NCBI GenBank assembly: GCA_027858735.1
Contig: JAQICC010000284.1
Span: 1 to 41,486, forward strand
From: Salinivirgaceae bacterium
Lineage (GTDB): Bacteria; Bacteroidota; Bacteroidia; Bacteroidales; SZUA-534
Direction: 5' to 3'
Length of the DNA stretch: 41,486 nucleotides
Shown here: piece after piece, positions 1-41,486 of the stretch
Layout: each line of letters begins with the position of its first letter
How positions within the stretch are numbered: the stretch's first letter is position 1
The notes under the pieces: generated by a model
What the model saw: only the letters and a program-made list of their open reading frames with translations
Told to the model about the DNA's origin: nothing
The model's database searches: none
Program-made: the position numbers and the translations under genes

Positions 1-1
1 G

Positions 2-949
2 GCTGCTCTCCGAGCTATTATTGATGATTATTATTTCAATTTTATACCCTACTTTGTAAATTTATTTTCATCGTTATTTACCTTTATAGCAGTAATATTC
101 TTTACATCAAAATTAGCCAGCGATTCTGAAATTATTGCAATACTAAGCAGTGGAGTAAGCTTTAAGCGATTGCTAGTACCTTATATTATTTCTTCAATTA
201 TTCTAGGAATTTTTTCATTTGTTCTTATAAACTGGGTTATTCCTCCGGCCAATGAGAAGCGGCTTGCATTTGAAGAACAATATATTAGGGTACGATATAG
301 GTATAAAGACAAAAATATTCACAAGCAAATTCATCCCGGTACTTTTGTTTATATGGAATCATACAATAATTTGTATAATATTGGCTATAAATTTTCAATG
401 GAAAAATTTGAGGATGGGAAACTAAAATCCAAACTTCTATCCGATATGATACAATGGGATACTACAATAAATAAATGGAAAATTAGCCACTATGTAAATC
501 GCGAAATATTTGATAGTATCGAAATTCTAACAAAAGGTAGAAGAATTGATACTGTACTAAATATGACGCCTGATGAATTTTATCGCAGAAACAATGCCGT
601 TGAAGCAATGAATTATAATGAACTTAATGATTTTATTGATGATGAAATAAGAATCGGTTCTGACAATGTTGTGCTTTGGAAAATTGAAAAAAATAAGCGA
701 TTTGCGTTTCCTTTTTCAACCATAATCTTAACTATTATTGGCCTAAGTTTATCGTCGCGTAAAAGGCGAGGTGGCATTGGCTTAAATATTGGAGTGGGTA
801 TTTTCTTAGCATTTTCCTATGTAATGTTTATGCAAATTTCAACGGTAATGGCAACGAATGCTAGTGTGAGTCCGATTTTTGCAGTATGGATTCCCAACCT
901 GTTTTTTGGCTTAATAGCTCTGGGTTTGTACTTTAGGGCAGCAAGCTGA
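2..949 (+). CDS. LptF/LptG family permease (5' end outside window)
   Basis: Inner-membrane permease of the LptF/LptG (YjgP/YjgQ) family. With LptB it forms the ABC transporter that extracts lipopolysaccharide from the inner membrane and passes it to the periplasmic bridge. The reading frame is open from base 2, so the gene enters the window from the left; 315 residues are visible and roughly the first 40 of a typical family member are missing. The first visible part carries the family stretch FFTSKLASDSEIIAILSSG followed by a membrane segment (IISSIILGIFSFVLI). A periplasmic middle portion follows, then two or three C-terminal membrane segments (FSTIILTIIGLSL, GIFLAFSYVMFM, IFAVWIPNLFFGLIALGLYF). 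The internal TTG at 170 is not the start because homology extends upstream of it. LptF and LptG cannot be told apart here. Confidence 0.9.
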   Translation, partial: AALRAIIDDYYFNFIPYFVNLFSSLFTFIAVIFFTSKLASDSEIIAILSSGVSFKRLLVPYIISSIILGIFSFVLINWVIPPANEKRLAFEEQYIRVRYRYKDKNIHKQIHPGTFVYMESYNNLYNIGYKFSMEKFEDGKLKSKLLSDMIQWDTTINKWKISHYVNREIFDSIEILTKGRRIDTVLNMTPDEFYRRNNAVEAMNYNELNDFIDDEIRIGSDNVVLWKIEKNKRFAFPFSTIILTIIGLSLSSRKRRGGIGLNIGVGIFLAFSYVMFMQISTVMATNASVSPIFAVWIPNLFFGLIALGLYFRAAS

Positions 950-1042
950 TTGGCATAGTTTTTTTTCTTAAAAAAACAAATACAAAACTCACGTTTAAGC
1001 CAATTCTATATTCATAAAATTGTTTATCTTGCATGCCCAAAA

Positions 1043-1067
1043 TGCACAAAAAAAAACTCTTTGTGCA
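1043..1067 (+). repeat. hairpin in the leader of the carboxylase gene
   Basis: Perfect 8-bp inverted repeat TGCACAAA (1043-1050) / TTTGTGCA (1060-1067) with a 9-base A-rich loop, 47 bp before the carboxylase ATG. No T-run follows it, so it is not an obvious terminator; it could be an mRNA leader hairpin or a protein-binding dyad. No function can be assigned. Confidence 0.4.
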
Positions 1068-1114
1068 ATTAATTAAATGACTAATACTAAGATGTTTAAC
1101 TAATAGGATTTATT

Positions 1115-2659
1115 ATGTCGTTAAAACAAAAAACACGTGAACTCTTAAAAAGAAGAGAAGAGGTTGAGTTAGGAGGAGGTGAAAAAGCCATTGAGAAGCA
1201 AAAATCAATTGGTAAATTAACAGCTCGTGAGCGTATTTTGTCTCTTCTTGATAAAGAATCATTTCATGAGTACGATTTATTCGCTGAGCATGAAGCACGT
1301 GACTTTGGAATGGAAACAAAGGTGTTACATGGTGATGGTGTTATAACCGGAACCGGGACAATTTACGGAGCTCCAATTTGTATTTATGCACAAGACTTTA
1401 CTGTAGCTGGTGGATCTTTAGGAAACATGCATGCTCGTAAAATCACTAAAATTATGGATCATGCCTTGAAAATGCGTGTACCATTAATTGGTATAAACGA
1501 TTCGGGTGGTGCTCGTATACAAGAAGGTGTTAATTCTTTAGCCGGATACGGTGAAATTTTCTTTAGAAATACCTTGTCTTCTGGTGTTATACCTCAGCTA
1601 TCGGTAATTTTAGGACCCTGTGCAGGTGGAGCTGTCTATTCGCCAGCTTTAACAGATTTTGTTTTTGTGGTTGAGAACATTTCAAAAATGTTTATTACTG
1701 GACCTGAAGTTATTAAAACAGTATTGGGCGAAGAAATCACTATGGAAGAGCTTGGCGGTGCCAGAGTACATAGCGAAATTACCGGTAATGCTCATTTTTT
1801 TGCGATGAGCGAGCTTGAATGTTTCGACCAAATTAAAAAGCTTATTACTTATATTCCTTGGAATAATAGTCAAAAAGCAAAGGCGTTTCCTCCAAAGGAA
1901 CCAAAATCGAATTATAAAATTGAAAAAATAGTACCGAATGATCCATCACAACCATATGATGTACGCGACGTAATTAGAGCTATTGCTGATGATTCTGACT
2001 TTCTTGAAGTTCAGGCGGATTTTGCGGCAAATATTGTAATTGGCTTTGGTCGAATTAAAGGCGATACCATAGGTTTTGTTGCAAATCAACCATTAGTATT
2101 AGCTGGTGTGCTTGATTGTGATAGCTCTGATAAAGCAGGTCGTTTTATCCGCTACTGCGATGCCTTTAATGTGCCGTTGGTTACTCTTGAAGACTTACCA
2201 GGTTACTTGCCAGGTGTTGATCAAGAACATGCTGGTGTTATTCGTCATGGTGCAAAAATTCTTTATGCATATAGTGAAGCAACCGTTCCACGTATTACAG
2301 TAATTCTTAGAAAAGCTTATGGTGGTGGTTATATTGCCATGAATTCACGCCATTTGCGTGCCGACTTTGTTTTTGCGTGGCCTGGTGCTGAAATTGCAGT
2401 AATGGGACCAGAAGGTGCTGCAAATATTATTTTCCGTAAGGAAATTATGGGCGCTGAAAATCCAGATGAAATGAGAAAACAAAAGGTTAAAGAATATAAA
2501 GCCAAATTTGCAAACCCATATGTTGCTGCTGCTAAAGGATATATTGATACCGTAATTCATCCGGAAGAAACACGTAAATTGTTAATTCATGCCATTGAGG
2601 TATCAAAAAACAAACGCGTAGGTCAACCTAAGAAGAAACATGGTATTCCTCCATTTTAA
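1115..2659 (+). CDS. pccB: Biotin-dependent acyl-CoA carboxylase, carboxyltransferase (beta) subunit, propionyl-CoA carboxylase type
   Basis: Carboxyltransferase subunit that moves CO2 between biotin and an acyl-CoA, most likely propionyl-CoA/methylmalonyl-CoA. The 514-residue length is normal for PccB/MmdA. The crotonase-like N half shows the acyl-CoA oxyanion region (NDSGGARIQEGVNSL, then LGPCAGGAVYSPAL). The C half shows the carboxybiotin-side motifs (LPGYLPGVDQEHAGVIRHG and AYGGGYIAMNS). The ATG at 1115 starts the conserved N-terminus, with TAATAGGATT upstream but no real Shine-Dalgarno. It is followed after 11 bp by a biotin carrier gene, so the two form one transcript ending at the terminator at 3000-3057. 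No biotin carboxylase (AccC) or membrane decarboxylase subunit is in view, so it could act as a carboxylase with a distant AccC or as a methylmalonyl-CoA decarboxylase (mmdA). Confidence 0.9.
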   Translation: MSLKQKTRELLKRREEVELGGGEKAIEKQKSIGKLTARERILSLLDKESFHEYDLFAEHEARDFGMETKVLHGDGVITGTGTIYGAPICIYAQDFTVAGGSLGNMHARKITKIMDHALKMRVPLIGINDSGGARIQEGVNSLAGYGEIFFRNTLSSGVIPQLSVILGPCAGGAVYSPALTDFVFVVENISKMFITGPEVIKTVLGEEITMEELGGARVHSEITGNAHFFAMSELECFDQIKKLITYIPWNNSQKAKAFPPKEPKSNYKIEKIVPNDPSQPYDVRDVIRAIADDSDFLEVQADFAANIVIGFGRIKGDTIGFVANQPLVLAGVLDCDSSDKAGRFIRYCDAFNVPLVTLEDLPGYLPGVDQEHAGVIRHGAKILYAYSEATVPRITVILRKAYGGGYIAMNSRHLRADFVFAWPGAEIAVMGPEGAANIIFRKEIMGAENPDEMRKQKVKEYKAKFANPYVAAAKGYIDTVIHPEETRKLLIHAIEVSKNKRVGQPKKKHGIPPF

Positions 2660-2670
2660 ATCGATAGAGC

Positions 2671-2988
2671 ATGGCAGATAAAGTAAAAATGGATTCGTTA
2701 ATTATTAACGGAACAGAATACAGAACTACGTTAACAAAAAAGTTTTTAAATAGAAAAGTTTGGGAAAGGCCTAATGAGCAAATGATTAAGTCTTTTATTC
2801 CGGGTACTATATTGAAACTATTTGTTACAGAAGGTCAAAAAGTAAAAGTAGGTAGCGAATTGCTAATTCTTGAAGCTATGAAAATGAAAAATGTGGTAAA
2901 ATCGCCTGTTTCAGGTACCATTAAAGCTATTCATGTAAAAGAAGGCGTTATGGTTCCTAATAGGGAGTTGCTAATAGAAATAGAATAA
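2671..2988 (+). CDS. Biotin carboxyl carrier protein (biotin/lipoyl attachment domain)
   Basis: Small protein of 105 residues that carries covalently bound biotin for the carboxyltransferase encoded just upstream. Residues about 40-105 form a biotinyl/lipoyl domain: PGTI near 44-47, the biotinylation motif EAMKM at 68-72 with Lys71 as the expected attachment site, and a second half-repeat SPVSGTIKAIHVKEGVMV. The first 40 residues are a short lead-in rather than the Pro/Ala-rich linker of many carriers. It starts 11 bp after the carboxylase stop, which indicates co-transcription and a shared complex. It could equally be the carrier of a methylmalonyl-CoA decarboxylase. Confidence 0.9.
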   Translation: MADKVKMDSLIINGTEYRTTLTKKFLNRKVWERPNEQMIKSFIPGTILKLFVTEGQKVKVGSELLILEAMKMKNVVKSPVSGTIKAIHVKEGVMVPNRELLIEIE

Positions 2989-2999
2989 TTTTTAAGATT

Positions 3000-3057
3000 A
3001 GTCATAGGTTTGCAATTAATAAGTTTGCTTGTTAATTGTAGATTTATGACTTTTTTT
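3000..3057 (+). terminator. Probable intrinsic terminator of the carboxylase operon
   Basis: Two nested arm pairs, AGTCATA (3000-3006) / TATGACT (3045-3051) and CAATTAA (3013-3019) / TTAATTG (3032-3038), followed directly by a run of T to 3057. It begins 11 bp after the biotin-carrier stop codon. The stem is AT-rich with internal bulges, so its strength is uncertain. Confidence 0.6.
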
Positions 3058-3118
3058 GTCAGTTTAAAATTAGAAACACAAAATTAAGTATCAAATAATA
3101 TTTCTGGAGAATATGACC

Positions 3119-3180
3119 AATTAATCCAATAATATTTCTTTCTTGGAAATGTTCTAACTCTCCTTATTAGTGGATTAATT
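3119..3180. repeat. Inverted repeat with perfect 10-bp arms
   Basis: AATTAATCCA at 3119-3128 is exactly complementary to TGGATTAATT at 3171-3180, with 42 bp between. It lies in the 359-bp gap between the biotin-carrier gene and ispE (transcribed towards each other). No T-run follows either arm. It may be a remnant of a small repeat element or a long cruciform; no function is evident. Confidence 0.5.
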
Positions 3181-3223
3181 AATAGAAGCATAAGTAAAAG
3201 CAATATGCATTAACAGCTAAAAT

Positions 3224-3288
3224 CACGAAAAGGCACGAAAAATAATTTATTATGAAAAAATATTTCGTGGATCTTGTGTCTTTCGTTG
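3224..3288. repeat. Nested CACGAAA inverted repeat
   Basis: CACGAAA occurs twice in direct orientation (3224-3230 and 3234-3240) and again inverted as TTTCGTG (3263-3269) and, with one mismatch, at 3281-3287. The pattern is that of a small dispersed palindromic repeat. It lies about 60 bp from the 3' end of ispE and could help stop ispE transcripts, but lacks a clean terminator shape. Confidence 0.4.
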
Positions 3289-3347
3289 TCAAAAAGGATT
3301 AAGGAGTTATTGTTTATTTCTCTCCAACTTTTCGGTTTTGGCCTCAA

Positions 3348-4163
3348 TTAATCATTCCAAATAAAATAATTGCTTGGAAATATTTGGCTTAAATCTGGCT
3401 TTTTACTAAAAATGCCGAATACCGCTGAACCACTTCCCGATAGGGCTGAATATAAGGCATCCAATTCATAAAGTTTTTCTTTAATTTTCTCAATTTCTGG
3501 ATATAATGGAAAAACGGAGTCTTCAAAATCATTTTTAATCTGACCTTTCCAGTCTGAAATATCAAACCTTACCAATTCATTAAGCAATTTTTGCGGTTTG
3601 CTGGGTTTAACCAAGCTATAGGCTTCTTTAGTGCTTATGGGAATAGGCGGAATTACAATAGCAATATGGTAGTTTGATAAATCTAAATTAACAGATTCCA
3701 ATAGCTCGCCTCTTCCCATAGCTATTGCTGGCTTATTTTGAATAAAGAAAGGACAATCACTACCCAATTCTGATGCAAGATCCTCCATTTCTGCTACCGA
3801 TAAATTTAATTTGCAAAAACTGTTTATACCAGAAATAGTAAAGGCGCAATCTGCCGATCCTCCGCCAAGGCCAGCCCCAAAGGGTATCGATTTATGTAAA
3901 TGAATGTCAAGGGAGGGCAATTCATATTTAGGGTTGATTAGTTGGTAGGCTTTAACAATTAAATTATTTTCGGGTTTGCCATCAATTATTATTCCGGTTG
4001 ATGTGAAATTTATAGTATTATTAGTTCCGGTTCCATTTTTAATGGTTAAAACATCGGTCCAACCAGTTGGATACATTATAGTTTCAAGCTCGTGAAACCC
4101 GTCATCACGTTTAAAAAGGATATCAAGTCCAATATTTATTTTTGCATTTGGATAAAGAATCAT
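3348..4163 (-). CDS. ispE: 4-(cytidine 5'-diphospho)-2-C-methyl-D-erythritol kinase
   Basis: GHMP-family kinase that phosphorylates CDP-methylerythritol with ATP, the fourth step of the non-mevalonate (MEP) isoprenoid pathway, in the cytoplasm. The protein has 271 residues, near the usual length. Visible motifs: N-terminal PNAKINIGL with the catalytic-type Lys8, the glycine-rich ATP loop PFGAGLGGGSAD at 94-105, LGSDCPFF with Asp136 in the catalytic position, and SALSGSGSAVFG near the C-terminus. It is transcribed alone, divergent from dnaB, with 217 bp between the starts. Its product feeds the isoprenyl diphosphate pool used by UppS elsewhere in the window. Confidence 0.93.
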   Translation of the reverse strand: MILYPNAKINIGLDILFKRDDGFHELETIMYPTGWTDVLTIKNGTGTNNTINFTSTGIIIDGKPENNLIVKAYQLINPKYELPSLDIHLHKSIPFGAGLGGGSADCAFTISGINSFCKLNLSVAEMEDLASELGSDCPFFIQNKPAIAMGRGELLESVNLDLSNYHIAIVIPPIPISTKEAYSLVKPSKPQKLLNELVRFDISDWKGQIKNDFEDSVFPLYPEIEKIKEKLYELDALYSALSGSGSAVFGIFSKKPDLSQIFPSNYFIWND

Positions 4164-4349
4164 TCTGCGATGTGTTTATAATAATCTAAAATACTGATAA
4201 TTAGAAAATAATATAATTTCATTCAGGTATTTATATATAAAATCCTAAAAAGAAGATATCAACAAAATTAAAAAAATCGGTTAATAAGGTGTGAGTTATT
4301 TTTTTATAAATAATATAGTTTTCAAATGCGGGTGGAAAGTATCTTTTTC

Positions 4350-4357
4350 TACCTTTG
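4350..4357 (+). promoter_or_regulatory. Putative -7 promoter element for dnaB
   Basis: TACCTTTG matches the Bacteroidota -7 consensus TAnnTTTG, 23 bp before the dnaB ATG. I see no good TTTG -33 box at the expected distance, so this is a one-box prediction. Confidence 0.45.
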
Positions 4358-4380
4358 TTATCGCTTTATAAAAAAGAATA

Positions 4381-5928
4381 ATGGCAGAAAACACAAAATA
4401 TTCAGGGAATAACAATCAGAACAAGAATATGGCTGAGTTTGGGAAAGTTCCACCTCAGGTAGTTGAGTTTGAGGAGACGGTGTTGGGAGCTTTAATGCTT
4501 GAAAAAGATGCGGTTCATTCTGTTATTGATATATTAAAGGCTGAGTGTTTTTATAACGATGCACACACAAAAATTTATAAAGCTATATTAAGTTTGTCTC
4601 TTGAACATAAACCAATAGACATCCGTACGGTTGCTCAGCAACTAAAAGGTACAGGTGAAATTGATAAGGTTGGTGGCTCTTTTTATTTGGCTCAGCTTAC
4701 AAATAAAGTAGCTTCTACGGCTCACCTTGAATACCATTCGCGAATTATAGCACAGAAATATATTCAACGAGAATTAATACGAGTAGGAGCCGATATTCAA
4801 ACTCGGGCTTTTGAAGAAGCTGATGATGTGGCTGATATGCTTGATGAAGCCGAGCAAGATCTATTCCAAATAGCTGAAGGAAACATTAAGAAAGAAGTTT
4901 CTCGTATTGATGCTGTATTACGTGAGGCGATTCTCCAAATTGAAGAGGCTGGTAAGCGTCCTGATGGCTTAAGTGGGGTGCCAAGTGGTTTTACCGAACT
5001 TGATAGAATGACCTCAGGATGGCAAAAATCTGATTTGTTAATTATTGCAGCGCGACCCGCTATGGGTAAAACTGCGTTTGTGCTTTCAATGGCGCGCAAT
5101 GTTGCAGTTGAACATAAACGCCCGATAGCATTCTTTTCTCTTGAAATGTCAAGTGTTCAATTGGTAAATCGTTTAATAGTAAGTGAAACCGAGTTGCCAG
5201 GTGATAAAATTAAAAATGGAAATCTGAAAGATTATGAATGGACGCAATTGGAAACAAAAATACGAAATCTGGAAGATGCTCCATTGTATATCGATGATAC
5301 TCCTGCGCTATCAATTTTTGAGTTTAGGGCTAAACTTCGAAGATTGGTTATGCAGCACAAAATTGAAATAGCTGTTATTGACTATTTGCAGCTCATGACC
5401 GCTGGAGGAACCGCATCGCGTGAGCAGGAAGTAAGTACCATTTCGCGCTCGTTAAAAGCAATTGCAAAGGAGTTGAATATACCAATTATAGCACTTTCGC
5501 AGCTTAACCGTTCTGTTGAAATGCGTGCAGGTGATAAACGTCCTCAGCTTTCCGATTTGCGTGAATCGGGAGCAATTGAGCAGGATGCCGATATGGTAAT
5601 GTTTATTCACCGACCTGAATATTTTGGCATTACTGAAGATTCACTTGGGAATTCACTTATTGGTTTAGCCGAAATTATTGTAGCCAAGCATCGTAATGGT
5701 TCAACCGGGGATGTTCGCTTAAGGTTTAAAAAAGAATTTACGCGTTTTTGCGATGTTGAAGAATCATTTGCTATTCCTATAGATGGTGGAGGTGTAACTT
5801 TTGAATCGAAAATGAATGCAGAGCCTGAGAAAGATTCTGTTGAAAAGAAGACTAATAATAAGGGATTTGAAGATGCAGGGCTTGATATTAACAATGATTT
5901 TGAAGAAACTACTGATGCACCATTTTAA
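4381..5928 (+). CDS. dnaB: Replicative DNA helicase DnaB
   Basis: Hexameric 5'-3' helicase that unwinds DNA at the replication fork and recruits primase. The 515 residues comprise an N-terminal domain (about 25-130, starting with PPQVVEFEETVLGALML), a linker, and a RecA-like C-terminal domain. Walker A is ARPAMGKT (224-231, Lys230), the catalytic-type Glu is in FFSLEM (Glu255), and Walker B is AVIDYLQLM (Asp334). The DnaB signature LSQLNRSVEMR and the arginine-finger region RFKKEFTRF are also present. A roughly 50-residue acidic, Asn-rich tail extends past the core, as is common in this phylum. No intein is present. It is probably monocistronic or read through into the exported protein 31 bp downstream. 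Confidence 0.97.
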   Translation: MAENTKYSGNNNQNKNMAEFGKVPPQVVEFEETVLGALMLEKDAVHSVIDILKAECFYNDAHTKIYKAILSLSLEHKPIDIRTVAQQLKGTGEIDKVGGSFYLAQLTNKVASTAHLEYHSRIIAQKYIQRELIRVGADIQTRAFEEADDVADMLDEAEQDLFQIAEGNIKKEVSRIDAVLREAILQIEEAGKRPDGLSGVPSGFTELDRMTSGWQKSDLLIIAARPAMGKTAFVLSMARNVAVEHKRPIAFFSLEMSSVQLVNRLIVSETELPGDKIKNGNLKDYEWTQLETKIRNLEDAPLYIDDTPALSIFEFRAKLRRLVMQHKIEIAVIDYLQLMTAGGTASREQEVSTISRSLKAIAKELNIPIIALSQLNRSVEMRAGDKRPQLSDLRESGAIEQDADMVMFIHRPEYFGITEDSLGNSLIGLAEIIVAKHRNGSTGDVRLRFKKEFTRFCDVEESFAIPIDGGGVTFESKMNAEPEKDSVEKKTNNKGFEDAGLDINNDFEETTDAPF

Positions 5929-5959
5929 ATATATATTATATCAGTTTTGTAATGTAAAC

Positions 5960-7228
5960 ATGAAAAATATCCTACGAAATTCACTATTTATACTGGTTTT
6001 ATCTTTTATCATTAATAATGTTAATGGAGCTCATCTACTTGTGCCAATGGATGATTCTCAAACAAATCATTTAAAAGCCTATGGAATTACATATTGGGTT
6101 CTTCAAAATAATGTTGAGGCTCGTTGGTTGCTAAATTATAGGGGGGGTAGTTTTATGATGCAATATAATTCTGATATTGAAACAGAGTGTATTGTTCGAG
6201 GTGTAAGTTATGAAGTTGTTGCTGATGTTCAGGCATCACAGATATTAAATGAAATTGCCGGTGAGGATGTAAATATGGATGCACTAAAACTTGAGAAAGT
6301 GCCTAAAATAGCAGTGTACTCACCAAAAGGTAAATTACCATGGGATGATGCCGTAACCCTTGTGCTTACTTATGCTGAAATTCCGTATGATATTATTTAT
6401 GATACTGAAATTGTTCAAGGTGATTTGTCAAAATATGACTGGTTGCATCTTCATCACGAAGATTTTACAGGTCAATATGGAAAATTCTGGGCTGCTTATC
6501 AGCGTTATCCTTGGTATAGAACTCAGGTTGCTAATGCAGAGAAAAGGGCCATAGATTTAGGTTTTTCTAAAGTTTCTGAATTAAAACTATTTGTGGCGCA
6601 AACTATACGTAGTTATGTTACTAAAGGAGGGTTTTTATTTGCCATGTGTTCTGCTACTGATACGTATGATATTTCACTGTCAAGTGCTAATCTGGATATT
6701 TGTGAATCAATGTTTGATGGAGATCCAGCACAATCTAATTATAATGATAAGCTTGATTTTTCACAAACATTTGCATTTAAAAATTTTCAATTAAGTACTA
6801 AGCCAAGTGAATATGAATTTTCTGATATTGATGTTACTAAAACAAGAAAAATTCATGAAGGAGAAGATTATTTTACGCTATTCGAATTTTCAGCCAAATG
6901 GGATCCCATTCCAACAATGTTGTGTCAGAATCATACAGCTTTAATAAAGGGGTTTATGGGGCAAACTACAGCCTATAAAAAAGAGCTAATAAAATCAAAT
7001 GTATTGGTGTTGGGCGAGCTTAAAACAGCTGGAGAAGCTAGGTATATACATGGAGAATTAGGTAAGGGTACATGGACATTTTATGGAGGACACGACCCTG
7101 AAGATTATCAGCATTTTGTTGGCGATAAACCTACAGAACTTGATATGCATCCAAACTCGCCTGGTTATAGACTTATTTTGAATAATGTATTATTTCCTGC
7201 TGCAAAAAAGAAAAAGCTTAAAACCTAG
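5960..7228 (+). CDS. Exported protein of a conserved Bacteroidota family (often labelled 'asparagine synthetase B'); function unknown
   Basis: Protein of 422 residues from the ATG at 5960. The frame is open further upstream, but only this start gives a clean signal peptide (MKNILRNSLFILVLSFI, ending near NVNGA). The mature protein begins HLLVPMDDSQTNHLKAYG and contains conserved-looking blocks DWLHLHHEDFTGQYGKFW, FLFAMCSATDTYDI, MLCQNHTALIKGFMGQTT and FYGGHDPEDYQHFVG, then a Lys-rich end. From memory the family is widespread in Bacteroidota and carries the name asparagine synthetase B. I see neither the N-terminal Cys glutaminase nor the SGGxDS ATP-pyrophosphatase loop of AsnB, and an exported AsnB makes no sense. 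The real activity is unknown; the His/Asp-rich blocks would suit a metal or glycan-binding enzyme, which is inference only. Confidence 0.8.
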   Translation: MKNILRNSLFILVLSFIINNVNGAHLLVPMDDSQTNHLKAYGITYWVLQNNVEARWLLNYRGGSFMMQYNSDIETECIVRGVSYEVVADVQASQILNEIAGEDVNMDALKLEKVPKIAVYSPKGKLPWDDAVTLVLTYAEIPYDIIYDTEIVQGDLSKYDWLHLHHEDFTGQYGKFWAAYQRYPWYRTQVANAEKRAIDLGFSKVSELKLFVAQTIRSYVTKGGFLFAMCSATDTYDISLSSANLDICESMFDGDPAQSNYNDKLDFSQTFAFKNFQLSTKPSEYEFSDIDVTKTRKIHEGEDYFTLFEFSAKWDPIPTMLCQNHTALIKGFMGQTTAYKKELIKSNVLVLGELKTAGEARYIHGELGKGTWTFYGGHDPEDYQHFVGDKPTELDMHPNSPGYRLILNNVLFPAAKKKKLKT

Positions 7229-7251
7229 CGATTATCTAAGTTTTAAGCTTT
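7204..7251 (-). terminator. Intrinsic terminator of korAB overlapping the end of the opposite gene
   Basis: Perfect 12-bp arms AAAGCTTAAAAC (7213-7224) / GTTTTAAGCTTT (7240-7251) with a 15-base loop. Read on the minus strand the hairpin is followed by a T-rich tract (complement of 7204-7215). It sits 22 bp past the korB stop. The left arm and loop contain the last codons and the stop of the plus-strand exported protein. On the plus strand there is no T-run, so only korAB termination is well supported. Confidence 0.75.
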
Positions 7252-7273
7252 ATCAAGCGAATCAAATTGAATG

Positions 7274-8296
7274 TTATTCTTTTATTTCCCAAGTATTCCC
7301 ACTATAAATTAAATCCCTCATGGATTTGAATTTTGCATTTTTCTTTATCTTATCTATTTGGTTAGCAACACTTTCATCGTAGGTCACAGATGTAATGTCA
7401 CGAATAACTCCCAAAGCTACCGGATAATCAGGATAGCGCATATTGGCTAACATAGTATGAATACCAGGATTGTTTTCATGAGCATCATGTACCAATAGAT
7501 CATTTTCTGTAAATCCTCCAGGAGATAATTTAACTACACGAAGTTTTAAACCATCTAATATGATACCTCTGTCTTTCTCTTTGCCAAAAAGCATTCTTTC
7601 ACCATGTTTAAGCACAATAGTTCGGTCTTCTTTGTGTTCTTTATCGGTAAGCATTGCATGGCATCCATCGTTGTAGATCACGCAATTTTGTAAAACTTCT
7701 ACTACCGATGTGCCTTTGTGTTTAGCCATCAAAATAAAAATATCTGTTGATAGTTTTACATTATAATCAATGGTTCTTGCAAAGAATTTGCCTTGCGAAC
7801 CAATTACTAACTCTCCCGGATGAAATGGGTGTTCTACAGTACCAAAAGGCGAAGTCTTAGTTTTTTTTCCAAGTGGCGAGGTAGGGGAGTACTGACCTTT
7901 GGTAAGTCCGTAAATCTCATTATTGAAAATAATCATATTTATATCAATATTTCTTCTAATGGCATGAATAAAATGGTTACCACCTATAGCCATAGCATCT
8001 CCATCTCCACTAATTTGCCAAACGTGCAAATTAGGGTTGGCAGTTTTTACACCAGATGCTATTGCTGCAGCTCTCCCATGAATACTGTGAAATCCATAGG
8101 TGCTCATATAATAAGGGAAGCGCGAAGAACATCCAATTCCTGAAATAATAGCGACATCTTCTTTCTTATAATCGAGTTCGGCCATGGCTTTTTGAATTGA
8201 ATTCATGATGGCATAATCACCACAGCCTGGACACCAGCGAACTTCTTGGTCGCTTTTGTAATCTTTGGGTGTTAGTTTTTTTATCTCTTGTGTCAT
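7274..8296 (-). CDS. korB: 2-oxoacid:ferredoxin oxidoreductase, beta subunit (KorB type)
   Basis: Thiamine-diphosphate subunit of a ferredoxin-dependent 2-oxoacid oxidoreductase, probably 2-oxoglutarate to succinyl-CoA plus reduced ferredoxin. In 340 residues the N-terminal WCPGCGDYAI gives Cys22 and Cys25. GIGCSSRFPYY gives Cys56, and a Cys in VLQNCVIYN fits the fourth [4Fe-4S] ligand. The ThDP/Mg motif is SGDGDAMAIGG (GDGD at 97-100) followed by FNNEIYGLTKGQ. The start is 2 bp after the korA stop, so the two are translated from one mRNA. The enzyme gives an anaerobic-style route through the oxidative or reductive TCA arm. Substrate is inferred from the subunit layout; pyruvate-type enzymes differ in carrying extra ferredoxin domains. 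Confidence 0.92.
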   Translation of the reverse strand: MTQEIKKLTPKDYKSDQEVRWCPGCGDYAIMNSIQKAMAELDYKKEDVAIISGIGCSSRFPYYMSTYGFHSIHGRAAAIASGVKTANPNLHVWQISGDGDAMAIGGNHFIHAIRRNIDINMIIFNNEIYGLTKGQYSPTSPLGKKTKTSPFGTVEHPFHPGELVIGSQGKFFARTIDYNVKLSTDIFILMAKHKGTSVVEVLQNCVIYNDGCHAMLTDKEHKEDRTIVLKHGERMLFGKEKDRGIILDGLKLRVVKLSPGGFTENDLLVHDAHENNPGIHTMLANMRYPDYPVALGVIRDITSVTYDESVANQIDKIKKNAKFKSMRDLIYSGNTWEIKE

Positions 8297-8298
8297 GA

Positions 8299-10143
8299 TT
8301 ATTTCTCCTCTAATAATTGATTAAACTTATTCATTAATTCAATAATAGTAAAAGGTAAGCCTTGCATTTTATTAAATTTTTCACATTCAAAATGGGGTAT
8401 ATTTACTTTCAAATGATCAGCAAATTGGCCCATATTTAATTCGCAAACTACTTTCTTATCAAACCTGCCTAAAATTTCCTCGGTATTTCTCGGAAGTGGC
8501 CATAAGTGGTTGAAATGGAGCAATGCAAGTTTCTTGCCTTGTTTCCGTAACTCTTTTACTGCAGAATATAAATGACCGTAGGTTCCTCCCCAACCTATAA
8601 CTAATAAATCGGCATTTTCATCGCCCTTAAGTTTAATGTCTGGGAAATATTGAGCTACTCTTTTTATTTTTTCATCACGGTATCTTGTCATTAGCTCATG
8701 ATTCTCAGGAACGTAAGAAACATTTCCGGTTTTATCCATTTTCTCTAAACCGCCAATACGATGCTCTAAACCTTTCATTCCAGGTATAGCCCATTGTCTT
8801 ATGAGTTTCTCATTATTACGTTTGTACGGCTGATAATTTTCATCCTCAGGAGTAGCATGTGGCACATGAATATCGGGATAATCACTATCTAAAGGTAATC
8901 GCCATGGTTCAGAACCATTTGCAATAAATCCATCGGTTAGTAGAATTACAGGAGTCATATGCTCTAGAGCTAACCTTGCCGCCTGAAATGCAAAATCAAA
9001 ACAATTGGAAGGAGTACTAGCAGCTATCACTACCAATGGAGCCTCTCCACTGCGACCATGTAAGGCTTGTAATAAGTCAGATTGTTCTGTTTTTGTTGGT
9101 AATCCGGTTGATGGACCACCTCTTTGCACATTTACAATTACTAATGGTAATTCTGTCATTACAGCCAATCCTGTAGCTTCAGTTTTTAAAGCTAATCCTG
9201 GTCCCGAAGTTGTAGTTACAGCAAGGTTTCCTGCAAATGCAGCTCCAATAGCTGTGCAAATTCCTGCAATTTCATCTTCAGCCTGAAACGTTTTAACTCC
9301 CATGTCCTTACGTCTTGAAAGTTCTTGAAATATTTCTGTTGCCGGAGTTATCGGATACGAACCGCAAAATAAGGGTAAATTGGCCTTTTCTGCAGCGGCA
9401 ATTAAACCCCATGCAGTGGCAGTATTACCACTAATATTACGATAGGTGCCCGGTTGAATTCGCGCAGGAGCTACTTTGTAACTGCGGGGTAAAGCTTCAA
9501 TTGTGTTTGCAAAGTTAAAACCTGCTCGTAATACCTTTTTATTGGCTTCAATAACAAGGGGTTTCGAAGTAAATTTTTCTTCAAAAAAGTGTTCTGTATA
9601 TTTTAAAGGTCGGTCAAAAAGCCAATATACCATGCCAAGAGCGAACATGTTTTTTGTACGTAATACGCTTTTACCGTCTAGTTCAAAGTTTTTAAGACAT
9701 TCTTTGGTAAGAGTTGATATTGGAGCTTCAATAAAATGATAATCGCGTTGATGATCTTTTATAGGATTACTTTCAAATCCGGCTTTTTCAAGATTTTTAT
9801 CTGTAAAGGTATCTTCATTGGTAATTATGGTGGCACCTTTTTTAACCCAATTTAGGTTTGCCATTAATGCTGCAGGATTCATTGCTACCAAAACATCGGC
9901 ATAATCACCAGGGGTATTAACCTCGTAATGACCAAAATGAAGTTGAAATCCGGAAACTCCTCCAACCGTGCCTTGTGGTGCTCTAATTTCAGCTGGGTAA
10001 TCAGGAAATGTACTCACATCGTTTCCGAAAAAAGCGGATGTGTCTGAAAATTGCATTCCGGTTAATTGCATTCCATCACCTGAATCACCAGAGAAACGTA
10101 TAACGACCTGTTCTTTTTCTTTTAAAATATCATTGGTACTCAT
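8299..10143 (-). CDS. korA: 2-oxoacid:ferredoxin oxidoreductase, fused gamma-alpha subunit (KorA type)
   Basis: Partner of KorB. The 614 residues join two domains: an N-terminal gamma domain (about 1-200, starting VVIRFSGDSGDGMQLTG) and an alpha domain (about 225-610). The alpha domain carries GSYPITPATEIFQEL, the family signature TTTSGPGLALKTEA and VNVQRGGPSTGLPTKTEQSD. This gamma-alpha fusion is the usual layout of KorA in Bacteroidota and many anaerobes. ATG at 10143; the upstream 150 bp are AT-rich and must contain the operon promoter (a TACTTTG near 10183-10189, read on the minus strand, is a poor match). The korAB operon ends at the hairpin at 7213-7251. Confidence 0.92.
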   Translation of the reverse strand: MSTNDILKEKEQVVIRFSGDSGDGMQLTGMQFSDTSAFFGNDVSTFPDYPAEIRAPQGTVGGVSGFQLHFGHYEVNTPGDYADVLVAMNPAALMANLNWVKKGATIITNEDTFTDKNLEKAGFESNPIKDHQRDYHFIEAPISTLTKECLKNFELDGKSVLRTKNMFALGMVYWLFDRPLKYTEHFFEEKFTSKPLVIEANKKVLRAGFNFANTIEALPRSYKVAPARIQPGTYRNISGNTATAWGLIAAAEKANLPLFCGSYPITPATEIFQELSRRKDMGVKTFQAEDEIAGICTAIGAAFAGNLAVTTTSGPGLALKTEATGLAVMTELPLVIVNVQRGGPSTGLPTKTEQSDLLQALHGRSGEAPLVVIAASTPSNCFDFAFQAARLALEHMTPVILLTDGFIANGSEPWRLPLDSDYPDIHVPHATPEDENYQPYKRNNEKLIRQWAIPGMKGLEHRIGGLEKMDKTGNVSYVPENHELMTRYRDEKIKRVAQYFPDIKLKGDENADLLVIGWGGTYGHLYSAVKELRKQGKKLALLHFNHLWPLPRNTEEILGRFDKKVVCELNMGQFADHLKVNIPHFECEKFNKMQGLPFTIIELMNKFNQLLEEK

Positions 10144-10187
10144 AGTTTAGCAGTTTTGTGAAGTCTGATTTTACTCTAAAACAAAGT

Positions 10188-10209
10188 AAGTTAAAAATAA
10201 GTTAAAAAT
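10188..10209. repeat. Two tandem copies of an 11-bp AT repeat upstream of korA
   Basis: AAGTTAAAAAT occurs at 10188-10198 and 10199-10209 without spacing, 45 bp upstream of the korA start in the korA / carbonic anhydrase intergenic region. It may be a simple slippage repeat or part of the korA promoter region. Confidence 0.4.
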
Positions 10210-10290
10210 TTGTGTTTTGTATTAAACAACATACTGTTTATTACATTTTCAAAAACAATAAAAATGATTCTACTTTGAAAGCTTTTTTAT

Positions 10291-10298
10291 TAAGTTTG
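10291..10298 (+). promoter_or_regulatory. Putative -7 promoter element for the carbonic anhydrase gene
   Basis: TAAGTTTG followed by C fits the Bacteroidota -7 consensus TAnnTTTG. A TTTG lies at 10274-10277, but the 13-bp gap is shorter than the usual 19-21. If used, transcription would run through the whole mobile element at 10312-10462, giving the gene an unusually long structured leader. Confidence 0.4.
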
Positions 10299-10311
10299 CG
10301 TTTTTGTAATT

Positions 10312-10462
10312 GTCAGCAAGAAAGCTACGCTTTTTTACAGGCTTTGTCAAGAAGGCTTCAAAGATTAAGCCTGCTATGAACTTGCTTCGGAGATTTTTAA
10401 AACGAGATTAACGCCCGCCTGACTTATTCGGGCAGGCAGTATTTGAAGTTTTCTTGCAAGAC
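10312..10462. mobile_element. MITE-like element, copy A (151 bp)
   Basis: Non-coding element with outer ends GTC...GAC. Its terminal inverted repeats are GCAAGAAAGCT (10316-10326) and AGTTTTCTTGC (10447-10457), 10 of 11 matching. A 5-bp direct repeat TAATT flanks it exactly (10307-10311 and 10463-10467), as expected for a target-site duplication. The interior shares GAACTTGCTTCGGAG and a CCTGCT block with copy B at 34991-35110. It is 31 bp longer than B because of a GC-rich hairpin, GCCCGCCTGA (10413-10422) / TCGGGCAGGC (10428-10437). It sits 27 bp before the carbonic anhydrase ATG. Confidence 0.75.
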
Positions 10463-10489
10463 TAATTACCAGTTTTAAATAATAAGATT

Positions 10490-11011
10490 ATGGCATATAT
10501 CAAATCGGTTCGTGGATTTACTCCTAAAATAGGCGAAAATTGTTTTTTAGCTGAAAATGCAACTATTGTTGGTGATGTTGTTATGGGAAATGATTGCAGT
10601 GTTTGGTTTAATGCTGTTTTGCGCGGCGATGTTAATTCCATTAGAATTGGGAATAAAGTAAACATTCAAGATGGTTCTGTTTTGCATACCTTATATCAAA
10701 AATCAACTATTGAAATTGGTAATAATGTTTCAATTGGGCATAATGTAAATATACACGGCGCTAAAATTTGCGATAATTGTTTAATTGGTATTGGGGCAAC
10801 CATACTTGATGATGCAGTTATAGGTGAAAATTCAATTATTGCTGCAAATGCTTTGATTTTAAGCAAAACCATAGTTGAGCCCAATAGCGTTTACGCAGGT
10901 GTGCCTGCAAAAAAGGTAAAAGACATTGAACCTGAACAAACTCAGGAAATGATAAATAAAATTGCCAATAATTATTTAATGTACGCTAGCTGGTACAAAG
11001 ATGAAGAGTAA
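10490..11011 (+). CDS. Gamma-class carbonic anhydrase family protein
   Basis: Left-handed beta-helix protein of 173 residues made of hexapeptide repeats (for example IGENCFLAENATIVGDVV and IGNNVSIGHNVNI). The three metal-ligand histidines of the gamma carbonic anhydrase fold are visible: His66 in SVLHTL, His84 in IGHN and His89 in NIHG. Family members are trimers binding Zn or Fe; some hydrate CO2, others (YrdA/PaaY type) have unproven activity. The C-terminus has the usual short helix (VPAKKVKDIEPEQ...). The gene is single, behind the mobile element at 10312-10462, and its stop codon directly abuts the stop of murI on the other strand with no base between. Confidence 0.88.
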   Translation: MAYIKSVRGFTPKIGENCFLAENATIVGDVVMGNDCSVWFNAVLRGDVNSIRIGNKVNIQDGSVLHTLYQKSTIEIGNNVSIGHNVNIHGAKICDNCLIGIGATILDDAVIGENSIIAANALILSKTIVEPNSVYAGVPAKKVKDIEPEQTQEMINKIANNYLMYASWYKDEE

Positions 11012-11800
11012 TTAGATTAATGTTGTAAAGATAACTTTCTCAGTGCAATTTATTTCTTTCAAGATGCTTTGCATTGGCAGAGAGTTCCCGGTATTATAAA
11101 AGCTGTATGAAGCTTTATTTAAGTCGTTAGCTATTTTCTTTTCGGCAAGTACTGATTTTGTTCGTTGAGCAATAGCTGGTGCTGGATCAATAATTTTGAT
11201 AGATTTTGGAATTAAATCCTTTATTAATCTTGTGAAAAATGGATAGTGAGTGCATCCTAATACAATTTGATCAACTCCGGCATTAAGCATGGCATCTAAA
11301 TTTTCTTTAAGTATAGGAATAGCTTCCTTTGAATTTGCTTTTCCCTGTTCTACTAATTCAACCAAGCCTTCACCTATTTGAATTACTGTATTTACATTAG
11401 TCGCAAACTTTTTACTGGTTTCTTTAAAAAGCTGGCCTTCAAAAGTTCCTTTTGTTGCAAGTACGCCAATTTTTCCTGTATTTGTATTTAAAGCTGCGGG
11501 CTTAATGGCTGGTTCCATTCCTATGAATGGGATTGAATATTTTGCTCTTAGAATGTCTATGGCTGCTGAAGTGGCGGTGTTGCAAGCAACTACAATCAGT
11601 TTACACTGGTGGGCTAATAAAAACTCAGTATTTTTTATCGATAATGCAATAATTTCCTCTTGCGATTTTGTTCCGTAGGGGCAATTTATACTATCAGCTA
11701 TATAAATGATGTTTTCAGCAGGCAGTAATTTCTTAACTTCTTGCCATACTGACAAACCTCCAATGCCGGAATCAAATATGCCTATAGGGTTATTTCGCAT
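11012..11800 (-). CDS. murI: Glutamate racemase
   Basis: Cofactor-independent racemase that makes D-glutamate for peptidoglycan. Starting at the ATG at 11800 it has 262 residues. The catalytic motifs are present: IGIFDSGIGGLSV at the N-terminus (Asp10), VACNTATSAA with Cys73, and VLGCTHYPFF with Cys183. The frame is open to a TTG at 11815, but that codon lies inside a terminator stem, and family homology begins at PIGIFDSG, so the ATG is preferred. It is the last gene of the bamA-ompH-ompH block. The intrinsic terminator at 11807-11840 ends 7 bp before its start, so its expression probably depends on read-through or on a promoter I cannot see. Confidence 0.93.
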   Translation of the reverse strand: MRNNPIGIFDSGIGGLSVWQEVKKLLPAENIIYIADSINCPYGTKSQEEIIALSIKNTEFLLAHQCKLIVVACNTATSAAIDILRAKYSIPFIGMEPAIKPAALNTNTGKIGVLATKGTFEGQLFKETSKKFATNVNTVIQIGEGLVELVEQGKANSKEAIPILKENLDAMLNAGVDQIVLGCTHYPFFTRLIKDLIPKSIKIIDPAPAIAQRTKSVLAEKKIANDLNKASYSFYNTGNSLPMQSILKEINCTEKVIFTTLI

Positions 11801-11806
11801 GACTAC

Positions 11807-11840
11807 AAAAAACAAAGACCATCAAATATTGATGGTCTTT
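11807..11840 (-). terminator. Strong intrinsic terminator between ompH and murI
   Basis: Perfect 12-bp stem AAAGACCATCAA (11814-11825) / TTGATGGTCTTT (11829-11840) with a 3-base loop. On the minus strand it is followed by G and six T (complement of 11807-11812). It begins 19 bp past the ompH stop and ends 6 bp before the murI ATG. This is a textbook rho-independent shape inside what is normally a co-transcribed gene block. Confidence 0.85.
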
Positions 11841-11859
11841 ATAAATATAACTAATATTT

Positions 11860-12378
11860 TTATTGAATACCAAGTTTCACTTTAACAAGAGGTAAAATAT
11901 CTTCGCTATCAGCGCTATGGTGTAATACTACACCAGTACCAACATCAAATACATAAAGGTAACCACCTTCTTCAGAAACTTCACTAATAGCGGTTTTTGC
12001 TTTAGCAATAATAGGTTGTAATAACTCATTTTCTTTCTCACCTAAATCTTGTTGCGCGGTTTGTTGAAAATTTTGAATTCTTTGTTGCATTTCACTTAGT
12101 TCACCCTCTTTGGTTTCGCGAAGAAGTTTCGAAAGTGAATCAGCACTTACAACATAGTTCTGATATTTTCTTTCAAACTCAGATTGCATTGAAGTAAGTG
12201 TGCTTTCAAGCTGTTTAGCATATTTTTCAAGCTCTACTTTTGCATTTTCTCTCTCAGGCATAATTGATAAAAGTGCATTAGAATCAATGTGGCCAAATTT
12301 ATATTGCTTTTGTGCAAATGTTTGGCTTCCAGCAAATGTTGCGACTAGCAAAATTACGATGGTTAAAATCTTTTTCAT
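11860..12378 (-). CDS. OmpH/Skp family periplasmic chaperone (second copy)
   Basis: Periplasmic chaperone of the Skp/OmpH family that holds unfolded outer-membrane proteins on the way to the BAM complex. It has 172 residues with a signal peptide (MKKILTIVILLVATFAGSQT, cleavage near TFAQ). The mature start YKFGHIDSNALLSIMPE is typical. A long Gln/Glu/Lys-rich helical region (about 45-135) would form the tentacles of a trimer, and the C-terminal strand GYLYVFDVGTGVVLHH closes the body. It lies 62 bp downstream of another ompH gene, a tandem pair common in this phylum. The strong terminator at 11807-11840 follows. Confidence 0.9.
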   Translation of the reverse strand: MKKILTIVILLVATFAGSQTFAQKQYKFGHIDSNALLSIMPERENAKVELEKYAKQLESTLTSMQSEFERKYQNYVVSADSLSKLLRETKEGELSEMQQRIQNFQQTAQQDLGEKENELLQPIIAKAKTAISEVSEEGGYLYVFDVGTGVVLHHSADSEDILPLVKVKLGIQ

Positions 12379-12440
12379 TGTATTTGTTTTAATTGTCTAC
12401 TATTTTTGAATTTAAAATTGAAAGAAGGCAAAGATAAAAA

Positions 12441-12953
12441 TTAATTTTTAAAACCGAGCTTTTCAAGCACAAGATCACTTTTGTCGTATTTTGGATCGCT
12501 ATAAAGAAAATTAGCTCCTCCTGATGCATCAAAAATAACCCCGTAATTACCATCGGTTGCAATTTCTTTTATCGCATTAAATATATCGTTTTGTATAGGT
12601 TCGATTAACTCTTTGCGTTTACGAAACAAATCACCCTCAGGACCAAAATATTTTTTCTGAAGATTTTTTACGATTCGCTCTTTCTGAATAATTTCTTCTT
12701 CACGCTGCTGTTTCATATCTTCAGTAAGCAATACTTTTTCAGCTTGAAATTCGTTGTACAATTTCTCAATTTCTGCATATTGTGCTTCAACTTCTGCTTG
12801 CCAATCGCTACTCATAATTTCAAGCTGCTCTTGTGCCGACTCGTAGGTTGGAATACTTTTTAAGATATAATCAGTATCGACATAAGCAAATTTTTGAGCC
12901 ATAGTTAATCCCGATATGGCTAAAGCTAAAATGATTATTAATGTTTTTTTCAT
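12441..12953 (-). CDS. OmpH/Skp family periplasmic chaperone (first copy)
   Basis: Paralogue of the downstream chaperone, 170 residues from the ATG at 12953. An in-frame ATG at 12977 would add eight residues in front of the signal peptide and is less likely. Signal peptide MKKTLIIILALAISGLTMAQ; mature start KFAYVDTDYILKSIPTYESA. A long coiled-coil-like helix with many Glu/Lys/Gln spans about 40-125, then GNYGVIFDASGGANFLYSD. It follows bamA, matching the usual bamA-ompH-ompH order, and likely serves BamA substrates. Confidence 0.9.
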   Translation of the reverse strand: MKKTLIIILALAISGLTMAQKFAYVDTDYILKSIPTYESAQEQLEIMSSDWQAEVEAQYAEIEKLYNEFQAEKVLLTEDMKQQREEEIIQKERIVKNLQKKYFGPEGDLFRKRKELIEPIQNDIFNAIKEIATDGNYGVIFDASGGANFLYSDPKYDKSDLVLEKLGFKN

Positions 12954-13034
12954 AATTGATAATTTTAAATCCCACATTGTGGGTTTTATTCCCTGCAGTT
13001 TGTTGCGTATTGTTATCTATTTTCCATCTTTATA

Positions 13035-13055
13035 CCTAGCAAGCTTGCTGCTAGG
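13035..13055. repeat. Hairpin between bamA and ompH
   Basis: CCTAGCA (13035-13041) / TGCTAGG (13049-13055) with a 7-base loop, in the 162 bp between bamA and the first ompH. No T-run follows on the minus strand, so it may be an mRNA processing or stabilising hairpin rather than a terminator. Confidence 0.4.
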
Positions 13056-13115
13056 TTGTTCGTTATATTGTTTATTATCAAAATCTATGCTAGAATTAAA
13101 TAATCACACGATATT

Positions 13116-15665
13116 TTAGAATTGTTGACCAATTGTAAAAGCGAAAACACCTTTTGGTTTTGAGTAATTATGGATAGGATCAAATCCATAACCCCAATCA
13201 ACTCCAAGTAATCCAAACATGGGTAACCAAAAACGTAATCCAACACCACCCGAACGATAAACATTAAATGGATCAAACTGATCAATTTTATTCCATGAAT
13301 TACCGGCTTCAAGAAAAGCTAGTGCATATATTGTAGCCGAAGGATTTAGCGTTAGCGGGTATCTTAATTCTAAGGTGTATTTATTATAAACATTGGCTTG
13401 AGGATAGGCTGTCAAATTTCCTGCAGTAGTAGATCCATTGTCATATCCTCTGAGTGGAACAATATCGGTACCCAGGTAATAATTAGAACTTCCCGACATG
13501 CCATCACCACCTAATTGGAACGATTCAAAGGGTGAGTCCCCAAGATTTTCACTATAATTCCCTAAGTATCCGAATTCCAAATTGGTTTTTAGTACTAACT
13601 TATTTACAATTTGAGTGTACCATTCCGACTTAAATTTCCATTTGTGGTACTCAATAAAATTGTATCTATTTTCTTCTTGTTGTTGTGCTATATCTGTATC
13701 ATCTAATCCTGCTTTTTCATCTTCATTTAAAAGCCAGAAATCCTTTTCTTTAAACATTGAATAAGGTGGGGTTAAGCTTAAGGTTAGTGAAACATTTGAA
13801 CCACTTCTAGGATACAGAGGCTGATCGACGGAGTTTCTACCAAATGCTGTAGTAAAATTAAAATTGTTTGAAGTTCCATTCGAGATAATGAAACTACGAC
13901 TATCGTAATTATTTAATTTATAGCGTTGGTAGCTTGCCTCGTTATAAATGGTGAAGTAATTGTCGGGCCAACTTAAGCGCCTTCCTAGTCCTAAGGATAC
14001 ACCCGTAATTTTTATGCTGCTTCCATTGGCATCCTGGCGAAGATAACTTGAACCATATGGAGATTGAACCGAATGGTAAAGAGAGAATGATAAAGAATTT
14101 GGTTTTTTACCACCTAACCAAGGTTCGGTAAACGACATGCTGTATGATTGGTAATATTTACCATTGGTTTGACCTCTAATGGATAATCGTTGGCCATCGC
14201 CTGTTGGTAGTGGGCTGTATGTATCGAAATTGGCTATATTACCTAATGAAAAGTTGCTAAATGTAAGGCCTAGAGTACCAATAACCATTCCACCTCCCCA
14301 ACCACCGGAGAGTTCTATTTGGTCCGATGCTCTTTCTTCAACAACATACTCAATGTCAACAGTTCCGTTTGCCTGATTTGGAGTCGGGTTTACACCTAAC
14401 TTTTCAGGATCGAAATAACCTAGGTTTGCCAACTCGCGGTTTGTTCTAATAATATCAGCTCTGCTAAATAGCTCACCGGGTTTAGTCCATACTTCGCGGC
14501 GTATTACATGTTCGTTGGTTCTTGAGTTACCGGTAATAATAACCTTATTTATTCGTGCTTGCTTACCCTCGAAAATTCGAATCTCTAAATCAATAGAGTC
14601 ATTTTCTACTTGAACTTCAACAGGAACCGCCGAGAAAAACAAATATCCTCGGTCGAGGTAAAGAGATGAAACGGCATCTTCATCACCAAATAAACGCTTG
14701 TCAAGAATCGACTGATCAAAAATATCACCTTTTGTAATTCCTAAACTATGATCTAAGTATTCAGAAGGATACTTTGTGTTCCCAACCCAATTTACATTGC
14801 GAAAAAAATATTGTCTCCCTTCACTAATTTTAAGGTAAAGATTAAGGGTTTTTTCATCATTTTTATAAAGAGAGTCTGTTTCAATTTTAGCATCTCTATA
14901 ACCTTTTTCATTATATTTAGCTATAATTTTCTTTTTGTCGTCTTCATATTTCGTTTCAATATATTTTGATGCTTTAAAAATATTATACCATGTTTTCCTT
15001 TTGGTATCTTTCATAGTTCTTCGCAACTTGGCATCGGAAAAAACATCATTGCCATCGAAATGTATTTCGTAAATTTTTATTTTCTTATTTTTTGTAACCT
15101 CAATAGTTAGAATTACACTATTTGGCATAATGGAGTCAGGAGCTTGAGTAATGCTAACATCGGTATTGTAAAACCCCTTCTCTATATAATAGTCTTTTAC
15201 TTTTTTTGTAGTGGTATTTAAAATATCATCGGTTACCTGACTTCCTCGAATTAGTTTTATTTCGTCTCTAAGGTCATCAGTCTCCGCTTTTTTAATACCT
15301 GTAAAATTAAACTTTGACAGCCGAGGGCGTTCCTTTAGGTATATGTCAAGGAAAATTTTATTGCCTTCAATTTTTGTAGCATTTATTTTTATATCACCAA
15401 ACAATCCATGTTTCCAAAGTTTATTTATGGCTTTTGTAACATCATCCCCTGGAATTGTAATTTTCTCTCCCACTTTTAAACCGGAAAGATGCACAAGCAC
15501 ATTTTGGTCGAGGTATTTAATGCCGGAAATAGCAACGCCGCCAATTTCATATTCTTTTGGTTTAGAATAGTCAATTTTCGATAGATTGCTTACTTTTTGT
15601 TCCTGTGAAAATGTGAATAGGGTGGTTAATGGTATAATTAATAGTACTAAAATTGTTTTTCTCAT
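13116..15665 (-). CDS. bamA: Outer-membrane protein assembly factor BamA
   Basis: Central component of the BAM complex, which folds and inserts beta-barrels into the outer membrane. It has 849 residues from the ATG at 15665; a GTG at 15683 is in frame but the ATG gives a clean signal peptide (MRKTILVLLIIPLTTLFTFS). The N-terminal half contains five POTRA repeats (first YEIGGVAISGIKYLDQNVL; last about ARINKVIITGNSRTNEHVIRRE). The C half is a 16-strand barrel with the GxDGMxGS-type region LGGDGMSGSSNYYLG, GLRFWLPMFGLLGVDWGYGF and a terminal strand ending FTIGQQF, with the expected terminal Phe. It is 29 bp downstream of uppS and upstream of two ompH genes. Confidence 0.95.
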   Translation of the reverse strand: MRKTILVLLIIPLTTLFTFSQEQKVSNLSKIDYSKPKEYEIGGVAISGIKYLDQNVLVHLSGLKVGEKITIPGDDVTKAINKLWKHGLFGDIKINATKIEGNKIFLDIYLKERPRLSKFNFTGIKKAETDDLRDEIKLIRGSQVTDDILNTTTKKVKDYYIEKGFYNTDVSITQAPDSIMPNSVILTIEVTKNKKIKIYEIHFDGNDVFSDAKLRRTMKDTKRKTWYNIFKASKYIETKYEDDKKKIIAKYNEKGYRDAKIETDSLYKNDEKTLNLYLKISEGRQYFFRNVNWVGNTKYPSEYLDHSLGITKGDIFDQSILDKRLFGDEDAVSSLYLDRGYLFFSAVPVEVQVENDSIDLEIRIFEGKQARINKVIITGNSRTNEHVIRREVWTKPGELFSRADIIRTNRELANLGYFDPEKLGVNPTPNQANGTVDIEYVVEERASDQIELSGGWGGGMVIGTLGLTFSNFSLGNIANFDTYSPLPTGDGQRLSIRGQTNGKYYQSYSMSFTEPWLGGKKPNSLSFSLYHSVQSPYGSSYLRQDANGSSIKITGVSLGLGRRLSWPDNYFTIYNEASYQRYKLNNYDSRSFIISNGTSNNFNFTTAFGRNSVDQPLYPRSGSNVSLTLSLTPPYSMFKEKDFWLLNEDEKAGLDDTDIAQQQEENRYNFIEYHKWKFKSEWYTQIVNKLVLKTNLEFGYLGNYSENLGDSPFESFQLGGDGMSGSSNYYLGTDIVPLRGYDNGSTTAGNLTAYPQANVYNKYTLELRYPLTLNPSATIYALAFLEAGNSWNKIDQFDPFNVYRSGGVGLRFWLPMFGLLGVDWGYGFDPIHNYSKPKGVFAFTIGQQF

Positions 15666-15694
15666 TATATATTTTTTGATCACTATTATTTGTA

Positions 15695-16438
15695 TTATGA
15701 TTCAAGTTGATCGCTGGTTAGTCCAAAACGTCTCTCTCTTGTTTGATAATTGTATATGGCTTTGTATAATTCTTCTCTATTAAAATCGGGCCATAGTACA
15801 TCGGTAAAATAAAGTTCTGAATAAGCCAGTTGCCAAAGTAAAAAATTACTAATGCGTTGTTCCCCGCTAGTTCTAATTAGCAAGTCAGGATCTGGCATAT
15901 CGGCTGTAAATAAATAATTTTCTAATGTCTTTTCCGTAATTTCTTCAGGGTTTAACTTATTTTTAACACAATCATTAGCTATGCTTTTAACAGCATTCAA
16001 TATTTCTACTTTTGAGCTGTAGCTTAAAGCTAGAGTTAATGTTAAACCATTGTTTTCTTTTGTTTTGTCAATTGCCTCCATAAGCTTTCTGTAGGCTTTT
16101 TTTGGCAAATCGTTTAGTTGACCTATGGCATTTAAACGAATATTATTTTTTAATAGTGTATCTACCTCAGAATTTATCGTTGCAATTAATAATTCCATTA
16201 AGGCAGTGACTTCAAGTTTTGGTCGGTTCCAATTCTCCGTTGAAAATGCATAAAGTGTGAGGTATTCAATACCCATCTCAGCGCAGGCTTCTGAAGATTC
16301 TCGCACACCATTAACTCCACTTTTGTGGCCAAAAATCCGTAAGGTGCCTTGTTTTTTTGCCCACCGACCGTTGCCGTCCATAATTATGGCAATATGCTTA
16401 GGAAGTTTGTCCTTAATTAATTGATCTTTCAAACTCAT
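15695..16438 (-). CDS. uppS: Undecaprenyl diphosphate synthase (isoprenyl transferase)
   Basis: Cis-prenyltransferase that extends farnesyl diphosphate with isopentenyl diphosphate to the C55 lipid carrier used for peptidoglycan and O-antigen. It has 247 residues. The N-terminal signature HIAIIMDGNGRWAKKQG contains the catalytic Asp21. YLTLYAFSTENWNRP, and near the C-terminus DLLIRTSGEQRISNFLLWQ and YSELYFTDVLWPDF, are the other conserved regions. It is directly upstream of bamA (29-bp gap), as in many Bacteroidota, and 21 bp downstream of a barrel-protein gene. Confidence 0.95.
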   Translation of the reverse strand: MSLKDQLIKDKLPKHIAIIMDGNGRWAKKQGTLRIFGHKSGVNGVRESSEACAEMGIEYLTLYAFSTENWNRPKLEVTALMELLIATINSEVDTLLKNNIRLNAIGQLNDLPKKAYRKLMEAIDKTKENNGLTLTLALSYSSKVEILNAVKSIANDCVKNKLNPEEITEKTLENYLFTADMPDPDLLIRTSGEQRISNFLLWQLAYSELYFTDVLWPDFNREELYKAIYNYQTRERRFGLTSDQLES

Positions 16439-16459
16439 TTCGAAAAATTTGGTGCAAAT

Positions 16460-17149
16460 TTAGTCAAATGCCGGACATTTCATACGATAATTTATTTTAT
16501 ATGACAAAGAAAGCCCAAAAATTGAGTACCAGTCTTTGTTTCCGGTGTATCCCCACTGATCTACAGGGTTGTTTGTTGTTGGAGGAGAATATTCGTAATC
16601 CAATTTATCAGAGAACGTTTTTCTCATGCCGGCAAAAACGGCAAAAACAAATTTTTGACCTAAGCAATACTTTGCTCCAACCCCAAACGGTAAATTGAAA
16701 ACGAATTGTGTATAATCGGTAGGGTAGTAAGCTACACCCAAACCAGCAAAAACATAGGGTGTGAAATAATACTTTTTAGGTTTGCCTGGTAAAAAGGGAA
16801 TGAAATTAAATTCAGCTACGGGGGTGAACTCATAGATTGTATTTTTAAAATTCTGTGGTGCATTCCCATTTGTTATATAGTCTGAGTTTGATTCTTTTCC
16901 GGAAAGCTTTGAATAAAATAAATTGCCAGTTACAGCAAATCTAGTGTCAAATGTGTGTCGGTAAAATGCTCCGGCTGCAATTTTTGTTCCTATAAATGGG
17001 GTGGTATTATATTCGCCTAAATAATAACCACCTCCTAACGAGACTCCTATTTCACCACTTTTTTTATTTTGTGCCTTAGCAAAATGCATGGAGCCTAGGC
17101 ATAATATAATTAAAACGAGACTTGATTTTGTTTTTAGGGTATAATGCAT
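16460..17149 (-). CDS. Outer-membrane beta-barrel protein, DUF6089-like (third of three)
   Basis: Exported protein of 229 residues with a signal peptide (hydrophobic SLVLIILCLGSMHFAKAQ) and alternating-residue strands typical of a small 8- to 10-strand barrel. Recognisable parts: GEIGVSLGGGYYLGEYN, GAFYRHTFDTRFAV, FTPYVFAGLGVAYYP, FAVFAGMRKTFSDKLDYEY, and a terminal SLSYKI strand. It resembles the two genes upstream in layout (strand pattern, YVFAG motif) and belongs with the DUF6089-type barrels usually found beside uppS. Function is unknown; a single such gene is usual here. Confidence 0.75.
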   Translation of the reverse strand: MHYTLKTKSSLVLIILCLGSMHFAKAQNKKSGEIGVSLGGGYYLGEYNTTPFIGTKIAAGAFYRHTFDTRFAVTGNLFYSKLSGKESNSDYITNGNAPQNFKNTIYEFTPVAEFNFIPFLPGKPKKYYFTPYVFAGLGVAYYPTDYTQFVFNLPFGVGAKYCLGQKFVFAVFAGMRKTFSDKLDYEYSPPTTNNPVDQWGYTGNKDWYSIFGLSLSYKINYRMKCPAFD

Positions 17150-17164
17150 TGATATTTTAGCAAT

Positions 17165-17941
17165 TTATTTGCGACGGAATTTTGGTGTGCCGTTTTGATT
17201 TTGACGGAGCTTATGAGATATTTTAAACGTAATAGATTGGTATTGGTCAATCCATGATCCAAAGGAAGAGTTTTCTTTTCCTGCGGCGTTATCTAATTTA
17301 TCTCCAATGGCTATTCGTGTAGAAACTTCCATATTGAGGTATGTTAATCTATTCAATCTATACTTAAAGCCAACACCAAATGGTATTACAGGAGCAAATT
17401 TTATATAATTTTCGCTGATTGTATTTTTTCCTTCGTTTATTATTGTAGTAGATTTTCCAACGCTTAAAATACCTCCAGCCCCCATAAAAATATAGGTTGG
17501 TATTGATATGTTTTTTAGAGCAGATTCTCCAAGTTTTCTATAAACTGTAGATTTTTTCTTCTCTTTTATTATCTGGTATTCATATTTTCCGGTAAATTCC
17601 ATAAACGTAGAACGGAATTGTATACCACGATCCCAATATTTAGGATTTTCAGCTGGATCTTTTCCATAAAGCTGTCCAATAAAAATACTACCGTTAAGGA
17701 ATTGTTTTTCTTTAAAATTATACCGAAGGCCTGCATTTGCTGTATACCCTATCGTATTAAATAAATTCACCCATAGAAAGTTACCGGTAGGATGATCTTT
17801 TGTAGGTGCAGGAATATCGCCCATGAAGTTAGTAAAACCTAAGCCGTAATAGCCTTCATATTTATAGCGACTCCAGATTTGAGAATACCCTTGTAAAGTA
17901 AGTGCTAGTAGAAATAATATGGATGCTATTTTTTTCATCAT
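17165..17941 (-). CDS. Outer-membrane beta-barrel protein, DUF6089-like (second of three)
   Basis: Exported barrel protein of 258 residues. Signal peptide MKKIASILFLLALTLQGYSQ (a second ATG three bases in is equally possible). The mature protein starts WSRYKYEGYYGLGFTNFMGD. It shares clear blocks with the next gene upstream: an R-x-Y-E start, an (M/A)GLRY strand, FRSTFMEFTGKYEYQIIKE against FRSPLVELSTQVEYSIIKE, and a YIFMGAGG / YVFAGIAG strand. This indicates gene duplication. The C-terminus is basic (KFRRK). Role unknown; the setting suggests envelope biogenesis. Confidence 0.78.
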   Translation of the reverse strand: MMKKIASILFLLALTLQGYSQIWSRYKYEGYYGLGFTNFMGDIPAPTKDHPTGNFLWVNLFNTIGYTANAGLRYNFKEKQFLNGSIFIGQLYGKDPAENPKYWDRGIQFRSTFMEFTGKYEYQIIKEKKKSTVYRKLGESALKNISIPTYIFMGAGGILSVGKSTTIINEGKNTISENYIKFAPVIPFGVGFKYRLNRLTYLNMEVSTRIAIGDKLDNAAGKENSSFGSWIDQYQSITFKISHKLRQNQNGTPKFRRK

Positions 17942-17967
17942 TAAATATAGTCTAAATAAAGAATAAG

Positions 17968-18906
17968 CTAAAATTTAGGTAATCCATTTCTGCCGGTATT
18001 TAATTTATATGCCACAGTAACTAACGAGAAAAAGTAAAAATCATTGTATCTCGATTCCCCTCTTTGTCCACCTGCTTCATAAGGAATAAGAGGATCGCCT
18101 GGCAGTGGATTTTTTGACCATAAACTTTTGTCGGCCATTCTTGCGGCTAAAGGATCAACATTTGATAGCCATTGATGATCAATGTAAGTGGTGCTAACAT
18201 CGTCAATATAATCTGTAAACGTATATCTGGCACCAAATTCTACACCTAAGCTTATTTGTCTTGAAATATTGTATTTCATGCCAATTCCTAAAGGAATTGC
18301 TAGTTGTATTCTTGAGTATTTTTCACGACCCTCCATGAGACCCTGTCCTTCAGTTCCTAGAGGTTGTAAAGCAACCCATTTACCAGTACCTTCAGGACCG
18401 TCATCTTTACCTTTTGGATTAAACCAGAAACCGGCTATGCCGGCAAAAACATAGGTATTTATCCTAAAATTTTTTAGTGAGAATCTTCTCCTTCTTCTTA
18501 GGCTGTATCTGTGACTTACAGGTTCTTTAATTATTGAATATTCCACTTGTGTGCTTAATTCTACAAGGGGAGATCTAAAAGAAAGGTTTCTATCTTGTCG
18601 ATAAATGTTTTTTGATATAGCATCGTCAGCACTTAACCACCCGAATGATAATGATGCTTTTACGGCTAAGGGCTCGAGAACTTTATATCTCATACCTGCA
18701 TTCAATAATGGTCTTTGAGATAAAAAATTAAAATCGCTTACAAAATGAGAGGATTTATCTCCACCACCTAAGTCGCTCATAATTGATGTTACTCCTAAAG
18801 CTCCAGTTAATTCATATCGTGTTCTCTTCCATCTATTCGACTGGCTGTAAGATAACAATGGTACAATTATTAATCCTGTTAGAATAAGCAGGCTAATTCT
18901 TTTCAT
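17968..18906 (-). CDS. Outer-membrane beta-barrel protein, DUF6089-like (first of three)
   Basis: Exported barrel protein of 312 residues with signal peptide MKRISLLILTGLIIVPLLSYS. It begins RWKRTRYELTGALGVTSIMSD, which aligns with the start of the next gene downstream. A basic loop (RYSLRRRRRFSLKNFR, about 125-140) separates the strands, and a long extracellular-type loop with Gly/Asp/Pro (NPKGKDDGPEGTGKW) follows. It leads the uppS-bamA-ompH transcript; a possible promoter lies at 18957-18964. Function unknown. Confidence 0.78.
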   Translation of the reverse strand: MKRISLLILTGLIIVPLLSYSQSNRWKRTRYELTGALGVTSIMSDLGGGDKSSHFVSDFNFLSQRPLLNAGMRYKVLEPLAVKASLSFGWLSADDAISKNIYRQDRNLSFRSPLVELSTQVEYSIIKEPVSHRYSLRRRRRFSLKNFRINTYVFAGIAGFWFNPKGKDDGPEGTGKWVALQPLGTEGQGLMEGREKYSRIQLAIPLGIGMKYNISRQISLGVEFGARYTFTDYIDDVSTTYIDHQWLSNVDPLAARMADKSLWSKNPLPGDPLIPYEAGGQRGESRYNDFYFFSLVTVAYKLNTGRNGLPKF

Positions 18907-18956
18907 ATTCTTCTTTTTTCCTAGGAAATCAATTTGTTATACTTAAAGTATGTGGT

Positions 18957-18964
18957 CAAAAATA
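18957..18964 (-). promoter_or_regulatory. Putative -7 promoter element for the DUF6089/uppS/bamA block
   Basis: On the minus strand this reads TATTTTTG, matching TAnnTTTG, about 50 bp before the first barrel gene. A TTTG lies only 11 bp further upstream, too close for a normal -33 box. One-box prediction; read-through from nadK is also possible. Confidence 0.35.
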
Positions 18965-19038
18965 AGAATTATTTTCAAAAGGAAGGTCTTATACTGCATA
19001 AAATTGCCATCAACTATTTAATACTTATGATAAATGGT

Positions 19039-19920
19039 CTAATTTCGGTTGTCAACTCCCCACATTAGTTTGTTTCTTAGGGTCGAATAATAGCTATGGT
19101 TATTAAGTTTTATTAGCGAAACTTTGTTTTTTGTGGTTTTTACTTGCACTTCTAGAGTTTCTTCAATAACGAAAGACCTTGAGTCGAGGGAGAGTAAAAA
19201 TTTACTGTCACGACTTTCAATTTTTAAAGAAATTTTATGGTGATCTGGAATTACCAGAGGGCGAACCGTTAAATTGTGTGAAGCAATGGGTGTAATAATT
19301 AAACTATTTGAATCGGGTGAAACTATAGGGCCACCAGCACTCATTGAATAGGCGGTTGATCCTGTGGGAGTTGAGATAATTAGCCCATCGGCCCAATAGT
19401 TTGCTAAAAAAACATCATCAATATAAGCATGTATTACTATCATGCTCGAAGTATCTCTTTTATGAACTGTTAAATCGTTTATGGCATATGGAAATGCAAT
19501 ATTTTGCAAAGGATTTAATTGAGCTTGAAGTATTGATCGATGCTCTATTTTATATTCTTGTTTAGATATAGAGATAAGCGTTGCTTCAATTTCGTTTGGT
19601 GAAATATCGGCGAGAAAACCTAAGCGACCTGTATTTATTCCAAGTAAAGGGATGTTTTTTAATTTTATTGCAGATAAACCTCCTAAAAAAGTGCCATCGC
19701 CACCTATGGTAATTAAAAAGTCAAGATTGTCTGGGACATCAGAGTTTTTAAGTATAAAAAGATTGTTTAAGGCTGGGAGATTGTCTGATTTCTTTAAAAC
19801 GGCCATTAATTGAGGATGAATCCAGATATGGGCTTTTAGATTTGACAAAGTTTTGAATAGCACTAAAAGATTTGGCGTGAAACCTGAACTAATTGATTTT
19901 GCGTAAATGCCTACTTTCAC
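19039..19920 (-). CDS. nadK: NAD kinase
   Basis: Cytoplasmic ATP-NAD kinase that makes NADP. It has 293 residues, the usual length. The key motifs are GGDGTFLGGL (GGDG at 73-76, Asp75), LGINTGRLGFLADI, NDLTVHKRD and TPTGSTAYSMSAGGPIV. The start is a GTG at 19918-19920; no ATG exists in frame upstream before family homology begins, and VGIYAKS is the normal N-terminus. It lies in the minus-strand block 42 bp after the BamA-like gene. NAD kinase beside DUF6089/uppS/bamA is a common Bacteroidota arrangement. Confidence 0.94.
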   Translation of the reverse strand: MKVGIYAKSISSGFTPNLLVLFKTLSNLKAHIWIHPQLMAVLKKSDNLPALNNLFILKNSDVPDNLDFLITIGGDGTFLGGLSAIKLKNIPLLGINTGRLGFLADISPNEIEATLISISKQEYKIEHRSILQAQLNPLQNIAFPYAINDLTVHKRDTSSMIVIHAYIDDVFLANYWADGLIISTPTGSTAYSMSAGGPIVSPDSNSLIITPIASHNLTVRPLVIPDHHKISLKIESRDSKFLLSLDSRSFVIEETLEVQVKTTKNKVSLIKLNNHSYYSTLRNKLMWGVDNRN

Positions 19921-19962
19921 TTTTTGCTTTTTTTTAGTTGTATGCGAAGATACAAATTAAGG

Positions 19963-21384
19963 TTAAAATGCTTTACCAATATGTATGAAAAAGCTATTAT
20001 TTCCAAACCGGTTTATTGAATATTCAAATCTTATAATTTGATCGTAATAGGCTACCAAGTCGATTCCTATACCTAAGCTTGCCAAATAATTATTAGGTAA
20101 AACATTTAAAGGATTGGGATTTTTATCATATACATAACCAGCATCAATAAAAGTGTTTATGAAAAGGCTATAATGAATTTTGTTGAATTTGCTCCAACTC
20201 CAAGCTTCAATATGTTTAATTTTCATAGGGATTATAGCATATTTTAAAAAGGCTCGACCTGAAGCGAAAGATTGTCCATCGATTACATTGTATTCAAATG
20301 CACGTAAGTAAGTGTTGTATCCAAGTGCTTGTTCAATAAAATAAGGTTGTTTTCTGTTTGAAGATATTTTTCCTTGAGCTCCAAATCCTGAATATAATCT
20401 TGAACTAAGAGTATTGTAGTGAAAATATTGTGATTGAATTTCCCAAATGCCTTGCATCTCATTTGGAATTAGGTTTAAGCCTTTTTGAGAAATTAGAAAA
20501 TCAAAATTATATCCATTTAAGGGATAGTGTTTGTAGTTTCTTTTGTCAAAAATGAGATTGTAAGATATTCCTAAATATTCTAGTTTATTTTGATTGGTTC
20601 CAAAATAATTTTTATTTAATGCTAAAATGGTGTCTTTAACGAAGTTATAAGAATATGATGCGGATATCTTATGAGACAAATAATGCCTGTTACGGTATTG
20701 ATAGGTTACTTGAGAATTATATCTTTTCGAAACAAAATTGCGGTTATCCTTAAAGTAAGTTAACTCATCGTTTGTGGTTTGATAGGCAATTTCTTTCTGC
20801 CTAAACCAATTTATATCTGTTGAAAAACCGTGTTTCCTTTTCTTATCAACATATGGAATTTCGTATGATACCTGGAATTGTTCCTTGTATCCTAACCTTA
20901 CTTTAAATTTTACAGTTTCGCCTCGTCCTCTAAAGTTGTTTTTTACCAGCATTAATCCGTAGTTAATCCTGTTCCAGTCGGCATTATGAAAAAAGGAGCT
21001 AAGGTTTCGATCGGCATGTTCGAATATTAAATAGGGCCAAAGATACCAGCGCTCTTCAACCAATACGTACAGATTGACTTGATTTTCACCTTCTATAATA
21101 GTATTTATCGTGATATAGTTAAAAAGTGATGTGTTTAATAAATTTTCTTTTGATTTCTCCAGGTAGGAATCCAAGTGCTCTTGATAAATAGTATCACCTG
21201 TTTTAATCAATAATTCTCTAGTAATTATTTTTTCTTTGGTTTTTTTATTTCCGCCAACAAAAATTCTATGTATTACAATTTGGGTAGAATCGGTTAAAGC
21301 CTCGCTTCTTTCTTTTTTCTTTGCAAAAAGAAATTGAGGAACTAATAAAACGATTATGTAAAGAATGAGAAGTTTGAAATTCAC
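19963..21384 (-). CDS. BamA/TamA-like (surface antigen D15 type) outer-membrane protein
   Basis: Exported protein of 473 residues: signal peptide (LLILYIIVLLVPQFLFA), one POTRA-like repeat (about 35-110, IVIHRIFVGGNKKTKEKIITREL to VNLYVLVEERW) and a C-terminal barrel ending in a Phe (FIHIGKAF). This one-POTRA plus barrel layout is that of Omp85-superfamily proteins smaller than BamA. A role in outer-membrane protein or lipid transport is possible but unproven. The only credible start is a GTG directly after the TAA of the CBS gene upstream (TAAGTG), so the two are translationally coupled. No ATG exists in the signal-peptide region. Confidence 0.82.
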   Translation of the reverse strand: MNFKLLILYIIVLLVPQFLFAKKKERSEALTDSTQIVIHRIFVGGNKKTKEKIITRELLIKTGDTIYQEHLDSYLEKSKENLLNTSLFNYITINTIIEGENQVNLYVLVEERWYLWPYLIFEHADRNLSSFFHNADWNRINYGLMLVKNNFRGRGETVKFKVRLGYKEQFQVSYEIPYVDKKRKHGFSTDINWFRQKEIAYQTTNDELTYFKDNRNFVSKRYNSQVTYQYRNRHYLSHKISASYSYNFVKDTILALNKNYFGTNQNKLEYLGISYNLIFDKRNYKHYPLNGYNFDFLISQKGLNLIPNEMQGIWEIQSQYFHYNTLSSRLYSGFGAQGKISSNRKQPYFIEQALGYNTYLRAFEYNVIDGQSFASGRAFLKYAIIPMKIKHIEAWSWSKFNKIHYSLFINTFIDAGYVYDKNPNPLNVLPNNYLASLGIGIDLVAYYDQIIRFEYSINRFGNNSFFIHIGKAF

Positions 21385-22050
21385 TTAAACATTTAAATAG
21401 TTAAAGAAAGAATCCAATCTGTCTTTTAGTGTAGAATCCATTTTATTATTATCTGAAAATGTGTCCTTTATTTTGTAATTATATCTTTCAAAAGTTTGTA
21501 TTACTGCTGAAATATCTGTGTGGTTTACTTTTATAGTTACATTAATTTTATCGGTGGTTTTTATTGTTTTAACGTACAAGCTTAATATTTTAGTATCGTT
21601 TGATTCAATTATTTGGGCAATTTCGCTTAACGAATAATCGTTAGTCTTCACTTCTAAAACTATTATACCACCTGGATTTTCGACACTTAGTAAATGCGAA
21701 ATTTCTTGAGCTAGATCGTTTACTGTTATTAAACCTAAGTAAGCTTCATTTTCGTCTAAAATAGGAATTACTGTTAATTTATGTTTTGAAACTAATTCTA
21801 CAACCTCAAAAATATGTTGATTTTCTTTAATAAAGGGTCGCGGCAATGAAAGTTGGTGATCGAGAATGAATGCTTTTGGATTGTTAAGATCGTAGATGTC
21901 GGCATCAGAAATTAGTCCTAGATATTCTTTATCTTCAACTACAGGTAAGTGAGAAACCTTAAAAACATCCATCCAATTAAGGGCTTCTGTTGCGAGATCA
22001 TTTTTATGAACGCTTGGCACTACTTCTGATAATAATTCTGATGCTATCAT
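21385..22050 (-). CDS. CBS-domain pair protein with ACT-like tail
   Basis: Cytoplasmic protein of 221 residues. Two CBS motifs form a Bateman module: about 1-60 (VSHLPVVEDKEYLGLISDADI) and 70-125 (LTVIPILDENEAYLGLITVNDL). The C-terminal 90 residues (GGIIVLEVKTNDYSLSEIAQ..., VTIKVNHTDISAVIQTFERY) look like an ACT-type ligand-binding fold. CBS pairs bind adenine nucleotides and regulate partner proteins; no enzyme domain is attached, so it is likely a sensor or regulator. It leads the block CBS / BamA-like / nadK and has a promoter-like element 22 bp upstream. Confidence 0.85.
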   Translation of the reverse strand: MIASELLSEVVPSVHKNDLATEALNWMDVFKVSHLPVVEDKEYLGLISDADIYDLNNPKAFILDHQLSLPRPFIKENQHIFEVVELVSKHKLTVIPILDENEAYLGLITVNDLAQEISHLLSVENPGGIIVLEVKTNDYSLSEIAQIIESNDTKILSLYVKTIKTTDKINVTIKVNHTDISAVIQTFERYNYKIKDTFSDNNKMDSTLKDRLDSFFNYLNV

Positions 22051-22071
22051 ATATAATATTATGGTTTAGGG

Positions 22072-22079
22072 CAAAAGTA
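22072..22079 (-). promoter_or_regulatory. Putative -7 promoter element for the CBS/BamA-like/nadK operon
   Basis: Reads TACTTTTG followed by C on the minus strand, fitting TAnnTTTG, 21 bp before the CBS gene ATG at 22050. No clear -33 TTTG is seen at the expected distance. Confidence 0.45.
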
Positions 22080-22152
22080 TATAAATTTGAACATTATTGC
22101 ATATTTGTTTGATAAATATGACATTTGAAAAGATTACTATGTTTTGAACTAT

Positions 22153-22956
22153 ATGGCTAAATTAAACTACCGAAGGTTTGGCGAAGGCGAACCGATAATA
22201 ATAATGCATGGATTATATGGTTCATCGGATAATTGGGTGACTATAGCACGTTTTTTAATGCAACAGTTTTCAGTTTATGTGCTTGATATGAGAAATCATG
22301 GTGCATCGCCTCATTTGCCAGATCATAATTACGATGTTATGGTTGATGATCTGGTTGAGTTTATGAATGATGAAAGTATATATTCGGCAGTACTTTTAGG
22401 GCATTCAATGGGAGGAAAAGTTGCTATGTTTTTTGCAGCGATATACCCCGAGCGTGTTAAAAAATTAATAATAGTTGATATTAGTCCAAGAAGCTATGAG
22501 GGTGGGCTAGGTGATCATCAAGAAGGCGAGCATAAACGAATATTAAAAGCTCTTTCGGATTTAAACCTAGAAAAGCTTGTAAGCAGGCAGGATGCCGAGA
22601 AGGAGTTATTAGAGTCAATTAAATCGGAGAGAATTGTTCAGTTTTTAATGAAAAGCTTAAGAAGGGAAAGAGATAAAACATTTTATTGGAAAATTAATAT
22701 TGATGTTTTATTTAAAAATTTGCCTAATATTTTAGTAGGACTTGAAAATAATAAAAATGAGATAAAGCACTTTAGTAATCCCGTACTGTTTATTAAAGGG
22801 GGCAACTCATCATACATAAAAGAAAATGATGAAATAATTATTTTTGAACTCTTTAAAAATGTTCGAATAGAAACTATTGCGGGTGCTAGCCACTGGTTAC
22901 ATGCTGAAAAACCTTTAGAACTCCTGAATTTGATTAATGAATTTACCCTTAGTTAA
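22153..22956 (+). CDS. Alpha/beta-fold hydrolase (YbfF-like esterase family)
   Basis: Cytoplasmic hydrolase of 267 residues from the ATG at 22153; a TTG nine bases upstream is in frame but less likely. It has the oxyanion/HG region IIMHGLYGSSDNW, the nucleophile elbow GHSMGG (Ser85) and a catalytic-type His in AGASHWLHAEKP (His247). Layout and the MRNHGASPH motif fit YbfF/abhydrolase-11 esterases acting on small acyl esters or acyl-CoA; the natural substrate is unknown. The 3' end overlaps the opposite-strand exonuclease gene by four bases. Confidence 0.85.
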   Translation: MAKLNYRRFGEGEPIIIMHGLYGSSDNWVTIARFLMQQFSVYVLDMRNHGASPHLPDHNYDVMVDDLVEFMNDESIYSAVLLGHSMGGKVAMFFAAIYPERVKKLIIVDISPRSYEGGLGDHQEGEHKRILKALSDLNLEKLVSRQDAEKELLESIKSERIVQFLMKSLRRERDKTFYWKINIDVLFKNLPNILVGLENNKNEIKHFSNPVLFIKGGNSSYIKENDEIIIFELFKNVRIETIAGASHWLHAEKPLELLNLINEFTLS

Positions 22957-23690
22957 TTATTTAGTGATGGTTTTGTAATTTCAATATGCATTTTATCTGT
23001 TAATATATCTCCTTTGAACTTTAATAGTAGCTTGCATAAGGCAATAACATCCTTTTGGCAATAATCAGCAATTTTTGGAATGTCGCCTTGTTCCCAATAA
23101 ATTTTGTTAACCATGCTACCGTCAATTTGAGTTTTAGGAGATGGGATGTTAAATATAGCGGTAAGTAAATCTAGAGAAGTATAATGTTTGTGGTCTCCAA
23201 ATTTCCACAATTCCATGGTGTCAATGTGCTTGACTTCCCAAGGCTTTTTTCCTGTTATATTTAAAGATTTTGGTAGTTTTAATTCGTTAATTAACATTCT
23301 TCGGGCAATGTATGGAAAATCAAATTCTTTTCCGTTATGGGCACATAAAAAATGTTTATCCTTATTGAAATGTGTGCTTAATAGAAAAGCAAAATTTTCG
23401 AGTAAATGTTTTTCGTTATGACCATAGAATGATTTAACTCTTAGTGTACTTTCTCCGCCTTTGTTAATGATATAACCCGCCGAAATACAAACTATTTTTC
23501 CAAATTCTGACCAAATTGCCGACTTTTCATATAATTCTTCCGCACTTTTATGGTCTTTTTCGATTCGCCACTGCATTTTTTTTGCCCATAATTCTTTCGA
23601 TCTTTCATTTAATTCGCTAAAATCATGCGTTTGCGATACTGTTTCTATGTCAAGGAACAGTATGTTTTCTATTTTTATTTTTTCAAGCAT
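22953..23690 (-). CDS. Predicted DEDD-type 3'-5' exonuclease (PolB-exonuclease-like)
   Basis: RNase H-fold exonuclease of 245 residues. The four acidic ligands can be placed: FLDIETV (Asp14, Glu16), HNGKEFDFPYIARR (Asp124) and YCQKDVIALCKLL (Asp214 with the ExoIII-type Tyr210). This is the stand-alone 3'-5' exonuclease related to the proofreading domain of family B polymerases. A role in DNA or RNA trimming is inferred from the family only. It is one base downstream of udk, so the two share an mRNA, which may point to nucleotide salvage or turnover. Confidence 0.83.
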   Translation of the reverse strand: MLEKIKIENILFLDIETVSQTHDFSELNERSKELWAKKMQWRIEKDHKSAEELYEKSAIWSEFGKIVCISAGYIINKGGESTLRVKSFYGHNEKHLLENFAFLLSTHFNKDKHFLCAHNGKEFDFPYIARRMLINELKLPKSLNITGKKPWEVKHIDTMELWKFGDHKHYTSLDLLTAIFNIPSPKTQIDGSMVNKIYWEQGDIPKIADYCQKDVIALCKLLLKFKGDILTDKMHIEITKPSLNN

Positions 23691-23691
23691 A

Positions 23692-24309
23692 TTAGGAGTC
23701 TTTTTCCAGATTTATTTTGATAATCGATCTTAGTAAGTCAACAGCAACTTTATTGTGGCCACCTTGTGGTAATATTATATCGGCATATCTTTTGGTGGGC
23801 TCAATAAATTGCAGATGCATGGGTTTTACTGATTTGTTGTATCTTTCCAGAACCACATCAATAGTTCTTCCTCGTTCAATAATATCTCTGTTAATTACCC
23901 TCATCAGCCTATCATCGGCATCAGCTGATACGAATATTTTTAGGTCGAATAGATCGCGAAGTTTTTTATGAGATAGAACTAATATACCTTCAACAATAAC
24001 CACTTTTTGTGGATAAATGGTATTTGTTTCATTTGATCGTGTGCAAGTTAAATAACTATAAATAGGCTGATCAACCTCCTTGCCCGATTTAAGTTGAGCA
24101 ATATGCTTCGCTAAAAGGTCAAATTCAATGGAATTTGGGTGGTCAAAATTTATCTTTTGACGTTCTTCAAGAGGTAAATGACTACTATCTTTATAATAAG
24201 AGTCTTGTGCTAGCAGTGCAACCTCGTTTTCGGGCAAATTGCGCATTATTTTTTTTACTACTGTGGTTTTACCCGATCCGGTACCTCCTGCAATTCCTAT
24301 AACTAGCAT
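23692..24309 (-). CDS. udk: Uridine kinase
   Basis: Pyrimidine salvage kinase that phosphorylates uridine and cytidine to UMP and CMP. It has 205 residues. The P-loop GIAGGTGSGKTT spans 5-16, then AQDSYYKD, FDHPNSIEFDLL, IVEGILVL and RVINRDIIERGRT (the LID-type Arg region) all match the family. ATG at 24309. It is the first gene of a two-gene minus-strand unit with the exonuclease. Confidence 0.93.
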   Translation of the reverse strand: MLVIGIAGGTGSGKTTVVKKIMRNLPENEVALLAQDSYYKDSSHLPLEERQKINFDHPNSIEFDLLAKHIAQLKSGKEVDQPIYSYLTCTRSNETNTIYPQKVVIVEGILVLSHKKLRDLFDLKIFVSADADDRLMRVINRDIIERGRTIDVVLERYNKSVKPMHLQFIEPTKRYADIILPQGGHNKVAVDLLRSIIKINLEKDS

Positions 24310-24425
24310 TAATAATTAAATTTGATTGTTGAGCTACAATATAAATAAATAAACCATTATGTTCAAAAAAATGTATAATGGAGTTTTAATTGGGCTTTAT
24401 TTTATGATAGGCTCAGAAACTATGT

Positions 24426-24433
24426 TATTTTTG
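24426..24433 (+). promoter_or_regulatory. Possible -7 promoter element upstream of manA
   Basis: TATTTTTG fits TAnnTTTG but lies 88 bp before the manA ATG and lacks a good -33 box. Nearby are two hairpins, CCATTAT/ATAATGG (24354-24381) and AGCCTT/AAGGCT (24475-24491). The second would be in the leader if this promoter is used. Confidence 0.3.
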
Positions 24434-24521
24434 TGCTTTAATTAATGCGAATGCTTTTGTACAGTAATCATCAAAGCCTTTTCAGAAGGCTATAATATTA
24501 AGGTATTTTTACAGATCAAAT

Positions 24522-25508
24522 ATGAATAAATTATATCCACTTAAATTCTCACCCATCATAAAAGAAAAGGTTTGGGGAGGCTCAAAACTAAAAAATAGAT
24601 TAAATAAATCGGTTGGAAAAATTGAAAAGGCTGGAGAAAGCTGGGAAATTTCTTCTTTAGAGGATAATTTATCGGTAGTTGAAAATGGTTTTCTTAAAGG
24701 TAATAATATACAGGAGCTTATTGAAGTGTATATGGGCGATTTAGTTGGCGATAAAATTTATGATGAATTTGGCCTTGTTTTTCCTCTTTTGGTAAAATTT
24801 ATTGATGCAAATGATTACTTATCTATCCAAGTTCACCCTGATGATGAAATGGCTATGGAAAACCATAATTCTTTTGGTAAAACTGAAATGTGGTATGTGG
24901 TAGAAGCTGATAAAGAAGCTGAGTTAATTGTAGGATTCAACCAAACTATGAATCAGGAAAAATATCTGCAAAACTTTGGTTCTGGAACTTTGCCTGAAAT
25001 TTTAAATATTGAAAAGGTTGCACAGGGCGATGTGTTTTTTATACCAGCCGGTAGAATTCATGCAACAGGTCCTGGTGTTTTATTTGCTGAAATACAACAA
25101 ACAGCAGATATAACCTATAGAATCTACGACTGGGAGAGACTAGGAATTGATGGTAAATTAAGAGATTTGCATACGGAACACGCTATTGAAGCTTTGGATT
25201 TTGAATATCAAAACTCCTATAAAACAAATTATTCAATATCTAAGAATGAAAGTATAGAAGTAGCCAATTGCAAGTATTTTACTACTAATGTTATGGATTT
25301 TGATAAGGCAGTAGTTAAGAATTATAATTGGTTAGATTCGTTTGTAATATTGATGGCAACAAAAGGAGATACACAGATAGATTATTCTGATGGTGAGACT
25401 TTGATAATAAAACAAGGAGAAACCTATTTGTTGCCCGCTATAATTGATGAGATTGTTTTAAAGCCAATTGCTAATGAATCGAGATTACTAGAAGTTTATA
25501 TACCCTAG
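24522..25508 (+). CDS. manA: Mannose-6-phosphate isomerase, class I (catalytic-domain type)
   Basis: Zn-dependent cupin enzyme interconverting fructose-6-phosphate and mannose-6-phosphate, feeding GDP-mannose and surface glycan synthesis or mannose use. It has 328 residues. Metal ligands are visible: SIQVHPDD (Gln103, His105), KTEMWYV (Glu122) and PAGRIHATG (His180). The N-terminus FSPIIKEKVWGGSKL is the typical PMI start. The shorter length lacks the helical insertion of the E. coli enzyme and matches the Bacillus/Bacteroidota form. Its stop is one base from the stop of the convergent unknown gene. Confidence 0.93.
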   Translation: MNKLYPLKFSPIIKEKVWGGSKLKNRLNKSVGKIEKAGESWEISSLEDNLSVVENGFLKGNNIQELIEVYMGDLVGDKIYDEFGLVFPLLVKFIDANDYLSIQVHPDDEMAMENHNSFGKTEMWYVVEADKEAELIVGFNQTMNQEKYLQNFGSGTLPEILNIEKVAQGDVFFIPAGRIHATGPGVLFAEIQQTADITYRIYDWERLGIDGKLRDLHTEHAIEALDFEYQNSYKTNYSISKNESIEVANCKYFTTNVMDFDKAVVKNYNWLDSFVILMATKGDTQIDYSDGETLIIKQGETYLLPAIIDEIVLKPIANESRLLEVYIP

Positions 25509-25509
25509 T

Positions 25510-26508
25510 TTAATTTGTGTAATAGTTTTTTAGTTTTTTCTCGAAAACCATTTTATTTACTTCGTTAATTTCATGAATAACGGCTTCCATCTTTGTTAAG
25601 CGCTTCTCTACTTCTTCAGTACTTAGTAATTCTTCATTATTTATAACAACTTTTTCAATTTTATATCCATCATTATCAAGAGTCATGGCCACTGCAGCCT
25701 CGTAATTGTCAAATACTATTACCGAAGGTAAATTGTTTATATTGTAGTGCATAACTGATTTTATTACAGCATTTTCAATATAGTCAATTTGTTCATTACC
25801 TAGATATTTGGCTGCTAGTAATAATCGTATCATATCAATAATGGCAGTCTTGTTAAAGTCCTTGTTGCTTTTTAATCGTGCATATTGTTTGTCAGTAGTA
25901 TTTTTAAATAAATCGACAAAATACGTGGGTAGTAACTCAATGTCGCCCAATTCTCCATTTTTGGCTTGTATTTTAAATTCTTTATGTGCAAGTTTTTGAT
26001 TATTTGGAATAAAACATTTCCATTTTTTCGTTCGCTTGTAAGTTTGGGTCATTGGTTTAGGCTTCCATGTAGATATAGGGCGGGTCATTAAAGGTGCCGT
26101 TAAATTTAATTTCCCCGATTCAAGTGCATAAATTATGGAGTTTATAAAATGAATATACCCTCCTCCAAGTTTTGGATGAAGTGTACTCCATAGAGTTTTT
26201 ATCTTATTTTTATCTTTGTTGGTTTTGGTTATAGGCTCGCTGGTAAGGCTATTGATATTTTTATTCTTCAAATTTTCAATAAAAGTTGGATCGAGCGATA
26301 CCGGATAATAAGTTACTTCACCGCCACTATTTGAATTATCGGAGGTATGGTAAAGAGCTTTTACGTCATGAATTGAGGTTGAATCGTTCGAGAAAGTTAT
26401 ATGGATATTAAAATCGGCTCCCCATTTCATGTCTGAAATTTCATAGCGATTCTGGGCATGTGTAATAATAGTTAATAAACTAAAAGATAGAATTAAGTAA
26501 TAACGCAT
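25510..26508 (-). CDS. Exported protein of unknown function
   Basis: I do not recognise this protein. From the ATG at 26508 it has 332 residues with a good signal peptide (MRYYLILSFSLLTIITHAQ); an ATG 12 bases upstream is also possible. The mature part starts NRYEISDMKWGADFNIHI and is Lys/Asn-rich. It has no further membrane segment, no lipobox and no known catalytic motif that I can see. The last 60 residues (TEEVEKRLTKMEAVIHEINEVN...) look like a helix or short coiled coil. It is transcribed alone towards manA; a TACATTTG promoter-like element on the minus strand at 26547-26554 lies 38 bp upstream. Likely periplasmic. Confidence 0.7.
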   Translation of the reverse strand: MRYYLILSFSLLTIITHAQNRYEISDMKWGADFNIHITFSNDSTSIHDVKALYHTSDNSNSGGEVTYYPVSLDPTFIENLKNKNINSLTSEPITKTNKDKNKIKTLWSTLHPKLGGGYIHFINSIIYALESGKLNLTAPLMTRPISTWKPKPMTQTYKRTKKWKCFIPNNQKLAHKEFKIQAKNGELGDIELLPTYFVDLFKNTTDKQYARLKSNKDFNKTAIIDMIRLLLAAKYLGNEQIDYIENAVIKSVMHYNINNLPSVIVFDNYEAAVAMTLDNDGYKIEKVVINNEELLSTEEVEKRLTKMEAVIHEINEVNKMVFEKKLKNYYTN

Positions 26509-26646
26509 ATTGTGATACATATTAGTTCATTTTGCCTTGCATTAAACAAATGTAAAAAAAGGTTTGTATTCTAGGTAACCTTTAGGGTAAATTCATTTAT
26601 TTTTAGCTAAATTAGAAGTATATATTCATCCAAATATTATTTTCAA

Positions 26647-28827
26647 ATGCATTTAAATATTGTAGGAATATTTTTCAAGTTGGCACAAGATCAACGTGTT
26701 GCAAAAAGGGCTTTTCGAGTTGCAATAATTGTTGGTATAATACTTAATATTATTAATCAATGGGAGCTTCTTATAACGCTTAACATTGGGGATATTAATT
26801 ATTTCAAGTTCTTTTTAACTTTTATGGTGCCCTATATGGTGTCAACATATTCAAGTGTAATGGCTAAGCTCAGTTTTCAAGTTGGTGAAGTAGCACCAAT
26901 GAATGCCACCTTGCGCTGTCGGGATTGTGAAGGTGAAATAATTCAACTAAACAAAGGTGAAGTAGTTCCTGAATGCGATAAGTGTATAGGAAGAACAAAA
27001 TGGATAATTATTGAAAGAGGTACATCAAGCCCCAGAGTTTTTGAGAATGATCAAGAGTCAATGGCGCTTTTTGCTGAGTTTAACCCAGCTCCAGTATTTC
27101 GGTTTGATACTCAAGGTGTGATATTAATATCGAATCCTGCTGCCAATCATGTTTTCGATCAGGATATTGTAGGTGAAGATGTACATAAGTTATTGAAAGA
27201 ATTGCTTTCATATGATTTTACCAAGATCGTAGACAGAGGTGAAATAAAATCATTTGTAGAAAAAATCAATCGCAAAACTTATCGATTTGAGATAAGAGGG
27301 GTACCAAAAATGGGAGTTTGTCAGGTTTATGGAGCTGATATTACCGAAATTTTAGAAACACGTTTAAATAATATTAGACTTTCAGCTGCTATTGAGCAAA
27401 CGTCAAATTCAATTTTAATAACAAATACAAAAGGAGATATTGTTTTAGCAAATAAGGCTTTTGAAAAGGTGACAGGTTATTCTCAAAATGAGGTTTTGGG
27501 TAAAAATCCTCGCTTTTTGAAAACCGATTTTTTGCCAAAAGAAGAATATGAAAAAATGTGGAAAACCATTACTAAAGGTGATGTTTGGCGTGGTGAGTTT
27601 CACAACCGCAAAAAAAATGGACAAACATATTGGGAAGAGGCTACCATAAGTCCGATAATTGATGAAAATGGAAAAATAATAAATTATATGGCCGTGAAGG
27701 AGGATGTGACGGAGCAAAAAGCCAATAAGCTTGAAATGCGATCGATGGCTCTTTTTGCTGAGCTTAATCCCGAACCGGTGTTCCGTTTTAATCGTGAGGG
27801 AATAATAATGAAAGCCAATCCTGCAGCAAATGAAGGATTTAATTCCGATTCAATTGTAGATTGCCATGTTTCAGAATTATTAACTTCATCGGTTGATCTC
27901 GATCTTAATAATCTTATTGGGTTAGGAGAAATAGTTACCCTTGAACAGGAAATAGGGGATAGCATTTTTAGGTTTATTTTAAGGGGATTACCAGAGCTTG
28001 ATGTTTGCCAGATTTATGGTTCGGATGTAACCTTGCGCAGGAAGGCAGAACAAAAAGTTCGTAAACAAAACGAGCATATTGCTCAAAGTATTAATTATGC
28101 AAGTAGAATTCAAAATGCCGTATTACCCTCGGGCGATAAAATTGCCGAATTAATGCCTGAGCATTTTATACTTTTTAAACCTAGAGATATAGTTAGTGGT
28201 GATTTTTATTGGATGGCTAGGAATGAAAATAAGCTAATTTTGACTGCCGCTGATTGCACCGGGCATGGTGTTCCGGGAGCTTTCATGAGCATGTTGGGCG
28301 TTTCGTTTTTAAACGAGATAGTGCTTAAAGAACGCGTAAATAAAGCGCATGAGATATTAAATAAGTTAAGAGTAAGCGTAAAATCAACTTTATCGCAATC
28401 GGGTGGTGAAAATGATACTAAAGATGGAATGGACATGGCTTTGTGTATAATTGATTATGACACCATGACTATGCAATTCGCCGGAGCATATAATCCATTA
28501 TATTTAGTCCGAAATAGTGAGTTAATACAGTATAAAGCCGATAGAATGCCTATTGGAGTGCATTTAAAGGAGAAAGCTACTTTTACGAATCATGAAATTT
28601 CATTAGAAAAAGGAGATTCGTTTTATATTTTCTCTGATGGCTATATGGATCAGTTTGGAGGAGATGAGGGGCGTAAATTTTCATCAAAAGCATTTAAGGA
28701 GTTGATTTTAAGTATGCAAGAAAAATCTATGGCGGAACAAAGAGTTATTCTTGGAGAAAACTTTAAAATGTGGCGTGGAAATCATTCTCAAATTGACGAT
28801 GTCTTGGTTATTGGAGGTAAAATATAG
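26647..28827 (+). CDS. Membrane-anchored PAS sensor with SpoIIE/PP2C-type phosphatase
   Basis: Multidomain signalling protein of 726 residues. Residues 20-75 hold two membrane segments (FRVAIIVGIILNIINQ and FFLTFMVPYMVSTY) that resemble the short NrtS nitrate/nitrite transporter. A four-Cys ribbon follows (Cys91, Cys94, Cys110, Cys113). Three PAS domains lie at about 138-233, 245-358 and 367-462; the first and third are clear duplicates (SMALFAEFNPAPVFRF / SMALFAELNPEPVFRF). A short helix (VRKQNEHIAQSINYASRIQN) leads to a SpoIIE phosphatase with metal-binding SGDFYW, AADCTGHGVPGAFMS, GMDMALCIIDY and FSDGYMDQFGG. It probably dephosphorylates an anti-sigma-factor antagonist or similar partner, in response to a cue sensed by PAS/membrane parts. 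No partner gene is adjacent. Confidence 0.85.
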   Translation: MHLNIVGIFFKLAQDQRVAKRAFRVAIIVGIILNIINQWELLITLNIGDINYFKFFLTFMVPYMVSTYSSVMAKLSFQVGEVAPMNATLRCRDCEGEIIQLNKGEVVPECDKCIGRTKWIIIERGTSSPRVFENDQESMALFAEFNPAPVFRFDTQGVILISNPAANHVFDQDIVGEDVHKLLKELLSYDFTKIVDRGEIKSFVEKINRKTYRFEIRGVPKMGVCQVYGADITEILETRLNNIRLSAAIEQTSNSILITNTKGDIVLANKAFEKVTGYSQNEVLGKNPRFLKTDFLPKEEYEKMWKTITKGDVWRGEFHNRKKNGQTYWEEATISPIIDENGKIINYMAVKEDVTEQKANKLEMRSMALFAELNPEPVFRFNREGIIMKANPAANEGFNSDSIVDCHVSELLTSSVDLDLNNLIGLGEIVTLEQEIGDSIFRFILRGLPELDVCQIYGSDVTLRRKAEQKVRKQNEHIAQSINYASRIQNAVLPSGDKIAELMPEHFILFKPRDIVSGDFYWMARNENKLILTAADCTGHGVPGAFMSMLGVSFLNEIVLKERVNKAHEILNKLRVSVKSTLSQSGGENDTKDGMDMALCIIDYDTMTMQFAGAYNPLYLVRNSELIQYKADRMPIGVHLKEKATFTNHEISLEKGDSFYIFSDGYMDQFGGDEGRKFSSKAFKELILSMQEKSMAEQRVILGENFKMWRGNHSQIDDVLVIGGKI

Positions 28828-28844
28828 AAAAATAAACCAGCCTA

Positions 28845-28877
28845 TTTGTGTCTTGCTATAAATATCCATTAAATTTG
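28845..28877 (+). promoter_or_regulatory. Bacteroidota-type promoter of the DUF2807 gene
   Basis: TTTG (-33, 28845-28848), 21 bp spacer, TAAATTTG (-7, 28870-28877) followed by C. Both boxes and the spacing fit the consensus. The expected start of transcription lies around 28883-28885, only a few bases before the ATG at 28889, which is why the ATG at 28898 is the better start. It probably also drives engB, 11 bp downstream of the DUF2807 gene. Confidence 0.7.
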
Positions 28878-28897
28878 CCAAAAATACAATGGATGTT

Positions 28898-29578
28898 ATG
28901 AGAAGAATACTTTTTATTTTTTTGTGGGTTGTTGTAATAAACTCCAATGCGAATTGTCAAATTGAGGAAAAGCTTGATGGGTTTAATAAAGTCGAGATAT
29001 TTGGGAAATTACAGGTTCGTTTAGAAAAGAGCAATTGCGACTCAATCATTATCCAATCAGGCACTTATGATGTGAGTAAGGTGAAGTTTGAAGTTGAAGA
29101 TGGGGTGCTTTCGGCAAGACTGTTATCGGAGTTTCCACCCTCAATAAAAATTAATATTACTGTAAAATTCCAAGAAATAAATTCATTGGTAGTAGGAGGT
29201 GGAGCAAAAATATACAACAGAGGTAGTATTGATTCAAAAACACTTACTATTTCAGCAAAATCGGGTTGTGAACTTGATTTGTTGGTTAATGCTGACTCTG
29301 TAATAGCAAAAGTAAATAAAGGTGCATTTGTCCGATTAACTGGCGAGAACCGCTATTTGAAAGTAAAAACTGCTACAGGGGGTGATTTTAGATCGACAGG
29401 GATGACTAATATAAATACTGATGCAATATTAAATGGTGGAACTGTTGAAATTCAAACAGCAGAAATATTGAATGCTAAAGTAAGATATGGAGGCAGTTTA
29501 AAATATGTTGAGCAACCAAAAAAAATAATTCGCAGAGAAATATTTGGTGGTAAAATTGAGAAACTTGAAGATTTTTAA
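28898..29578 (+). CDS. Exported DUF2807 (head GIN domain) protein
   Basis: Exported protein of 226 residues. Signal peptide MRRILFIFLWVVVINSNANC, then a repetitive beta structure of the DUF2807 type (FNKVEIFGKLQVRLEKSN, VGGGAKIYNRGSIDSKTL, LNGGTVEIQTAEI, VRYGGSLKYVEQP). Such proteins form a right-handed beta-solenoid, are usually periplasmic or surface-bound, and are abundant in Bacteroidota; their role is unknown. The ATG at 28889 adds three residues but would leave almost no leader behind the promoter at 28845-28877. A Cys near the end of the signal peptide (NANCQ) is not a convincing lipobox. Engb follows after 11 bp. Confidence 0.8.
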   Translation: MRRILFIFLWVVVINSNANCQIEEKLDGFNKVEIFGKLQVRLEKSNCDSIIIQSGTYDVSKVKFEVEDGVLSARLLSEFPPSIKINITVKFQEINSLVVGGGAKIYNRGSIDSKTLTISAKSGCELDLLVNADSVIAKVNKGAFVRLTGENRYLKVKTATGGDFRSTGMTNINTDAILNGGTVEIQTAEILNAKVRYGGSLKYVEQPKKIIRREIFGGKIEKLEDF

Positions 29579-29589
29579 AAATACTGACT

Positions 29590-30186
29590 ATGGAAGTTAA
29601 ATCAGCAAAATTCATTATAAGTAATACCGATTACAAGAAATGCCCTTCGCCAAGTATGCCTGAATATGCTTTTATTGGTAGATCAAATGTGGGTAAATCT
29701 TCGTTAATTAATATGCTAACCAACTACAGTAAACTAGCAAAAATATCAGGCAGACCTGGTAAAACTCAGCTTATAAATCATTTTTTAATAAATGAAAAAT
29801 GGTATTTAGTTGACTTGCCTGGATATGGGTATGCTAAGGTTTCGAAAAAGGAAAGAAATAAATGGCAATTATTTATTCAAGACTACTTACTGAAACGTGA
29901 GAATTTGTATTGTTTATTTGTATTAATCGATTCAAGATTGGAACCTCAGAAAATTGATTTGGAATTTATAAATTGGGCAGGCGAAAAAAAAATTCCATTC
30001 GCGATTGTTTTTACAAAATCAGATAAGTTGACCAACCATAAAATAGAAAGTAATTTAGCGGTTTATCAAAAAGAGTTAAATAAATTCTGGGATGAACTCC
30101 CGGTTAATTTTGTAACATCGGCAGTTGTTAAAACCGGGCGTGAAGAAATACTTGAATACATTGATGGTATTAATAGCGCTGAATAA
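29590..30186 (+). CDS. engB: Ribosome-biogenesis GTP-binding protein EngB (YihA/YsxC)
   Basis: Essential GTPase that helps mature the 50S ribosomal subunit. It has 198 residues. G motifs: GRSNVGKSSL (G1), the conserved SGRPGKTQLINHFL switch region (G2), DLPGYGYAKVSK (G3), FTKSDK (G4) and a final SAVVKTG (G5). It is co-transcribed with the DUF2807 gene (11-bp gap) and precedes prs, rplY and pth, which also serve translation and nucleotide supply. Confidence 0.95.
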   Translation: MEVKSAKFIISNTDYKKCPSPSMPEYAFIGRSNVGKSSLINMLTNYSKLAKISGRPGKTQLINHFLINEKWYLVDLPGYGYAKVSKKERNKWQLFIQDYLLKRENLYCLFVLIDSRLEPQKIDLEFINWAGEKKIPFAIVFTKSDKLTNHKIESNLAVYQKELNKFWDELPVNFVTSAVVKTGREEILEYIDGINSAE

Positions 30187-30262
30187 CAAAATATTAAATT
30201 AAATGGAATAATTATTTTGTATTTAAATGCATGAAAATCGCAATGAAATATTAATAATTTAT

Positions 30263-30270
30263 TAATTTTG
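30263..30270 (+). promoter_or_regulatory. Putative -7 promoter element for prs
   Basis: TAATTTTG followed by C fits TAnnTTTG, 44 bp before the prs ATG. I see no TTTG at the expected -33 position. Confidence 0.5.
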
Positions 30271-30314
30271 CGCCAAAATACTTTTAAACTTAAATTTCAG
30301 AAAATCAATTCCTT

Positions 30315-31253
30315 ATGTCTTTAACGGCTCCAATTAAGCTTTTCGCGGGTGAAAAAACCAAGTACTTAGCTGAAAAAATTGCTGAATGTTATGGTGTTAA
30401 CCTTGGAAGAACTAGTAAAACACGATTTAGTGATGGTGAATTCCAACCGGCTTACGAAGAAACAGTGCGTGGTTCACATGTATTTATAATTCAAAGTACT
30501 TTCCAACCAACTGAAAATCTACTTGAGTTGTTATTACTAATTGATGCGGCAAAAAGGGCGTCAGCCTACAAAATTGTTGCGGTTATTCCGTATTTTGGAT
30601 ATGCTCGCCAAGACAGAAAGGATAGGCCGAGAGTATCTATAGGAGCAAAGCTAATGGCTGACTTATTAGAAACAGCGGGTGTTTCTAGAGTAATGACAAT
30701 GGATTTACATGCCGATCAAATTCAAGGTTTCTTTAATATTCCGGTAGACCATTTGTATGCATCTTCTATTTTCGTACCCTATTTGCGCAATTTAGATCTT
30801 GAAAATTTAACTATTGCAGCTCCTGATATGGGAGGATCAAAACGAGCAAATGCATATTCAAGTCATTTAAATACGCCTGTTGTAATAAGTCACAAAAGCC
30901 GATCAAAAGCTAATGTTATTGGCGATATGAAAGTTATTGGCGATGTTAAAGATAAAAATGTTGTTATTGTTGATGATATGGTTGACACTGCCGGTACCAT
31001 AACAAAAGCAGCTGAAATAATGATGGATAGTGGAGCTAGCAGTGTAAGGGTTATGGCTACTCATGCCATTCTTTCAGGACCGGCTCATGATCGTATTCGA
31101 AAAAGTCCAATTACTGAAATGATTGTTACTAATACAATACCTTTAATGCAACAAAACGATAAAATTACTGTTTTATCGGTGGCTGATATTTTTGCTGATA
31201 CAATTAAAAGTGTTTACAATCAACGATCAATTAGCCCTAATTTTATTTTCTAA
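30315..31253 (+). CDS. prs: Ribose-phosphate pyrophosphokinase (PRPP synthetase)
   Basis: Makes phosphoribosyl pyrophosphate from ribose-5-phosphate and ATP for purine, pyrimidine, NAD, His and Trp synthesis. It has 312 residues, standard for class I enzymes. Landmarks: LFAGEKTKYLAEKIA start, FSDGEF (ribose-5-phosphate loop region), PYFGYARQDRKDRPR flexible loop, TMDLHADQIQGFFNIPVDHL, and the PRPP-binding loop VVIVDDMVDTAGT. It is followed by rplY and pth, an order common in Bacteroidota. Confidence 0.96.
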   Translation: MSLTAPIKLFAGEKTKYLAEKIAECYGVNLGRTSKTRFSDGEFQPAYEETVRGSHVFIIQSTFQPTENLLELLLLIDAAKRASAYKIVAVIPYFGYARQDRKDRPRVSIGAKLMADLLETAGVSRVMTMDLHADQIQGFFNIPVDHLYASSIFVPYLRNLDLENLTIAAPDMGGSKRANAYSSHLNTPVVISHKSRSKANVIGDMKVIGDVKDKNVVIVDDMVDTAGTITKAAEIMMDSGASSVRVMATHAILSGPAHDRIRKSPITEMIVTNTIPLMQQNDKITVLSVADIFADTIKSVYNQRSISPNFIF

Positions 31254-31276
31254 TAGTAATAATTAACTGAATTTTA

Positions 31277-31284
31277 TATATTTG
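31277..31284 (+). promoter_or_regulatory. Putative -7 promoter element for rplY-pth
   Basis: TATATTTG followed by C, a close match to TAnnTTTG, 24 bp after the prs stop and 70 bp before the rplY ATG. No good -33 box is visible. Suggests rplY-pth can be expressed apart from prs. Confidence 0.55.
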
Positions 31285-31354
31285 CAGCCGCAAATTTTAT
31301 TGTATAACGTGTGATGGGAAACTCGGTTTCAGGTAGCACATAAATTTATTTCAG

Positions 31355-31951
31355 ATGAAAACCTTTGATATTAAAGGAACAGAAAGAAAAGAAGTAGGTA
31401 AAAAATCTACTAAAGAGTTAAGAAAAAATGGTTTAGTACCCTGTGTTGTTTATGGTGGTGGAAAAAATGTTCACTTTGCTGTTGAAGCTAAGGCTTTTCA
31501 ATATTTAATTTATACTCCTAATGTGTATATTGTTAATGTTGATGTTGATGGTAAAAAATCTCAAGCCTTAATGCAAGATATTCAGTTTCATTCTGTATCT
31601 GATGAAGTTGAGCATGTTGATTTCTTAGAAATTGCAGAAGATAGACTAGTAAACATTGCAATTCCTGTAAAACTTAATGGATTAGCCGAAGGTGTTAAGC
31701 AGGGGGGTAAATTAATGCTAAAACTTCGTAAGCTTAAAGTTCGTGGTTTTGCAAAAGATTTTCCTGATACTATAGATATTGATGTTAAAGATTTAATGCT
31801 TGGAAAATCTATTAAAGTTAGCGAGCTTAATTTTGATAATTTAGAGCTGCTTGATCCTAAAAACTCAGTAGTTGCCACAGTTAGACTTACACGTAGTGCG
31901 ATGTCGGCTAAAGGTGCTGAAGGTGAAGAAGGAACAGAGGAAGCAGAATAA
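31355..31951 (+). CDS. rplY: 50S ribosomal protein L25/general stress protein Ctc
   Basis: 5S-rRNA-binding ribosomal protein of the long Ctc/TL5 type, 198 residues. The N-terminal 5S-binding domain (about 1-90) begins FDIKGTERKEVGKKSTKELR and contains LVPCVVYGG and ALMQDIQFHSVSDEVEHVDF. The second beta domain (about 95-185) contains IPVKLNGLAEGVKQGGKL. A short acidic tail (GEEGTEEAE) ends the protein. It is 13 bp upstream of pth, with its own promoter-like element at 31277. Confidence 0.94.
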   Translation: MKTFDIKGTERKEVGKKSTKELRKNGLVPCVVYGGGKNVHFAVEAKAFQYLIYTPNVYIVNVDVDGKKSQALMQDIQFHSVSDEVEHVDFLEIAEDRLVNIAIPVKLNGLAEGVKQGGKLMLKLRKLKVRGFAKDFPDTIDIDVKDLMLGKSIKVSELNFDNLELLDPKNSVVATVRLTRSAMSAKGAEGEEGTEEAE

Positions 31952-31964
31952 GAATTAAAACTAA

Positions 31965-32528
31965 ATGAAATATCTTATTACGGGTTTAGGTAATATTGGA
32001 CCTGAATATTTCAAAACCCGGCATAATATTGGATTTCAAGTATTGGACGCTTTAGCAGAAGCGTCCAATCTTGTTTTTACCGATAGCCGAAGGGCTTTTA
32101 AAACGGAGCTTAAGCATAAAGGGCGTACTTTAATTCTTATTAAGCCTACAACTTATATGAATTTAAGCGGAAAGGCTGTGAACTATTGGATGCAAAAGGA
32201 GAATATACCTCTGGAAAACCTGTTGGTAATTACGGATGATTTGGCATTGCCTTTTGGTAAAATACGTATAAAAGCTAAAGGTGGTGATGCTGGTCATAAT
32301 GGATTGAAAAGCATTAACGAAACATTAGGTACCAATGAATATGCACGTTTGCGATTTGGGATTGGAAACGAATTTGGTGCAGGACAGCAAATAAATTACG
32401 TACTTGGTGAATGGGATGAGGAAGAGCGAGCTGCAAAGGATGAACGTGTAAAAAAATGTGTAGAAGCTATTTTGTCGTTCCCCAGAATAGGTATTCAACG
32501 TACCATGAATCAGTTTAATAACAAATAG
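31965..32528 (+). CDS. pth: Peptidyl-tRNA hydrolase
   Basis: Cleaves peptidyl-tRNA released from stalled ribosomes, recycling tRNA. It has 187 residues. [18 protein letters not shown] contains Asn10 and the catalytic His20. [33 protein letters not shown] and [25 protein letters not shown] complete the substrate site. It is co-transcribed with rplY (13-bp gap). In related genomes an S4 RNA-binding gene usually follows; here a large exported protein is inserted between them. Confidence 0.95.
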
Positions 32529-32570
32529 TGTAATTCTGATTTTAGCAAGTAAAACAGCTTGCCAAAATAC

Positions 32571-35171
32571 TTACTCAAGAACCATTTTATCCTCAATAAT
32601 GCAAAATTTGCAATAATTATCTTTCACAAAATTGTTTTCAAATACTTTAAGCGAGAAATAATCTCCATTAAACAATTCGCAAAATCTTTTAGCATTTAGT
32701 TCTCTACTTCGTTCAAGGGCATAATTAAACTTTTGAGTATGCATACGCATTTCAAATCTACTGCACAGCGAAAGGTATGTAAATAATAATTCTTCATTTA
32801 CATTAGGATTATATACCCACGGTTCAAGAGTTTTTAAAGCAAATGTGTAATCAGAATTTTCAATAAAAAGCTCGGCTAATTTTAATGAGTTCTCAAGCGT
32901 TTCATCATGAATATCTACAATTTGTTTTATACGGGTAATACACTCTTTTTTAACTTTCTCATTCGTATTTGTAGAGTCGGCAAAGGTTATTAATTTAAAC
33001 TGAAGTTTAATATTTAACGCATCAATGGTTTCTTTTTTTAACGGCGTAAAATATAATCTATCAATACGGGTTTGCAATGCATTTGCTTCAGCATCCGACG
33101 GAAAAGCATCTTTAGTTACCTTTAAAAATAAATCGTTGAAGGCTATATATTCGTTGTTAGGATTTAATTTTTGAAGCTGTTCAACGTTCAAGGCAAATTC
33201 TTCCTGAGAAATTTGATTTGTAAATTGCTGCAACCAAAGATTATTCATTTTTAACCCAGAATAGGCTTTGGAGCATGGTATATCTAATTGTGTTAAAATA
33301 GCAGGGTTGTATTGATAGCTTAAAACTTTTTTCATTATATATTTCTGAATAGATAGCGCTAATATTCTATCGTTTTCAGTAATTGCTTTTTTGAATTTCT
33401 TTAGAACATAGGGCTTTTCATTCTCGCCTTCTATATCAAAAGTAACCTTCATGTCTATTTGAGCATACCTGTGATTTTGTAATATGGGCTCAAGTTCTTT
33501 ATTTAAGTTATAGCTGCGTATGTATGCTTGAGCTTCTTCCATTTTCATCGATGCCAATATACTGTGCTTAGTTTTTTGAACATCTTTTTTAAAATCACTC
33601 CAGTTGTAATCAGTAATTAATTTTGTGCTTATTAATTCTTTTTGTCTGTCTTCTAAAGCACTAATGATACTTTCTGCACGCTGTTGCTGAAGTCGCTTGT
33701 TTTCTGAGTCTGTTCCTTCAATTGAACTGTAAGCTGTTATTTGCAAATCATAAATTAAAAATGCAGGATCGTTTAAAAGTTTTAGAAATGGTTCAATATC
33801 TTCTGTATGGTAAGTATGTTTTTTATTTTCAAAAGGTATTCGTAAACATAATTGCATTGAATCGGCAATTGGTTTATATTGAAATTTAGAATTAATGGTT
33901 ACTGTATCAGCAAGCAATTTAATCTTACGCGTATAGGTTCCTGATGACTTTATTAAAAAACTTTGAGGAATGGTTTTACATGCACTTTTATTTTTTATAA
34001 GTACTAAATTTAGTTCATAATCATCAGAAATACCTTCGGGCAATACAGCAACTTGAGCTTTAAATTTGGTTGAGTTATCCTCAGATTCAACAAGGTTATT
34101 TTTAAATAGTTTTGAAGAATAAATGCGTTTTGTTAATATTCCTTGATTTAATGAATTGTGGTCAACAATGTTTGGTACTGAACATGAAAATTGTTCCTTT
34201 TGTAAAATGTCAATGGCAATGCCATCTTTCTTCTTGTTAATGAGCTTTTTAAACGACTTGTAATCATCAGTTTCAAAATATATGGCATTTCCTTCTATCG
34301 AAAGGCCTTTGTGTAAATCCATAATGTTTTCATATCGATTTACCTTTTTACAGAAAACGGGATCGGAATTTGTTAAGCCGTAGTTTCTTTTGGAATAAGG
34401 CAGTTTTAAATTGTCGATATATTTAGGACCTTCATTAAACGATTTGTAATTACCTAGTACCATTGATGTATAGACTTTGCGTTTAGATTCGTCAATTTTT
34501 ACACTAATCCCTACTAAGGTGTAATCAAGGCTTTCAATAATTTTTGCCTTTTTGGAACTCGCAAGCCATTTAAAAACAATATCATCGGCAATTTTTGCAT
34601 AGGTGTAAGGTATTTTACCACTTTTAATACTTGTTTTAGAGCTTAACTCCTCGGCAAGTTTTGAGCCGCCGTATGCTTCAAGTCTTTCTCCAGTAGTGTT
34701 TTTATCTTTCTCGTCCCTAACTAGTTCGTCATCTTGAATTTTTGCCATATAAATAGCCTGATCTTCAGCAGTAAGTTTTAAAAGCTCATTCTTTTGTTTT
34801 TTATCGAAGCCTTTTTTTTCTAAAATTTCATTGATTTGATCAAATATTATTTCTTCAATTACAGTTTCATAAAATTGATCAGGGTTTGCCTCTTCTGTAG
34901 AATTTACAACAATTTCACCAATTACATACGATTTTTCATATTGTTGGGCCGTTGAAAATTTTGGAGTTAAAGCAGCTATTCCTATAAGTAGTGCTTGCAA
35001 GAAAACTAGGTGTCTGATAAAGAAAGCTTTATTTTTGAGCCTGCTCCGAACTTGCTTCGGAGGCTTTTGAAGCAAGCGTAACGAAAAAAAGGGAGTTTTC
35101 TTGCAGAGACTAAGTAGGAGAGATAGGAAATGGTATATAGATTGAATAGGTCTTTGTAATAGGAGCATCAT
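32571..35171 (-). CDS. Large exported protein with an OmpA-like segment; signal peptide interrupted by a mobile element
   Basis: Protein of up to 866 residues; I do not recognise the whole. A region near the middle (EPFLKLLNDPAFLIYDLQIT, then AYSSIEGTDSENKRLQQQRA and ESIISAL) looks like an OmpA C-terminal peptidoglycan-binding fold. The C-terminal third is helical and repeat-like, possibly TPR (TLENSLKLAELFIENSDYTF). The N-terminus is odd: codons about 20-61 are the 120-bp MITE-like element at 34991-35110 plus one target copy. A hydrophobic stretch and STA-QQ cleavage site follow at about 55-76. Translation may start at the ATG at 35171 (promoter-like TAGATTTG 44 bp upstream) or inside. Likely periplasmic or outer-membrane associated. 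Confidence 0.72.
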   Translation of the reverse strand: MMLLLQRPIQSIYHFLSLLLSLCKKTPFFSLRLLQKPPKQVRSRLKNKAFFIRHLVFLQALLIGIAALTPKFSTAQQYEKSYVIGEIVVNSTEEANPDQFYETVIEEIIFDQINEILEKKGFDKKQKNELLKLTAEDQAIYMAKIQDDELVRDEKDKNTTGERLEAYGGSKLAEELSSKTSIKSGKIPYTYAKIADDIVFKWLASSKKAKIIESLDYTLVGISVKIDESKRKVYTSMVLGNYKSFNEGPKYIDNLKLPYSKRNYGLTNSDPVFCKKVNRYENIMDLHKGLSIEGNAIYFETDDYKSFKKLINKKKDGIAIDILQKEQFSCSVPNIVDHNSLNQGILTKRIYSSKLFKNNLVESEDNSTKFKAQVAVLPEGISDDYELNLVLIKNKSACKTIPQSFLIKSSGTYTRKIKLLADTVTINSKFQYKPIADSMQLCLRIPFENKKHTYHTEDIEPFLKLLNDPAFLIYDLQITAYSSIEGTDSENKRLQQQRAESIISALEDRQKELISTKLITDYNWSDFKKDVQKTKHSILASMKMEEAQAYIRSYNLNKELEPILQNHRYAQIDMKVTFDIEGENEKPYVLKKFKKAITENDRILALSIQKYIMKKVLSYQYNPAILTQLDIPCSKAYSGLKMNNLWLQQFTNQISQEEFALNVEQLQKLNPNNEYIAFNDLFLKVTKDAFPSDAEANALQTRIDRLYFTPLKKETIDALNIKLQFKLITFADSTNTNEKVKKECITRIKQIVDIHDETLENSLKLAELFIENSDYTFALKTLEPWVYNPNVNEELLFTYLSLCSRFEMRMHTQKFNYALERSRELNAKRFCELFNGDYFSLKVFENNFVKDNYCKFCIIEDKMVLE
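34991..35110. mobile_element. MITE-like element, copy B (120 bp), inside a coding region
   Basis: Terminal inverted repeats TGCAAGAAAACT (34996-35007) / AGTTTTCTTGCA (35094-35105), perfect over 12 bp, with outer ends GTGCT...GAGAC. The 6-bp direct repeat TAAGTA lies immediately outside both ends (34985-34990 and 35111-35116). The interior shares GAACTTGCTTCGGAG with copy A, and CGTTAC and AGCTTTCTTTATCAGA-like blocks (complement strand) with copy C at 41347. There is no room for a transposase, so it would need one acting in trans. It lies in the signal-peptide region of the exported protein at 32571-35171 and is open in that frame. Confidence 0.8.
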
Positions 35172-35214
35172 GTTAAATTGTTTTTCAAAATCGCTGTTTT
35201 GAATATAAACACTA

Positions 35215-35222
35215 CAAATCTA
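35215..35222 (-). promoter_or_regulatory. Putative -7 promoter element of the large exported protein
   Basis: Reads TAGATTTG on the minus strand, fitting TAnnTTTG, 43 bp before the ATG at 35171. A TTG lies 17 bp further upstream (complement of 35240-35242). It supports transcription starting upstream of the mobile element. Confidence 0.45.
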
Positions 35223-35667
35223 AAAATATTATTCCAAATCAAGTTTATCTTTACTATTTATAATGATTTTTAAACAGTTTTGTTAGTTAATATTTAACAT
35301 TGTATGACTATTTTTGTAAATCAGTTACAATCATATAAATTTACAGTAGTTATTATTGAGCTTCTTAGCCTCCTTTATTCATAAACTTTTGAGCTTATGA
35401 TTCTAAGAATTGACAATGAGAGAATTAATTTCGCAGACAGCAAAAATATTTTTGCTGAAATATTTAATTGAATGATAATGTCAATTCATTGTCATTCAGA
35501 GTATAAAAGTTGCTCAATTGAACGAAGTGAAATCATGAGTACTTTTGAAAATAGAAATGATTATGAACTAATAAATAACACCTGAAATGAAATTCACAAA
35601 TACGCAAAAAAATAAATATTGTTGTGAGTAATTTTTTAGGTTAGGCATTAAAAATCTAGAAAAATTA
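35223..35667. other. Intergenic region with palindromes, no gene seen
   Basis: Between the exported protein (minus) and the S4 protein (plus). AT-rich, with no convincing reading frame. It contains a 20-bp perfect palindrome at 35438-35457, framed by inverted GAATTGACA (35407-35415) / TGTCAATTC (35479-35487). A related TTGACAATGA / TCATTGTCAT pair lies close by (about 35411-35420 and 35487-35496). The S4 operon promoter must be in the right part, but no clear TAnnTTTG was found. Confidence 0.5.
35407..35496. repeat. Nested inverted repeats around a 20-bp palindrome
   Basis: Outer arms GAATTGACA (35407-35415) and TGTCAATTC (35479-35487). Centre AGCAAAAATATTTTTGCT (35439-35456), which extends by one pair each side. 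TTGACAATGA/TCATTGTCAT overlaps the outer arms. The structure could be a small degenerate repeat element, a replication or protein-binding dyad, or a strong cruciform. No T-run makes it a clear terminator. Confidence 0.5.
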
Positions 35668-36054
35668 ATGGGAGAAGCGGAGATTAGAGTTGACAAGTGG
35701 TTGTGGGCTGTTCGAGTTTTTAAAACAAGAAGTCAGGCGTCGGAGGCTTGTAAAAAAGGAAAAGTATACCTAAATGGAAATGTGACTAAATCTTCACGAG
35801 TAGTAAAAATTGGAGATGTGATTGAAGTTAAAAGGTCTCCGGTATTGCATAGATTTGAGGTAAAAGAGCTACTTAAAAACAGGGTAGGGCCAAAATTGGT
35901 TGAAAAGTATTTAATTGATATTACACCAGAACAAGAAGTCATAAAGCTTGATATGGTACGTATGAATTTAGGCGGATATCGTGATAGAGGTGCCGGAAGG
36001 CCCACAAAAAAAGAACGCAGATTAATAGATAATTGGCAAAATAGCGATGAATAG
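35668..36054 (+). CDS. S4-domain RNA-binding protein (Hsp15/HslR-like)
   Basis: Small basic protein of 128 residues. The S4 RNA-binding fold occupies about 6-60 (RVDKWLWAVRVFKTRSQASE, then KKGKVYLNGNVTKSSRVVKIGDVI). The C-terminal part (GGYRDRGAGRPTKKERRLID) is strongly basic. Hsp15 binds 50S subunits carrying stalled peptidyl-tRNA, which fits its usual place next to pth; here pth is 3.1 kb away. The 3' end overlaps the lipoprotein gene by eight bases, so the two are translationally coupled. Confidence 0.88.
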   Translation: MGEAEIRVDKWLWAVRVFKTRSQASEACKKGKVYLNGNVTKSSRVVKIGDVIEVKRSPVLHRFEVKELLKNRVGPKLVEKYLIDITPEQEVIKLDMVRMNLGGYRDRGAGRPTKKERRLIDNWQNSDE

Positions 36055-36595
36055 AAATCTAGCACATATTGCTTTTGGAATTGTTTTTTTATTGTATGGA
36101 TGCGAACTCGATAAAATAGATTATCCAGTTGAGCCACAAATTGAATCAAGAGATTTGACTGTAACTGAAACAGATGATTTATTAGGGAACCCTATTAGAT
36201 TGAATACAATACATTTTTACTTAATAGATGGTGATGGCGATATTGGACCAGAAACACCTTGTTATAATGGTGATATATATTTGGCCGGAAATTGTTTGGT
36301 GGAATTGTATTATAAAAGTGGTAATTCTTATATGATGGACACAAGTATATCAATAGATACTGTCTTTTGTGGATATGATACTGTTTTAATGAATGTTATG
36401 GGGTGGTATGCTATGCCGTATTCTGGAGATTTAGGTCAAGATAAAGCACTTAAAGCTGATATTTTTATTGATATTGAGTATAATACTGAACCTCAAAAGA
36501 ATTATGAAGAATTCTTTTATACGATTACCGTATTTGACAAGTCGTTAAATCAAAGCAATACCATTTCTACCGACACCATAATTATAACTCAATAA
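36047..36595 (+). CDS. Lipoprotein of unknown function
   Basis: Exported protein of 182 residues with a lipoprotein signal: hydrophobic IAFGIVFLLYG then Cys19 (lipobox LLYGC). The mature protein begins ELDKIDYPVEPQIE and is acidic and beta-rich, with HFYLIDGDGDIGPETPCYNG, which looks like a Ca-binding-type DGDGD loop. Small Bacteroidota lipoproteins of this kind often precede efflux or surface operons. The start overlaps the S4 gene (ATGAATAG), and the export operon begins 87 bp downstream. Confidence 0.75.
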   Translation: MNRNLAHIAFGIVFLLYGCELDKIDYPVEPQIESRDLTVTETDDLLGNPIRLNTIHFYLIDGDGDIGPETPCYNGDIYLAGNCLVELYYKSGNSYMMDTSISIDTVFCGYDTVLMNVMGWYAMPYSGDLGQDKALKADIFIDIEYNTEPQKNYEEFFYTITVFDKSLNQSNTISTDTIIITQ

Positions 36596-36682
36596 TGGTG
36601 TCTTAGGAGGGGAATAGTAATATTCGGTATTATTATTGTTAATGTATTTTTTTAAATAAATGAGCTACTAAAATTATTAATT

Positions 36683-37933
36683 TTGAAAAAGAAACTTTGG
36701 ATTGCGTTAGGTATTGTGGCAGTATTATTATTGATTTTTGTGTTTTTTGGAGGATCAAAAGACGATGGAGAAGCTATTATTGAAGTCAAAGTAAAATCTG
36801 GATCTTTTAAGGTTGAAGTTAATACTACTGGAGAATTACAGGCTGAAAATTCAACAAAAATTCTGGGACCATCAGGTTTGCGTATGATTCGTATTTGGAA
36901 TGTTAAAATTTCAAGCTTGATACCTGAAGGATCAGTTGTAGATTCCGGTGAATGGGTAGCAACGCTTGATAAAACTGAGGCTACCGATAAACTGAAAGAC
37001 ATAGAATCGGAAATTGAGGTAAAACAAACGAGGTACACAAACAGCTTGCTTGATACTACGCTTGAGCTAAGAGGCTTGCGCGATAATTTAATAAATTTGG
37101 AGTATGCCTTAGAGGAATCGAAGATTAAATTGGAGCAATCAAAATTTGAACCTCCGGCAACAATCCGGCAAGAGGAAATAAATCTATCAAAGGCAAAAAG
37201 AACTTTTGCGCAAGCTTTAGAAAGTTATAAAGTAAAAGTTGAGCAGGCCAATGCAAAAATGCAAGAGGTAAATATACAGCTTAATAAAGAATTACGTAAT
37301 CGTGAAAACGTAGCAAAAGTACTCGGTAAATTTGAGGTTATGGCACCAAAACCTGGTATGGTAATATATAAGCGCGATTGGAATGGAAATAAACTTAAAG
37401 AAGGTGGGCAAATTAATGCCTGGGATCCTGTAGTTGCTGAATTACCCGATTTGAGTCAAATGATGTCAAAAACCTTTGTGAATGAAATTGATATAAGTAA
37501 AGTAAGTGAGGGACAGGTTGTGTCTATTGGAGTTGATGCCTTTCCTGAATTGCAATTTGATGGGGTAGTTACGAGTGTTGCAAATATTGGAGAACAGCTG
37601 CCCGGTGGTGATGCAAAAGTTTTTGAGGTGCTAATTAAAATGAACTCAACAGATTCCTTGCTGAAACCTGCTATGACAACCAATAATTCTATTCTTATTT
37701 CAGCGTTTGAATCGGTGCTTTCATTGCCCATAGAAGCAGTTTTTGGCAACGACTCCATAAACTGGGTATATCAATCAGCTGGTTTGTCTCAATTTAAGCA
37801 ACAAGTAATGGTTGGTGTGGCCAATGAAAATGAAATAATCATAGAAAAAGGCCTGATAAAAGGAGATGTTGTAATGATGTCGGTACCTGAAAAATCTGAA
37901 AAATTAGAACTTAAATCTTTCGAAGAAAAGTAA
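36683..37933 (+). CDS. Periplasmic adaptor (membrane fusion) protein, HlyD/MacA type
   Basis: Adaptor linking an inner-membrane transporter to a TolC channel. It has 416 residues. An N-terminal membrane anchor (LWIALGIVAVLLLIFVFFGG) is followed by a split barrel-sandwich domain (VEVNTTGELQAENSTKILGP; VMAPKPGMVIYKRDWNGNKL). A long alpha-hairpin (about 110-215, KLKDIESEIEVKQTRYTNSL and onwards), then beta-barrel and membrane-proximal domains (VSEGQVVSIGVDAFPELQF; IEKGLIKGDVVMM), complete it. The start is a TTG at 36683; no ATG is in frame upstream. The permease follows after one base and tolC after that, forming one export operon. Confidence 0.88.
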   Translation: MKKKLWIALGIVAVLLLIFVFFGGSKDDGEAIIEVKVKSGSFKVEVNTTGELQAENSTKILGPSGLRMIRIWNVKISSLIPEGSVVDSGEWVATLDKTEATDKLKDIESEIEVKQTRYTNSLLDTTLELRGLRDNLINLEYALEESKIKLEQSKFEPPATIRQEEINLSKAKRTFAQALESYKVKVEQANAKMQEVNIQLNKELRNRENVAKVLGKFEVMAPKPGMVIYKRDWNGNKLKEGGQINAWDPVVAELPDLSQMMSKTFVNEIDISKVSEGQVVSIGVDAFPELQFDGVVTSVANIGEQLPGGDAKVFEVLIKMNSTDSLLKPAMTTNNSILISAFESVLSLPIEAVFGNDSINWVYQSAGLSQFKQQVMVGVANENEIIIEKGLIKGDVVMMSVPEKSEKLELKSFEEK

Positions 37934-37934
37934 C

Positions 37935-39251
37935 ATGGAAAGATATCTGCATGATGTTGCCATAGCTTTAGAATCTATTCTGGCGAATAAAATTAAATCG
38001 ATATTGACAGCATTGGGAATTATTTTTGGGGTAGCTGCTGTTATTAGCATGTTGGCTATTGGAAATGGGGCTCAGCAAGAAATATTGGAGCAGATGAAAA
38101 TGGTTGGGGTAAACAATATTATTATTCAACCTGTAATTGAAAGCCAAGAAACCAAGGCTGAAGAATCATTTCAGACCACTAACAAATACTCTCCCGGGCT
38201 TACAATGGCTGATTTATTAACTATTAAAAGCACCATTCCGGTTATAAATTCAATAAGTCCGCAAATTACTAAGGATACCTATGTTGTTCAATCGGGTATT
38301 AGGCGATCGGCAAAGCTCTATGGTGTTGAACCTGCTTTTTTTAATCTGTTTAATATAGCGATGCTTTCAGGCCGTATATTTTCCGAACATCAGCTTAAGC
38401 ATGGGTTACCGGTTTGCATTATTAGTGAAGACGTTGCCATGCGTTTCTTTTCATCAATTGATGTGTGTGGAAAAAAAATAAAATCGGGGCATGTGTGGTT
38501 GAAAATTGTAGCTGTGGCCGAAAAACGATCGGTAGGAGAAAGTACCGGTAAGCTTGGGTTAAGTACTGGGCAAGATGTTATATATATTCCGGTGCAAACC
38601 ATGTTATTACGATTCGAAAACAGGGCATTGATTACTGCTGCTGATTTAAAAAAGAACGAAAATAATGATGGACAAAATAATAAAGTTGCTCGAAGTAATT
38701 ATAATCAGTTAGATAAAATAATAGTTCAGGTAAGCGAAACAGAAGAACTGAAACCAGTTACCGAAATAATTTCGCGCATTTTGAAAAGGCGTCATCTTGA
38801 CGTAGAGGATTTTGAAGTAATAATACCCGAACTGTTGCTAAAGCAACAACAACGTACGAAAGATATTTTCAATATTGTTTTGGGAGCAATTGCAGGTATT
38901 TCTCTATTGGTTGGTGGAATTGGTATAATGAACATTATGCTGGCATCGGTGCTTGAGCGAATTAAAGAAATTGGTACAAGAATGGCCCTTGGAGCTACTC
39001 GTAAAGATATTGTCGTTCAGTTTATTGCAGAATCTACCATAATAAGTATATCGGGCGGATTAATAGGTATAATACTGGGTTTTGTGTTGTCAGCCTTAGT
39101 AACTCGATTTGCTGATATTTTAACTATAGTGTCGCCGGGTAGTGTATTTGTGGCCTTTGGTATTTCAGTAGGCGTAGGTATCATATTCGGATATATGCCT
39201 GCTCAACGAGCAGCTCAACAAGATCCAGTGGTTAGTTTACGATCAGAATAA
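37935..39251 (+). CDS. ABC transporter permease, MacB/FtsX type (no ATPase domain)
   Basis: Inner-membrane permease of 438 residues with the MacB layout: one N-terminal membrane helix (ILTALGIIFGVAAVISMLA), a large periplasmic domain (about 60-300, VNNIIIQPVIESQETKAEES and onward), then three C-terminal helices (IFNIVLGAIAGISLLVGGIG, ISISGGLIGIILGFVLSALV, VFVAFGISVGVGIIFGY). The FtsX motif region NIMLASVLERIKEIGTRMALGA is present. Classical MacB carries an N-terminal ATPase; here it is absent, and no ATPase gene is in the window, so the partner is encoded elsewhere. One base separates it from the adaptor gene. Likely exports a peptide, antibiotic or lipoprotein. Confidence 0.9.
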   Translation: MERYLHDVAIALESILANKIKSILTALGIIFGVAAVISMLAIGNGAQQEILEQMKMVGVNNIIIQPVIESQETKAEESFQTTNKYSPGLTMADLLTIKSTIPVINSISPQITKDTYVVQSGIRRSAKLYGVEPAFFNLFNIAMLSGRIFSEHQLKHGLPVCIISEDVAMRFFSSIDVCGKKIKSGHVWLKIVAVAEKRSVGESTGKLGLSTGQDVIYIPVQTMLLRFENRALITAADLKKNENNDGQNNKVARSNYNQLDKIIVQVSETEELKPVTEIISRILKRRHLDVEDFEVIIPELLLKQQQRTKDIFNIVLGAIAGISLLVGGIGIMNIMLASVLERIKEIGTRMALGATRKDIVVQFIAESTIISISGGLIGIILGFVLSALVTRFADILTIVSPGSVFVAFGISVGVGIIFGYMPAQRAAQQDPVVSLRSE

Positions 39252-39263
39252 ATAAAATATAGA

Positions 39264-40739
39264 ATGCGAGCAATAATTTTTTCAGTAGTTTTTTTTATAA
39301 TGTCGGGGCTTTGGGCTCAGGAAGGTGAAAAGGTATTGACTTTAAATCAAGTCATAGAATTAGCCAAAGAACAATCGCCAGATGCTATTTTAGCAAAGCA
39401 TAGGTTTAAAAGTAGTTATTGGGAATACCGTAGCTACAAATCGAGTATGTTGCCTTCGTTAACAGTAGGTAGTCAGCTCGTGAATTTTAATAATGCAATT
39501 AACACCAATATTTTAGATGATGGTAGTGAGGTTTTTCAACATATTCAAAGAAATAGTTCTAATATAGGTTTAACGATAGATCAGAATGTGGGGGTTACAG
39601 GAGGTAACTTTTTTATATATTCAGGAGTTGAACGACGTGACGATTTTAGAGATTCTATTAATCCAACATCCTTTTTAAGTACTCCTTTAACCATCGGGTA
39701 TTCGCAGCCAGCTTTTCAATTTAATCCATATAAATGGCAAAAGAAAATTGAGCCACTAAAATATGAAGAAGCTAAAAGGGAGTATTTATTTCAACTTGAG
39801 CAAATATCTGGCAAGGCAGTTAATTATTTTTTTAATTTATCGACAGCTCAATTAAATGTTGAGATAAATGAAACAAATTATCAAAATAACGATACCTTAT
39901 TTAAAATAGCCGAGGGCCGATATAATATTGGAACCATTGCAGAAAATGAATTGCTTCAACTTGAATTGGCTTTCCTGAATTCGAAATCGGAATTGGCACA
40001 ATCAAAAATTAATTTAGAGATATCGAAATTTCGTCTTCGTTCCTTTCTTGGGTATAATAACAAGGTTAATGTTATTTTGAAATTAGATACTTATGTTCCG
40101 GATATTAAAATTCCTCTTGAAAGTGCGATAAATGAAGCTATGAAAAATAATGGGCAGTTAATTTCAATGGAGCGAAGATTGTATGAGGCTGAACGTGATG
40201 TGGCGAAAGCAAAAGCGGAGAACCGATTTAGAGCGAATTTATATGCCAGCTATGGGCTTAACCAGTCGGCAATAGTAATTGATAAGGCGTATCAAAACCC
40301 TGATAATCAACAGCAGGTAACTTTTGGTGTTCAGGTGCCTATATTAGATTGGGGAGAAGGTAAGGGGAAATTCAGAATGGCACAAAGCAATCAGGAAGTT
40401 GTAAAAACGAGAGTTAAACAAGAACAGGTTGACTTTGAACAGGAGGTAATGTTAAAAGTAATGCAATTTAATTTACAGACCGATCAGCTTGATATTGCAG
40501 CAAAGTCAGATACTATTGCTCGTAAAAGATATCAGGTTGCTAAGCAGCGCTTTCTTATAGGTAAAATTGATGTGCTAGACTTGAACGTAGCATCGTCGGA
40601 AAAGGATATTGCCCAACGTAAATATTTGAATGCTCAAAATACCTATTGGAATTATTACTACAATATTCGTCAATATACACTATTCGACTTTGAATTAGGA
40701 TTACCTCTTGAAGCTAGCTTTGAAGATTTTCAGAAATAA
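39264..40739 (+). CDS. TolC-family outer-membrane efflux protein
   Basis: Outer-membrane channel of 491 residues with signal peptide MRAIIFSVVFFIMSGLWAQ. It has two internal OEP repeats: a first with LTLNQVIELAKEQSPDAIL, and a second with AINEAMKNNGQLISMERRLYEA, each carrying long periplasmic helices. Barrel strands include ASYGLNQSAIV and FGVQVPILDWGEGKGKFR. The C-terminal IRQYTLFDFELGLPLE is typical. It completes the adaptor-permease-TolC operon and is followed by a strong terminator. Substrate unknown. Confidence 0.92.
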   Translation: MRAIIFSVVFFIMSGLWAQEGEKVLTLNQVIELAKEQSPDAILAKHRFKSSYWEYRSYKSSMLPSLTVGSQLVNFNNAINTNILDDGSEVFQHIQRNSSNIGLTIDQNVGVTGGNFFIYSGVERRDDFRDSINPTSFLSTPLTIGYSQPAFQFNPYKWQKKIEPLKYEEAKREYLFQLEQISGKAVNYFFNLSTAQLNVEINETNYQNNDTLFKIAEGRYNIGTIAENELLQLELAFLNSKSELAQSKINLEISKFRLRSFLGYNNKVNVILKLDTYVPDIKIPLESAINEAMKNNGQLISMERRLYEAERDVAKAKAENRFRANLYASYGLNQSAIVIDKAYQNPDNQQQVTFGVQVPILDWGEGKGKFRMAQSNQEVVKTRVKQEQVDFEQEVMLKVMQFNLQTDQLDIAAKSDTIARKRYQVAKQRFLIGKIDVLDLNVASSEKDIAQRKYLNAQNTYWNYYYNIRQYTLFDFELGLPLEASFEDFQK

Positions 40740-40757
40740 TATCAAAATTCATAAAAG

Positions 40758-40790
40758 CAAAAGAGCTTTCGGGGAGAAAGCTCTTTTTTT
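40758..40790 (+). terminator. Strong intrinsic terminator of the export operon
   Basis: Stem AAAGAGCTTTC / GAAAGCTCTTT (40760-40770 and 40776-40786) with loop GGGGA, followed by T to 40790. It lies 20 bp past the tolC stop. Confidence 0.9.
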
Positions 40791-41346
40791 AATATCAGGT
40801 ACTTACTATGAAAATTTTTACCAATTGAACGGTATAACAACAAACAACATTTAACAACTATTTTTCAGATGCCTGATATAATAACATTAATCAAAAAGAA
40901 TGCCACAATTTGTATTTTAGTTTATTTTTTTAATCTTAGGGTTAAATAGGTAAAAATGTAACAGGGAATGGTAGAAATTGTCTTAAAAATTGCGCTTCTT
41001 TTTGTAAGATTTAATGACAACAGTTGTCATAGTTGATTTGTAAGAGTTATTTTTTTATAGGTTAAATATCGTTAACAATAAGTAATAAGGTATTAATAAC
41101 GATTCGCCAAATTTCTTGCTTCTAGCTAGTGACCAACCAAAAATAAGGTTGGGAAGGTTAGTATTTTGTTTAAGTGGCCTATCAAGTGTTTGAGAAAAAC
41201 AGCGAAACTGTTCACCAATATTTACTTCATCGAAATTTGATGATATTTTCATATTTTGTAAGTTAATTGCATTGAAATAATCGAATCTGAAAATGTAGCC
41301 TAACTGTGTTGGCACTATTAATACTTCAAGAATACATGTAATTACT
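40791..41346. other. Intergenic region, no convincing gene
   Basis: About 550 bp after the tolC terminator. It contains an inverted repeat ATATCAGG (40792-40799) / CCTGATAT (40872-40879) and an operator-like dyad ATGACAA-CAG-TTGTCAT (41014-41030). A minus-strand frame at 41055-41315 (86 codons) lacks a signal peptide, motif or promoter that I can recognise; it may be chance or a remnant. Confidence 0.5.
41014..41030. promoter_or_regulatory. Operator-like dyad
   Basis: Perfect 7-bp arms ATGACAA / TTGTCAT around a 3-bp centre, 17 bp in all, with no T-run. The size and symmetry suit a dimeric transcription factor, but no gene start is clearly linked within the window. Confidence 0.35.
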
Positions 41347-41486
41347 GTCTCAGCAAGAAAACTCCAATAATTTCGTTACTCTTGCATTTCAACCAGTCAT
41401 CCCGAGATTTCGGGACTCCTGATTTTCAATGCTGCGAAAGTCTCATTCTTGGAGCTTTCTTATCAGAGACCGAGTTTTCTTGCAGG
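41347..41486. mobile_element. MITE-like element, copy C (right end cut by window edge)
   Basis: Begins GTCTCAGCAAG and has terminal inverted repeats GCAAGAAAACTC (41353-41364) / GAGTTTTCTTGC (41472-41483), perfect over 12 bp. The window ends three bases later, just before the expected GAC end. Read on this strand it shares TTTCGTTAC and AGCTTTCTTATCAGA blocks with the complement of copy B. It carries its own small GC-rich hairpin TCCCGA/TCGGGA (41400-41415). Left flank is ATTACT, so a TTACT-like duplication is expected just outside the window. Confidence 0.7.

Follow-up and report, generated by a model that had tools for sequence, protein, structure and literature searches.

In a 41,486-nucleotide stretch of a Salinivirgaceae genome (contig JAQICC010000284.1; hereafter, the window), a 120-bp segment is probably a non-autonomous, MITE-like transposable element that entered the signal peptide of a minus-strand gene, with the host leader rebuilt and the protein still exported. 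Based on a base-level reading, the segment lies between two copies of TAAGTA (Table 1). The initial annotation had placed a mobile element here correctly to the base, and terminal inverted repeats, target duplication, and high copy number all agree with this description. The terminal inverted arms (19 nt) are 84% complementary, and the element strand folds better than 200 of 200 shuffled sequences (z -3.36). Element and one target copy together comprise 126 nt, i.e., 42 codons, which contain no stop in the host-gene frame; the insertion is in frame in an 866-aa open reading frame (ORF), as had been claimed.

Table 1 Features of the window and further family copies at genic places.
Feature	Sequence	Coordinates	Strand	Basis
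Target duplication, copy 1 (TAAGTA)	window	34985..34990		Direct reading; TANNTA rule of the repeat family
Inserted 120-bp element, with its left end at the lower coordinate	window	34991..35110	+	Reading, DNA matches, end patterns, flank analysis
Target duplication, copy 2 (TAAGTA)	window	35111..35116		Direct reading
Left terminal inverted repeat, including TA of target copy	window	34989..35007	+	Inverted-repeat search
Right terminal inverted repeat, including TA of target copy	window	35094..35112	+	Inverted-repeat search
Host gene, 866 aa, predicted exported protein, weak OmpA-like match	window	32571..35171	-	ORF; Pfam; homologues
Present signal peptide region (codons 1-75; cleavage presumed at STA/QQ)	window	34947..35171	-	Codon list; cleavage inferred
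Putative rebuilt hydrophobic core LVFLQALLIGIA, encoded jointly by element and host	window	34974..35009	-	Hydropathy 2.57; function inferred
Basic stretch QKPPKQVRSRLKNKAFFIRH encoded by the element	window	35010..35069	-	Codon list
Degenerate second family copy	window	10308..10465	+	Family matches, end and flank analysis
Third family copy, cut by the contig end	window	41345..41486	-	Right-end pattern matches
Oppositely oriented copy in the signal peptide of another, unrelated secreted protein	G108:C39			2091-codon ORF from its ATG; SprB repeats
Copy at N-terminus of a Polysacc_synt flippase	G002:C64			Pfam
Copy inside a Caroten_synth protein	G001:C69			Pfam match falls into two stretches
Copy at N-terminus of a P-loop protein	G108:C79			AAA matches below cut-off
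Copy between ThiE-like C-terminus and ThiD domain (Phos_pyr_kin), near contig end	G001:C31 (L276)	10800-11907, frame from 648		
Copy in LptE lipoprotein leader	G051:C80 (L279)	626-1285	-	Pfam PF04390, 70.7 bits (cut-off 23)

The terminal inverted repeats are common to a whole repeat family, as found in left- and right-end pattern searches. In the window's genome (5.99 Mb, 452 contigs), 60 left ends were found at ≤3 mismatches compared to none for a control pattern, and the absence of the repeat from the rest of the genome, which the initial annotation had listed against its own reading, was therefore not observed. The right-end pattern matched 86 times (a count that includes weak matches and left ends read in reverse) versus once for its control, and at least 51 DNA matches to the element were recorded with 40 of 144 candidates scored. 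A total of 100 regions, representing part of the listed places, were fetched from the match lists of this genome. Copies outside the window are mostly 122–168 bp long. Because TA occurs at positions -4/-3 in 119 of 133 distinct ends, the target is TANNTA. Identical 6-bp flanks are present in 13 of 30 full copies from this genome (2.7 expected; 0 of 10,000 re-pairings as high), with unequal flanking 6-mers in the remaining 17. G108, a genome of another taxonomic family, has at least 46 matches to the element (40 of 134 candidates scored). Of 30 copies fetched from it, 25 are flanked by identical 6-mers, a count that leans upward given that the end-finder favoured equal flanks. Over a recombinase-like cause of the 17 unequal pairs, the G108 result favours ordinary duplication, followed by mutation or inter-copy recombination.

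To our knowledge, REP elements, which are moved by Y1 (RAYT-type) transposases, produce no target duplication. A REP/RAYT-type identity is contradicted by the clear target duplication and the length of at least 120 bp, REP elements being described as 20–40 bp palindromes (PMC3733652). Many contigs in the draft of the window's genome end within the repeat, which is hence hard to assemble, and the locus might be a chimera in which unrelated flanks were joined across it. Such an artefact is highly improbable, however, with identical 6-bp flanks and two halves that give one normal signal peptide in frame.

Among 20 genomes of the taxonomic family, 4 carry the repeat family; across the order, the count is at least 32 of the 295 genomes sampled, a lower bound from two scored candidates per genome. 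No facing ends 0.8–3 kb apart, as expected of an autonomous partner, were found among the listed end positions of seven genomes (G000, G004, G001, G002, G108, G231, and G237), which as drafts may miss collapsed small contigs. Three copies (L074, L091, and L093; contigs C208, C370, and C379) have a common right flank (CTATGTTGTAATCC...), and part of the family may travel in a longer repeat. Four relatives (L199, L205, L209, and L214) combine the same core with other ends (CCATAAAGTC... with ...ATTATGGAC), as if ends and core had been exchanged. In five loci of the window's own genome (L072 from position 871 onward, L065, L118, L125, and L137), an insertion sequence (ORF MKKKVIIGIDFSKLTLDVTC...), IS110-like by eye, appears to occupy a single recurrent position within the element, which it may use as a landing site. 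In L124 and L088 of the same genome, the hairpin loop is split, again by eye, by another IS-like sequence that has a transposase-like ORF.

To analyze the structure of the family, we aligned copies for which both ends were definable (17 of 33 loci) together with the window copy and L082 and L187 (re-oriented), resulting in 20 copies from 19 genomes. RNAalifold predicted 39 pairs from this alignment, and 94.4% of cells in the predicted hairpin pair. Changes on both sides were found in 26 hairpin pairs compared to 13.4 (sd 2.0) in shuffles, a test that relatedness can inflate. When the hairpin partner was slid by 1–3 columns, pairing fell to 45–51%; relatedness is preserved in this control, although the structure itself came from the same alignment. 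On this predicted structure, the family would form a long imperfect hairpin that is kept by compensatory changes. No Rfam match at the gathering score was found for 10 sources, including the window. Wobble pairs in the 39-pair alignment comprised 60 G-T cells versus 11 A-C cells. This asymmetry is a hint that the structure of one strand matters, as RNA or as single-stranded DNA; since that very strand was used to predict the fold, we do not rely on it.

Pfam hits to the host protein were found only below cut-off (weak OmpA), and one homologue has weak OmpA and CAP matches, below curated cut-offs. Of 40 genomes, 24 (counting that of the window) contain matches to the host protein. Excluding the window and two element-only matches (L033 and L034), 23 homologues remained, to which two from named genomes were added (one Salinivirgaceae MAG and one Bacteroidia MAG, which would place the host near Bacteroidales). 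None of these 25 homologues carries the extra 42 codons (by alignment, with start codons judged by eye); homologues that do carry them, which the initial annotation had named as evidence against an insertion, were thus not observed. The number of residues to the first Q is 21–44 in eight measured homologue leaders versus 76 in the window. Leader length thus varies (the G005 homologue has the 44 residues), as it might if the 42 codons were an old, conserved part of the protein family that resembles the repeat by accident. That account has next to no probability, given that the segment is missing from all 25 homologues and matches many copies elsewhere at the DNA level.

Without the 42 codons, the host leader starts MMLLLQRPIQSIYHFLSLLLIGIAALTPKFSTAQ, and the codon list supports the earlier statement that the insertion splits a hydrophobic core. 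The best 12-residue hydropathy is 2.57 for the rebuilt core, compared to 2.77 without the element and 2.51–3.07 in eight homologue leaders. The element probably inserted at TAAGTA after codon 18 of a secreted-protein gene, duplicating the site, with translation presumably still starting at the original ATG. It would thereby have added a basic stretch, and its terminal repeat (LVFLQAL) would form a new hydrophobic core with the host sequence LIGIAAL, such that the protein may still be exported and cleaved near STA/QQ. Copies of neutral length and open frame can survive in genes, the others presumably being removed by selection. The first hydrophobic stretch, HFLSLLLSLC, is still present in the window leader and could compete as a signal or anchor, which counts against the rebuilt-signal model. 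Alternatively, a TTG at codon 33 or 58 may serve as the start, placing initiation inside the element or beyond it, or an element promoter may drive a shorter protein with a new N-terminus: two TTG codons are present in the element and KNKAFFIRHLVFLQALLIG looks like a signal on its own. In-frame ATGs, however, are found only at codons 1 and 2, and a start at codon 58 would give a leader without basic residues, making an internal start quite unlikely.

The reading frame through the element bears on the proposed rebuilding from the terminal repeat. The element starts with TAGT, a stop at once in one phase, and its consensus in the window's genome has an early TGA in another. In the third phase, a reading begins with SxxKKT and finishes with VFLxxL; since the two ends are inverted repeats, this is true of both orientations. 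The window element is read antisense and the G108:C39 element sense; VFLQAL directly precedes the severed core LIGIAAL in the window, and LLLQAL directly precedes IIAGLIFASII in G108:C39, where the rebuilt core has a best 12-residue hydropathy of 2.94. For G108:C39 (locus L311), the first 1237 codons of the frame were scanned with Pfam; its terminal repeats are worn and the end-finding script misplaced its ends. This second, independent case makes a rebuilt signal more plausible, and in both signal-peptide insertions the signal was probably rebuilt from the terminal repeat of the element.

Frame-neutral length is a property of some copies only. In the window's genome, 10 of 29 full copies are frame-neutral (three open antisense and two open sense), and a script classed 7 of 30 copies in G108 as frame-neutral, six of which are open in sense. 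Because the open G108 copies include intergenic ones, an open frame is a subfamily trait that alone is no proof of coding selection. Alternatively, the insertion may have been damaging: export would be lost, and the gene would be a pseudogene at an early stage, its frame still intact merely owing to the youth of the event. The perfect target duplication in the window accords with this, loss of export needs no in-frame stop, and a copy in G108:C82 breaks a gene; however, about 800 host-gene codons downstream of the insertion stay open, chance would usually break the frame given that open frame-neutral copies are a minority (3 of 29 in the antisense reading), and a similar insertion, with worn ends, was kept in G108:C39. 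Overall, damage is the unlikely reading, and we favour a leader that was rebuilt and kept.

Related copies were found in frame at no fewer than six other genic places, counted among the long frames that were read, with Pfam (Table 1). Profile searches with the translated element, run on 30 carrier genomes and, at E ≤1e-11, on 393 genomes of the order, contributed further cases. These searches look in one phase only, so that the same reading phase throughout is partly by construction. When 147 element places, 57 of them truncated at a sequence end, were scanned irrespective of phase for ORFs of ≥100 codons that run across the element, three cases proved genuine (the window, G002:C64, and G001:C69), all in the permitted phase. 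In G051:C80, the element lacks its far end and supplies the leader MIFSLCKKTP...SKTG before KKVVFAFFLVTLSSCG of LptE, and the sole upstream in-frame ATG of the printed frame sits just before the element. The element's own TAG, as seen by eye, is the stop codon of the preceding gene. The G001:C31 copy lies in one open frame, as if two neighbouring genes had fused; its ThiE-like part was recognised by eye and not by Pfam.

Genic insertion is not always harmless. In the counter-example at G108:C82:129728, a frame of 361 codons that encodes a DUF4062 domain terminates within the element, and the coding sequence continues beyond it in a different frame; the gene is thus broken. Most other listed copies lie in short frames. 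A number of candidates were rejected as insertions: G004:C105 has a miaA-like start downstream of the element, G197:C220 and G000:C273 have a usable downstream ATG, and no recognised gene was found in G208:C79, G237:C27, G237:C34, or G320:C73. L156 and L198 are BLAST hits inside genes without element ends, and L082 and L151 lie in short antisense frames. The copy at G004:C123:1-300 (L033) was also rejected, as it lacks a matching duplication and is preceded by a stop at a distance of three codons; it abuts the hydrophobic core of another signal peptide, in a gene that may have lost its start.

The initial annotation had called the insertion recent. We do not support this term: the target duplication is perfect, but the window copy is an internal-deletion form without a near-identical full-length sibling among the scored matches, and in G001:C69 and G108:C39 the terminal repeats are worn while the frame is intact. 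The internal-deletion junction is absent from all other fetched loci; with 40 of 144 candidates scored, the best other match in the genome extends over 78 of 132 bases, at 90%. The closest homologue found for the host protein has 62% protein identity. An empty DNA site in a sister genome was not found, the homologues from the named genomes that were scanned being two distant ones (45% and 39%). The worn ends and kept frames of G001:C69 and G108:C39 suggest that such insertions persist.

Miniature transposons in frame are already known from Rickettsia, Yersinia, and Coxiella, one of them in a predicted signal peptide, and the window provides a case from Bacteroidota. The Rickettsia palindromic elements (RPEs) were reportedly described by Ogata et al. 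(2000, 2002). The new family resembles them as a palindrome that is in frame in several unrelated genes, here in the window and at least six other genic places. RPEs, as far as the available excerpts describe them, are palindromic repeats of about 150 bp found in frame in unrelated protein genes (PMC10969869, PMC2229807). They differ in host phylum, and a review table lists their duplication as unknown, whereas clear terminal inverted repeats and TANNTA duplication are present here. Compared by description, the element appears to work like an RPE, and we do not file it as one. In the consulted sections on YPAL/RU-2 of Yersinia (Delihas 2007), the translated end of a MITE forms residues 1–30 of a predicted signal peptide in YPO1552 (PMC2759123). 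That fusion formed a new exported ORF, whereas here the insertion interrupted a signal peptide that the homologous family already had, and the signal was apparently rebuilt.

QMITE of Coxiella burnetii comprises MITEs inserted in frame in ORFs (PMC5896051); the portion of its description at hand contains no signal-peptide case, and host and sequence differ. Two other high-copy MITEs of Bacteroidota are comparable, according to the accessible text of their descriptions. BrickBuilt of Porphyromonas gingivalis is described as always intergenic (PMC4596501) and has other terminal repeats, and MITECca01 of Cardinium (about 240 bp, IS982-derived) is mostly intergenic or in other mobile elements (PMC9769881). 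Literature searches on MITEs in Bacteroidales/Bacteroidetes and with the terminal string, in an incomplete coverage of the literature, found no description of the present family. Its unusual part is the recurrent insertion in leaders of exported proteins.

More broadly, and only tentatively, these copies may represent undescribed, order-wide hairpin transposons of Bacteroidota, some subfamilies of which are frame-neutral, have an open frame on one strand or on both, and serve as mobile coding modules. Through the charged start and hydrophobic end encoded by their inverted repeats, such modules could enter signal peptides, N-termini, loops, and gene junctions in either orientation, the new leader or linker then being kept. 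LptE is a protein of the outer-membrane assembly machinery, and one insertion forms its leader; two others, oppositely oriented, lie in the signal peptides of two unrelated genes. Genes with such insertions are at risk of wrong start-site annotation. Together, the copies provide a testable set of natural selfish-DNA insertions in proteins outside Rickettsia, with which the rebuilding of an export signal by a transposon end, and the reasons for the survival of only certain subfamilies within genes, can be addressed directly. What we describe looks like selfish DNA becoming part of proteins.
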